Origin: Arbacia lixula
Taxonomy: Eukaryota > Echinodermata > Echinoidea > Arbacioida > Arbaciidae
Length of the DNA stretch: 64,000 bases
Direction of reading: 5' to 3'
Assembly (NCBI GenBank): GCA_963669155.1
Contig: OZ022597.1
Span: 14,155,965 to 14,219,964 of the forward strand
Shown: positions 1 to 64,000 of the stretch, one piece after another
How positions within the stretch are numbered: the stretch's first letter is position 1
Layout of the letters: every line of letters starts with the position of its first letter
The notes under the pieces: model-generated
The model's input: the letters and a program-made list of their open reading frames with translations, nothing else
Told to the model about the DNA's origin: nothing
Database searches by the model: none
Translations under genes and position numbers: made by a program

Positions 1-2
1 CA

Positions 3-300
3 GTGACGTCAGAGAGGTCAACATACCATAGATTGTACGTAAGTCAACAATAGACCATTTTCGTAATGTATTCACAACTTTCCCCCTATCTGCGTAGTAA
101 CGCGTTATTGCATTTACCTGTATCTTGTCATTCAGATTCAATGGATGGAATGCACTTTGAATCTATTAGTTGTTGCTACTTGGACAAACCTCGGACAAGC
201 TTTGGGGTTCCCATTGGTAACGTATTGTTTGAACTGCGTGTATAAACATTTTTATTCACGCCGTTGGCAATATGGCATTTTGACTTCTCTGACGTCACTA
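3..300. mobile_element. MITE-like element with 18-bp terminal inverted repeats
   Basis: The left end near base 3 reads GTGACGTCAGAGAGGTCA. The right end near base 300 is its reverse complement with one mismatch. No coding potential was seen between them. The left flank is cut by the window edge, so a target duplication cannot be checked. Bases 100-225 are repeated in direct orientation at 521-645, so part of this interval belongs to a dispersed repeat. Confidence 0.5.
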
Positions 301-520
301 GAGGCGTGTGGGTTTTGTTTTTTCAAATTTTCGTCAAAATGAGACTTTATTGCGGCAAACGAAGGTGAAATTAGTTTTAGTGTAATTTTACATAGATAAG
401 TGGGAACTTATTTTTCTAATTTAATAACCCTTTAAAAGAACGAGAGGAAAAAACCTTGAAAAATAATTTGTAGGCTGACATGTGTGCGGCACAATGCCCA
501 TTGTTGTGTTCTGAAACTGC

Positions 521-645
521 GTAGTAATGCGTTATTGCTGTCACCTGTATCTGGTCATTCAGATTCAAGGGATGGAACTCACTTTGAATCTAATAGTTGT
601 TGCTTAAGCTTTGGGGTTCCCAATAGTAACGTTTTAACGACGTGA
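521..645. repeat. Second copy of the 100-225 repeat
   Basis: This stretch repeats bases 100-225 in direct orientation, including the runs CACCTGTATCTGGTCATTCA and AGCTTTGGGGTTCCCA. About 20 bases present in the first copy are missing here. It has no coding potential. Confidence 0.6.
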
Positions 646-2407
646 ATAAAATTTGCATACATGAAGAAAATGTCTATACAGACAACTTTAAAGACCCATA
701 TTTGTCCTAAAGTGTAAATATCATTAAATATTCACATGATCACTTCAAGGAAATTAATTGATGCAATTACACAAAACCTGTTTCTAAAAAAAGTTACATT
801 TACAGTCTACACTGTAAAGTGTAAAAGATCAAAAGAAGGGAGTTGAGAGAGGACAAATGAGAAGAGGGAAGTTACAGGGAGGAGCATAAGCTTAACTAGG
901 ATATAAAGTAAAAGGAAAATGAGAGAAAGAAAATGGGAGCGAGAGAGAAAAATAAAAGTGAAGGCTGTTGAAAGAGGTTAAGCTACAGAAGAGAGAAGAC
1001 AAATATTCATGTAGAGACTGGCACGACAGTCGAGACTGGCACGACTGGGAGAAAGATTTAGTCTCCACCCTCTACTGGCCTTTCTATGAGCAGAACGACC
1101 GTTCACTATGAATGCAATACGTCCAGAATGCAAATGACGTCATAAGAAAGCGTAGCAAAAACCCGCACTATCCTCAATATATTTCTTGACCACGTTTCTT
1201 TTAAATTATCAGTCAAGAATCCTTCTGTAGTGTGGTTATTTGTCCTTTTGAATGATCTTTTGTTTAGTTTATCTTTAGTCGTTTTTGTTGTTTAGTTCAA
1301 TGAAATTGGTATTTAGTTCAGTTCTGTTTGGAATTATGTTCGTATTCATCTTATCAGTAATTATCCTACTTCTCTGATCACCTTTATTCCTTTTCCTATT
1401 CAGATGTGCTTATTCATTCCGTCCTCACACCTGGCTATTTTGTTGAACATTCTTGATTACATAATCACTCAGATCATTTACGCATCATCATCCTTGTTGC
1501 TTTCATTGGTTGATTTGTTTAATGGGGTTCCTCCATTTTGTTGGTCTGCTTCATTCCTTTTATTTACATTGGTTATTTTTTACTTAATTTGAATATGCAA
1601 ATGTATTTATGTTAATTATGTTTATGCGAGAAAATCGTGCTGTTAGCAAAGAGCCTCAGAATAAATAAGTGCACCTCAGGCATGTCAGGACTTAAAGTCT
1701 GTAAGACCTATTTTTTGTGTTCCATCATGTAGTTCAAATGAATGTAAAACTATACGGCCAAAAATCTTTTAATCTACTGCTAACTGGCCAAGAAGTGGTA
1801 CGCATATTACACCTAGTAATAGTAATAACAGCGTGATCCATACTGTAAATCAATGAAAAAAATCTCGGAACAAGATGTATTTGAACATGCAATCTTCTGT
1901 ACAGGGCATTTCATTCATTTACAGGATGGGACATTGCATTACTTTAGAAAGCCCTTTCACTCAAACGTATGGAAACAGTTGTAGTCATGCCGTCGGTGCG
2001 GCTGTATTGGAAAAACAGCCTGTAAATAAGATTAATAATATTTCTTTAATGGGGACGGGGTAGGGAAGATAAGGACAATGGTGGTCGGTGTAATAGGTAT
2101 AGGGAGGCAAGGTTGGGACAGAGGTGGAACCAGGAGGATATCTAGATAAATGGGAATGAATGAGGGAAGCAGCAAGAGCATTCAGGTGAAGACGTCAAAG
2201 GAAAGGCGACAGAGGGAGAAAACAAATCCGATGAGAGATGAGGGAAGATGATGAAAATAAAGAAAACGCGTCAAATGAGAGAGAGAGAGAGGAGGGGGGT
2301 GGGGAGATGTGGCGAGTAGAAAGTGTTGTAAAAAGATGAGAGGAGGAGAGAGATAATTAAGCAAAAGGGAGAGAAAAGAGAGATAGACAGGTAAAGGAGG
2401 GAGAGAA

Positions 2408-2438
<31 letters not shown>

Positions 2439-2930
2439 AAGAGAAAGAGAGAGAGAAGATAGAAAGGGGGCATGGTGGTAGTAAAATGGCTTTTAAAAAT
2501 ACATACATCTATTATACCCAGGGGGCAATACAGGTTTACCTTACATGGACTGTTCTAAAAGGTTGATTGGTATCAATGTGTTTGGTAGACCAGTCTGCAT
2601 ATTTTCTAGGTGGACTTGCTCTTGGAAAGAAATGGCAACGATTTTTCAAAATGGCCGCCGTGAAAATGTGGTATTGACCACTATTTAAGATGGCATTTGA
2701 ATGGCACATTTTGCCACATCATAAAGTGGGTAACATTTCCTACTAAACTACATTTGTTGGGCTTTGTGTTGATTCTTATAACAATTCTAGGCAACGAATG
2801 TGAATTTTTATCATATTTCCCATTTTTGTTTTAATTTCATGGTAATACACATCCCTTCATACTTCCAGAAAAATATAGATTAGCGAGATTAGCGAGCAAC
2901 TATAGCACATATCTTGATATGAAGTTAAAG
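646..2930. other. No gene seen; purine-rich tracts
   Basis: No gene or recognisable transposon protein was seen. It contains a GA-rich stretch (about 840-1010), a 17-base direct repeat (GAGACTGGCACGAC twice near 1014-1050), and a (GA)n/(GACA)n simple-sequence block at about 2278-2470. A 108-codon minus frame across that block is a product of the simple sequence. Confidence 0.6.
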
Positions 2931-3027
2931 TAATCTAAGGTCCATACCTTGACCTTTATAGTCAAAGCCGCTTTTTGTACATTTCTGTTCCTATGCCATA
3001 TATTTATATACCATGTTTGAACGGTAC

Positions 3028-3580
3028 ATTGGAATTATGTGTCCTACATATTTTGAAATAAAGTTTCTTTATTTTTCTCTCAGCACCGGTAAGCTCCGCC
3101 TCCAGAATATCCTCCAACTCAAGATTCTTCTTGTGACATCATCAAAGGAGGCAATTAATTAAAATTAGCAGGATAATTTAGAAAGAACTTATGCACAAAC
3201 TAAAGACTGCAATAACTACCTGCAAGTCCTTATAATAGCATTACGTGTTTATACAATGCAATTCTTTCCTTGGCATAGCTAGCACATTTCTGATATAACG
3301 ATTATTCCCACATGACAGGTTGTTAGATGGTATTGTGTTTGTGTGAAGACATGTATATAATGCTCTTGTGTGGGCAGGTGGATGTACATGTAGTCATTGC
3401 AATGTTTAGTTTGTGCATAAATTCCGCCTTTTATCCTGCTACTTTCTACCTTTGATGATGTCACAGGGGGAATCTTGATTTGGAGGATATGCTGAAGGAG
3501 GGGCTTATCAGTGCTGAGAAAAAAAGAGACATTAGCTAGGAAACATTAGGTAGGAAACATAATTCCAATGTACATTCATA
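3028..3580. mobile_element. Foldback element, inverted arms of about 140 bp
   Basis: The left arm (about 3028-3175) and right arm (about 3434-3580) are inverted copies. The left has TAAGCTCCGCCTCCAGAATA and the right carries its diverged reverse complement, and the match continues outwards through the CATTGGAATTATG motif and its complement. The left arm is also repeated in direct orientation at 4177-4275. It is non-coding; the superfamily is unknown. Confidence 0.6.
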
Positions 3581-3989
3581 GTGATTTTGTTATAAAGATA
3601 TTAAGTTACATAAAATAAAATCAACATACATTTTCATTTCATAGGGCCTTTAAGTGCAAGGATATCCATCCTTTTGAACAAGGTTTGATTCCGCCACTTA
3701 ATACTCATGGCTAGCAGGAGCTCTCAACAATATAATGTACACCCGATTGCGTCACGTTCACCTGGATTTATAATAGGTCATACACATTTATATACATGCA
3801 TAGGGTTCAGCTTTCACTGCTGAACTTTTAATTCTGTCACTAATTGCTTGTTATGTAAGTAATAAGGACAAACGAATACGAAATTTGTTACTTTTCAGTG
3901 CTGTCACCAGTTTTTTTTCAAAGGGGGTGCGTTTGGGGGAAAAAGACACAACGATTACCAATTCTGATGTCAGGCAGTGCTCGCCCATC

Positions 3990-4700
3990 TAATAGACCTA
4001 TAGCCCCCCCCCCCCCCTCGGCGACGTACCCCCCCCCCCCCCCCAAAAAAAAATAAAAAAATAAAAAAATAAAAAAAAAAAAAATAAAAAAAATAAATAA
4101 ATGAATAAATAAATAAATAAAAAGAAAAAGTAAAAAAAAAAGAGAGAAAAAAGGTCCCCTTCTAAAAAACAAAACTTTTTTCTCAGCACTGGTAAGCTCC
4201 GCCTCCAGAATATCCTCCAACTCAAGATTCTTCTTGTGACATCATCAAAGGAGGCAATTAAAAAAATTAGCAGGATAAATCTAATAGACCTATAGCCCCC
4301 CCCCCCCCCCCCCACCCCCGGCGACGTACCCCCCCCCCCCCCCCAAAAAAAAAAAAATAAATAAATAAAATAAAAAAAAATAAATAAAAAAAATATAAAT
4401 GAATAAATGAATAAATAAATAAATCAAAAGAAAAAGTAAAAAAAAAAAAAAAAAAAGGTCCCCTTCTAAAAAACAAAACTCTCCCTGGTGACGGCCATGA
4501 TATGAATATGGATCTACTAATACTGATAGTATTTCGCCTAGATCTTTTTCAAAAGAGCCCTCAAGTATCCCTACCCCCCCCCCCCCCTCCGGTTTTGTTT
4601 TGTTTTGTTGTTGTTTTATATTTTTAATTTTTTTTAATTTTTTTTTTGGTTCTGAAGGGGGGTGCGTTCGCACCCTCCGCACCCCCCTGGCGACGGCCCT
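3990..4700. repeat. Two-unit poly-C/poly-A repeat
   Basis: Two tandem units (3999-4173 and 4279-4484) share the order CTAATAGACCTATAG, poly-C, GGCGACGTACC, poly-C, an A-rich (AATA)n block, then GGTCCCCTTCTAAAAAAC. They are separated by a copy of the left arm of the neighbouring foldback element. A third poly-C and T-rich block runs to 4700. Long minus-strand frames here (up to 164 codons) encode only Phe/Gly/Leu-rich low complexity. Confidence 0.75.
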
Positions 4701-7035
4701 GCTTTTTGAGATGGAAATACTAGCTTGGGCGCGGCTGGACACGTTTTTCATGTTACATGTACTTGTCTGAAAGGAACGTTTCATGCAACTTTTTAATGAA
4801 ATATGATGCGGAACGTTGTAAAATTGTAAGTTTTATGTTGCAACTTGATATCATCATTGTAACAATAGTCCCCGATTGAATCTTTATAGATGCATCGTAG
4901 CAGGCATTACATGTCACAACTGCGCAAGTATATGGGGTGAACATATTTCCCCAAATTCTTCTGTGCATCCGATTTTGTTTATACGTCAATAATCCAGAAA
5001 ATGAATCACACGGCTGATGGATATCCATGTACACGATGGCAAACTCACACCTGCAGAGATACGGGCACTTACAAAGATAAAACACCACACAACTCACATA
5101 GGTCAATGTTGTAATTGTACTGGGCGTCGATAACTGTAAACCGTTTTTTGTACAAGATAAACTGCAGTGTGCATGGGTATTGTATGTATTACACGTGAAC
5201 AAATTCACAGGTGGTTATATTCAGCATGGTCGTGTCAATGTTCGCGTGGAGAAAACTGCAGGCCGTGTCTACACCTACACGCGCATACCACGCGCCCATC
5301 GACCTACGCACTTTCCCTCGCACACCATATTCACTGACTACCGATCGCAAGTGCCTCACGCATAAGTTTTTTGTTTAACACACGGGGTAGATATAAAAAC
5401 ATGACGCCAATGAAAACGAGAAAAGGCGTAAGGTGCTTGTAATGTGTTTGCCCTTCACAGGATTGCAAGAGAGGAATAGTTTGTAGTAATAATATTATAT
5501 AACCAGCCGCCATTTTTTGTTTGGAGTCGTTTATAGAAATCCTACAGTTGCTTTGTCATTTCCTTTCTAGAAGCGTCTATAGACAAACTTTTTACTTAAG
5601 AGATTATTTCATTCTCCTATGTGATCATGGTGATATCAATTGTAATATGCTTACCTAAAATTCCTCTCAAACTACATTAAAGACCAAGCATTGCATTGGT
5701 TGATTTTCAAACTGTTTCTTTAATTTCTCTCATTGTTTGCAGCAATATTAATATAGAAGTTTTGACTGCACCCCATGCATTGCATTACATATCAAATCCT
5801 TTTACGCCTTTTGGACCCCTTGCGCGCGCCAATGCTCAGCGGCGCACGCACAGTCGCGCAAGCGCAGCCCAGGTACGCTAGGCGGCCACTAGCACTGCAT
5901 GCACTGCGTGCCTGCTGAGCATGCACTGCATTTTGTTTGTGCTTTTTACAGCAAACTTGATGTGGACGTGACCTTGCCCAAAATCATACTGTAATTGCTG
6001 CCATAAATGTATCCTAGATCTATTCCTTGAATTCCATAGCCCACTTAGCCTGACCAGAGCGTTGTGTGCATTCATACAGCATTCAACCAGAACCAGAATT
6101 AGATCTACATTAGATCTAGACCGATAATAATTGTCTAACCTCGCTCGCTATACCTGCGCGCTGCAGTGCAATGCATAGCATTGCGTGAGGCCAGCGCGGC
6201 CAGCCCGGGCCCGGCCGCGCCATGCATGGTGATATGCGTATTAGGTACAGTACTAGACTGGCCCGAATATGACAACCTCTGCCATTGGCTTGTGGTCTGA
6301 CACATGTGTATTTAAAGCTAAAACGCGAACGCAAAGTTTGACCAATGAACATAATTCTTACATCATCGGAAAGCTTAGAAAAAACTGCACAATGACTCAT
6401 GGGAAGTAAGCTGAACGATACCATCAAGCGAAATGGTTCGAGTGGGAAATCGTTTGGAGTGACATAAAGTAGGACTTTACGTTGAGTTTCATCCTATTTT
6501 TGATATGAAAGTGATATTTTTGACCCCAAAACGCGAATGCAATTGACATCCATGTAAAGATTTCAATCATTTAATGGAAATAATATGATATCATCAGCAA
6601 TATATCATTGGAAGTAAAGATAAAAGTGTAAACTTTTTTCAGGAAAGACAAATTTGTTAACAAAACATGTAATTTCCAATGGTATTTCCATAGAGTGGTA
6701 GACACGCGCGGAAAGCACGCGCAGTTAGTGTCCCATAGGATTCGATATGGCCAGAATGTATTTTCTTTCTTTTTTTAAAAAAACAAAGAAAACAGTGTAG
6801 CCCTGATTTTGATTTCTGCAAGTTTCATGTCATTATGCAGGAATCAAACATAAAGAGCGCCATCTTGACCAAATGACATCGATATAACTGCTCAGATTCG
6901 TGCCATGTGCAAAAGATTTTTCACTTGGCAACGATCGAGATGGCGGAAGTACGATGATTGAGTCCAGCATAACAGTACAGTGAACTAATTGTTGTTCATG
7001 TACGCAGGGAAATGAGAGAGACATGTCCCTGATGT
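4701..7035. other. No gene supported
   Basis: No recognisable gene. The longest frame is a 151-codon minus-strand ORF (4753-5208), Cys-rich and unlike any family I know; it may be chance. A CpG-rich patch with GGCCGCGCC and repeated TGCATGCA motifs lies at about 5820-6240. Confidence 0.5.
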
Positions 7036-7587
7036 GTATGCGTTCAGCACAAAGTGGAGCAGCAATGGTTTCATCGATTTACCCATCATACCGATGATAT
7101 TGATCGCTACCAGTACACTTGAAACGGCAAAATGAGCAAATCTACCCAGAAATATCGGGCTGATTGCTCTCAAAGGTTTTGCAAATGCTGTTCCAGTGAT
7201 TTCTGCATCATTTACGGTGGCGCCTTATGCGACCGGGGCCCCGCTGCGCGGCGGCAGCAGTCCCGGGCTAGGTGGTACCGTGACCGATGCAGAAATCACT
7301 GAAGCAGCATTTGCGATTTATATAATGCACAGTGAGTGATCTCCAAGTCCCAGTTTGGAGCTTGTCATTACAGGAAATCTTTGAGAGTAATCAGCCCGAT
7401 ATTTCTGGGTAGACCTCTTTATTGGTAGATTTGCTACTGTTGCCTTTTCATGTGTACTGGTAGGCTTCCACTTGTTAGTACCAGTACACTTGAAACGGCA
7501 AAATGAGCAGTGGTAGCGATCAAAATCATCGGCACATCGATGAAATCATTGCTGCTCCACTGCAAAATATATGTGCTAAACGCATAC
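7036..7587. mobile_element. Foldback element of about 550 bp
   Basis: The ends are GTATGCGTTCAGCACA (7036-7051) and its reverse complement with one change (ending 7587). The arms continue inward as inverted copies: AATATCGGGCTGATT at about 7153 and AATCAGCCCGATATT at about 7388, then CAGTGATTTCTGCATC and its complement around a GC-rich centre (7215-7280). The motif CAGTACACTTGAAACGGCAA occurs twice in direct orientation (about 7113 and 7483), showing internal rearrangement. It is non-coding. No clear target duplication was seen. Confidence 0.7.
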
Positions 7588-7977
7588 AACAATCACTCTC
7601 GATCGCATGTATTCACGTAACAGTTCCATACTACTCCACGCAAATACGAAGGGCACGCGAAACACGTATCGCATTACACACGAACATCTAATGATCTATG
7701 TATACGCACGCAACCTACCCCCCCACCCCCCCCCCACCCCCCCCCCCCCCCCGCAAAAACCAAAACAAAGCAAAAATCGTAGTTGTTGGTTGGCAGGTGT
7801 GAAGTCTGTCATAGACTTGATTGCATGGTTTCATTTTTTTATTTTTTTTTTTTTGGGGGGGGGGGTACTTGTCAAGATACAATAAGATGAAATATTGCTT
7901 CTGCCTTATTCTTGTCCTTCTTTTAGCTGTGATGTTCGTGTCTGACAGCTGAAACAACGGTTTATTGTAATTTCGTC
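7588..7977. other. No gene seen; poly-C and poly-T/G runs
   Basis: The stretch holds an interrupted poly-C run (about 7720-7755) and a poly-T to poly-G run (about 7835-7866). Frames over it are Pro/Gly artefacts. Confidence 0.7.
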
Positions 7978-8723
7978 CAATGCCATTTCGTCTTATAGCC
8001 ATTTGGTCTTACATCATTTCGTCTGGCATCAGTTGGTTCACTAGCCACATAGACCAATTACCGTCTCGTCCCATAACCATTTCGTCTATAAGCCATTTTG
8101 GTATATTATCATTTGGTCTAATAGCCATTTGGTCTATTATCATTTGGTCTAATAGCCATTTGGTCACATCCACTGTCATTACCTATATAATTCCAATTTG
8201 GTCTAGTAGCCAACTGGTCTGAAGTCAAATGATCTAATAACCACTTGTTCTTTCATTTCGTCCATGTTCTACTTGGTCTAAATGCATTTGGTCTAAACCC
8301 AATTCGGATAACAATCATTTGTTCTAATTGCCATTAGGTCTAATCACCAATAGGTACATTTCCATTTGGCTTATCGCTATTTAGTCTATTATACATTTTG
8401 TCTAATGAATAAGCACACTGGTCTTCAGCTATTAGACTAAATGGCTTTTGGACGAGTTGGGAACTGGATGAAATAGGTTACAACAGACGATTTGTTACCA
8501 TGGACTGATCATGGGACCTAATGGTTGATGGACGAAATGATTATTAGACGAAATGGCAATTGGACGAGTTGATAAATAGACGATGTGGATATTGGACCAA
8601 TTTAAATTAGCCAACATGGCTATTATTGGACCAAATGAACGTTGGCCGAACTGATGAATGGACAATTTAGCGTTTTTAATAGAATGAATGTGGACCAAAT
8701 GGCTATAAGACGAAATGGCATTG
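7978..8723. mobile_element. Foldback (FB-like) element built from short tandem repeats
   Basis: The outer 31 bases on each side (7978-8008 and 8693-8723) are perfect inverted copies. Inside the left half the degenerate motif CATTTGGTCTAATAGC recurs many times on the + strand (to about 8420). From about 8430 the same motif recurs on the minus strand (GACGAAATGGC, GACCAAATGGC). This matches the architecture of foldback transposons, where long inverted repeats are made of short tandem repeats. No transposase is present, so the superfamily is unknown. Frames of 80-86 codons in both halves are repeat translations. Confidence 0.75.
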
Positions 8724-9100
8724 AATTGGCAATTTGTTTGTGGACCCTGTATCATTCTGCTTGAAAATATGGAAGTTGCCTAATGTACCTTCACTTATCG
8801 GTAGGCCTACTGCATGATTATGCATGCATTTTAAGGTCAATTTTTACATTTTGTGTGGTGAAATGGAAAACCATGATTTACTGTGCTTCTTAGAAGCACG
8901 TTCGGTCATGACAGCCTGACAATACTGTGAAGGAATTTTTCCTCGGAGATTATTCTCCACTTTCTTCAGAGACACAGGTGTTCTGCATATTTACGCTAAT
9001 TTACGCAAGTCGTGTCATTGAACCTAAGAAATGGCGGATATCTGACTATATCGAACATGATTGGCATGACAGGAAATGCACCATCGAAATACCAATGGGA
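8724..9100. other. No gene seen
   Basis: Unique-looking AT-rich sequence without recognisable coding or repeat structure. Confidence 0.6.
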
Positions 9101-9600
9101 CACCATTAGAACTAATTTAGATAATTGGAACCCTAACTTGCACATCCAATGGTAGTTCAATGGTAAACCAATGGTGGACACCACATAATTTGCATACTTC
9201 GGTGCTCATTGGTACCTACCATTGGTGTACCATTGGCCCACCATTGACATACCATTGGCCCACCATTTACCATTAAAATACCATACACCGACCATTGACA
9301 TACCATTCAGTATCCACCATTGATACACCATTGGCCTATGATTCACCACTGAAATACCATACACCCACCATTGTCATACACACGCCACTCACATACCATT
9401 CGCTATCCACCATTGAAATACATGTACCATACACCCATCATTGAGACACCATTCGCTATATCCACCACTGAAATGCCAGTCGCTATTCCCACTATTGAAA
9501 TACCATTTGCTATATCCACCATTGACATACCATTCACCATTCACCATTGATATACCATTCACTATCCACCATTGACATACCATAGCCAGCTGTCTTCTCC
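9101..9600. repeat. CCATTGACATACCATT minisatellite
   Basis: A degenerate tandem array whose unit is approximately CCATTGACATACCATT, with an extended form that includes CGCTATCCA. At the left edge (about 9150-9180) a few units read on the opposite strand (CAATGGTAG, CAATGGTAA). A minus-strand frame here is a repetitive Trp/Asn/Gly translation with no support as a gene. Confidence 0.85.
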
Positions 9601-9950
9601 TTCAAGACAGAATCTCGTCAAAGATAATGTCGGGAATATATATATATATATTTTTAAAGCCAACGGCCATCCAAAAATTCTCCCTACAAGTTTGCGTTTT
9701 GGAAAAAATACGCCTTTGAGATTTGTGTTGGGTTTTCATTGTAGGTTAAGAGTAAGAAACCTTTTATTATCAAGTACAACACTGGTTGATATTGCCTAGG
9801 GTTTGTTAATGAGGTGAAAATGCATCAATGACGTGTAAAAATAGTAAGAGGTTGCTTCTGACTAGCCCATCATATAGCTCATATCTCGAGCAAGAAAGAA
9901 TGTGACGTACATGATTGAGGTTATAAATCAAGAAAATTATCTGTGTTACA
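9601..9950. other. No gene seen
   Basis: AT-rich sequence with a short (TA)n run near 9640. No supported feature. Confidence 0.6.
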
Positions 9951-10103
9951 GTCCATCCTACAGTGACTTCTCCTCAGCCTCCTTTTGGAGAGATTTAGTG
10001 AGATAGCTTTGCCGGTTCTCTCCTTTACTCGTCCTTCATTACGTCGTGCAAAAGTCCATCCTATAGTATAGTGACTACTCCTTGAGGAAGATTAAGCTTA
10101 GAC
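9951..10103. repeat. Two GTCCATCCTATAGTGAC-type units
   Basis: Two degenerate units begin AGTCCATCCTACAGTGAC and AGTCCATCCTATAGTATA, each followed by a GGA(G/A)GATT(T/A)AG stretch. Three related units occur at 34010-34400, in the same position relative to the other DUF829 copy. This supports a duplicated segment. The second unit runs directly into the broken 3' exon of the pseudogene. Confidence 0.65.
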
Positions 10104-11149
10104 ATCACTCTCCAGATGCTTGTGCCACTGCTTGACCAGCTCGGTTGTTCTACTTGGCCGTGGCGATCGGGTCATCGCAAGAGAAGAGGATCAGAGTGGG
10201 CGCCCTGATTGGGCGGCCAGTGAAGATTTCATTCACCTGAAGGACAATGCAAAACAATAGGACTGTTAATAAAAACTATGCTTTGTTTCTTTGGAAATTC
10301 TCATGAAATTCTTGCTTTTCCTCCAACAATGATCCATCATGATGAATTATTCCCCAATATTTAAATTAATGTTGAGTTATGCCTTTTGATTATATTCCAA
10401 AATATTAGAAATAGGTTATCTGTTGGAGACTGGGTTTCCGCGACATCTTTAGGCAAGCAAACGGGTCTCTGAGGAGTCATAGTAACTGCAAATGTGTTTG
10501 ATTTCAGGAGACTTTTGTTTTCAAGTCTCCTGTAAGTCTTGGAAATGTATGTGGTGTCCCCGCGACATCTCGAATAAAGAAACAGACTTTTAACCTTTAC
10601 ATTAGCAATCCATGAAAACCCCACTGGCTTACTAAGCATCGTCATACCAATGCTCATGTGAGAGTTTACCCTTCAAGCTCACCTTGACGATGCTTTCCAC
10701 AGTGTACTTATTAGTCAGCCAGAAGTAGGTCTCTCTTGATGACGAACTGCGTGAAGGAGCTGTTGGCGGCCTGTGAGTAGATACCCTTGTAGTTATCCCT
10801 GGAGAGGACACAGCTGTCTAGGATCTGGCCAACGATGTGATACCGCACCGACGCATATCGGATGCTCCGCTCAACAGACGCGCTCCTTCTCCAATTCGTC
10901 TGTCAGGGATTTCCCTTTTTTGGCACTGGCGGACTTCCCGCTTCTGTGGAAGGGGATTTCCCTCCTTCCGAGGTGTCCATCAGGTCGAGCATCTCGGCAT
11001 ACACGTGGCTGTTGATGGAGAAGGCATGGACCAGGAGAGGGCGTGTGTCACCATCCATGGCGTGATCCAGGATCTCCATCGCAATATCCTTGACGATGGC
11101 AGGCCAGGCGATGTTGATGGGTCGCGTCTTGACCACCAGAATGTTGTAT
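10104..11149 (-). pseudogene. DUF829/TMEM53-like pseudogene, copy 1
   Basis: Two exons are visible on the minus strand. Exon A (11149-10683) follows a TCTAG acceptor and encodes RPLLVHAFSINSHVYAEMLD, then a linker, then RYHIVGQILDSCVLSRDNY, ending at an AAG|GTGAGC donor. Exon B (from 10236, acceptor CTTCAG) encodes VNEIFTGRPIRAPTLILFSC and DDPIATAK. The PLLVHAFS, VVGxIxDS-like and LxLFSxxDP blocks match the alpha/beta-hydrolase-like DUF829 family (TMEM53, a nuclear-envelope protein in vertebrates). The copy is broken. Linker frames are shifted (TGA near 10905), exon A loses about 7-8 bases before the YFWLTNKYT segment, and exon B has a stop plus shift right after ATAK. The C-terminal part is missing. 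The family call is by motif; the pseudogene call rests on several independent lesions. Confidence 0.7.
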
Positions 11150-11437
11150 CTAGAATGAGGAAGCAATTTGATTTGTTAAACCCTTTAGTTAGGCTTTGTA
11201 GTAGTAGACATCACAAATATTTAAACCTCAGGATTTTGCTCTGCTGCTTCAGGAACAAAGAGAGTTAACAACAGAATTATTCACCCCCCTACTGAAATAT
11301 CAGTTTTTTATGTTTTTCTAAAAAAAAACGACAGATGGACATAGAATATTTGCCCGTAGTTGAACGGTAAACACTCTGAATTGTTTTTGTATAACCTCAT
11401 TTGCATAACAAAGAGCACACTGCTTTGTTTGTATTTT

Positions 11438-12134
11438 GACTTGCTCAAAATTATTCATACCCTTTGTCATTCAAATTGTAACGGCATTGTTTAATACTGC
11501 TTCACTTTAGACAAATCTGAACTGCATGTACCTAAATGGTATGAAGGTCTTTGGTAAGGTGCAGAAGTTAAGCCCTGAAAAAAGTTAACTTCAAAAACAT
11601 CATTAAGTGCTTCAAAAGAGTGAAAATAAACAAGTAGCCAGAATGGCCCAGAACCACCATACTAAACTCCCCCATAGACTGCTTTGTCAGAATAAATGCG
11701 CTGACAGCATGTTTATTCAGTGGCAAGTGGGCCTGGCAATTTTGTAAAAGTAGAAGAAGCAGTACATCCCAATTCTGAAAGACAACGTCAAGCAGTCTGC
11801 AGAAAATTTTCATCTTGACCCCAACTGGACATTGCAACAGGACAATGATCCTAAACATACTGCAAAGGCAGTCAAAAAATGGTTCAAGAATAGCAGTACG
11901 GAGGTGTTACAATGGCCAAGCCAGATCCCAGACCTGAATCCCATTGAAAACCTATGGAGAGCCCTCAAGGCTAGGGAGCATGCCTGCAGGCCCTCCAACC
12001 TGACAGAACTAGAGGTCATAGCTAAGGAATAGTGGGCCAAAATTCCTGTGGAGCTCTGCCAAACCTTCGTGAACAGCTACAGAAACTGCCTGGATGCTGT
12101 GATCAAGAACAAAGACTTTGTAACTGACTATTGA
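11438..12134 (+). pseudogene. Tc1-like transposase remnant
   Basis: From about 11754 an open stretch encodes the C-terminal half of a Tc1/mariner DDE transposase: KDNVKQSAENFHLDPNWTLQ, then QQDNDPKHTAKAVKKWF, WPSQIPDLNPIENLWRAL, and after a stop WAKIPVELCQTFVNSYRNC to a final TGA at 12134. The second catalytic Asp (QDND) and the Glu (NPIENLW) are present. The first Asp and the DNA-binding domain are absent. A TAG at about 12030 interrupts the reading just before WAKIP. A Tc1-type terminal motif (CAAAATTATTCATACCC) lies near 11447, and no matching right end was seen. It cannot encode an active transposase. Confidence 0.8.
11575..11724. repeat. Left arm of 150-bp inverted repeat around Tc1 remnant
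   Basis: This segment is the reverse complement of about 12392-12545. Both arms contain the TGGTGGTTCTGGGCCAT motif and its TGAATAAACATGCTGTCAG neighbour. Together they bracket the Tc1-like coding remnant, which suggests insertion into, or capture between, two copies of another repeat. Confidence 0.75.
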
Positions 12135-12391
12135 CTGTGATATTGCCTTTTAAAGATCATACTCTGAACATGGTAAAGTTGTATTTATGCAACACATAAT
12201 ACACATGATGTCTATAGAGCTGTAATTTCTCTGGCTCTTTAAGAGTCAACATCGTGGAGGAATGATTTTAATTTCTTTTTTGAGCTTCGATGTTGTATAA
12301 TGATGTTCAGTAAGTTCAATAAACAGCCAGGAATATAGAAAAGTTTTAAAATTGATGCAGTCACTATCTAAAAATCTATGAGTGAATATTA

Positions 12392-12545
12392 CCACTGAAT
12401 AAACATGCTGTCAGTGCATTTATTGTCACACAGTAGTCTATGGGGGAAATTAGTATGGTGGTTCTGGGCCATACTGGCCACTTGTCTATTTTTATTCTTT
12501 TCAAACTCTCAATGATGTTTTTGAAGTACAATTTTTGGTGAAATT
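12392..12545. repeat. Right arm of the inverted repeat
   Basis: Inverted copy of 11575-11724, similar over about 150 bases with scattered substitutions. Non-coding. Confidence 0.75.
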
Positions 12546-12930
12546 TCTCAAAGGCTAGAGGTCAAAGGTCAATTAATTTTTTTCACATTGAATCCAAATC
12601 CAATGATTCACTTCATGGAGATAGACTCATGGCATATTTGATAAAATCCAGAGCTCAAAGGTCAATGAACTTTACCAAAATTTGCCAATTTTAAACAAAC
12701 TTGATACAAGGATAGATTTAGACACACTAGTTAGATTGGTATTTAAGAAAGAGGTCAAAGGTCAATGAACATGGCCATACTTGGCTAAACACAGAAAAAC
12801 AAAATATGATACTTTCATTTTATATTCGAATTCATTGGTAAATAGCCCACCAAACATACACATTTTCTGAGAATAAATCTAAATAGAGCTACCAAAGAGG
12901 CGGAGGCATATTTATTGACTGCGTGGCAGT
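12546..12930. repeat. Degenerate repeat carrying AGGTCAAAGGTCA motifs
   Basis: Three units of roughly 95 bases each carry a CAAAGGTCAATGAAC-like core (near 12566, 12657, 12757). Two include the exact direct repeat AGGTCAAAGGTCA (12559-12571 and 12752-12764). That sequence is the DR1 consensus bound by HNF4 and RXR heterodimers. Whether it is bound here is unknown. Confidence 0.55.
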
Positions 12931-14340
12931 CAAATTGCTCTAGTTCACCTGACAATTAATGCAAAAAGGGAGGCCACGATACCCATCAAGTCAGAGCAGT
13001 TTTGAAGACATGTTGATCAAAGAGACAGCCATCTGGTGCATTTGGATGAGCATCAGCAAAGCAACCAGGCTAGAGTTGGTTCGCCTGGAAGAATGAGGAA
13101 AAATAATTGAAACACATTAAGTTTATGTGAAGTTCTTCACACAATGTTCATGTCATAGTGGTAAATTTGAAATGTCTACCACACAACTTACTATGTCCTA
13201 AAAGAGTTTACAGGGTATAAATGGATATAAAGAGAGCATTCATCAAAATTTGTATTTACTGTAGGTCAAAGGACCAACAGGCGAGACTGTTTCATATTCT
13301 GGGGTCTGTGCAAGTATACAAGTATTATCACAGGCCTTATTAATGCAAGACCTGTAAGGTTTCTACCCATGAATATAGATACACTGGCAGATATAATATA
13401 AGTGCATGTAAGAGCTCTAAAAACAGTTGATTTGCATGTTTGATTGGCAAACTCGTATTCAAAATCCATGAAAACAACTTGGACCTAGTATTATTTGAAG
13501 ATCAGATCTATTTCAAATACAGCGATGAAATCTGGGGCTGCAATTCAATTCTGACTTGATAATGATAAAACTTTGGGGAATTTACTTCATCGGACCAGCG
13601 TACTAATGTGTGTGGGTGCGCACATTGAGACCTGTGTTATTGCCAAGAGTTTGGGTGCACGGCCAAAAATGTTATTTTTCGCGATTTGGGCCACAAAATT
13701 GCTCTACAATCACATATTACTAAACCCTACCCTACCCTATCCCTATCCCTATTCTAGTGCGGATCCTTACCCTAACCTAATTTTGTCAACTTTATGCTGT
13801 TAATTCTGTGAAGAAACCATCACAATGAATCAAGATGAGGATTTATTTCATGAGTTTTGTGGATTGTGATGATCTTTCCTGAAATTCTGCATTTCAAATA
13901 TGCACAACAATATATCAGAATACATGTAAATATTGCTTGATACCTTAGATTTAGATGCAGGTCCTCATCATACTTGGATTTGTACAACAATTAAGTTACA
14001 AAACTAGAATGCTCTATCTTTACATATTATATAACACTGGGTACCTTTTAAATAATATCTTTAAATTATTTGTAAAGTTATGGGCCATCACAGCTATCTA
14101 GCCATGTCCATGCCATACCTGTTACATCATGTGTAATATACTTGCTGACTATATGCCATGGCATGTCATGGCATGCTTTAGTCGCAAATGGCAATCATTA
14201 GAGTCGTTGTCATTGCCATAGCCATAGGTTCCCTCATCACTATAGAAACATATTTCTGCTCACAATATTCACCACAATTTGGACAGTTCACTCTTCATTG
14301 ATACAAAGAGCTGCTTAGTGGGCCTGAGACCCCTAGCTGT
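12931..14340. other. No gene supported
   Basis: Mostly AT-rich. A CCCTA/CCCTAT-rich stretch at about 13722-13790 resembles degenerate telomere-like simple sequence but is short and interrupted. No supported coding exon. Confidence 0.55.
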
Positions 14341-14387
14341 TACAGTGCATTTCAGGCCGGCCTGAGGCCGGCTTGAAATGCACTGTA
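14341..14387. repeat. Near-perfect GC-rich hairpin
   Basis: The arms are 22 bases with one mismatch, starting TACAGTGCATTTCA and followed by GGCCGGCC, around a 3-base loop (TGA). It would form a very stable cruciform or RNA stem. GGCCGGCCTGA recurs nearby at about 14427. Confidence 0.8.
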
Positions 14388-14469
14388 CAAACACACCGAG
14401 TAGACTGAGCCGGCCTAGCGCCTCAGGCCGGCCTGAATGTTTGGGTACCGAGATGTGTATGCGCATTAT

Positions 14470-14885
14470 TATGCGGCCGAGCCCCGCGCTGTAAACGGGG
14501 TCTCGTAATTTTGTAGAGACGGCCTCAGGCCTAGCCCAGCACTGTACTGTAAGTGTAAACAGGTCTTAGCTTTGGCTTTTCGCATGGATGGTGTGTTTGT
14601 AGGCCCGATGTAGCTATGTACTATGTAGCACGTAATAGTAGCTATACTATAGAGCAAAGACTGCCAGACTGGGCCGTTCCCGGGGGCCGTTTCAGCTCCA
14701 GGTCAATGCAGCTAGGGCTCGTGCGAGAAGCTATAAAGCTGGATCCCCGGGCGCGCCCGGGCTGGGGCGAGGCAGTATAGACCCCGCAGGCTACATCGGG
14801 CCTACAAACACAACATCCATGCGAAAAGCCAAAGCTTCGTACGTAGGCCTACACCCCGTTTACAGTGCTGGGCTAGCTAGGTCTC
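14470..14885. mobile_element. Foldback/MITE-like inverted repeat
   Basis: The left arm has CCTAGCCCAGCACTGTA (about 14530) and GCTTTGGCTTTTCGCATGGA (about 14570). The right arm holds the inverted copies at about 14790-14880. The spacer (about 14616-14786) is GC-rich with CCCGGGCGCGCCCGGG-type palindromes. No coding content. Confidence 0.6.
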
Positions 14886-16031
14886 ATCATCCATGCAATC
14901 ACGATGGCAATAAAACAATTGAAATTACTTACGTCTCAAATTAGTTCAGCCATGTAACTTGCTGACCGTGGATGAAGGCTTTCAATAACCTCTATACTGA
15001 CTTGTTAGTTGGACGGCAGGCATTTCGCGTCCATCCGTGCCGCATCAGTACACAATATAGTAGGCCTACGCGTAAAATTTATACAGAGGTCTAGAGTACA
15101 CAGTCAGTCACAAAATATGCGATACAGCATAAAATGCGCTCATGGATGAATACCACGTACCGTATGTACATAACCAACATAATACGGCACTAGCTTGTTT
15201 CAGTTTTTAATTGAAGAAAATCTAGCGGATGGTCCTAATTAAGAGCGCTATCATTTCTTCATGAGGTTTTGTGTAGTGTAACAACGTATGTAACACAAAA
15301 TCTCAATGATACAGTTTTTTTTCCCATTATTTTTTCTCCTCCTTATTCATATGAAACACAGCACTTGCATGGGGCTTCCTTCTCTGAGTCTGATCCCTTT
15401 CCCTCTCATGGTTTATTGCCATTGTCCAATCCCAGTTGGTCCATTTACTTTTTCGTCTGCAGCTTCAAGGAACCCCTTAAAATACCGGTTTAGATTAAAA
15501 TATTGGATTAACTTATCAACAACTCTAATCGGCAGTATGTGATGGTAGCCGACATGGTGAGTGGACCAACTATAGGATTGACCAAATGGCAAATCACCCA
15601 TACAAACAGCGTTGGCTATATAGCGATAGCATCGCTGAGCTATGAGAATTGTGCATTCAGTGTGCTCTACTCTAGCTATCTCTGCACACAGTACTTTGTT
15701 GATACTGCGCTTGCGCTATGACGTATACATGAATATCCACGACGGCATAATGAATATTCATGATAAAACTCGTGTTCCAATATCAATTTATTTTCCGACT
15801 CTAGAGGGAGATGTGATAGCAATTATCGGTGTACCGATAAATTATACACCCCTCAATATCATGAAAACAGAGGAGTTACAGAAATTTCTTTTCTGTGATA
15901 AAGTAGCCCATTGATATAGACATTTAATGAATATAATATTTTAAAAATTGATTTTTTTAAATCAACCAATAGACTGCAATACCTTTAAGGAATGCTAAAT
16001 CTGTTACTTATTGCGGATAAATTGCTGGAGA
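14886..16031. other. No gene seen
   Basis: No supported gene. It includes the short perfect palindrome TTATCGGTGTACCGATAA at about 15823. Frames of 60-90 codons lack coding character. Confidence 0.55.
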
Positions 16032-16300
16032 TAATCGTTTGTCTCGCAATGTATGTCAAGAAGGAATCTTTAAAAAAAGATCACAACGTTTCGTGCGCCG
16101 CTCCAACACTAGTATTGGGCTTCGTCCTTTGACCGTTTAGGAGCGGGTTTTCGGTAAATGGTGCTCTAACCAAAGGCTATTTAAACCCCTTACTCACTAC
16201 AATTTTGTATCATACCTGACGAAGTGGTGCAGCGGCACACGAAATGTCGTGATCTTTTTTTAGATTACTTGTTGAACATACATTGCGAGACAAACGATTA
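16032..16300. mobile_element. Inverted-repeat element with Penelope-like end motifs
   Basis: The terminal 25 bases are perfect inverted copies beginning TAATCGTTTGTCTCGCAATG. The arms stay similar for about 85 bases, including AAAAAAAGATCAC and the ACGAAA(C/T)GT box. On the + strand CTGACGA and CACGAAATGTCGTGATC are spaced as in the ends of Penelope-like elements, which often carry hammerhead-ribozyme motifs. The intervening stem does not fold cleanly by eye, so the ribozyme reading is weak. Confidence 0.55.
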
Positions 16301-19300
16301 GCACTAGATTCAGGAACTGTGTATAACCTTTCAATGAACACAAGCGCCATGTTGATCGGTCCTTGTTGTTTATCGGTGCCATCTGAACAAGTTCTTTGAC
16401 CTCTTGTACATAATTGATAAGACGTAGTGACATTTCACTGGTGTAGCCTACGTTATTCTCTGGAACAATCCTCCAAAACTAAAACCTCTTTCCGATCCTT
16501 AAAACCTTCAAAGAAGAACACTTTGTCAAAGACCTGAAAGGTATTCGGTTTGGAAATCTATTTTAAATTCAAGATGATGTTGAGTGTAGTTGGTCAAATA
16601 TCAAAATGTGTTTTAATTAGTTGTTCTGTTGTTCTGTAGTTCTGGGTTGAATGGTATGGACAAGTGGTCTGGAGTGCTGACTATTGATATACTCAGATGT
16701 GGTGTTTATATTTATTCTGATGGATTCCATTATTGATAACATGTTTGTCTTCTGTTAACCCGACAGTTCAACAAATATTTGTATTTGGAATATGTAAGTT
16801 ACCTTGAAAATGTTTGTTAATTTGTTGCAAATGAGAATCAATAAATTCCCTGTGGACGAGAAAATAATAACAATAATAACAATTTTTTTAGTTCAACAAG
16901 CATGCTTCGGACATATTAATGGGAAAACATTGAATGCCTCCCCTTGAATTTCAACTAAGCACTATCATGGGACCGCGATTATTGCGTTTGATAAATAAAA
17001 AAAAACATCTTGCCGAGGCCGGCAAAAATAACGCCCTACATCTTAAAGATCTCTTGGATATTTACATCAACCCTAAGAAACAAGGCCAATATTTTGAACA
17101 AAAAAATGAAAAAGCTTATACCATGGAAAGTGTCAAGAAAATACAAAAAACGTACATAAATCATGAAGTGGTAAAATAACTTCCTAATGGAAAGGCTTGT
17201 ATAAGTTCAAAATGTAAAATGTTGGTCCTGATGTTATTTCGGATAAACATAAGATTAATTATGAAATCAATAACATGTTTGTAAATGTCACGAACGGTAT
17301 TAATTCTAATTTGTCTGCTGTATAAATGTAATGACTCACTTTTTCAAGTACAGTTATGTTTTTGTTTCAAGCGTATTGATTATAACCTTGTCCAAAAGAA
17401 ATTAAGTAGAATAGATGTAAGCTACGCACCAATGACATTCCTTAAGGATATTGGGGTACTTTTATTAAAAAAATGACTTAACTGAATTACGAAAAATCCA
17501 AAATAGGTACGCCCGGCTTATCCTGAATACTGATCAAAATACTTGGAAAGATAAACTGTTGCGTGCTCTTAAATAGAAGAGTGTCGAAAATAGGATTGGG
17601 TACCAGTATTGTGTTGCAATCTTTATAGGTATAAACGGATTGTCTCATTGTTACTTTCAAAATCTTACTTGTAAACATGGTAAAGACCAATTTATATCAC
17701 TCGATATTTTACGTAAAACCCGCTTTTTATCCCCAAATCTAATACCGACAATAAACGGGTTTTCCTTTTTTCACAGCAACCAAGATTTATAATAGACTAC
17801 CAATTAAAATCCACACATGCTTAGAAAAACAACAACAACAAAAAACATTCAATCGCGCTGTCAACACAATAACATTACTGGTACATGGATATTAGAAATT
17901 ATTTGATTCAGAGCATGGACTTTTCAAGGTCTTTTATATGGCAGAGTATATGCATCCAGAAAGTGACATATTTGAATTTGTTTGACATGGAATTAGTTGG
18001 ATCAATTTGTCGCTGTATTGTTACCTATTCCTTCAATATCTTTCTTGTCTGATGAGTTCAATCACTTTCATAAAGAAATTGCAAGAGATGCCTTCGTCAA
18101 CAGGCAAAAGCAGCAGATAGTGATGTTCTTCAAAAGCTTTTTGTGTGCATTTCTGCAAATGCCTTAGGAGTCCTTATCATTTCAATTCGACTCAAGCTGC
18201 ATCCAACCATCGTCTATTCGGGCAGCCATTTAACGAAGACACAAAGAAGACCAAGACAATGTGTTGAGGGTGGCTTCCTGGCAGCGCGTCAAGAGGATAC
18301 TCCTCGAATATGAAAGGAACAGGTCGTTGAAGCTTTTTTTCTTCGGTCAAGGAAAGCCAGCGCGGTGCTATTCAGATTTTTGCCTCTTTAGAAAATCAAA
18401 CGACTGAGAAGGGTAAAGCTGTGAGGATACTCCTCTTAGAAATGTGTATAACAAAGAAATATTCAAAGAACTTAGAGATATCAAGTGACTGTACAAAATT
18501 TTCAACTTTTATGTTATTTTATGATGACAAATCCTGGCATGCCTGAAGAGTGCTCTTTTGAAAAGGTCAGCAGCTCTCCGTAGCGCCACTTGAAGATAAT
18601 GATGATGATGAGATTTTGTAACCGCTTTTCTTCATAAGCGAAGCTTCTTCTATACTCCATATTATTTCATCAAGGGCAGAGGGTGTCAGTGGTCTGCTGG
18701 AGAAGCCTTTAAATACCGTAGTGGATGTAGCTTCATTTGACAATCGAGTCTCTCGTTCTATCTCTGCTAGCTGACCTACACCATGTACATCGCAATAGTT
18801 TCAGTCTATTCACGAGTCAAGCACGCTACAACTCCGGGTGACTTCCATAATTGTTGATGACTGCGGTTTAATCACGACTGGTGTTTATTTCGCTTGCTAC
18901 CCCATAAATATTCTATAGATAGGCCTTTCATTTTTACGTCTGCCATCTCGTGACGTATGACTGCATACCTGTGAATCGTCCGATATTTGACGAAGGAAGA
19001 TTTTGCAGACGAATTGCTTCACGTCACCACGTTGGAGCTAGAGAAAACATTGTAGAAAAAACGGTAAGCATGGTAAGATCTTTTTTCAACGTTTACGTTG
19101 ATATGTACATTGACGCCATCTGGGTATTTATGTCTTAGCAGTTGTACACCGATTTTTCATTTTTGACTTCATTTTCCTTGACAGATATGTGCACTCACAT
19201 ATCATTACAAGCTCTCTCCATGCGTGTTCGTTGACGTATACACAACAAGTTGTCCTATTCACACACCTGACATACCCAATGCCAATTTCTATATCAAACG

Positions 19301-19429
19301 CGTGTTCACTTTTCTATGTTTTGATGATTTTGACCTCAAAAGTAAGCTATGGTAGTGGTGAAGACCTCTGGCCCCGTACTTAACGGGGGGCTATTTGACA
19401 TCACCATGGGTCCCATACTAGTGTGATTT
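16301..19429. other. No recognised gene; one unassigned ORF fragment
   Basis: Mostly AT-rich and non-coding. A + strand frame at about 16934-17179 encodes a charged peptide (KDLLDIYINPKKQGQYFEQK, then VKKIQKTYINHEVVK). It looks like a decayed coding fragment, perhaps from a mobile element, but I do not recognise the family. A (GAT)n-like stretch lies near 18595. Confidence 0.45.
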
Positions 19430-20310
19430 CGGAATACCACGAAGGAATTATATCAAAATAACAAGACATACTTGTGGACAGGTATAAGGTGTTCTGCAGT
19501 GGCAAATTCATGCACAGACATGGGCTGGTAAATGCACGGTGACACTATCAGCCGTTTACGGTGACACCATCTATTCATTAGAAATTAGAGACACCGCTCA
19601 AGAAGGTTCATAGCGCACCTACAACATACTAACATTTCAGAGACTTGCCGCAATGGTCATATAGTCCACCTAAATATGATAGGAATTTTAGGTAAAAGGG
19701 CGAGAGAAAAAATTGGGAAAGAAAATTTCAAAAAGAATGACAAAGTGAGGGATAGAACAGAAGAAGGTGGCAATATAAACATTGCAAAAGGAATGAAAAA
19801 TTTACCATACCCACACTAGGATTTAAACCGGGGGCCTCGAGTTCTTAAGACAGCGCTTTACCAACTGCGCCACAAATCTTCCCATTCACTTAACATGTAA
19901 AGCAGAAAAGGGGGCTACAATGTTTTAGAAATCGATATTCAGGCTGACAATTTGCCGTGATCCCGACATCTGATAAAAAAAATAGAGACCACGTCCCCGA
20001 AAGCTAGTAAATTCTGTTACAACATACTAAAATTTTAGAGTAAAAGATGCAAACATTTTAGGCGAGATACAGCTCCTATTATTCATGATTTCAAATAAAT
20101 GACCCTCCCATTGACATTACACGTACAAACGTCCGATTTTGACATTAATGCCTATAATCAAATTGACACCTTGAAGACCTGTTTTAAATGAAAATGATTG
20201 ACATGTCTTAGGCACAACATATTGAAATTTGGGAGAAAATTGATGGAGGATTACTGAGATACGCAAAAACGGGTAAAAAATCATGACGTCATACATGACA
20301 ATTCATTTTG
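19430..20310 (-). repeat. 0.9-kb tRNA-related repeat, copy 1
   Basis: This segment read on the minus strand matches 60045-60950 read on the + strand for nearly its whole length. It carries a tRNA-like unit at about 19808-19880 (minus) with an A-box-like TGGCGCAGTTGG and B-box-like GGTTTAAATCC. The acceptor ends do not pair, so it is a tRNA-derived module rather than a tRNA gene. No protein is encoded. Confidence 0.8.
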
Positions 20311-20479
20311 TCGATTCATATTAGTTCAGCGGCATAGCTGAATAATTGTTCACATTTGTCTAAAAGCACCAAATTTGGCACACATGTAGAATTAAATTAT
20401 CTAAGCAAATTTGGATATTGAGTCTTCTTGAATCTTGCTCAGGGAGGCAACGGCGGCCATTTTTCGTTGCCTCCCTGAG

Positions 20480-20990
20480 CAAAAATCGAAAAAAAAAAAT
20501 AATTTGTTTTCATCATATTAGATATCATTTTAAAGCTGATTAAATTTTCTACAAGATGATATCAAACTCATATGGCGTTATGGTAATTTCTATGAAATTT
20601 TTGGGCGAAAATATCAAGATTTCCAAGATTTTTTTTTTTAACTATTGGTATTGGTTCATATTTCAAAAACCTTTCTCACTAATGGACTAAAACGTTTGAA
20701 AATTTTTATTTTTTATATTGTATGTAAAAATGAATTACATTCCATTTTCTGATATATAGTTGTAGTATTCCAAAGTTGAACCTTTCAGGTTTGCTAAAGC
20801 AGCATTTTGCACATATCAATCTTCCGCCAAATGTTTAACACGCAACCATCATGACCATGTGTATCGGATCTAAACGTCCCTATACACTCGCCAAAAATAC
20901 TCAAACTTCGAAGACTACTTCATACAGACATTATTAAAGAAAATTCAACTCCTAGTTACCCTCCCTCCTTTAGTTGACCCCCCCCCCCCT
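20480..20990. repeat. Dispersed repeat R20, uninterrupted copy
   Basis: About 500 bases repeated at 21240-21618 plus 23398-23540. Shared landmarks include GAATTACATTCCATT, GCTAAAGCAGCATTTTGC and GCAACCATCAT. This copy runs continuously through GTGTATCGGATCTAAACGT and so preserves the empty site for the retroelement in the other copy. Confidence 0.8.
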
Positions 20991-21239
20991 CACTACGCAC
21001 ATGACCTGTATAACATATTCATATCCCAATAGTTATGCTTAAATCAATGGGCGGAATACGAACTAAGCCATAGAGAGGGATTCAAAGGGGAGTGGGAGAA
21101 AAGGTAGATGAGGAAGAAAGGGAGGGGAGAAGGGTGAGCGTTAGGAGGAGGGGTAAAACAGGGGGACAGTTTCCTATTTCAGGAATGTACAGTTAGTAGA
21201 CGTAACTAGTACTACTGTACTATACCCACTTCTAACATC

Positions 21240-21618
21240 AGTAGATGCTATTATAAGGTATCATATCAAAGCTAATTAAATTGTACACAAGATGATACAA
21301 AATTCATTTCGCTTTGCAATAATTTCTATGAAATTTTGGGGCAAAAATGTGATTTTAAAAATAAATTTCCAAGATTTTAAATTTTCCTCAACTATGTATT
21401 GGTTCATATTGCAAAAAGTCCTCCACACTAATGAACTGAAACAATATGGAAATTTGTCCATTTATATGCTTTATATGTTTAAAAATGAATTACATTCCAT
21501 TCCATGATATATGGTTATAGCATTCCAAAGGTGAAACTTTGGTGTTTGCTAAAGCAGCATTTTGCGCATATCAGTCTTCCACCATTTGTTTAAGATGCAA
21601 CCATCATCATGATCACGT
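21240..21618. repeat. Repeat R20, left part of interrupted copy
   Basis: Matches the first four-fifths of 20480-20990 and stops at CACGTATATC, exactly where the non-LTR element begins. The remainder resumes at 23398 with GAATCTCAACGTTCC. Confidence 0.8.
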
Positions 21619-23397
21619 ATATCAAATTCAAATTCAAATTCAAATATAAATTTATTCAGCAATTTGTAAAAACATACAATATACAATAAACAATACATAT
21701 AAACAATTTTGAAAGACATTTAACAACGAATAAACACAAATCACACATAACCATGCAGCCTTTTGAAAAAAGTGCCTTGGACATAAGAAGGCCACGAAGA
21801 CCTTATTACATTGGTCCACATAACTCAAGATGAACATTTACATGCTACACACCCACACAGATACACCCATACGCACACATAAAACACATACAAATTACAT
21901 AATTGCACAATTATCTTAAGCTTTTTTACGTATATGCATCAAATAAAAAGATCTTGAGTCGGCGTTTAAAAGAATTAAGTGTTTGGCTCTCTCGAATGTG
22001 ATTTTGAATATCATTCCAGACGACGGGACCTTTATAAAAAATAGAATTATGAAAAACAGTAGTACGGGGTTTACGCAAGTGAAAATTGTTGGCATGGTAT
22101 TGTGATTATGGTAACTGCAGTTGAGGTTAAAATGACTTAGCAAAGTCTGGAAGGAGTTTTTATAACATAAATACATAAATATTGCTATTTGGTATAATCA
22201 TCGACATAAAACTTTAAGATCATAAGATATTGATTTGGAATGGGCAAGATAGACACAGTGCGATATAACCCTTATTGCATTCTTTTGCATGTTTAATATT
22301 CTTGTTATATTGGCCCAGGATGTGATACAATAATTGATATGAGGAACAAATAATGTATTGTACAACAACAGAAGTATGTCCTTAGGTAATGATTTTAGTC
22401 TATATAATATACCAACTGTCTTTGACAATTTGTTGCATAAGACACCGATATGTTCATAACTTTTCATCACATATTACACCTAAAATTTCAAATGAGGAAC
22501 ACGCTGGATAGTGTGATTGTTTACAGTTAGTCTAACATTACTACGTTCAATATGCTGTTTAATAAAAAAGAAAAAAAAACCTGAACTGTGTCTTCTTCCA
22601 ATTTAAGACGAGTTTATTCATATTCAACCATTCAATAAGTTTTCGAATTTCAATTTCAAAACCACTAGAAAGTGTATTAATTTTATTATGTGACATGAAT
22701 ACGCTGGTGTCACCTGCAAACTGTATCAGCTCTAGCTTTGGTGTAATAAACATGATAAAAGGCATATCATTGACATATAGAATAAATAAAAGAGGGCCGA
22801 GGATTGAACCTAGGGGCACTCCACATCTTACTGATTTAAAATTTGACTGATTTTTTTCGAATTTCAACATACTGCTTCCTATTATTCAAGTAGCTATGAA
22901 ACCAATTTAGTAGTGTTCCACGTATGCCATACAATGGAAGTTTGTCTGATAAGATTGTATGATTAAATGCATCAAAAGCCTTGGTCAGGTCAAGATAGAT
23001 ACCAATCATAATTTTATTTTCAGTAAAATTCAGAGTACGATATATAAATTCTGTTAACGCGGTAGATGTGGAGTGACCCAATCTAAATCCATATTGGTTT
23101 TTATTAAGAATATTTCACTTTTCCAAGAAATTGAAAAGACGATTATACATACACCTTTCTATGATTTTTGAAAAAAGAGGAAGTATTGACATAGGGCGAT
23201 AATTTGCGACATCTTCTTTTGAACCAGACTTATATATTGGAACAACTTTTGCAATCTTCAATTTTCTGGCATAATACCACTTGACATTGAGAGATTAAAT
23301 ATTTCACAGAGAGGGTAACAAATAGTATGTTTACCTTTCTTTACTATGTCAACTCTTATTCCATCAAAACCTGGGCTTTTGTTATTTTTCATTTTAC
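21619..23397 (-). mobile_element. 5'-truncated non-LTR retrotransposon (CR1/L2-like)
   Basis: Inserted in repeat R20 with its 3' end at the left. The 3' tail is a short (TTTGAA)n-type microsatellite (about 21623-21648), as in elements of the CR1/L2/RTE type. The 5' end stops within the RT domain. The empty site is preserved in the neighbouring repeat copy. No clear target duplication longer than about 3 bases was seen. Confidence 0.8.
21926..23397 (-). pseudogene. Non-LTR reverse transcriptase remnant
   Basis: The frame starts with NNKSPGFDGIRVDIV, a fingers-domain motif. It continues GIYLDLTKAFDAFNHTILSD (catalytic Asp), GVPLGSILGPLLFILYVNDM, and QFAGDTSVFMS, where the usual FADD/YADD box reads FAGD. 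Next come LVLNWKKTQF and the thumb region LKSLPKDILLLLYNTLFVPH. The C-terminus reads FYKGPVVWNDIQNHIRESQT to a TAA at about 21926. Several frameshifts and stops break the frame. Loss of a catalytic Asp plus truncation make it inactive. I favour CR1/L2 over other clades because of the tail and motif spelling, but a tree would be needed. Confidence 0.85.
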
Positions 23398-23540
23398 AAT
23401 CGAATCTCAACGTTCCTATATACTGGCCAAATGTACTTTAACTTGGAAAATGTGGTACAAATGTCATCGAACACTACTGCACACAAACATTATTGATTAA
23501 AATTCTAATCCTACCCCCTTTCTCTGAAAAAAAAGGTTTA
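23398..23540. repeat. Repeat R20, right part of interrupted copy
   Basis: Continues the repeat from GAATCTCAACGTTCCTATAT to the ATTATTGATTAAAATTC region, matching the end of 20480-20990. Confidence 0.75.
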
Positions 23541-24585
23541 GTTGATATTGCAATCATGACGACAGGTAATAGTTGATATGGCTCGAAAAAAACTTTAACA
23601 CCAAACAGAATTTACCATGAAGAATAGACACTATGGACTCTGATGTTGACCTAATCTCACCACAACTACAAAATGACTACAACTACAAACGATTCTGCAC
23701 ATTTTGGACACTGTCCTGAATGGAGTTGAATGAGTAGATAATCCATGTCATTCACATTAGCATTGTTACAACTGTGTACAATATTGTAGGGGCCCGTAAT
23801 ACTCATGAAATGATGGTTCCCTTTGGAAGTTTGTTATATTTTCGCACGTAAGTTCTGCTGACTATCTTAATACATCACGAGCGCTTTTGCTTTCGCCCTG
23901 TACAAAATGAAAACGAATAACGTAGCGATTGCGATGTTCTGACACACGGCATAACTGAACGAAAATATAGCCATCCTATTTAAATCACAAAGTTTTGCAC
24001 ATAAAGCAACCTTGACAAGAAATAAGAAATATCCGTCATCTTCTTGTATGGTGATAGTAACCAGAATAGTTTGTGTGTGTGTTTTACTTCTACCAAGCTG
24101 TTCTTTCCCTAGACGGTGCAGAATAAAAATTTATTCCAATTGTTGGCAGTTATGGAATTGGATAGTGGTTGCTAGGAGCGGGTGGGTATGGTCGCTAGGG
24201 GCGGGTGGGCGTGGCTGTTAGGGACGGATGGGCGTAGTTTTGCATTTTGCTTCGTGAAGATGGGAAGCCAGGCGTTATTGATGAAGAGGCCGCTGTCTTA
24301 TCTTCATAACATACCTATTTTGTCACGGACATATAACCGTTCACCTGTGCATTTTGTATGTATTCCTTCATCAAAACCCAAAAGGGACACGTTTTGGCAT
24401 CAACTCGCTCGTGACGTCATAAACATACAAATTGTAACTTCCTTATCCTTAGCCGGATTCTTGTCAAACCTTTACTGATATGTTGCTTTCATTTTAAAGC
24501 TGATTTAACTTCAGGGTGGACTTTCCCTTTGACTTGTTCTATGTTAATCTCTGAGTTCATCTGTTTATACTCATTGTCCTACAGG
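23541..24585. other. Upstream region of the GPCR
   Basis: No separate gene seen. It contains repeated GGCGGGTGGG(C/T)(A/G)TGG units near 24180-24230. The sequence just before 24585 (TCATTGTCCTACAG) is a good splice acceptor, so this interval probably includes an intron and perhaps a 5' UTR exon of the receptor gene. No TATA-type promoter could be assigned. Confidence 0.45.
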
Positions 24586-24593
24586 GTCGTATC

Positions 24594-25847
24594 ATGGTAA
24601 TGGCAACTGCTGATTGGACCATCGGTCTGTTGATCATGGCTGTGTGCAGAGGCTCAGCAAGCGAGACAACAAGTAGCGAGTTCCGTTGGCTCACGGGAGA
24701 GTCGACGTCAAGCTACGGAGCAACACCGGGTCACGCCCGGGGAACGGAACTGTCTCGGCTTGCTGACACACCCACGATGACTCCATCCGTAGAGAGCCAC
24801 ACAACTCTGCCACCCCTCAACCAGACCTACGGGACGGATGATGATCGAGTGACCGCCGAGTCCATGTGGGATTGGCTACCGATTAGGTGGGCGTGGTGGG
24901 TGATGCTGCAGATGGTAGTGGCTGTGGTCGGCATCGTGGGAAACCTCCCCGTGATCGCAGTCCTTTTCCTTCGCCGAGACCACATTCGTCCCACCGATAC
25001 CCTGATCGGAGCGCTCGCCGTCGCGGATTTCTTGTCGTCAATCTTCATGATTCCGCTGCCGTCTCCGGCCCGAGTCCCACCGACTGTCCTTGGGGATGCG
25101 CACTGCAAGGTGGTACGACCTGGTGCTCTGTTGTTTACTTGCATCTTTGCCTCTTCCTACACCCTCACGCTCATCCCAGGCATCAAATACATCGCCGTCG
25201 CCTACCCGCTCCATTTTAAGCGGTGGGTGACTCGCCGTGTGGTGACTCTTTGTATCGGCCTAGTATGGATCGCTGCGGTTGTTGTCCAGTCAATGCCGTA
25301 TACATTAAACGGGGTAAGCCAAGAAACGTCCCAGTGTACCAGTGTGATTCCTTCTTTCAATACACAAGTTGTCATCGGCGTTTTTGTATACTTCGTAGAG
25401 TTTGCCATTCCAGCTACACTTATGCTTACGATGCAGTTACTAACGGTACGCACCCTACACATTCAGTCCCGTATTAACTTCGGCGCCGCCAGCGGCTCTG
25501 AATCCACCCCATCATCGCGACACACTGTAGCCAAATGGCGCGTTATTCACCTGCTCATAATTGTAGTCTTGATGTTCATTGTTTGCTTGGGTCCGGTTTC
25601 CACCGTCTTCCTGCTCATCAATCTTAGACTCGTATCAGAAACTATTCTTCACAGCACCCTGGTCCACGTGCTCCTGCTTCTCTCGTTGTGCAACTCGTGC
25701 GCCAATCCCATCATCTACACGGCGCGCTACCCGCAGTTCCGTGCCGCTTTAAGGGGTTTGTTGACCTCTACAACGCGCACGAACGCACCTGTGTTTGAAG
25801 AGATCGAGAGCAAGTTCTCACCTTCAGCCGTGCAGGAAGAAGCCTAG
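24594..25847 (+). CDS. Class A (rhodopsin-like) G-protein-coupled receptor
   Basis: A 417-residue uninterrupted frame with seven hydrophobic segments (about 102-126, 134-155, 172-197, 215-235, 256-283, 316-341, 353-376). Class A landmarks are visible: GN with N117 in TM1, LAVAD with D145 in TM2, C171 and C248 for the extracellular disulfide, W225 in TM4, P273 in TM5, FxxCxxP (F328-P334) in TM6 and NPIIY (371-375) in TM7. The roughly 100-residue Ser/Thr-rich N-terminus has a possible signal peptide (residues 9-23) and an N-glycosylation site at N76. The D/ERY position reads I197-K198-Y199, so both the acid and the arginine are replaced. The third loop is short and the tail lacks a palmitoylation Cys. 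The ligand is unknown. Intronless CDSs of this kind are common among lineage-expanded invertebrate receptors. The ATG follows a splice-acceptor-like CCTACAG by 9 bases, so upstream non-coding exon(s) are likely. Confidence 0.92.
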   Translation: MVMATADWTIGLLIMAVCRGSASETTSSEFRWLTGESTSSYGATPGHARGTELSRLADTPTMTPSVESHTTLPPLNQTYGTDDDRVTAESMWDWLPIRWAWWVMLQMVVAVVGIVGNLPVIAVLFLRRDHIRPTDTLIGALAVADFLSSIFMIPLPSPARVPPTVLGDAHCKVVRPGALLFTCIFASSYTLTLIPGIKYIAVAYPLHFKRWVTRRVVTLCIGLVWIAAVVVQSMPYTLNGVSQETSQCTSVIPSFNTQVVIGVFVYFVEFAIPATLMLTMQLLTVRTLHIQSRINFGAASGSESTPSSRHTVAKWRVIHLLIIVVLMFIVCLGPVSTVFLLINLRLVSETILHSTLVHVLLLLSLCNSCANPIIYTARYPQFRAALRGLLTSTTRTNAPVFEEIESKFSPSAVQEEA

Positions 25848-26193
25848 AGGGTAGGTTTAAAGCCAGCTGGAAACCACATGGAAAATTCGTCCTCATGGAA
25901 GTAGTTTGCCGTTGCCCCTCGATCACCGCTGGCACTTTGCCGCAACGGCTTTCTCACGGCGGCAAAATGTGACAATTCCACGACTTGCACTAAGTGATGC
26001 CAAGGCGATTTAACCTCCGCAGGAGGCGAACAACAGTGTGAGCGGCCTGAAAAAAGAGGCGTATGTGGCAAGAAGAAGGACTATAGCGCTAAGCCGCCTC
26101 CGTGTGGAAGTGCATAAAGAGTACGTTAATACAAGTACACCATGTAGATAAGCAAGGTTGTGGATGTGAAAAATTTAAGCTCACCAATCAATG

Positions 26194-26199
26194 AATAAA
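26194..26199 (+). terminator. Candidate polyadenylation signal of the GPCR gene
   Basis: AATAAA about 350 bases after the receptor stop codon, on the same strand. It is the first canonical signal downstream and gives a 3' UTR of ordinary length. No transcript evidence. Confidence 0.45.
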
Positions 26200-27048
26200 A
26201 GAAGGAGCTAGTTAAATGAATAGATGACTCCTGACTCGAGCTAATCGGAAGTTAAACAGTGTTGGATTTCACAAGCACGAGCACCTTAGGTTTCATATCG
26301 ATACAACAAGCCAGGTTAAGCTTGAAACTAGAACGCTTCTTGGTGATATTGTAAATGAATTGCCTTGTTATTTAATTAAAAATCAAACTATGAGAAAGAA
26401 ATATAATAGAATATGTGATGGAATATTTTGAAAAGAGTTCATAAGTTCATAAGTAATTTCTTTAAGATCTTTGGCATGCCAACAAATTGTTGGAAGACCT
26501 ATAATTACGCAAAGGTTCTTTTTCGTGCTGAATTCGTGTGTCTATTTTGCCTTAGCTTCTCAAAGGCATCGTGAGGGCACCTCGTCAAACGTGTCATCTC
26601 CAGCCGTCCTCGCACAAAATTCAAAATTACATCTTCGTATAGCGATCTGGTGCCCCCCCCCCCCCCACACACACACACTCAGTGTTATTAGTGGTACGTC
26701 TATGTTCGTTCCCTCCCGTAATCACTCCCCGAACTCAGGTCTGCCAACATTTCTGAACCTACGCGGGTTTTTTGCGGGCTTTTCCTGCCTTTGAGACCAC
26801 CCTAAAACCGGAACACTGCTCAATATAATATTTTATATACCTATCTTTTAAATTTCTCACGAGTCCAAAGAGAGAGAGAGAGAGAAAAAAAACCACCCTT
26901 TTTGAAGAAGTCTCCTTGTGAACAGTCAAATACACCTCCTTTTTTACAATTCGCGGGCCGGACTTGTCCCACGAAGAAGTACCTCTTTATCGTATATTTT
27001 GGAACACGCATGCGGTCCCTCCTACCCCGGAGTGGGGAAGGGGGGGAT
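26200..27048. other. No gene seen
   Basis: Intergenic sequence with a poly-C/(CA)n run (about 26655-26680) and an (AG)n run (about 26870-26886). Frames of around 107 codons here look non-coding. Confidence 0.55.
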
Positions 27049-27221
27049 CTGGAGGGCGTTTCATGAACATTTTTCGTCTGACAAGCTGTCTTTTTCCGGC
27101 AGTTACCATAGCAATAGTCAGAGGCTAGTGCCTCTCAGCCAATCAAAAACGAGGATTTCGCTGAAGTTGTCAGCACTGACCATTTGGTCAGTGCTGACAA
27201 TGTTCACGAAACGCCCTCCAG
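27049..27221. mobile_element. 173-bp MITE with 22-bp terminal inverted repeats
   Basis: The ends start CTGGAGGGCGTTTCATGAAC and are inverted with one mismatch over 22 bases. Inside is a perfect 14-bp hairpin, GTCAGCACTGACCA and its complement, with a 2-base loop (about 27168-27197). No coding content. No target duplication evident. Confidence 0.75.
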
Positions 27222-27264
27222 GTGTCAATATTTGGAGAGTGTGACACCAGCATATGATACTTTG

Positions 27265-28780
27265 GCGATCAACTCACTTTGAGCATGTTTCTATTGAAGA
27301 TGCGGTTGAGTTTGGATTTCTTTGGGAAGTGTGGGTCGACCAGCTTAGGAAGATGTAGCCGATATTAGTTGAGACTTGCTGAATGACGGGTTGAACCAGG
27401 TTATCTTACGCTGTCTGTTTTTTTTTTCGTCTTGATTGGTCATTCGTGTAGGACAGGCCTTCTGCGTATCCACATGGATTTCAGGGCGTTGTCGTACATT
27501 GGAACGGCTTTCTTGAAGGTCTCTTCATCACAGGAGATAGTTGATATACGTCTGCTTATGGAGCCTGGGAGGTTTTTGGTGATTGATGGTTGGTGGTTGG
27601 ATTATTTGTGGATTTACATGGATTAGTCATTTGGCTATCGGTACGGGTAGTACTTGCCGTTGTTCAAGTTGAGGGTAATGTCGAAGAAGTTCACAATCTT
27701 GAGGTTACAACTGATGGTGATTTTGAGGTCGAGCTGCTGGAATGTTTTCGTCAAGTTTTTCCTGATACGGTCAGCTTCACTACCGGAGATGCTTTTGAGG
27801 ACAGCCAAACCATCATCCCTGTAGAGGCCAATGTTCTCTTTGCCGCACTGGTTGGAGAGGATGTTTATGATGTAGAGGCCCACAAGCTCGCAGACTTTAG
27901 CTCCGTCTCAAAGCTGCCCATATGGTAACGTCGCACAGGCTCTCATTATCCTTTTCCTTCCATGGGGCGTATTTTTCCAATAGGACGGACTTCGGTGAAA
28001 AGGTTTCCTGGGGTAATTTCAATTTACAAAGAAATTTTAGGCATACACCCAGTAGTAAGGATAGCGAGCTCCATCCTGTAAATGAACGAAAAACAAGTCA
28101 GACAAAAAAAAAATCTTGGAACCAGACGGGATTTGAACCTGCAGTCTACTGCTTACCGGGCAGCGACTTAACCACGCAAGCTATTTCTAGTTCACGGGTC
28201 AAGACACGACAACATGGAAACATGTTTTCGTTCATTTACAGGATGGAGCACGCTATCCTTACTACTGGGTGTATGCCTAAAAATTCTTTGTAAAAAAAAG
28301 GACGGACTTCCTCGCGCGCGTGATTATCTTTATATCTGTGGCTGGGATGTTAATGTACCCCTTTGCGAATTCAATGTCCTTTTTCAGTAGTTTTTCAGAT
28401 ACGGAAGGGTAGAAGCTGACCACGTCGAAGGTGATGAAAATATGTTTCTCTTTCTCTTTTATGTTCCTGAACCACTCGATGTCGGTACTGGTTTTCCGCC
28501 ATTGGTTTACACATGTCGCCCACCTGACGGCATTGTTGATATTGTCCAGTATTGATTTCCTGATTTATCCGGTTTCGCTTTTCGGAGGGTTGATGGGTCT
28601 GCATGGAAGTGTGCTTTGTCCTTGTGGTCTTTTAGGGTGATGAAGGCTTGCTTCTGTGCCATAGTTTCCATTCTTTCGTCAATCATTTGGGTTGACTTGT
28701 GGTGGTTTGGAAATTTCTCCAATGATAATGATTTTTTTACGTGGAATAATGAGTTCAATGAAAACACTTTCGGCAACACT
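27265..28780 (-). pseudogene. Penelope-like retroelement RT remnant
   Basis: Read on the minus strand across shifting frames: ERMETMAQKQAFITLKDHKD, then INPPKSETG, ILDNINNAVRWATCVNQWR, HIFITFDVVSFYPSVSEKL, FAKGYINIPATDIKIITRAR. After the internal insertion come LEKYAPWKEKDNESLCDVT, ENIGLYRDDGLAVLKSISGS, FQQLDLKITISCNLKIVNFF and finally ITWFNPSFSK and LNRIFNRN. This is an RT family widespread in aquatic animals, with YRDD at the catalytic site. I recall that full members continue into a GIY-YIG endonuclease, hence the Penelope-like assignment; no GIY-YIG is present here. At least four frameshifts, stops and a 305-bp insertion show it is dead. Family assignment is from memory of the motif set. 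Confidence 0.75.
27994..28298. mobile_element. 305-bp tRNA-containing foldback insertion with 12-bp target duplication
   Basis: The insert is flanked by AGGACGGACTTC on both sides (27982-27993 and 28299-28310) and splits the Penelope-like RT frame at ARKSVL. It contains inverted arms of about 70 bases (about 28021-28091 and 28226-28293; TTTACAGGATGGAGC and complement) and ends in a short A-run. The central segment on the minus strand is tRNA-like, with B-box GGTTCAAATCC and a 5-bp anticodon-type stem with loop CCGGTAA. Long target duplication plus an A-tail suggests retroposition (SINE-like), while the inverted arms resemble a foldback; it may be a composite. Confidence 0.75.
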
Positions 28781-28936
28781 TGACATGTGATTTAGATCCT
28801 CTCATACTTTAAGAACATTTGTAATTATGTTATCAATTAGTGTGGAGCAAGTGATAATCATACGAGTGGATTTTTAATCAAATAAAACAAAGCAAACAAA
28901 TATGAACTCACTTTATGTATAATACAATCACCCATT

Positions 28937-29159
28937 ACCATGGGCGGAAATCGCTCCCCGAAGGTGGAGGGGACATGTTTTTCCTCAAGAAGTAGCTGAA
29001 CGGGGGAAGGGGGGGGGGGGGGGGGGGGTTACTGATGGGATTTTGGGAAGGTGTTTTTTTTCCTTATTTTTTTTGTTTTTTTACGCGACCGAAAATAGTG
29101 GGGGAGGGGGGGGGAAATTTGATATTGTGTCCCCCCCCCCCGGGATTTCCGCCCATGCC
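28937..29159. mobile_element. G/C-run element with CATGGGCGGAAATC inverted ends, copy 1
   Basis: The perfect 14-bp ends are CATGGGCGGAAATC (28939-28952) and its complement (29144-29157). The interior has a long poly-G run, GATGGGATTTTGGG, T-rich sequence and GATATTGTGTC followed by poly-C. A diverged copy with the same order lies at 50707-51001. Non-coding. Confidence 0.7.
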
Positions 29160-29253
29160 TACCCGGTACGGTATGGTGGCCAGCTGTGTGTAACGTATAG
29201 GGAGATCGAGAGGAAGTAAGAGTAATATGTAGTGGGGGAGAAAGTAACAGAGA

Positions 29254-29890
29254 TACACTGAACTCCAAAAGTTTACGAACACCTGCATTCAGTGTATAAT
29301 TGGTAGGCTTTATTGATATTCAGGCTCATAGCATAGTTCAATTAAGTATCGTTTTAAAGTGAATAGTATATAAGAATGTACATTTCATCCTTGATTCAAA
29401 CAAACTTTTACTCTATTAAATGGCTGCCTACCAGTCAATATGGCATTTTCTCAAAATGCTAACCTTTTTATTACATTCGCGTAATCTAGATATCCAGAGC
29501 TTTTCACCATTATACAGGGTTAAATGCGTAACTCCATTCATTTTTCCTTTTCCTAGTTAGAAGTCAAACACGCAAATAAAATTAAACGATATTTAGTGTT
29601 TAACTTGTATGGAAACCTCTTTTTGTTTATTCAAAAACATATATGACAAGAAAGGGGATTGAAATCTGTAGACTGGGGCGGCCAATCCATGACTGCCAGG
29701 ACTTGTGTCTCTTCCGTTTTCTTCAAGTAGCCTTTGCATATTCTTTGAATAGTCGTGACGTGTGCTTTGGGTCATTGTTCTACTGAAAACGAACCCTCCT
29801 CCGATCAGGCGTTTTCCTGAAGGGAAGGCCTTCCGCTGTAGGATTGAATGATAGCCTTGCTGGTTGAGGATACCCTGTACTCTGTGGAAA
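29254..29890 (-). pseudogene. Second Tc1-like remnant
   Basis: The left end at about 29254 reads CACTGAACTCCAAAAGTTTA followed by CGAACACC, typical of Tc1/mariner terminal repeats. On the minus strand (about 29617-29830) decayed coding reads PKAHVTTIQRICKGYLKKTE and ETQVLAVMDWPPQSTDFNP, matching the C-terminal Tc1 motif series. Frames are shifted several times and the far terminal repeat was not found. It differs from the 11.8-kb remnant, so two separate Tc1 lineages are represented. Confidence 0.65.
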
Positions 29891-30411
29891 TAAGAAAGAT
29901 TGGATGATATCAGAGATCAGGGTCATGTTGCAGATAGGTTTTCTCGGTAGCTACCATTGATGGTAGGGTAGAATTTAAAACCTATATGCAACATGCTCCA
30001 GGAAAGTGTAGAAAATCATTGGACTAAAAACCGGGCAGAAAAGTAATAAGAAGAGGAATATGGAATAATGAAAAACGGAACAACAAAGATGATAAGGCTC
30101 TGGATGATTGTTGTCATCAAAGATAGAAGGAAAACAACAATTAAAGTCAATAGTTCAACAACAACAAAATAAAAGGTTAAGCGATGGTTGCCAGGAGTTC
30201 AGGTGTCGTGACTTCGGGCTCATCACCCTTTACCGACTACCATTAGTTCCCTTCTGGTATGGCGACCGGCCCATCGCGTATCCCTTCCTACCTCCTAAAA
30301 ACTATAGCCTATAAGAACTATAGACTCTAACTCTTTAGGGGAGGAACAAGGGCGATCCCAATGCCTTTGCCGGGCCATCCGACAATCCTTGAACCTTGGC
30401 TTTGCAACCTT
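29891..30411. other. No gene seen
   Basis: No supported coding or repeat structure beyond A-rich stretches. Confidence 0.55.
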
Positions 30412-30492
30412 GGAGTTAGCGGGTTTCGAACCCGTGCTCGCTAGCACGAGTGTGAGGTAGTCCCGGCGCTTACCCTACCACTAGGCTATAAG
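30412..30492 (-). repeat. tRNA-derived module with intact B-box
   Basis: On the minus strand: an A-box-like TAGCCTAGTGGTAGG and a perfect B-box GGTTCGAAACC, with a GTGCTAGCGAGCAC variable-arm hairpin between. The anticodon and acceptor stems do not form, so it is a tRNA-derived SINE head or tRNA pseudogene, not a tRNA gene. Confidence 0.5.
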
Positions 30493-30562
30493 ACGTCGGT
30501 GGTTTTGCTTGGTGATTTTAGCGTATAGACTATTAGTTTCAAATCAACGAGAAAAAAACCAA

Positions 30563-30640
30563 AAGAGCATCTATGTCAGGAATCGAACTCATGACCCTCA
30601 GGTTATCAGTCTGACGCTCTACCAACTGAGCCAACAGACC
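30563..30640 (-). tRNA. Degenerate tRNA-Ile(GAT)-like sequence
   Basis: The minus strand reads GGCTCAGTTGGTAGAGC (perfect D-arm), an anticodon loop CTGATAA (anticodon GAT) on a 4-of-5 paired stem, and a B-box-like GAGTTCGATTCC. The acceptor pairs about 6 of 7 with two wobbles, but the T-stem is mostly unpaired. It is most likely a tRNA pseudogene or SINE head. Another tRNA-derived module lies 70 bases away on the same strand. Confidence 0.35.
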
Positions 30641-31081
30641 GATTGCTGATGTTGCTACGTTTTCATAGAGTATTAAACATATATACTTGCAGATTGTCAA
30701 CAAGTTTCTATGTATTACATAGGTAATTTTCTTTTTGATATAAGGAAATGTGCAATTTATGAAAAAAAATCACATGGGGGAGGGGGGATTTGTTGCCCAA
30801 ATGTATCCTGAAAGTGACCCGAGAGCCCTATAAATCTGATACAATCTTGTAGTAACGTGAACTATGATATGACATCTTCTATGCTGTGAGATAATTGATA
30901 AATGTTACTACTTTTCCATGGCGCTCGCTTTTCTCTCCGCCTCTCTCTCTCCCAACCTCCTCTCTCTCCACCTATCTCTCTCCCTCCTCCTCTCTTTTTC
31001 TCTCTCTACCCCCACCCCCCTCTGTTTCTCTAAAGCCATCTTCGTTGTTCTTTTCTCTTCCGATGCAAGCATTCGTTCATA
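30641..31081. other. No gene; (CT)n-rich tract
   Basis: A pyrimidine tract rich in CTCT and CCTC fills about 30930-31030. The 173-codon frame starting at 30918 translates this tract plus the adjacent MITE and is not a gene. Confidence 0.65.
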
Positions 31082-31309
31082 TAGAGTACCGAAGTGGTGT
31101 CGTCATATGAACATGTTGTCAAGACAATTTGGCTCTAAACGAACTCACTCAACTGAGAGGTTTACCTGTCCGATACTGTATACCGGGCTAGTGTCCGGCA
31201 TTCTCAATTACATTCCCCGTTGTAATTACCGCTGCTTGTTCTGCCCGTATTGTTTAGACCCATTTGTCTTAACAATAATGCTCAAATGGCGTCACACTTC
31301 GGTACTCCA
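31082..31309. mobile_element. TA-flanked MITE family M31, copy 1
   Basis: Inverted arms of about 60 bases begin TAGAGTACCGAAGTGGTG and run through GTTGTCAAGACA and CTCTAAAC. TA lies at each border, as expected for a mariner-type target duplication. A second copy with diverged but alignable arms is at 63186-63407. Confidence 0.75.
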
Positions 31310-34009
31310 TATTCAGATAAGCAGACGTAGACGGTTGCTTATTTTCCCCAGAAATATATTTTTTATTCTTGAATGCATCAACATTTTCAAATTCATGACA
31401 TATATCAATACGGTAATGATGAAACTGGTCCATGTATAATCATGTAAATGCTCATTGTTTTGATGAAGGAAACATTCAAATATCTATACACTGTATTGTG
31501 GATGCAAAGAATTGTCCTAATCAAAACTCAATTCAAACAGTGATGCAACACTTTGGTAATTGTCGACAAAAACTATCCTGAATATAAAAAATGTGATGTT
31601 GTTTTCTTACATATTATTTGCTGGCTGACCCCCCCCCCCCCTCCCCACGAAAATAAAAGTAAAATCAGAGTAAGAAAGTAAAATAATTTATTACAATATA
31701 AAATTGAAAATGAGAATGAGGGATATTAGGTGGGATGTGACAAACATACATTTTATTTCAAGAACTAAAAATTAAAAATACATACCTGTTCTTTTATAAT
31801 GCTGTCTTTATTAAACGCTTAGAAATATAATTGATAAAGTTCTTATTTATTCATCCTTTAAAAGATAAGTACATTTATACTAGGATGCCTTATGCCATGG
31901 TCACAACCGGCCGTCCGTGTTTTTCTACGTGGAGTTGGCAGCTTGCTTGCAAACTTCTACAATCCTTCCCTGCGTCGTCCTTGCGTCCGACGCAACGAGT
32001 TTCAGTGAAACCCGACGTAGATCACAAGCAGAGAGAATCATATATGTATATGTGAAGGAACATCTCGGGGGAAATCAAGAAAAACCGAGCTGTACACTCT
32101 ACAATGCAAAGAAGCTAGGCCATTTGAATCACCAATTAGATATTTTACACACGCCGACACTGATTCTGATAACATGAATATATAGATATACAATGTACAT
32201 GATGGATAGCTTATATCGTTGGACATTCACATGCAATAGAATGTCATTTGAGAGAGAAATAGTTTGCTCAAACATTGCTTTCCTCAATTAAATACAACCA
32301 CAATTATTCTGCTTCTTATAGAGAATGAATTCCATGTCGTGTTCTTGCATCAATACTGTGCACTTCACATGCTATTACTTGCAACTCAGGCGTGTGTGTG
32401 ACGGGGATATGTGTCGAAGAATGATCCATGCCGCCGGTCTCTTACACTAATACATCATGGGACGACTTTCCCTTATATGTGCAGTATTGAGAATTCAACG
32501 TGCTTCACATAATCCTTTAATCCTAATACTCACGGGGGTGCATTAGTCCCCCACCACCCGTCATTTATTTGTCGGTACTTCCGAACACCTCAATATTTCG
32601 AAACGAACACGATTTTTTTTTTCTGATCCTTTTCGCGCATTTTGATACCAAATTTATGACGATCGGACCTACCGTGCAAATACCAGATTACGTTTACCAA
32701 ACACATGTGACTGAAATTTCGCTATTTCTCTATATGACTGAGCACAACCATAAAGACAAAATCATGCAGGAGATTTCCCATTTTATGTAAATACTTTTCT
32801 TATAGGAAGTGTAAATAATTACAACACACACAAACCCACATACACCCACATTCACGCACACTTACACCCAAATCGCAAAATGCGCTTGACGAAAAACAAT
32901 GAAATATGTAAGAAATAATTACCACAACCTATCATTTTTTCGGGAATTGATGAGGGATTTTTTTAAAGATATCTGTACGAGAAATTGATATTCCTAAGGC
33001 TTTATCTAGTGATTTCTTGCATAAATGAGCATACATTATTGAATTAAAAACATGAAGGCACTTTCGTATATTTAGCTATAGAACTGGTAGTGTACATAAT
33101 TCTTGACCCTTATAAAAAAAATGAGGGAATCAGGCGGCTCATGGCCATAATGCCCCCCCCCCCCCCCCCACCCTAACATGCTTTGAAATACCCCGGTAGT
33201 ATTAGGGTTAAGAGAGGTCGTATCATTCTTTGTTCAAAAGTATTCATGCATGCAATTTAACGTTTCGTGAAATAATTCAATGATCATGATTTGCCTTGTG
33301 GTCTGTCCAAGCTATCTTATGTTAATATGACTGCTTGATATACTATCTCTCTCTCTCTCTCTCTCTGGGTGCTTTGTCGTGTGACGTAGGCGATCATGGA
33401 GTGCCACACAGTTCTCTGTACTGAGCTCTTTGTATCAATTGCATATCATGGTAATCCAGTCAGTCAGGATGCTTATCAACTTAATAATCCTTCTTCCCAT
33501 GCCCCATACCCCTGGTTCTTTTTCATCAATCCAAACTCTTTCAAGTAAACTTTACACAGTATACGACGTACAAAATCTCAACCTCCAGATTCTTGACTCA
33601 CATATCAGTTTCATAATATACATACATGATAATGAAACATTCTTCTTTGTGTGACATAACACATACATCTATGACTTGAGTCATATGTCACAAGTTAGGT
33701 AAATACTCGTTCTAGGCATATCTGAATATGATCCGCTATTACGGTGAGCATGTCTATACTGACAGTCCAATGGGTGGATACAAAATACCTTTTGTTCCCC
33801 TGCATCAGTTATAAACTAATGCTCAATACCCCCAAAGGAGATGCAGTCCGCTGGTTCAATAATGATGTGCGAGTTTCGGCATGTAAACAATTCAGATTGG
33901 CAGTTATTTCTGACCAGTCAATACTAAAGCTCGCAGCTTAATCAAGAGAGAGATGTGTCACTGATATTTATATAGGACATGTGTGGAGTTACCCCGGTGT
34001 TCCTCTGTG
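31310..34009. other. No gene seen
   Basis: AT-rich with poly-C runs (about 31629 and 33153), a (CA)n-like patch (32823-32870) and a (CT)n run (33345-33367). The frames present are short and lack coding character. Confidence 0.55.
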
Positions 34010-34400
34010 GGAAAGTCCACCCTTCAATGACCTCTCCTTAAGGAGAGATGTAGCGTTGATTAGTTGAGCTACCTCTGCGCGTTCTCTTCAAATCGTTCCA
34101 AAGCCCATCCGTTAATTCATCGTGACCTTCATTTTAGGCAAGATTGTTGCGCTAGCTCAGCGGGCTCTCTCTCTCCCTTACCATTTTGTCAAGTTTCGCA
34201 AAAGTCCATCCTATAGTGGCATCTCTGATAGGAGAGATTTCTTGTTCATTAGTCAAGCTGGCTGCGCGGATTAATTTTCTCCCTCACTCATCCTTCGACT
34301 CATCCTACAGTCTATAGTGACCACTCCTTTAGGAAGATTTAGCCTAGTGTCCATTTTTTGAGCTCCCTCACTCATTCTACTTTAATTCGGCCTTCTTTGG
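34010..34400. repeat. Three GTCCATCCTATAGTGAC-type units
   Basis: Degenerate units start near 34012, 34204 and 34311. Each has a CTCCTTAAGGAGAG-like palindrome or its decayed form, followed by GATTTAG and a CTCCCTCACTCAT-type end. The same repeat lies at 9951-10103 beside the other DUF829 copy. Confidence 0.65.
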
Positions 34401-34440
34401 CGCTTCCTACAGTAGCGTCCCCGCCGACGACGGAATTCCT

Positions 34441-34522
34441 ATGGAATTCTCGCTTTCATTATGATACATTAATGAATCATTATGAATTATGATTCCCCAA
34501 GATGTAAATTACTGCTGAGTTT
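34441..34522. repeat. 80-bp direct repeat flanking the 3' exon (left copy)
   Basis: Starts ATGGAATTCTCGCTTTC and ends CTGCTGAGTTT. It is nearly identical to 34839-34918, which lies in the intron on the other side of the exon. Copy 1 has a single diverged counterpart near 10300-10380. The exon is therefore bracketed by duplicated intron sequence. Confidence 0.75.
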
Positions 34523-34838
34523 CTCTAACTGGAACGTGCGGCAGCGCTGCAGTGTCAGCTTGCCCATAAAGCCGTAGATGCTCTCCTCCTAGTCGTCACT
34601 GTGCTTCGCAAAGTGGGGAGTTCTGCAACACTTGACGTCAAGGTCGCTCTCCACATGCTTGCGCCACTGCTCGACCAACTCGTCGTTTTCCTTGGCCGTG
34701 GCGATCGCGTCATCGCGAAAGAAGAGGTTCAGGGCGGGCGCCTTGACCGTGCGGCCAGTAAAGATCTCATTCACCTGAAGGACAATGCAGAACAGTAGGA
34801 CCGTTAATAAACTCTGCTTTGTTTCTTTGGAAATTCTT

Positions 34839-34918
34839 ATGGAATTCTCGCTTTCCTTCATACATTAATGAATCATTATGAATTATGATTCCCCAAGAGG
34901 TAAATTACTGCTGAGTTT
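34839..34918. repeat. 80-bp direct repeat flanking the 3' exon (right copy)
   Basis: Partner of 34441-34522, differing by a few substitutions and a 3-base gap. Confidence 0.75.
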
Positions 34919-35055
34919 ATGCCTTGTAAAATATTAGAAATATGTGGCTTGTTTGAGACCGAGTCGTTGCGAGACTAGACGGGTCATCGTGAATTCGAAT
35001 GTGTTTTATTTTTTTTCAAGTCTCCTGTAAGTCTCTGTAACTTATCTATGCTGTC

Positions 35056-35231
35056 TGTTACAGGTTACGATCTTACATTTGTAAGATCTACATGTTTTGC
35101 GGATGAATATATGTTCGCGGGGGGGGATCCGCCGAGTCTGAACGTGGAATCCATTAAAGAAGGCACGACTTAACTCGACTTGTCTGATATTGTGCTTTTA
35201 TAGCGTTAGAACTACAAAGCTACCCGTAACA
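35056..35231 (+). repeat. 5' LTR
   Basis: Begins TGTTACAGGTTACGATC and ends CTACCCGTAACA, with 6-bp terminal inverted repeats. Contains a TCTTACATTTGTAAGA palindrome and an 8-G run. No mismatch to the 3' LTR was found by eye. No clear TATA box or AATAAA inside. Confidence 0.95.
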
Positions 35232-35234
35232 AAT

Positions 35235-35252
35235 TGGGGGCTTGTCCGGGAG
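35235..35252 (+). other. Primer-binding site, tRNA-Pro type
   Basis: TGGGGGCTTGTCCGGGAG begins 3 bases after the LTR. It matches the complement of the 3' end of animal tRNA-Pro, TGGGGGCTCGTCCGGGAT as I recall it, with two differences. This is the expected priming position for minus-strand synthesis. Confidence 0.75.
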
Positions 35253-35847
35253 AGAGTTTTGTAGGAGTTTTCTACATGGTGGCCTGTCGGGTTGGATGGA
35301 TTCTTGGTGGATTTCACGTTGTTTCTCCCGCTGTGTTGACGGTTCGCTCTCACACAGTGTATTGCATGTCTCGTACGTGTTATACGGTACGGTATGTATG
35401 TAGTGGCAGTGCTATCCGTTCGTATTGGCTGTAGGTAGAAATACCGTACAGTGTTTGGCTTTATACATTGCGTGATCGTAGTGTGTTGGCTGTTGGGCAG
35501 AGTTTTGTCTCTGTGTTACGCGCAGTGTGTTTCTGTGTGTCGGGGGTGGCGGTTTCTCGCTGACCTCATGTGGCCTATTGGGTGCATGATCGCGGTTGTG
35601 CACTGGTGGTTTTCGCCGTATACATTGCTGTGTATGTAAGTTAATGTATTATATGGGTCATGATTTTTGCCCTTTGGGTGTAATGTACATGCGTACGCTG
35701 TGGATCGTTCGGGTCGCGCGTGGATATTTGCGTGTTGTGTATGGTAGGCTCGTATAGCAAAATAGGGCTTGCAGTACAGTGTCGAACATTCATGGATAGT
35801 TTTGTGTGCGTGTACATTTCTAGTTGCGTGTTTTAACGTAGTACTAG

Positions 35848-36020
35848 GTACGTCTTTCACGGCGTTGCTGGCGTTTCGGCCAGATCGGTGGTTTCAGCCA
35901 TCGGGTTTGTTCTCGGTTTTCGAGAGTTTGGTACGTCTTTCACGGCGTTGCTGGCGTTTCGGCCAGATAGGTGGTTGAATTTTCAGCCATCGGGGTTTTC
36001 TTGGGTTTCGAGAAAGTTTG
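35848..36020 (+). repeat. Tandem duplication in the leader
   Basis: Two units (35848-35930 and 35931-36020) begin GTACGTCTTTCACGGCGTTG and continue through GGCGTTTCGGCCAGAT and CAGCCATCGG. The second has a few extra bases. It lies just upstream of the gag start, in the region where packaging signals usually lie; that role is inference. Confidence 0.85.
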
Positions 36021-36150
36021 AAGTGGATTTTTTTATTTATTTATTTTTTTTTTTTCAACTGGACAGTTGGATTTTGTCAACTTGTAAGTCATTTTAGATC
36101 TAGTGTTCATTGATACATGGTATTTTTAGATTGCGGTTTCGGCTTTGAGG

Positions 36151-39100
36151 ATGGAGGCGTTTTCCATTGATAGGTTTACGGATAATCCCACTGTGGACGA
36201 GTTGATGACTTTGCGTAAGTCAGACTTGTTGCTTGTTGTTGATCGATATAAAGTTTCTGCGGTAAAAAGCACTCAAAAGAAGTCAGACATTTTGCGACAA
36301 ATCATTCGATGGTTTGTTGATGAAGATATCTTTCCCGTACATGCGTTGAGTAAAATCCCACCCCGTTCTGATGGAACTCCTGATATGGAAGTTCGGTTAC
36401 GTGAGTTGGAACTTGAGAAAGCTCGTATTGATCTGGAAAGAGAACGAGTTGCGTTGGAAATGACGCATGCGCAGATTGCTCAAGGTTGTAGAAGGGACGT
36501 TGACAATTTTGATATCACAAAGCATGTAAGATTGGTGCCTGATTTCGATGAGAGTGATGTTGATCGGTCTTTCTCGCATTTTGAACAAGTAGCTGAAAGC
36601 ATTGGTTGGCCGAAGAATAACTGGGCAAGTTTGCTGCAAACTAAACTGAAAGGAAGAGCCTGTGCTGCTTATGCAGCCCTGTCAAATGATGAAGCTAAAG
36701 ATTATGACACAGTGAAAAATGCAATACTGCAAGCATACTCGCTGGTACCTGAGGCGTACCGACAAAAATTCCGAAACATGCGAAAGCAGGACACGCAGTC
36801 GTATCGCGAATTCGCAAAGTCGAAGCAAATGTCGTTCGATCGTTGGCTCCGGTCGATTGAAGCAAACGATGTAGAAGCGGTGAAGCAAGCCATCTTGCTT
36901 GAAGACTTCAAGCGGTCAGTTCCGACTGACCTGCGCGCGCATTTGGAAGAAAAAAAGTGTTCGAAGCTTGCAGATGCAGCCACAATGGCGGATGAATATG
37001 CCCTAGCTCGTGGTGTGAACAGTTACGTAGGTCAAAGTAGGCCTTATCAGAATTCTTTTAAGCCTAACAAACCTCAGGTTAGCACCACGTCTGATTCTAA
37101 GACTAGTAAAGGTGGTAATAGTTTTGACTCAGAAAATCAGAATGTTCAGGGGACTCTGTGCTATTACTGTAAACAGGTAGGTCATGTCAGGTGGAAATGT
37201 CCGAAATTACAGAAAAGGACATCTGACGAAAAGGAAGCTGGCAAAAAAGCGTTTCCGAATGGGTTCGTAGGAAACCCACTGATGTCAGGAGGGGAATGTA
37301 AACACACCCCTGATGAGGGTGATGTTCGTACTGATGTCACAGTCCCACAGGTGATAAAATCTGCGGATGCGGATCAGATCAAATCACAGTTCGAACCATT
37401 CATATCTACTGGATATGTGTCGATGGTAGGCAGTAATGATGCAAAGAAAGTGACGATTTTGCGTGATACTGGCGCTGCAAAGTCATTGATTGTCGCCCAC
37501 CTGTTACCGTTCGATTGTAGAAGCGCTTCTGGTACAAGTGTCGTGTTACAGGGTGTTGAAGGTGGATACGTTGAAGTTCCGTTGCACACGGTTGATTTAC
37601 ATTCTAACCTTGTTTCGGGTACTGTAGAATTGGGGGTGAGGCAGTCGCTTCCAATGGATGGTGTAGGTCTCATCCTCGGCAATGATTTGGCTGGAGCAAA
37701 GGTAACTGTTCCTATTGTGAGTGCTGTTCCGACACCAAGGGAACAAGAACAAACTGCTGCGCTGGTGGAGGAATTTCCTAATGCATTTCCAGCATGTGCT
37801 ATCACACGTTCTATGGCAAAGAAAGAGGACTCCGAAAAGAAGGCGAGTGAAGTAGATGTTGACTTGAGTGATTCTTTCTTGGGTCGATTGGTTGGTGACG
37901 AGCCTGTCGTGAACGTTGATGGGAATGTGAAGACGAACGGTGTGGAGAAGAAGGCTGAATCATTGACTCTGAATAAAAGCAAGTTGTTGGAAGAACAAGG
38001 TAAAGATCCTCCATTGATTTCCTTGAGTGAGAGAGCAATTTCTGAGGAAGAGGCTTCAACTCTGCCTGTGTGTTACTACAAGAAATCAGGCATCCTGATG
38101 AGGAAATGGAGGCCACCGGATGTTCCTGCGGATGAGGTATGGCAAGAATTCCATCAAATTGTGGTTCCCTCTGTATACAGGCAGGACATCATCAGTCTTG
38201 CGCATGAAGCTCCACTTGCAGGACATTTGGGAGTTCATAAAACTCAAGAGAAAATCCTACGTCATTTCTTTTGGCCGGGGCTGCAAAGTGATGTTGCAAA
38301 GTTTTGCAAACGTTGTCATGCGTGTCAGGTCATAGGGAAACCGAATCAGAAAATCCCAGCAGCGCCATTGAAACCCATACCGGCCTTTGATGAGCCATTT
38401 GCAAGGATCATTGTGGACTGTGTTGGTCCTTTGCCGAGGACAAAGGCAGGGCATGAATATTTGTTGACAATCATGTGTGCTGCAACAAGGTATGTTGAAG
38501 CAATTCCATTGAGGCGCATTACAGCGAATAATGTCACAAAGGCGCTGGTCAAATTCTTCACCACTGTTGGTCTGCCAAAAACAGTACAATCTGATCAAGG
38601 TTCAAACTTTATGTCCAAGGTGTTCAATCAGGTGTTAGAGGAACTGGGCATAAAGCATGCTACTTCTAGTGCATACCATCCAGAGTCTCAGGGAGCACTG
38701 GAACGATTTCACCAGACGTTGAAGAATATGCTGAAAACGTATTGCATGGAGACAGAGAAGCAATGGGATGAAGGAGTGCCTTTGTTGCTGTTTGCGGTGA
38801 GAGATTCCGTGCAAGAGTCGCTGGGTTATAGTTCTTTTGAACTTGTGTATGGACACTCGGTTCGTGGGCCTCTGAAATTGCTGAAAGAGAGACTGATGTG
38901 TGATGGCGAACAATCGAATGTGCTGGAGTATGTGTGCACTTTCCGTGAAAGGATGCTCAAGGCATGGGAGGTGGCACGTGAGAACTTGTCTGATTCACAG
39001 GAGAAAATGAAGGCTAGGTATGACAAGAAGTCCAAGGAAAGACATTTCATGCCAGGTGATGAAGTCCTAGTGTTGTTGCCAGTTGTCGGTCATGCACTTC

Positions 39101-40758
39101 AGGCTAGATTTTCCGGTCCATACACGATTGCCAAGAAAATAGGTGATGTCGACTATGTTGTGAAAACTCCAGATAGGCAAAAGAAAAAACGCTTATGTCA
39201 TGTGAACATGCTGAAACCGTATGTTCGTGAAAGTGAGGGGAAGGTACGGCCAGTTCTCAGTGTTGTAGAAAATGTGTCACAAAATGAAGAAGCGAAGGTG
39301 ATGTGCAAAATTGAAAAACAGGACACACAAGTGAAGCTGAAAAATTCTGATGTCCTTGCACACATTGATGACAAATTGACTCATTTGACTGTACAGGAAG
39401 GGAATGACGTGAAAAAACTCCTCGATGAGTATCCAGAGTTGTTTGGTGATGTTCCCTCTCGTACAGACGTGGTTGAACATGATGTTGATGTCGGTGACAC
39501 GGCTCCGATAAAGCAGTCGCCATATCGTACGAATCCAGAAAAAAGGAAGCATCTGGAAAATGAAATTGAGTACATGATGCAGAATGGCATCATCGAGCCA
39601 AGTAGTAGTGCATGGTCGTCCCCGTGTATTCTTGTTCCGAAGCCAGATAAAACGTTTCGGTTCTGTACCGATTACAGAAAAGTGAACGCTCATACGAAAA
39701 CTGACTCATTTCCGATCCCGCGTGTAGATGATTGCATCGACCAGATTGGTAAAGCGAAGTACGTTAGCAAATTTGATCTCTTAAAGGGATATTGGCAAAT
39801 TCCTTTGACAGAAAAAGCAAAAGAGATCTCCGCATTTGCCACTCCACAAGGGCTGTATCAGTATACAGTCATGCCATTCGGCTTGAAAAATGCACCTGCG
39901 ACATTTCAAAGACTAGTAAATAGCCTTGTTTCAGACCTCCAAGGTTGCGAAGCCTACATCGATGACATTATTGTCTACAGTGAGGAGTGGAATGGTCATG
40001 TGCAGATAATTCAGGCGTTGTTTGAGAGATTGTCGGCTGCTCGGATGACGGTCAATTTGGCTAAGAGTGAGTTCGGTGGTGGAAGTGTTCAGTTTCTTGG
40101 TCACGTTGTTGGCTCTGGTCAGGTTCGACCAATCTCAGCGAAGGTGGAAGCAGTGGTGAACTTCCCGATACCAACCAACCGGAAGGAGCTGATGCGATTT
40201 CTTGGCATGTCGGGATACTACAGGCGCTTCTGTCACAACTTCTCTGATGTTGTGGCCCCGCTGACCAATCTACTTCGGAAGGAGGTGGAGTTCTTCTGGT
40301 CCAGAGACTGTGAGGATGCTTTCAACCAGGTGAAAGCTCTCTTATCTACCGGCCCGGTGTTGATGGCGCCAGACTTTACCCAGCCGTTCAACTTGATGGT
40401 GGACGCCAGCGATGTGGGTGCAGGTGCCGTACTCGCGCAGCGAGATGCCGAAGGAGTCAACAGACCTGTGTCGTTCTTCTCCAAGAAGTTCTTGAAGAAT
40501 CAGCAAAATTACTCGACTGTGGAGAAAGAGACTCTAGCGTTGATCCTTGCACTTGAACACTTTGAGGTGTATGTCAGTGGATCGCAACATCCTGTCAAAG
40601 TACTCACTGACCACAACCCTCTGACGTTCCTCAATAAAATGCGAAACAAAAATCAGAGACTGACGCGGTGGTGTCTGCTGTTGCAAGAGTATAATCTGGA
40701 CATTAGCCATATTCCAGGAAAGGACAATGTCGTGGCCGACGCATTATCTCGCGTGTGA
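36151..40758 (+). CDS. Gag-Pol polyprotein (Gag-PR-INT-RT-RNase H)
   Basis: One frame of 1,535 codons from the first ATG to TGA, with no frameshift or stop between gag and pol. Numbering from that ATG: Gag about 1-330; CCHC zinc knuckle C337, C340, H345, C350; aspartic protease with DTGA at 439-442; integrase with H685/H692 and C722/C725, then D756, D815 and E851 (D-D35-E); GPY/F module at 989-991 (FSGPYTI). RT follows, with D1209 in FDLLKGYWQIPL and YIDD at 1269-1272, then RNase H with D1418, E1460 and D1487 and a C-terminal HIPGKDNVVADALSRV. Integrase upstream of RT is the diagnostic oddity and places it with Gmr1-like gypsy elements. All catalytic residues appear intact, so the product may be active. 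It sits antisense to the interrupted DUF829 pseudogene. Confidence 0.95.
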   Translation: MEAFSIDRFTDNPTVDELMTLRKSDLLLVVDRYKVSAVKSTQKKSDILRQIIRWFVDEDIFPVHALSKIPPRSDGTPDMEVRLRELELEKARIDLERERVALEMTHAQIAQGCRRDVDNFDITKHVRLVPDFDESDVDRSFSHFEQVAESIGWPKNNWASLLQTKLKGRACAAYAALSNDEAKDYDTVKNAILQAYSLVPEAYRQKFRNMRKQDTQSYREFAKSKQMSFDRWLRSIEANDVEAVKQAILLEDFKRSVPTDLRAHLEEKKCSKLADAATMADEYALARGVNSYVGQSRPYQNSFKPNKPQVSTTSDSKTSKGGNSFDSENQNVQGTLCYYCKQVGHVRWKCPKLQKRTSDEKEAGKKAFPNGFVGNPLMSGGECKHTPDEGDVRTDVTVPQVIKSADADQIKSQFEPFISTGYVSMVGSNDAKKVTILRDTGAAKSLIVAHLLPFDCRSASGTSVVLQGVEGGYVEVPLHTVDLHSNLVSGTVELGVRQSLPMDGVGLILGNDLAGAKVTVPIVSAVPTPREQEQTAALVEEFPNAFPACAITRSMAKKEDSEKKASEVDVDLSDSFLGRLVGDEPVVNVDGNVKTNGVEKKAESLTLNKSKLLEEQGKDPPLISLSERAISEEEASTLPVCYYKKSGILMRKWRPPDVPADEVWQEFHQIVVPSVYRQDIISLAHEAPLAGHLGVHKTQEKILRHFFWPGLQSDVAKFCKRCHACQVIGKPNQKIPAAPLKPIPAFDEPFARIIVDCVGPLPRTKAGHEYLLTIMCAATRYVEAIPLRRITANNVTKALVKFFTTVGLPKTVQSDQGSNFMSKVFNQVLEELGIKHATSSAYHPESQGALERFHQTLKNMLKTYCMETEKQWDEGVPLLLFAVRDSVQESLGYSSFELVYGHSVRGPLKLLKERLMCDGEQSNVLEYVCTFRERMLKAWEVARENLSDSQEKMKARYDKKSKERHFMPGDEVLVLLPVVGHALQARFSGPYTIAKKIGDVDYVVKTPDRQKKKRLCHVNMLKPYVRESEGKVRPVLSVVENVSQNEEAKVMCKIEKQDTQVKLKNSDVLAHIDDKLTHLTVQEGNDVKKLLDEYPELFGDVPSRTDVVEHDVDVGDTAPIKQSPYRTNPEKRKHLENEIEYMMQNGIIEPSSSAWSSPCILVPKPDKTFRFCTDYRKVNAHTKTDSFPIPRVDDCIDQIGKAKYVSKFDLLKGYWQIPLTEKAKEISAFATPQGLYQYTVMPFGLKNAPATFQRLVNSLVSDLQGCEAYIDDIIVYSEEWNGHVQIIQALFERLSAARMTVNLAKSEFGGGSVQFLGHVVGSGQVRPISAKVEAVVNFPIPTNRKELMRFLGMSGYYRRFCHNFSDVVAPLTNLLRKEVEFFWSRDCEDAFNQVKALLSTGPVLMAPDFTQPFNLMVDASDVGAGAVLAQRDAEGVNRPVSFFSKKFLKNQQNYSTVEKETLALILALEHFEVYVSGSQHPVKVLTDHNPLTFLNKMRNKNQRLTRWCLLLQEYNLDISHIPGKDNVVADALSRV

Positions 40759-41995
40759 ACTTTGAAAGACAAACTGTAAATATAAAACGGAACAATATGT
40801 AAAAATGTAACTTTGTGTGAAAAGTGACTGTGAACACTAACAATGATATGACAAACACACAAAGTAAATGAACTCATCACAAACGCGATGATGAATACTA
40901 AGGAGACCACGATACGAACTATAAGGGATCGAAACACCAGTTGCTTGATGTATTTGTTTTTATACATGTACAAGTTTGTATTGCATGTACCATCAGCATT
41001 CAGTATTGTTTCAAAACACAAGCAAAAAGAACAGAAGAAATATGAATTTCATGTTTAACTGGTAAAATCATTATGCCGTTATGTATTGGTACAACTGCAC
41101 ATGTGTGTGTTAACTTTTGGCCACATGTTTTGTCAACTTGTTTATGGCTGTTTGGCACTAAGTACTGAATGCTGAATGCATAGAACGTTTTGACACTGTA
41201 TTGTACAACTGTGTTGTATTTACATGTTACACCTTATAAGATGCATGTATTCATGAACATTTCAGTGAAAAGTATATTTGTACTTGTTTAATTAGTTATT
41301 GAGATATGTTCAAAATCATGAAAGTTGGAACGAAATATTGACAGGAATTGTGATACCAGAATCATGACAAAACAAGGTACAAGTTGAATAGAACCAAAAA
41401 TGATTTGTGAACTGTTATTTGACAAACACTTTTAAAACTGATAAATAACGTTATGGTAAAATCTTCTTGGATGATGCCTTTATTGTGTTGACGTTTATGC
41501 GAGTACATAAATGTTTGAATGTACTCTCAAAAAGTTATTAACGTTTCAAGAAGGAAACCAATGAGAAGTTTAGTTGTATTCATTGTCGATACAAGAAGTG
41601 TTTTATGCTGTGTTTATTCAAAATGATGAAGTTGAACGATAGACAACTTAAAGATACACATGCATGTTAATAAGTATATGACGTTGCCGGAATTATGTAC
41701 GTTGCACTTATGTTTTTGGCAATGAGATTTGTGATGTTTATTGTACAAACATGTAGTTCCAAGGCTTCCTCACAAGAAATGTGCTTAAATTGTTTATGAC
41801 AAGTGCACGAGAAATGTGCTTGAATTGTTTATGAGAAGTGCACGTTATGTTTCATTCCAAAATTAATCAGTTGAACGTAACGAATACCACTAGACACAAA
41901 ACAAGTAAGAAGAAAAGTTTTATTCATCTGAACGTGTACTCTCACATGCAAACGTAACTGAGTGCATTTTTTGTAAGCACATAAATGCACTCTTT
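40759..41995 (+). other. 3' non-coding region of the LTR element
   Basis: About 1.24 kb, AT-rich, with no frame suggestive of env. Includes a 35-bp tandem duplication (GAAATGTGCTTAAATTGTTT at 41776, repeated at 41811 with small changes). The function of this long trailer is unknown. Confidence 0.7.
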
Positions 41996-42006
41996 AAGGG
42001 GGGAGG
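41996..42006 (+). other. Polypurine tract
   Basis: AAGGGGGGAGG lies immediately before the 3' LTR, the expected primer position for plus-strand DNA synthesis. Confidence 0.85.
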
Positions 42007-42182
42007 TGTTACAGGTTACGATCTTACATTTGTAAGATCTACATGTTTTGCGGATGAATATATGTTCGCGGGGGGGGATCCGCCGAGTCTGAACGTGGAA
42101 TCCATTAAAGAAGGCACGACTTAACTCGACTTGTCTGATATTGTGCTTTTATAGCGTTAGAACTACAAAGCTACCCGTAACA
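42007..42182 (+). repeat. 3' LTR
   Basis: 176 bases, reading identical to the 5' LTR including the 8-G run. Followed by TCTCCACC, which does not repeat the sequence before the 5' LTR. Confidence 0.95.
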
Positions 42183-42482
42183 TCTCCACCAATGAGAGGG
42201 ACCTTTAACTTTTACATTACCATTTCCTGAAAACCACATTGGCGAACTACACATCTTCACGCCAATGCTCACGGGAGAGTTCACCCTTCAAGCTCACCTT
42301 GACGATGCTATCCATGGTGTACTTGTTGGTCAGCCAATGGTAGGTCTCTGTAACCCTCTTGGTGACAAACTGCGTAAAGGAGTTGTTGGCGTCCTACGAG
42401 TAGATACCCTCGTAGCTATCCCTGGAGAGAATACAACTGTACAGGATCTGAGCAACGATGCGGTAACGCACCGATGCATACC

Positions 42483-44558
42483 CAGGACGAAAAACCAGTA
42501 GAAACCAGTAGAGAAAAACCATTAGAATCTCTACTGGTTTCTACTGGAAATTTTCTACTGGTTTGAATATGGAAAGTGAAATGATTTCCAGTAGAAACCA
42601 TTAGAAAAATACCAGTAGAATACCAGTAGAAACCAGTAGAAATCTCTACTGGATCCAATACAAGACCAATAGAAGACCAGTAGAATACCAGTAGAAACCA
42701 GTAGGAATCTCTACTGGATCCAATAGAAGACCAGTAGAAACCAGTAGGAATCTCTACTGGATCCAATAGAGCTTCCTACTGGTTTCTACTGGAATTTTCT
42801 ACTGGTTTGAATATGGAAAGTGAAATGATTTCCAATAGAAACCATTAGAAAAATGCCAGTAGAATACCAGTAGAAACCAGTAGGAATCTCTACTGGATCC
42901 AATAGAAGACCAGTAGAAGACCAGTAGAAACCAGTAGGAATCTCTACTGGATCCAATAGAGCTTCCTACTGGTATCTACTGGAATTTTTCTGCTGGTTTG
43001 AATATGGAAAGTGAAATGATTTCCAGTAGAAACCATTAGAAAAATATCAGTAGAGTGCCAGTAGAAACCAGTAGCAATTTCTCCTGGATCCATCAGAATA
43101 CCAGTAGAAACTAGTAGAATACCTACTGGAGCCATTAGGAGACCAATAGGAATCAAAATTAAAAATATTGATGAAATATCGATTTCAAATTAGTATATGA
43201 TAATCCGAATTATGACATATTTTCTTAACGTTTTAACCTAATCCTATCCTATCCTATATTTATTCCTATTCTATCCTATACCTATCCTACTTTCTACTCT
43301 ATCCTTCACAGACTTTCATATATATAGCAGTACGGTTATAAGGTTCATAAGATATTGGTTACTCTAACTTACATTTAAGAAGATCATTTTTGTTGTTGTT
43401 ATCATTATTGTCTTCACTTAAGTAGGTGACATTCACTATTTTATGTTTAAACTTGAAATCATTACTTGGTAAAATTCCTTTTATCTGGTTAGGTGGAGGT
43501 TATCTATCTAAAAGTACAAAATTAGGACACGTAAATACATGCATGAATATTCATGAGCATCTCTATTTCTATTGGTTTCTACTGGTCTCTAATGGTTTCT
43601 ATTGGTTTATTTTTCACACTCCTTTTCCAAACATTATATCTCACTAGTTTCTATTGGTTTCTACTGATCTCCAATACCAGGAGAATTCACTGGTCTCTAA
43701 TGGTTTCTACTGGTTTGACTTTGTATTTTTCACACTCCTTTTCAAACCATTAGATCTCACTGGTTTCTATTGGTTTCTACTGGTTTGACTTTGAATTTTT
43801 GACACTCCTTTTCAAACCATTAGGTCTTACTGGTTTCTATTGGTTATACTGGTCTCCACCAATAGAATTCACTGGTCTCCAATGGTTTCTACTGGTTTGA
43901 CTCTGTATTTTTCACACTCCTTTTCAAACCATTAAGTTTCACTGGTCTCTAATGGTTTCTCCTGGTTTGACTTTGAATTTTTCACACTCCTTTTCAAAAC
44001 ATTATATCTAACTAGTTTCTATTAGTGTGAAAAAAACAAAGTCAAACCAGAAAAAACCATTAGAGACCAGTGGATTCTAATGGTATTGAAGACCAGAAGA
44101 AACTAATAGAAACCAGTGAGATCTAATGGTTTGAAAAGGAGTGTAAAAAAAAACACAAAGTCAAACCAGTAGAAACCATTAGAGACCAGTGGATTCTAAT
44201 GGTATTGAAGACCAGTAGAAACCAATAGAAACCAGTGAGATCTAATGGTTTAAGAAGGAGTGTGAAAAAAACAAAATCAAACCAGTAGAAACCATTAGAG
44301 ACCAGTGGATTCTAATGGTTTCTACTGGTCTTCAATACCATTAGAATCCACTGGTCTCTAATGGTTTCTACTGGTTTGACTTTGTTTTTTTTCACACTCC
44401 TTCTCAAACCATTAGATCTCACTGGTTTCTATTGGTTTCTACTGGTCTTCAACACATTAGACTCTACTGGTTTCTACTGGTTTCTACTGGTTTGATTTCG
44501 TAGTTCCTCTTCAGACCAGTAGACTCTACTGGACCAGTAGAAACCAGTAGACGATCTC
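42483..44558. repeat. CCAGTAGAAA minisatellite with alternating orientation
   Basis: About 2.1 kb of degenerate 10-base units (CCAGTAGAAA and ATTAGAAACC variants). Higher-order units recur, such as TGAATATGGAAAGTGAAATG at about 42564, 42808 and 42994. Blocks switch strand: mixed to about 43150, mainly TTTCTACTGG between 43560 and 44020, mainly CCAGTAGAAA from 44040 to 44310, then reversed again to 44510, so long inverted repeats centre near 44020 and 44320. An AT-rich interval (43160-43540) interrupts it. It replaces roughly 150 bases of the exon present in the other DUF829 copy. Confidence 0.9.
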
Positions 44559-44695
44559 TACTGCTGACGGAGAAGGCATGGACCAGGAGAGGGCGTGTGT
44601 CGCCGTCCGTGACATAATCCAGGATCTCCCGCGATCTCCTTGGCATTGGCGGGCCAGGCGATGTCGATGGGTCGCGTCATGACACCAGTACATCG

Positions 44696-45227
44696 AATCT
44701 AGAACTAAAAAATATACAAAATTGAAACATGTATTATATCAACATATGACTTCACATAGGAAAATATTAATAGTGACTGATCGGCAATAGCGACGATTAA
44801 TAAAAAGCGGTACAACATGAGTATTGCAGAGACGTAAGTATAAACAATGATTGGTTGATTGACTGATAAGAAATTAACGACACTACTAACACTTGAGTGT
44901 CATATAAGCGTCGAACAGTTCATCTAAAAAGATTATACCATTCAAGTTTCCCTAATGTGATTTACAGAATTTGCGAAGGATTATAAATCAGAAATAAATC
45001 AATATGTTAACTACTTCCTCGGAATAACTTCCCTACTCTTTATGAAAAGAGAAGCATGTTCTTTAACGTGCCAATGGTGTGACTCTCCTTTACACGGGAT
45101 CGACGGTTTAAAGTCTCCTCCGAAAGACTAGGCAATTGGAATAAAATACGTTGCCCAAGGGTATACATGTTGTGATTGGGATACGATCAGTTTTCCACTT
45201 AAAATCAAGTGTAAAGATTGATCTTCT
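44696..45227. other. No gene seen
   Basis: AT-rich. The stretch CTCCTTTACACGGGATC...GGTTTAAAGTCTCCTCCGAA (about 45083-45125) resembles a dispersed repeat seen in marine invertebrates, from memory only. Confidence 0.45.
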
Positions 45228-45540
45228 TTAGAAAGTTTGTAACACATAATCGCGAAATATCTCTAAATAATGTCTTGAGGTCAGGACAATCAAAAAGTTA
45301 ATACGAATATTTGCAAGTTCAACACATTCAAGGAGAATGTGTTTAATTGTTAGTGTATAATAAATTGACATGCATTGAGGTGGAGTTTCTAGTACAAATA
45401 AGTATGCATGAGTCAAATGAGAATGCCCAATACGAGCACGGGTCAAGTATAAACAATGCAGAAGAAGGTTTACCCGTAAATGCCTCACTGGCTTGATAAA
45501 TTGGGTACACCTGTGTAAAAAGAGCATGCAGATAAATCAT
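45228..45540 (-). pseudogene. Non-LTR retrotransposon C-terminal (RNase H-type) remnant
   Basis: The minus strand encodes LTRARIGHSHLTHAYLF, then ETPPQCMSIYYTLTIKHILL and ECVELANIRINFL. It matches the RxRIGHTxLTHxxL...PPxCxxC...LTVxHILxEC module at the C-terminus of I/Jockey-type non-LTR elements. The zinc-binding Cys pair is partly lost (CMSIYYT instead of CxxC) and there is no upstream RT in the adjoining sequence. Isolated 5'-truncated or decayed copy. Confidence 0.6.
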
Positions 45541-45965
45541 GTAAATAATATAATTACACCGGGGAGCTAAAGCTGCTAACTTATTTTATTCTATGTTGCG
45601 AGAGGTAAAGAGTATTTAGAGAGGATGAATGCTGTTTGTCACATAGTGGGTTTTTCTTCATAAATAAGATAAATAATTAATAAAAATCGGAACTAATATT
45701 TATGTAGTTTGAAAATGAAACTTTAATTAAAAGGAATGCATGAAATAATCAGATTATAATGAAACGCAATAACATACACATATCAATTGAATTGAACAGT
45801 GAAATATTGCCTCAATACAATAATCTTTAAATAGGCATGATGATGGATAAACAATCAAATACTTTCCAATTGACTCTGTCTACTAGTCATATATATATAT
45901 CAAAAGTAATGAATGAAATTATGGGTTTACATCAAACTATCTTCGGTACAGATATACAAACCTAC
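45541..45965. other. No gene seen
   Basis: AT-rich, with a short (TA)n run near 45889. Confidence 0.55.
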
Positions 45966-46220
45966 ACATGGCCGGTTGATAATGTTCAGCGCAGTGTGCA
46001 GCGTCAATACAACCCGGTTGCCTTGACGACGCGATCGCGATAACGTTGATTTTTGAAGCGCGAGTTCATCGAAAGACCCGCTGTCGAGGTTACACGGTAG
46101 GACGTCGATGCCCGAGCTGAGGTGGTTGTAGTTGCGATCCTCGATGCTCGGCGACGTCGATGAAGGAGACCAGGAAACCGAACTGTCACCGCCCGGTCTG
46201 GGTGCAAGGGCACGTGATGG
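45966..46220 (-). CDS. Candidate internal exon of an unrecognised gene
   Basis: An 85-codon open interval on the minus strand between an acceptor (GGGTTCAG) and a donor (TGT|GTAGGT), phase 0 at both ends, in a GC-rich island within AT-rich sequence. The predicted peptide includes SPSIEDRNYNHLSSGIDVLP, CNLDSGSFDELALQKSTLSR and RVVLTLHTALNIINRP. I do not recognise the family. Codon choice looks coding-like but that is impressionistic. Another minus frame here (Arg/Thr-rich) is also open, so the frame is not certain. It may pair with the candidate exon at 46980-47180. Confidence 0.3.
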
Positions 46221-46979
46221 CTGAACCCTTGATTACGTCTGAAATACAGTTACACCGAATCATAAATAATATTCAACCCAAGTATAACTTGTACGCTTTA
46301 ACTTAAAATTTTGTAAAGCACACGACATCTTAAAATGACAATAATCACACTATTTGGTTTACCAATTAATAGACTTCGCAAAAAAAAAAGCAACCGGATA
46401 TCTCCAATTACCATAATAGCCATTTACTAGCATAATAATGTCCAGTACTAGAATGATTCATACCTCTGCTTTGTACAATACTTCCATTTAACCAGCAACC
46501 ATTTCTTATGACCGCTTGTTAACAAAATGCGTAAGTTGCATAAACCATTGATTATCAAAACATATAGCCACGCTAAAGTAGTTCTCATTTTCATCCCAAT
46601 ATAAATATATGCCGTAAATACACGGTGGTACCGATCAATGAGAAATACCCAACAATATAGGCTTCCTCAAAGTTCGACATGGCTGACATAAAATGGCCGA
46701 CTTTTGTTACTTGCCAAAAGAGGGCGTTTATGACATATGACTACTAATTAAACACATTTCAGTTTTTGCTGAAAAATATATACGTTCAGTTTCCGAACTA
46801 GAAGAAATCATTCAATTTGAAATGGTAATTTTCGTGTCAGAAATTGTTTGCATTTAAAATGTTCACTTTAGTTGAAAGCACTGATTTTTAGAAAGTCAAA
46901 CTTTAATCTGAAAGACTTGCCTATACAGGAATTAAACAGTTGTAGAAACCCCCCGCAAACTGGCATGTTTCAGACTTAC

Positions 46980-47180
46980 AGTTATTTTGAAGAATTGAAG
47001 ATCCTGTTGCCTGCCTCCCGGAGGAATTTGTGTCCACACGACGGCCGTCTGCACTTCCCGCTCATGACAGCAGAAACAGTGGCAGCTAGAGTTGGGGTGG
47101 ATGCACTCACTCTCATGCAGCAAGTCCCCAGACTTCCCCGACTCTCTCCCGCGCACAGGACTCCTCCCCGTGGGTGACAA
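46980..47180 (-). CDS. Candidate exon of an unrecognised gene (strand uncertain)
   Basis: The minus strand is open and ends FFKIT at a strong phase-0 donor (ACT|GTAAGT), compatible with the acceptor phase of the 45966-46220 candidate. Its peptide includes SGDLLHESECIHPNSSCHCF. The + strand is equally open after a TTACAG acceptor (peptide YFEELKILLPASRRNLCPHD, stop at 47177). I cannot tell which, if either, is real. GC content is raised relative to the surroundings. Confidence 0.25.
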
Positions 47181-47381
47181 AACACGTCAATTACGACAAA
47201 ATAGCTTCTCACACCACTCCCTCAAACTCATGTACCCTCGGACCCTCATTCCATCATAACAAAACAAAATCTACCAATCATGTTCTCCCATATGTGTCTC
47301 GTCACTTACTATTACATAATACCCTTAGGGCAAAATCAGGCAAACCGAAAAAAAAAACGCGGGTAACAATAGATTAGGCAC

Positions 47382-47449
47382 GGCTCCTAGCTGCGAAAAG
47401 GATAGACAAAAGAATTAAGAATGCGATGCATCCAGTGCGCCACAGAGCC
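47382..47449 (-). repeat. tRNA-like 5' half (degenerate)
   Basis: The minus strand begins GGCTCTGTGGCGCACTGGAT, closely resembling the 5' half of tRNA-Arg, and a GGAGCC near the far end could close a 5-bp acceptor. No T-arm B-box is present. A tRNA pseudogene or SINE fragment. Confidence 0.35.
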
Positions 47450-48487
47450 TAGGTTACCTGTATTATAAAACATATGGTATAAGGGCTTTTAGAAGATGAG
47501 TCGAATTAACTCGGCCATGTGGTGTTTAAAGCTATTACAAAAGAAACACATTACTGAGCAACGTGGCTTGTAATTTGGCTTACATTTTATTTTGACACTG
47601 TTTATAAGTTGATTTTAAAAGAATTACGAAACTAAGCATTCTGAATGTGGGCTGGTAATAAAATCTAGGTTACTGGACCTAAACAACGGGCTGATTTGGA
47701 AAGATTTTTTTTGTATTTAACTTTCCACATGTGGAATTTTACAGGTTAAAAAGGTATTGTACTGATGAATTTCAGCATTCAATGAAAACATGTGCATGAG
47801 ATATTAGGTTTGAAAAGTATTTACGCATTAAACAGGCAATTTGCATCGTATTCATATCAAAAACATTAAGCAACGTTCAAACAGGGGTAACGAAGATTCA
47901 AGGTAATGAGAACTGGAACATATATAATACGGAGGATTCTGTTCTGTATAAGCGATTAAGTCTGACTACTTAAGAAGGATGCAACGAACCCCAAAACGCA
48001 TTGCAATTAGCAATTGAAATCACCATACAACTCCAAAATGTCTTTTTGTTTCCCTTCATTAAAGACACGAGAAATCTAAATCATTAATGCACATTTTGGA
48101 GGGAATTGCACGTCATTATTCAAATGACTAAATTGCTTCTTTTACATTATATCTGCGAATAGCTTAATGAACGATTTCGAATAATTATTCGATTTATCAA
48201 GCAGTTTCAAGCCTTTCTATGTTATATACGAAGAAAAAGAGTAATCGCTGTCATGATAGCAGGCATTGTATAAAATACACTGGTACACTTCACTAGCCAC
48301 ATTGTGTTTGTAATAATAATAATTGTTCATGAATGATGCCAAAAGCATGGCAAAGGTAAGAAAATTGCAACGGGACACATGTGTTTCAATTACAAGACGT
48401 TCGTTTTATTCCCTCTTAAACTTGAATATGTTATTTATTTGACGGGAAGCACGGAGAGTGAATTGAATTCACAACGTCACAGATACC
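47450..48487. other. No gene seen
   Basis: AT-rich sequence with no recognisable element. Confidence 0.55.
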
Positions 48488-50185
48488 CAGCCAAACGGCA
48501 GGCACCGGAAAATACGCTCATTTTATTTTCAGCGAGGTAGTCGTGACCTTCACTTGACCTCTCGAACCGCGGAAAACGTCTCCTTTTCAAACTGCGATAT
48601 CTTCATGAATATATCATATTTTCGTGCGCTTTCTTTTGTAAATGTATGTTGGAGGTCGACATTTACCAAGGGTGAAAAAACATTTCAGTGAAACAGGCAG
48701 ACAAATATTGCAAATTCGAGATAAATATGTGGTTCTAATACAAATTAAAAAAATTAAAATAAACTCTATATTCCAATGTCAATCGCTTTTGAGCCCTAAA
48801 CATTTTGAGATCATCTGAAGCGGAATTTATTTTTCTTTATGGAGATACCATTATTTTTCAACCTCCCCCCATAGAAGGGTCAGCATCCAGCAAAACATCA
48901 ACCATGTTCAAATCCAAAATGAGCGAGATATGACGAAGTTGTGAACGATCCTAACCAGCCAATCATAGTTCACGATAATAACGAAATTCTACCGGCGATC
49001 CAAGGCGATCCAATCATAGTCCGCGGACTAAGATTGACTGGTTAGGATCGCTCACAACTTCGTCATATCTCGCTCATTCTGGATTTGAACATGGTTGATG
49101 TTTTGCTGGATGCTGACCCTTCTATGGGGGGAGGTTGAAAAATAATGGTATCTCCATAAAGTACAATAAATTCCGCTTCAGATGATCTCTAAATGTTTAG
49201 GGCTCAAAAGCGATTGACATTGGAATATAGAGTTTATTTTCATTTTTTAAATTTTTATTAGAACCACATTATTTATCTCGAATTTTCAATATTTGTCTGC
49301 CTGTTTCAATGAAATTTTTTTTCACCCTCAGTAAATGTCGACCTCCAACATACAGTTACAAAAGAAAATGTACAAAAATATGATATATTCATGGAGATAT
49401 CGCAGTTTGAAAAAGAGACCTTTTTCGCGGTTCGAGAGGTAAAGCGAAGGTCACGACTACCGAGCTGAAAATAAAATCGTGTGTTTTCTGCTGCCTGCGG
49501 ACGAATATCGGTTGCGAAGTCCGTATGATTTCTGAAAATTCGCGTCACTTTGAAGACGAATAGCTCAAATGTTTTATTTTTGCGCCCAAACAAAACTGGA
49601 ATCAAATTCTCCGCTGGAGTACCGGCTTTCCAAAGCTGTAACTGGTATTGCCGTTCAATTTGTAGAAGGGTCAGGATCCAGCAAAGTCTGGGAGCTTACG
49701 TATATATCGGTTGCGAAGTCCGTACGATTTCTAAAATCTCGCGTCACTTTGAAGACGAATAGCTCAAATGTTTTATTTTTGAGCCCAAACAATATTGGAA
49801 TCAGAATCTCCGCTGAAGTATTGGCTTTTTAGAGCCGTAACTGTCGATGCCGTACAATCCATAGAAGGGTCAGCATCCAGCAAGGTCTGAGAGCTTACAT
49901 ATTTCAAAAAAAAATTGAGGCCTGTTTTTGAAGGCAAATAACATAAAAACTCCTTTGCGGATTTCGATAAAAACTAAAAATATTTATTAAGAAACATATA
50001 ATCTCAATCCCTGTCTAAAAAAATCCTGATCAGTATGCTTACAGAAGACCTCAGCAAAAGATCTCGCGAGCATGTCAAATTCCTTCATAATCTACGTGCA
50101 GCAAAATCTGCGCGTGAGATTTCGCGAGACGAAAAATAAAACGCTCACGATTTCTATAGAACGAGCGAGCGCTGCCGATTGACTG
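48488..50185. mobile_element. TIR element family X, copy 1 (1.7 kb), with internal long palindrome
   Basis: The ends are CAGCCAAACGGCAG and, inverted, CAGTCAATCGGCAG; TACC precedes and follows the element (48484-48487 and 50186-50189). The left part is a long palindrome: arms of about 450 bases (about 48519-48966 and 49033-49470), more than about 90% alike by eye, around CTAACCAGCCAATCATAG. The right part has two direct repeats of a 199-base unit (starting ATATCGGTTGCGAAGTCCGT at 49505 and 49704) and an AT-rich segment ending in GCGAGCGCTGCCG. No transposase is encoded, so it is non-autonomous. Sola, Chapaev, Academ and Ginger are families I recall with 4-base duplications; none is proven. 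Confidence 0.85.
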
Positions 50186-50706
50186 TACCCCTGTTATTCA
50201 TTCTGCAAATGCTTGGCGAACAGTAGACTCATGAATTACAACGTGTTGCGTAGCGTGGGAAATGACACTGCATGAATTATGTTTTCACATTATCATTGGG
50301 CCTTTACATTACCAGTCTATTTGGAAATACAACCTGGTGGAAATTAGATTTTTCTTTTTTATTTGTCACCCAAATTCTCATAAACTTCGCATATTGAATA
50401 TAAGATCTAGTATACATCTAGTACTTTGTAAACTAACATACTTGTTTTCCATCAAAAATTCAATTCAATATTTTTATATCAAGTACAAATCTGTACCGTG
50501 AATAAAATTATAAGGCTACAGAAACCGTGGATGATTTATCATACCCTGTTCAACCATCCAACGTTCCGTCTCAAGTCACAGAATTACAAGATTAACCATG
50601 CTAGCAGTTCGACAACATTGTCGGGCTACACGACCCCATAGTAGTCAAATTTATCACGTGACACTCGAACAGATGAATCCATATATGCCTTTCCGAAATG
50701 GTCACT
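50186..50706. other. No gene seen
   Basis: AT-rich, no supported feature. Confidence 0.55.
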
Positions 50707-51001
50707 GGCATGGGCTGGGGGGTGGGGGGGGCGGGGGGGGGGGGGGGGCGGGGGGGGGAAGTGATGGGATTTTGGGGAGGTGTTTTTTTTCCTTCATTTT
50801 GTTTTTTATCCCGCCCAGTCTCTGAAAATGGTGGGGGGGGGGGGGGGGGGGGTTATGACGTTTTTCGAAAAAATTTCAATCAGACAGAAAATAGCGAGGG
50901 GGGACATTTTATATTGTGTCCCCCCCCCCTTTCCAAATGGTGGGGGGGGGGGGGGGACGCGACCCCCCCGCCCCCCCCCCCCCGGGATTTCCGCCCATGC
51001 C
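50707..51001. mobile_element. G/C-run element, copy 2
   Basis: Begins GGCATGGGC and ends GGGATTTCCGCCCATGCC. The interior order matches 28937-29159: poly-G, GATGGGATTTTGGGGAGGTG, T-rich, ATATTGTGTC, poly-C. An extra block of about 80 bases (TTTTTCGAAAAAATTTCAAT and neighbours) is present. Long Gly-rich frames are artefacts of the poly-G. Confidence 0.7.
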
Positions 51002-51288
51002 CATTACAATGTTACAATACATGTTTACATTCAAAAGGTCGATTGAGTAGTTTGATTTTCTACAGTAAATGGTTAAACAAATATACGCGCCATCAGACAA
51101 AAATACACACACATATGACTGCTCAGAACATTCACACATCAAGAAACAATGCACAATATTTACATTTAAATTACTTACTAAGACAAATAAATCTGACGCA
51201 GAAAAACATGATACTACCAGATATTTTACCAAGAAGCTAAGATTGCACAAGTAAGTCTATAACTTTGCTAGCTCATCGTAGTTGTGGA

Positions 51289-51525
51289 TTAGGTGGGTTT
51301 TTTTCTTGCTACCGTCACTGTGATGGTACAAGTGTGAAAATTCACCCATATATGCTCAATGCGACTTTTCCCTTCTCGAGCTTGCTGGTCTCTGACAACA
51401 ATTTCAGGTTGGCCAATTCTGTGTGACCCCTCGATGTCCTCTAGCTTTAAATTGACTTCCAGGTGATCGCTGGCTACTTTCGTGTTTTCTTCCAGTCTTT
51501 TGGTACACCCAAACAGTCTCACACA
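51289..51525 (-). pseudogene. Non-LTR ORF1-like fragment
   Basis: The minus strand encodes VRLFGCTKRLEENTKVASDH, LEVNLKLEDIEGSHRIGQPE and WVNF. It resembles the RRM-like segment of L1-type ORF1 proteins (R-x-x-G-V...D-I-x-R-S-H-R-x-G). Only this segment survives. Call based on motif spelling alone. Confidence 0.45.
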
Positions 51526-51813
51526 ATTACATCGAGAGTGAAGGGGCCTATGGTAGGTTTCCTCGATTAAACGCCCGACACGAAATTAGGACAAGACGTC
51601 ATCAGGAGTACAATTGATTAGTGATTTATTTTGTGGAGATATCAAGAAGAAGGACTCCTGCGTTGTACAGAAATATACAAAAATTATCATAAGTACATCG
51701 TCATGATGTAATTATTATTTGATAGCATAAGAGAAGAAAAAAAGTCCATATTTCTGTAAAGCAGTTTAATTCAGTTCAAAATTTAGTTCAAAGAATCAAT
51801 TTATTATATCACA

Positions 51814-52086
51814 TGGAATTCTCTACCTGTCCATATGTATCGAGCCACTTCTATGAATCAGTTTAAGACCCCGCCGAAAACGCACCTTTTTAGTAAATAA
51901 TTCCCTGGAATATCCCAGTTTTGAGTCGGTCAATGGAGGTGCATATCAATGTTGATTTTTAGTATTTACCCATTTACATATTTATTATTTTGAATTACTT
52001 AAGGTTTCTTCTTTAATTCCTAGGATAATTGACAAAAACAGTGTGCTTAAAAGCGCCCGTATTAAGCGCCAAATAAATCTTTTGTA

Positions 52087-52124
<38 letters not shown>

Positions 52125-52130
52125 CATCAT
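51814..52130 (+). mobile_element. 3' end of a Jockey/CR1-type non-LTR element
   Basis: The + strand encodes the C-terminal motif WNSLPVHMYRATSMNQFKTP, then KTHLFSK and a TAA at 51900. A 3' UTR follows, ending AAGCGCCAAATAAATC and an (ATT)n tail (about 52085-52125). The WNSLPxxIRxxxSxxxFKxxLKTHLF motif and ATT-repeat tail are typical of Jockey/CR1-like elements. Everything upstream is missing (5' truncation). Confidence 0.75.
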
Positions 52131-53149
52131 CATCGTTATATGATATTCCATCTTGTGTAATAAAGTATTTTACATGCTTAGATAGTATGATTGGCATTAT
52201 AATGCGAAATCTCTAGCTATCACACGTATTTCCTTTACAACCAAATAAATACCTTAACATCGAGTATCGCTACTTAGGAAACTTGTCAAAAGTCCCTGCC
52301 GCGTCTTTTGCTGTCAAAACCCCATGCGTCTTTTCAATGCGGCTTTCCTGATCAGTGTTCTTTTGTGTTGAAAGGAACGGTGGAGTTCAAAGGCTTATTC
52401 ATACTAGCGTTCCTTTGTCCGTCTTTCCGGGCACTCCTATTTTGTATTCGCATAGCGAATGATCATTTCTAAATAGCTCCCTCTACGACCAAAACTCTCG
52501 CATTCGGTCGTAATGACTGTACGTAAAGTGAGTTCTGTAATTTCGGGCGTGCATGAAGCCACTGAGTGAAAGGACACTTGAACTCAATAAACGACATATT
52601 AAACACGTCATCAAATGTTTCTAATATTTTCAATTTGTTGCATGAATCATGAATAATCTTTCCTCAAATGGACGGGGATTAATTCATTCTGTCTAATATG
52701 ATAAAAGTAGGCCTACATGTAATTTGGTTTCCTCGCAATTTTTCACTATGTGCATGCATGCTTTATTTCTTCGCTACGTTTATGTCCCTATCAGAGATAT
52801 AGGATGTGGTGACTATAACTTGCGCATATTTTAAAGATGATATATCATGGTGATATTAAATCAAAGATTTACTTTCAATTCACCAAAGAAAATCGTCTAA
52901 ATTCATAAATACCAAATGGACGGCAACATACTAAAGTCCTTTTGCTCGACTTAACTATTAATTCGTTCAAAGGTTTTCGAAGGTATCGCCATCTCAAAAG
53001 TCTATGCCGATCGGCAAATGCACGCTACAGGCTAAAGAAATTCATGAAAAAATAATTTTGACTTCATTTCACGCACGATAATTGTGCAAAGAAAGTCAAG
53101 CAGATAAAGGTAAGATATTCATGTTTGGATGCAGGTTAAAACGCCATAT
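52131..53149. other. No gene seen
   Basis: No supported coding or repeat structure. Confidence 0.5.
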
Positions 53150-53620
53150 AATCGGTTGAAACTATTAACTCATCGTAAGTTCATGTAAAGAAACCGGCAG
53201 TTTTCTGTAACTATTGGCTAAGCCCGCTTAATAAACTGCCGATTTATCATGACTATTAATAATTTCCGACCCGCCCGGCCTTGACAAGAACTCCCTGTTA
53301 ATCGTATCTATTGATAGAGACCGCCCATATCATTTTCAGAAACTATTCATTCGTCGTAACTTCGAAACCGGCAGTTTACCGTAGGCACGCTCCATCGCTA
53401 CTAAACTACCGATTTTTCATAACTATTGATTATTTCCGGCCCGCCCTTGATATAAACTCCCGGTTTATCGTGATGGTTAATAGTCAAATACCCGTCCTTT
53501 TGATTGAGAAACGGCTATAATTAATAAACACCGATACACTCTTCACGGGGACTACAAGTCTATCGTAATTATTGATAATGCCGAGCTCGTCTTTCGAAAC
53601 CGGCAATCAATCGGAGCTTT
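53150..53620. repeat. Degenerate array with AAACTGCCGATTTATC units
   Basis: At least five decayed units share the order AAACTGCCGATTTATC, then (A/G)TGACTATTAATA, then TTTCCGACCCGCCC. Clear copies are at about 53230, 53288, 53402 and 53455, with CCGGCAGTTT appearing inverted relative to AAACTGCCG at 53190 and 53366. Two of the best copies are about 172 bases apart. No coding content. Confidence 0.6.
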
Positions 53621-55204
53621 TCATCAAATGGTCGACCTTTCTCTCTCTATATATATATATTTATATATAATTTCTTATTATAATCAGAACGTTTCCATTG
53701 AAGTGCCCATAATTATTGTCACAAGTCTGGTTGATTTTAGTAAATGTTGTTGTTGTTGTTATGTCGTAGTGTATTAGTTGCAGTAGAATTGCTAGAAGCA
53801 TCAAGTACATTGTGTTGTACCATTTAAAAATCATTGTTAATGTTAAGTTGTTGTTTCTTTTAAAGTATACAATATCAACTTCGAATATATGACAAAGTTA
53901 TGCATTGTCAATCGATATTCATTCACTGTAATGATTAAGAAATCTCAAGCCGATGTTGCTGAAAGTAAGACAATACACAAATTTCGTGTGGTGAAAGAAA
54001 CCTTCTGGAACGATCATTTTTTACATAATAGAATGTAGAAAGCAAAGAGAAAGAAAGATTGCAATCAGGCAAAATGAATGATATCTAAGTTAACATACGT
54101 TTGCTTCGAGATCTATTGAGATTAATGCTACAATAGCGAATATGATACTAGTTAGTATATACCCATTACTTTGACGGGAAATATCATTAAATTACATTCT
54201 GTCTGCTGTTTATTACGATTAAATGTTTATTTTTGATAGTGCAACGCCAATTTCAGTTAAATATCGTAGAGAATGAGACGTTATGGAAATATCAACCCGG
54301 AAGTGTACACCGGATAACGTCGCGTTGTCAGGATTTCCGTTTACTGCGAGTGATTGTCACAATGGTAAAGGAGATGATGGTGATGATTGTCGTCGTATTT
54401 ATGATCATGGCGATGATTACGGTGGTCACAGTGATGTTCATAATGATCATTACGATGGTCACCGGAGATGATGATCACCATTGTTACGATAGGCACCGCG
54501 AGAGGCTTGGATCGATGATCAGTGATCGAAGCCTATTCTTGTGGTCATCTGGAAAAATCCGACAACTATTTGGAGTAACATACTCTGAATTAAAAAAAAA
54601 CAAAAAAAAAAAAAACCTGTCATATCGCGGGACAAACTTTTGAGAATTACGAGTCTTTTCAAAGAGCTAACAAACGAGCAGGATGCAAGATCATCTCCAT
54701 TCCGGCGTGTATTTCTTGAAAAAAAAAAGAACGAACGCTATAAGCAGGTAATTAAAAATAACAATGGGCGGATTTGAAGGCGGCTTGAGCAATGCAATGT
54801 GGGGGCGGGGGCGCTGTATGCAGGTACATATTCAGCGGCATTGAACGGATGGTCATGATGATGGTGATGATGAAGAGGATTATGATGCTCATCACTACAG
54901 TTACGACCATGACGATAGATTATTACGATGATCACGGCAATGATGATTATTATCATAGTTATGAACATGGCGATGATTACGATGGTCATAGTAGATTGTG
55001 GGCGGATTTGAAAACCCATGAGAGACGTGGGAGGTGATTTGCTTATGGTACCGATCACTTGCCTCACCCAATGGCAATAATAATGATCACGATTTTTATT
55101 AAACGTAACCAATGAAGTGTTCGAATAAGCAATATTTTGCTGTCAAAGTTTTTAACTGTAAGTAGCGAAAAATAGATCTCTGTTGAGCTCTGATGAACGT
55201 AGTA
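53621..55204. other. No gene; (GAT)n-rich stretches
   Basis: Includes (CT)n/(TA)n at 53640-53670 and two GATGAT-rich patches (about 54370-54480 and 54845-54990). Both patches contain CATGGCGATGATTACG(G/A)T and GGTCA(C/T)AGT. Open frames over them encode Asp/His/Met-rich low complexity. GGGCGGATTTGAA also recurs at 54764 and 55001. Confidence 0.5.
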
Positions 55205-56708
55205 CAGTCAATCGGCAGCGCTCGCTCGTTCTATAGAAATCATGAACGTTTTATTTTTCGTCTCGCGAAATCTCACGCGCAGATTTTGCTGCACCTAGAT
55301 TATGAAGGAATTCGACATGCTCGCGAGATCTTTTGCTGGTGTCTTCTGTAAGCATACTGATCAGGATTTTTTTAGACAGGGATTGATATTATATGTTTCT
55401 TAATAAATATTTACATTTATTTCGAAATCCGCAAAGGAGTTTTTATGTTATTTGCTTTCAAATACAGGCATCATTTTTTTTTTAAATATGTAAGCTCTCA
55501 CACATTGCTGGATCCTGACCCTTTTATGGATTGTACGAGAGTTACGGCTCTATAAAGAGCCTAAAAGGGCTCTAAAAAGCCAATACTTCGGCGGAGATTT
55601 TGATTCCAATATTGTTTGGGCTAAAAAAAAAACACATTTGTGCTATTCGTCTTCAAAGTGACGCGAGATTTCAGAAATCGTACGGACTTCGCAACCGATA
55701 TATATGTAAGCTCTCAGACTTTGCTGGATCCTGACCCTTCTACAAATTGGAAGGCAACACCAGTTACAGCTTTGGAAAGCCATACTTCAAGCGGAGATTT
55801 TGATTCCAATATTGTTTGGGCTCAAAAATAAAACATTTGTGCTATTCGTCTTCAAAGTGACGCGAGATTTCAGAAATCATACGGACTTCGCAACCGATAT
55901 TCGTCCGCAGGCAGCAGAAAACACGCGATTTTATTTTCAGCTCGGTAGTCGTAACCTTCACTTGACATCTCGGACCGCAACTGCGATATCTCCATGAAGA
56001 AACCATATTTTTGTACATTTTCTTTTGCAACTGTAATATTGAAGGTCGAAATTTACCAAGCATGAAAAAACATTTGATTAAAACAGGCAGAAAAATATTG
56101 CAAATTCGAGATAAATATGTGGTTCTGATGAAGATTAAAAAAATAAAAATAAACTCTATATTTAAATGAGCCCATAACATTTAGAGGTCATCTGAAGCGG
56201 AATTTATTGTACTTTATGGAGATACCATTATTTTTCAACCTCCCCCCATAGAAGGGTCAGGATCCAGCAAAACATCAACCATGTTCAAATCCAAAATGAG
56301 CGAGATATGACGAAGTTTTGAGCGATCCTAACCAGCCAATCATAGTCCGCGACACCTGAATCACCGGTAGTATTTCATTATTATCGTGGACCATGATTGG
56401 CTGGTTAGGATCGTTCACAATTTCATCATATCTCGCTCATTGTGGATTTTTTTTTTAATAGAACCACATATTTATCTCGAATTTGCAATATTTTTCTACT
56501 TGTTTGAATGAAATGTTTTTTCACACTTGGTAAATTTCGACCTCCAACATACAGGTACGAAACAAATCGTACGAAAATATGGTATATTCATGAAGATATC
56601 GCAGTTTAAAAAGGAGACGTTTTCCGCGGTTCGAGAGGTCAAGTGAAGGTCACGACTACCTCGCTGAAAATAAAATAAGCGTATTTTCCGGTGCCTGCCG
56701 TTTGGCTG
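55205..56708. mobile_element. TIR element family X, copy 2 (1.5 kb), opposite orientation
   Basis: Starts CAGTCAATCGGCAGCGCTCG and ends TGCCGTTTGGCTG, i.e. the inverse of copy 1. AGTA flanks both sides (55201-55204 and 56709-56712). It contains the 195-200 base units first (CAACCGATAT at about 55694 and 55891), then the palindrome with shorter arms (about 55920-56345 and 56390-56665). Independent insertion of the same family; no transposase frame. Confidence 0.85.
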
Positions 56709-56712
56709 AGTA

Positions 56713-57478
56713 GAAAGAGCTCCAGATTCTAATGGATCCGGGTCACTCGTTCATTGATTAACCGACCACAACCCGTACAATAAAGCAATGCATACAACGC
56801 ACATTCTACGCCGCACCACCACGCTGATCTCCTTAGAAGTCGGTGCCTCACACACATGTAAATCACTCGTACATGCCGCGAAAAACAAGCCAATGAACGA
56901 CGAGCGGTAACTAAGGGGGCGGAGCTTAGACCACTATCCAGGCAGGTCTTCGCATCGCTCGCTCGGGAGGCGAACGCAAAACGCAAAACTGGCATAAACA
57001 TTACTTCAGAAAAACGATACAATTTCATATTTAGATTAATTCTTTGGTCTGAAATTCTGGCACATGATAGATTAAACTATGGAAAATCTTAGAAGACAAA
57101 TATTCAAAAGTCGATTTTTTTTTCGTTTGATGAGTTAATTGTAAATTTTCTCGGTGGAGCAAGCGCGACTTGTCACCCATTTTGGGCTGTCGGGTCTCAT
57201 ATGTTTATTGCAATAGAATGCAACCATCCCTTGTGGAAATGGTTACAAACAGATGGATGGAGCAAGAGAAAATTTCAGGATGAAATAGAATAACAGGTTC
57301 ATGTTTGTTTTTATACATGACATTTTTTTAAAATACCCCCATGGGATATCCCGCGTATATTTTACCCCCCTTTTGAGTGTCACTTCACTCTCAGTTTTCT
57401 TTTTCAGGTTCATGATTAATTTCAAGTGGAGAAATGAAAATTAAACGTGTTTCTGTGGCGCATGAATGCATCCTTATG
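56713..57478. other. No gene seen
   Basis: GC-richer patch at about 56780-56960, with no exon that I can support. Confidence 0.5.
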
Positions 57479-58172
57479 CCCCCATTACACCAGAGGAAGT
57501 TGCCGCTACGTCATTGAAATTCCGAAAAAATGGCAGGGACGTAGCGATAACTTCCTTGATTTCGAAAAATATGAAATTGTCCCGTGCATGCTACGTCTGC
57601 GCCACGTCCTTGATACATTCGTGGTGTGTTATAGTGATGTTCTCACTGAGTTCATTGTGCGCGCAGGTGCCGTCCGGGCGGCGTCGAAACGGTTCCCGCT
57701 ATGCTCTCTCTACGTCCGCCCAGATTGCGACACGTTGAAACCTACGTCTCCGACGCGTGAGCATAATGATGGAGCAGGGGCCATATTCATGAAACCTTAC
57801 TAAGCCTAGTTAGTTTCTAAAGTGCATTGAAATGCATGCATTGTAGTAACCAACTAGGCTAGTAAGCTTTCATGAATATGGCCCCAGGTCACCATTCATA
57901 CTCCAGAGTTCAGATAGGTAACGACCAGTGCAGTAGCCGCGCAGTAGAAATGTTGTTACGTTCTTTCCGTGTCCGCTACGTCTATGCTACGTCGATCTAG
58001 TTTTTAGTACGCGATAAGAAGGTCCTCAGTGCGTCAGTACTACGCACTGCTCAGACGGCGCTCCCGCTACGTGAAATTTGGACATGTTCAAAGTCCACGA
58101 AAGGGAAAATTTGTCTCCATTTCTCTTTGACGTAGCAAGAACTGCATGGACGTAGCGTTAGTGTAATGGGGG
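57479..58172. mobile_element. 0.69-kb MITE with CCCCCATTACAC ends and TATG duplication
   Basis: The ends CCCCCATTACAC and GTGTAATGGGGG are perfect inverted 12-mers. TATG lies immediately outside both (57475-57478 and 58173-58176). The interior is rich in CTACGTC/GACGTAGC motifs on both strands. An overlapping 118-codon frame (57447-57803) is not credible as a gene because it crosses the element border. Confidence 0.75.
57777..57885. mobile_element. Nested 109-bp hairpin MITE
   Basis: Inverted arms begin GGGGCCATATTCATGAAA and continue TTACTA(A)GCCTAGTTAG, with one or two differences, around a CATTGAAATGCATGCATTG centre. It lies inside the 57479-58172 element. No target duplication is obvious. 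Confidence 0.75.
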
Positions 58173-58830
58173 TATGAGAGCAAAGTTGGAGAGCTGAGAA
58201 AGAAGTACAATGTATGTCGCCAGTCAGTCACGCACACAGAGCTTGGCCGACTCGCCGGTTTCAAAAAGTAGGAACATAGCACGTGTTGCTTTGTCAGGCA
58301 AGCCAATAACAAAAGAATATGCACCACGTTGTAACTTATTGAAACCAAGATGACCAAACTCTGGTTCTGTTTTTCATGCCTGTGTAAAAGAAAATGTTTG
58401 TCATACTAAAAGAGTCAAAACAAACAATGTATGTTGATTTTGTGTTCTATGTACATTGATTCCGTCTATAGTGCTAAGTGTGTATTTTGGTCACCAACTC
58501 ACACAGAATGCGAGTTTTTCTGACAGAGAAATCGTGAAATAAACAGTGATCAATCTCTTTTCCAAAAGGTGCACCATCCACTTTCAAAATTGTGCAGACA
58601 AACTATAAGGAAGTTAGGGGCAGATTATGACACATCCTTTATTTACTCTGCTTTTGTAATGAGGAATCCTTAAAAAAAATCGGACATATAAAATATTTGT
58701 ATTACTTACAAAACTGGCTAATTTCTTCACATTCCGACATCTTGTGCATTGGTGGGATACACCCATTCTCAAAAATGATACATTAAGCTGTGTATTATCA
58801 CTAAAGGCATTTGTGTGCGTTTGCGTGCAG
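58173..58830. other. No gene seen
   Basis: Nothing supported apart from short AT-rich stretches. Confidence 0.5.
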
Positions 58831-59107
58831 CGGAGATATTTTACTTGAAAAACTTATTTTATTTGTGTTTGCTGATACCTGTTATGATCATGGAAGTATT
58901 GATGTCATTAACAGAACGGGACAAGTGAAACGCGACTCTAAATTTCTTTTGTTCTCTCTGAGAAACTGTTGCCACACAATCATGTTCGTCATTGTTCAAA
59001 CACCTGAAGAGCACCTGATGAAAACACATAACTTTTCAGCGGCGTGGAGCATGGGCTCAAAGAAAGTTGTTTCAATTCCTTCCATAACAGTATCCCTGGT
59101 GAAATAG
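58831..59107 (+). CDS. Candidate terminal exon, unrecognised
   Basis: After an acceptor-like TTTGCGTGCAG the + strand stays open for 91 codons to TAG. The peptide includes GDILLEKLILFVFADTCYDH, FLLFSLRNCCHTIMFVIVQT and WSMGSKKVVSIPSITVSLVK. No family recognised and no neighbouring exons located, so this may be chance. Confidence 0.2.
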
Positions 59108-60044
59108 CTCCATGCATAAGAAATAACCACCAATTTAAGTCAGTCAGAAACATTCCTCTCCTTCCTTTATTATCATATTTCCCATAAAAACAAACCAAAC
59201 CTGTAATTATATAATCAGATGAGAATTTCAATCAAATATAGAGTGATTATATTTCACTAACAATGATATAAAAGTTTTTAATATAAAGTGTATGAACAAA
59301 AGACATGAAAGATGTTAATTAGATTTAAAATAATGATAATCATTACATATAAAAGTATTTATGTTAAAGGATAAAAACTTGAAAAGGCAATGGGAATCCT
59401 TAAAGGTCCCCTGACATCAAAATATATAGGCCCATTTATACTGGCAAGCAAAAATCGCGATTTTTCTAAGATCGCGATTTTTGGGTGTAAGTTGCTAGGC
59501 AATTAAATGAAAATCTATTATCTCATGTAGCTCTAGAACTGGTCATATCTGTGTATTGAAATTTGGCATGCATGAAATTAATGACAAGGTTATTAATTTC
59601 AATGGAAAAAAACGCGCGCTCAAAAAATGCTAAAATGCTCCAAATCAATAAGAAACTGTTTTTCATATGTTTCAGGCCATCTTAAACATTTCAAAAATTC
59701 CGCGCGCGCGTTTTTTTCGTGCGTTAAGCGAACGGAACGTCGGAAAACCATTCTGTTATTGGATTCATGGCTCTGACACTACATACAACATGTCCTGTCA
59801 TTGTAAACCATTTCCATGCATTAACGAGGTCGTGCGGGTGCGTCAAAGTTTAAAGTCCGCGGGTGCGTCAATACGTTTTTCTGTGCAAAAAACATGACTA
59901 CCTTCAATCGGCCGTAGCTCCTCAGAATGGCTGGTGACCCCAAATTTTTATATGTACATGTATATATTTTGAAAGAGTTTGAAGTGTAGAGGCTATTTCA
60001 TGTATCATTTGGTCGTTAAATACATCGTGAGGCCATCATCTTGC
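59108..60044. other. No gene; short palindromes
   Basis: Contains the perfect 16-base palindrome AAAAATCGCGATTTTT at 59450-59465 and a second ATCGCGAT core about 20 bases further on, plus CGCGCGCG runs near 59590 and 59700. No supported gene. Confidence 0.55.
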
Positions 60045-60950
60045 CATATGAATCGAAAAAATGAATCTTCGTTTCATGTATGACGTCATGAACTTTTATA
60101 CCCGTTTTTGCGTATCTCAATAATCCTTGATCAATTTTCTTCCAAATTTCAGTAGGTGGTAGCTGAGACATTGCTCTATGAAATACATGCTTAAAAATTT
60201 TAATAGAATTCCATCTCCTTGGTGTAAATTTGATTATAGACATTAAAATCGGACGTATGTACGTGTTATGTCAATGGAAGGGGTATTCATGTAATGACAT
60301 GACGAGCTTCTAGGAGCTGTATCTCGCTTATGTTCAATTATGTTATTCTGAAATTTTAGTATGTTGTAGCTGAGTCTAGTAGCTGTCGGGTACGTCCTCT
60401 CCATTTTTAATCATATGTCGGGATCATGGCAAAATTTCAGCTCAAATATCGATTTCTTAATCATTCTAGCCCCTGCTGGGCTTTACGTGTTAAGTGAATG
60501 GGAAGATTTGTGGTTCAATGGGTAAGGCGCTGTTTAAAGATCCCGAGGCCCCCGGTTCGATTCCTGGAGTGGGTAGGGTCAATTTTTTAATTCCTTTTAC
60601 AATGTTTATTTTGCCACCTTCTTTTGTTCTATCCCTCACTTTATCATTCTCTTTGAGATTTTCATTCCCAATTTTTTTCTCTTGCCCTTTTGTCTAAAAT
60701 GCCTATTATATTTAGATGGATTATGTGACCATTTAGGCAGGTCGCTGAAATGCTAGTATGTTGTAAGTGCGCTAAGATTTTTTTGAGCGTGCCTCTGATT
60801 TCTAATGAGTAGATGGTGTCACCATGGAAGGTCCATGGTGTCACAGTGCATTTACCAGCCCATGTTATTGAATGAATTTGCCAATGCAGACCACCTTATA
60901 CTTGTCCACAAGTATGTCTCGTTTTTTCTTGTAATAATCCTTGGAATGTT
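60045..60950 (+). repeat. 0.9-kb tRNA-related repeat, copy 2
   Basis: Aligns with the reverse complement of 19430-20310 over nearly its full length (shared: GACGTCATG, CCCGTTTTTGCGTATCTCA, TGTCGGGATCA, ATGGTGTCACC, TACCAGCCCATGT, TGTCCACAAGTATGTCT). The tRNA-like module at about 60499-60575 has GTGGTTCAATGGGTAAGGC and a good B-box GGTTCGATTCC. The acceptor stem does not pair, so it is a tRNA-derived element part. Confidence 0.8.
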
Positions 60951-62815
60951 AAAAAAGTTTTTCACTTTTGGACACATTTAGAATTAAAACTGTTTGTCTA
61001 TCAGATACTTCTTCAGAACACAACAATGCATATTGTGCATCACACATGACAACCTGCAAGACTGTAACGGTAGTTGATAGTGGATTACTAGGTGTCATGC
61101 ATAGTGGTCATTGCTCTTTTTAGAATTAGTCATCTGATACACACAACTTTTTTTTGGAGAAAAACAGGGCCCATTCCTAATGTTCAAACCCTTTATAAAA
61201 TTGAGTAAATGGTTTCCTAACTTGATCTTTTCCGTACTTTTTGATGTCGTATATAAGTTGAATTCATACGCTATTTGTACATTTAAATCTTTCCCCATTG
61301 TCATTTTTATTCTTGGTAGCCATTTCAAAAAAAAATTTCTTCAAAACACACCGTGCAGGCCTCCTAAATTGCACGCGCTACATGACAAAACTACCAGTTC
61401 ATTAGCAACTAAAATTACATTGTGAAGAACAGCTGTCGACTCCCCGCGATAGTATGACGTACTAAGCGCAGTTGCTCGATCAATGATTTAATGGTACGAT
61501 GTTCCGGTACAAGAGTTATTTTGAATAAATAAACAAATTGCGACTGTTTATTAAAAATATATATATTGGTAGAATTTGTTTTATACGTTAAAAAAATATT
61601 CAGGAAGGTAATAAAAATTTTCTTTATTAAATAAAAAATAATATATTTCAATTAAAATGAAACGTGATATGAGTAGCTTAACGTCTAGTCGATACAGACT
61701 GTCTGCTAGCGCTGGTGCGGGTGCGCTAAACTAGCCGTTCGTCCGTCGACGAATTTGAATTTTATTGACCCGAAAAATCTCAAGTAAAATCACGATAAAC
61801 AATTTTAGACATCAAGTAATGAGGGACCCACTACTTAAACGGCAGGTCCAAATCCCTACAGTGAAAGTTTTGTGCCGAAATTCACGCCAGCAGAAATGCA
61901 GGCACGGATGAATACGATGCGAGATTGCGTACAGTTGCGTACCAGCTGTACCGTACATTCTGCTGTGCAGATAAGCTGGCTGGGCCTAGGACAGCTCGTG
62001 TTTTGTTATGCGCCTACTACGTCGCATCTGCATGTAAAGGGTCCAGACAAACGGCGTCAGCATGGCTGCACTCGCTTACTTTGGGGGTTAAGTTTCCCAT
62101 AATAGCTCTATGTTCAGAGAGATGGATATCCATTAATTATCTATCTTTTGATGTAACGTGAGTAGGGAAACGAATATTTGAGTACGAACATCAATTCATA
62201 TGATAGTAATTATCTGCTACCACCATCTGTTTCTGGATTCTTGCCCCGAAGATAATCTTTGATAGTTAAAGAGATATCATTTTGGGTCAAATGTGGACCT
62301 GAACATTTGTGTGTATCAGACAATTGATTCAGAACACAACAATGCTCACCTGTCAATCCGCTAGCAACTTTAATCACAATGTCATTAGTAATGCAAGATA
62401 TTTGTGGCAGAAAAGACCTTGTATTTTGACTTGTGTCATGCACAATGGGCATTCTCCTGTTTTGACTTTATCTGATACACTCAGTTTTTCATTTCAAATT
62501 TTGACCAACAGTGTAAATATTCAGAGGATTATTACAAAAATGATAAATTATGAAATGTTATTAAAAACTTTAAAAGAATTGACATGCTTTGACTTTATAA
62601 TGTGTAGATTTTTTAGCGTGATTTGAGTTGTGACGTTTTTAAGATGATTTTACAAAGTTATTAATAGTTTCTTTTTAACAAATAGGACACCTAGTAATCC
62701 ATGTCAGTAATCAGTAATCAGTCCTGCCACCTAGTAATAGCTACAGTTTCAAAGGGATGGATATACATTTATTTGCATATCCTTGTTATGATGTAACAAT
62801 TAAACAATTAAAGAG
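60951..62815. other. No gene seen
   Basis: Similar wording recurs at about 61010-61040 and 62325-62350 (TCAGAACACAACAATGC), hinting at a diverged repeat. A GC-richer patch lies at about 61690-62050. No supported gene. Confidence 0.45.
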
Positions 62816-62908
62816 ATGAAATGGAGATGGGCTCGACAGTTATATAGAACACAAGACAGCAGATGGACCAAGGAACTCACAGAATGGCAAATTCCAAAAG
62901 AAGTGATA
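62816..62908 (+). pseudogene. Short non-LTR RT C-terminal fragment
   Basis: The + strand encodes KWRWARQLYRTQDSRWTKEL followed by TEWQIPK, matching the K-W-x-W-A-(R/G)-x-x-x-R-x-x-D-x-R-W-T-K-x-x-x-E-W motif near the C-terminus of RTE/L1-related RT proteins. Only about 30 codons survive. Confidence 0.55.
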
Positions 62909-63185
62909 TCCTTTGTGTACATTTTCAGCTTGAATTGAGTTGTGACTTATTCAAAATTATTTTCCACTGTTTTCACACTTGTAGTACACCTAGTAAAACC
63001 CCATGATAAAAGAGATTGACATTGTAACCTTCGTTAAGAAAACAAATGTATAAGTACGGATACCAGATCGTATGATACTAATTGTGTGCCATCACCATTT
63101 GCTTCTAAATGTCATAGTTTTTTCGAAAATAAACTTTCATTGATTTATCTCGTTAACAACTAAGGAAGGACTTTGTACAACAGTA
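62909..63185. other. No gene seen
   Basis: AT-rich spacer between the RT fragment and the MITE. Confidence 0.6.
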
Positions 63186-63407
63186 TAGAGATGTACCGAT
63201 TGTGGCGTCATGAGAATGTTGTCAAGACATCTGGCTCTAAACTATGTGGGTAGAGCAAATGTCGGTGATCACAGCAGGAACTGTCATTGGGAATGCCCGG
63301 CACTAGCCCGCTAGACCATGGACCAGTAAAGCTCTCACTGGAGTGAATGTGTTTAGAACCAGCTGTCTGGACAACATGCTCATATTACGTCACACTTTCA
63401 TACTCTA
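63186..63407. mobile_element. TA-flanked MITE family M31, copy 2
   Basis: Inverted arms of about 60 bases from TAGAGATGTACCG to CTCTAAAC and back, matching 31082-31309 in layout and in the GTTGTCAAGACA/CTCTAAAC blocks. TA on both sides. Confidence 0.7.
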
Positions 63408-63455
63408 TACATTCCACGCCCAAAGACAGGAGTAATGGCTGGAACTTGAAGCCAC

Positions 63456-63577
63456 GGATTGCATAGCATTGAAGGTTGTAAGTGGGCTTTCCCCATAACG
63501 CATGTGAACCACATCATGTCGGAGCATCGAATGCCTACAGAGGCGTCACACTTACAACTTTCAATGCTATGTAATCC
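63456..63577. mobile_element. 122-bp foldback element
   Basis: The 29-base ends are inverted copies with two mismatches (they start GGATTGCATAGCATTGAAG) around a 64-base spacer. Adjacent to, but separate from, the M31 MITE. Confidence 0.7.
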
Positions 63578-64000
63578 TCTACAATACACCTGGATTTTTA
63601 TTTCACCATCGACATAAATACAACTGTTAAACTTCACACTGACATGTATCACTGTATAATAACAACAACTACTTACAATTCCGACACAAACTCGGCGGTA
63701 GAATTTAAGACGAATAAATAGTGTGAATAGAGAAAAGAGCAGATCGAAAATGCCACCAACAGTTACTCCCCCCAAATGTTTGTATAAAATTTAAAAAAAA
63801 AATTGCATTGAATACATGTTTCGCATTATGAGTGTATGAAACTACTTATTCAACAATATAAAGACTTCACTATACCCAAACGAACAAAAAGAGACGTTTA
63901 ATTTGATAATGTCCGCTACTTGAAGCTTGAAGGCACCAATTCTGCTCCTTTATGTTCTCAGGCCCAGAGCCATCTATAGCCTATACATAGTTTGGCCAAC
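63578..64000. other. No gene seen
   Basis: No supported feature up to the window end. Confidence 0.5.

Follow-up and report, generated by a model that had tools for sequence, protein, structure and literature searches.

An apparently young, structurally intact Gmr1-clade Ty3/gypsy LTR retrotransposon in an echinoderm genome

The Gmr1 clade in the literature

The source paper on Gmr1 of Gadus morhua is said to be that of Goodwin and Poulter (2002), and that on SCAN is reportedly the paper of Emerson and Thomas (2011). The Gmr1 clade consists of gypsy elements with a copia-like pol order, in which the integrase (INT) stands before the reverse transcriptase (RT), as given in excerpts of PMC2582038, PMC8220671, PMC6238403, PMC2774666 and PMC3587641. 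The vertebrate SCAN domain is described as derived from, or strikingly like, the Gag of Gmr1-like elements (excerpts of PMC3424704 and PMC4592553), and among frog Gmr elements SCAN is reported in over half only (excerpt of PMC4131045). Crustacean members of the clade are presented as the first in protostomes (excerpt of PMC3587641), one annelid family has been assigned to the clade (excerpt of PMC8220671), and Gmr1 is counted among the clades that occur in several phyla (excerpt of PMC8556966). However, the annelid analysis made in PMC8556966 itself did not find the Gmr1 clade, according to the same excerpt, and this counts against a wide presence in annelids. A published description of the element reported below was neither found nor excluded by our literature search.

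The window, that is, the whole 64-kb stretch of Arbacia lixula DNA that was analyzed, contains one such element. We are highly confident that it is a Ty3/gypsy LTR retrotransposon of the Gmr1 clade in an echinoderm genome, present as a young copy with its structure intact. It was assigned to the Gmr1 clade because it has the INT-first order, the gypsy-type proteins and the SCAN-type Gag of the published clade.

Organization of the element

The coding part is a single open reading frame (ORF 36145-40758, first ATG at 36151) with no internal stop codon. The frame was scanned against Pfam as three consecutive pieces, and the domains were found in the order SCAN, Integrase_H2C2, rve, Integrase_p58_C, RVT_1 and RT_RNaseH. 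The E-values of these six main domains leave no room for chance matches. The features of the frame are as follows.

36151..40758, + strand: single gag-pol frame from ATG to stop, 1,535 aa
36748..37011, + strand: Gag capsid region, SCAN domain PF02023 (E 1.5e-14)
37159..37206, + strand: CCHC zinc knuckle (CYYCKQVGHVRWKC), by motif
37465..37476, + strand: protease active site DTGA at residue 439, by motif
38164..38331, + strand: integrase H2C2 zinc-binding domain, PF17921 (E 3.7e-20)
38395..38703, + strand: integrase core with D756, D815 and E851 (DD35E), PF00665 (E 2.3e-15)
39115..39219, + strand: integrase C-terminal GPY/F module, PF22938 (E 2.1e-11) and PF24626 (E 3e-7), with GPY at residue 989
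39634..40107, + strand: reverse transcriptase, PF00078 (E 6.8e-35), with YIDD at residue 1269 (39955-39966)
40372..40692, + strand: RNase H, PF17917 (E 7.4e-36)

The SCAN region of Gag also gave a weak match to the ZNF24 SCAN structure 3lhr (E 0.0028). In Pfam, the CCHC knuckle gave two matches that fell short of their cut-offs, one to zf-CCHC (E 0.015) and one to zf-C2H2_10 (E 0.0013). No protease family was listed in the Pfam scan of the frame, and the protease was identified from its DTGA motif. The in-frame GC3 lay at 0.39-0.47 from gag through protease (PR), INT, GPY and linker to RT, and was 0.62 in RNase H (RH). As GC3 is alike across INT and RT, their border shows no break.

Untranslated stretches, a leader of 919 nt and 1,248 nt on the 3' side, lie around the frame, and the element is bounded by a pair of LTRs.

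35056-42182, + strand: whole element, 7,127 bp
35056..35231, + strand: 5' LTR, 176 bp, TG...CA with TGTTAC/GTAACA ends, 100% identity to the 3' LTR
35235..35252, + strand: tRNA-Pro-like primer-binding site, starting 3 nt past the 5' LTR
35847-35893 and 35930-35976, + strand: direct repeat within the untranslated leader, two copies of 47 nt, 98% alike
41996..42006, + strand: polypurine tract AAGGGGGGAGG, adjoining the 3' LTR
42007..42182, + strand: 3' LTR, paired with the 5' LTR

The identity of the LTR pair (176/176 bases) ceased precisely at the LTR ends. The primer-binding site shares 16 of its 18 bases with the MLV PBS-Pro sequence given in an excerpt of PMC4587795. No match to the LTR, the coding parts or the 3' stretch was detected in the rest of the 64-kb window (E 0.01). 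For the leader, the matches in the window were confined to itself and to short stretches out of its T-rich run.

These results bear on an earlier note on this DNA, which had described an uninterrupted polyprotein with protease DTGA, integrase, RT and RNase H, the residues D756/D815/E851, a GPY/F module, the RT motif YIDD and identical LTRs. The stop-free frame and the Pfam order agree with that description, the motifs were all located, with the triad at exactly the residues named, and the LTRs are indeed identical. The SCAN match in Gag, the primer-binding site, the polypurine tract, the lengths of the leader and the 3' stretch, and the missing clean target-site duplication described below are additional to it.

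Other features were observed in the window. Repeats of the CCAGTAGAAACCAGTAG type, some direct and some inverted, are clustered at 42482-43120, approximately 300 bp past the 3' LTR. A fragment of another reverse transcriptase is present at 22562-22885 on the - strand (RVT_1, E 9.9e-10); the RT of the element gave no match to it by tblastn. A rhodopsin-type GPCR is encoded in one open frame at 24594-25847 on the + strand, and its nearest relatives are galanin-/allatostatin-receptor-like proteins of sea urchins. Its 38 best rows, bar one, came from Diadema antillarum, D. setosum and Lytechinus (35-48% identity), and the next named relatives were from Asterias (starfish) and Saccoglossus (acorn worm). 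ARAGORN predicted a tRNA-Ile (GAT) at 30567-30639 on the - strand, and Rfam likewise scored a tRNA there, at 33.8 bits (cut-off 29). As a guess, this tRNA is perhaps part of a SINE.

The integrase-first order and its relatives

To see the element among its relatives, the integrase piece and the RT-RNase H piece were queried separately against the databases. At E < 1e-3, 1,971 INT homologues were obtained among 7,985 scored candidates and 4,732 RT-RH homologues among 7,977, and the best 120 of each were examined. The two lists do not overlap and comprise 240 sequences. Both the INT and the RT probes matched in 104 of them (40 from the INT list and 64 from the RT-RH list). In all of these 104 the integrase lies ahead of RT (40/40 and 64/64), a uniformity that is partly due to selection, as the listed relatives are the nearest 120 per query with near-copies included. 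GPY/F was ahead of RT in 145/145 of the listed relatives that have both. The 120 closest RT-RH matches include a protein of the coral Paramuricea clavata (P0273). Three relatives, P0014, P0253 and P0308, bear the database names of Campylobacter, the MAG of a gamma-proteobacterial symbiont and the ciliate Halteria, and they are probably animal contamination. No relative was confirmed among viral contigs in two scans with the patterns used.

A contrast set of eight loci from prokaryote MAGs was taken from a scan of GTDB contigs. The order was INT-first in L001 and RT-first in L002-L006. No integrase match was found on L007 or L008, and these two loci were left out of the order groups.

L001 shows the same GAG-PR-INT-GPY-RT-RH order as the window element, with identities of 65.9% in INT, 64.9% in RT, 62.4% in RH and 41.6% in Gag; no LTR pair was found on its contig. 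L001 occupies 718-5145 of NJBF01000089.1. This contig is assigned to a Heimdallarchaeota MAG, but the DNA most likely comes from an animal and was binned with that of an archaeon.

The order could be an artefact if an assembly join or a chimera had brought together integrase and RT halves from two elements, a finding that the earlier note had itself named as one that would refute its reading. Among our observations, the missing clean target-site duplication would fit a rearrangement, though at the LTR ends and not at the INT/RT border. In contrast, one open frame continues across that border and has the GPY/F module ahead of RT, the order is common to all 104 listed two-domain relatives, and L001 repeats it on a separate contig. 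Furthermore, the INT and RT distances covary (r = 0.943, with 0 of 1,000 permutations as high) over the window element and 68 proteins in which both domains reach 150 aa or more, and this argues against a chimera or an assembly join. We therefore regard such an origin as hardly credible. INT and RT have travelled together, and a join or two-element chimera is unneeded as an explanation.

Trees were made from the window element, database relatives and GTDB contigs. In the RT-RH tree (22 rows, with 13 of the 26 eligible proteins of the RT-RH list taken in), a branch supported at 100/100 separates the INT-first sequences from the five RT-first gypsy contigs that form the contrast, of which L005 and L006 are almost one sequence. 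The INT tree of rows with the order seen, for which 22 of 56 eligible database proteins were used, all showing both INT and RT, gave the same split from five RT-first rows with support 99/99. The support was 100/99 when the two longest outgroup rows were removed, and 99/93 in a broader INT tree of 32 rows, which is superseded because 11 of its 25 database rows taken as INT-first have no RT in the entry. The outgroup of these trees has several long branches, and the composition of some outgroup rows is unlike that of the others. Domains of the SCAN type are present in the precomputed annotation of four of the 120 listed INT relatives, namely those whose entry extends to Gag, and a domain scan of these four chosen relatives confirmed SCAN.

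The element might instead belong to a Gmr1-lookalike gypsy lineage in which the integrase moved independently of Gmr1. The trees contain no named Gmr1 sequence, and the RT-RH of the window element is just 55-64% identical to its 120 best matches, which would suit such a lineage. However, the INT-first sequences form one group in both the RT-RH tree and the INT tree, and the SCAN-type Gag, which is tied to Gmr1-like elements in excerpts of PMC3424704 and PMC4592553, occurs in the window element and in the four INT relatives that reach Gag. An independent origin is thus very unlikely in our judgment. Membership in the Gmr1 clade remains our reading, and the grouping of the element with INT-first relatives, apart from the RT-first gypsy contigs, in both trees bears out its earlier placement in a Gmr1-like group. 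The group had also been called one of deuterostomes. An echinoderm host agrees with this, whereas the limit it sets to the clade is outdated, as crustacean and annelid members are reported in excerpts of PMC3587641 and PMC8220671.

Target site, mobility and likeness to known systems

An LTR retrotransposon is transcribed from LTR to LTR, translated into one polyprotein, packaged, reverse transcribed and integrated. The element in the window would be expected to follow this cycle. Its RNA would run from LTR to LTR, and one Gag-Pol polyprotein would be made from the single frame and cut by its own aspartic protease at predicted cleavage sites. The SCAN-like capsid region would assemble the particles, and RT-RNase H would synthesize cDNA, primed by a tRNA-Pro-like primer and by the polypurine tract. 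Once freed from its position ahead of RT, the DDE integrase, which carries the GPY/F tail, would then join the cDNA to a new site. Judged from the open frame and the identical LTRs, activity is possible.

The flanks of the element show no clean target-site duplication: TGTC/TCTC match at 3/4 bases, CTGTC/TCTCC at 1/5 and GCTGTC/TCTCCA at 2/6. A mutated duplication is possible, although it is not the simplest reading when the LTRs are identical. Recombination, deletion at one border, or assembly collapse of the LTRs would also account for its absence. This could be a real Gmr1 element of which the present copy is immobile, or was placed by recombination or repair instead of by its integrase. 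The unmatched flanks (1/5 and 3/4) beside identical LTRs speak for this, whereas the intact frame, the identical LTRs and a possible 4-bp duplication with one altered base speak against it. We consider this a substantial possibility, although less likely than not. A further reading is unlikely: that a fresh Gmr1-clade copy without a proper duplication entered in a non-ordinary way, by cDNA recombination or end-joining, or that an INT-first integrase cuts its target unusually.

The element is an apparently complete echinoderm example of a gypsy clade with a rearranged pol and a capsid ancestral to vertebrate SCAN. With its open frame and identical LTRs, it would suit tests on the release and use of an integrase made before RT. 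Knowledge of the Gmr1 clade itself is unchanged by it.

As in Ty1/copia, the integrase is ahead of RT in the window element. However, membership in Ty1/copia was rejected, because RT matches RVT_1 and RNase H is of the gypsy type. With Pfam up to E 0.1, no copia-type RT family was listed for the RT piece, and the list held only RVT_1, RT_RNaseH, RT_RNaseH_2 and the integrase-tail families p58_C and SH3_Tf2-1. In the PDB, RT-RH was matched best by the RT-RNase H of yeast Ty3 (4ol8, E 1e-85). For the integrase piece, PFV integrase was the best PDB match and Ty3 the next in kind (Ty3 integrase, E 9.7e-28). The gypsy-type Pfam families and the Ty3 match agree with the earlier description of gypsy-like proteins in a copia-like order. 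In Ty3 (7q5b), INT (1063-1389) comes after RT-RH (583-1008), and the window element has the reverse order. The conventional Ty3/gypsy order of Mag, Osvaldo and Ty3 was rejected because the integrase does not follow RNase H.

According to an excerpt of PMC11117352, the Gmr elements of Tetraodontiformes encode one Gag-Pol product of 1,506-1,634 aa, a range into which the 1,535 aa here fall; they measure 6,058-6,465 bp and their LTRs 337-518 bp, whereas the window element has 7,127 bp and LTRs of 176 bp. Gmr1 of cod (Gadus morhua) was likened to our element by published descriptions. The PR-INT-RT-RH order, the gypsy-type proteins and the SCAN-like Gag of the Gmr1 clade are all common to the window element, and the host here is an echinoderm. 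The window element is an ordinary new member of this known clade.
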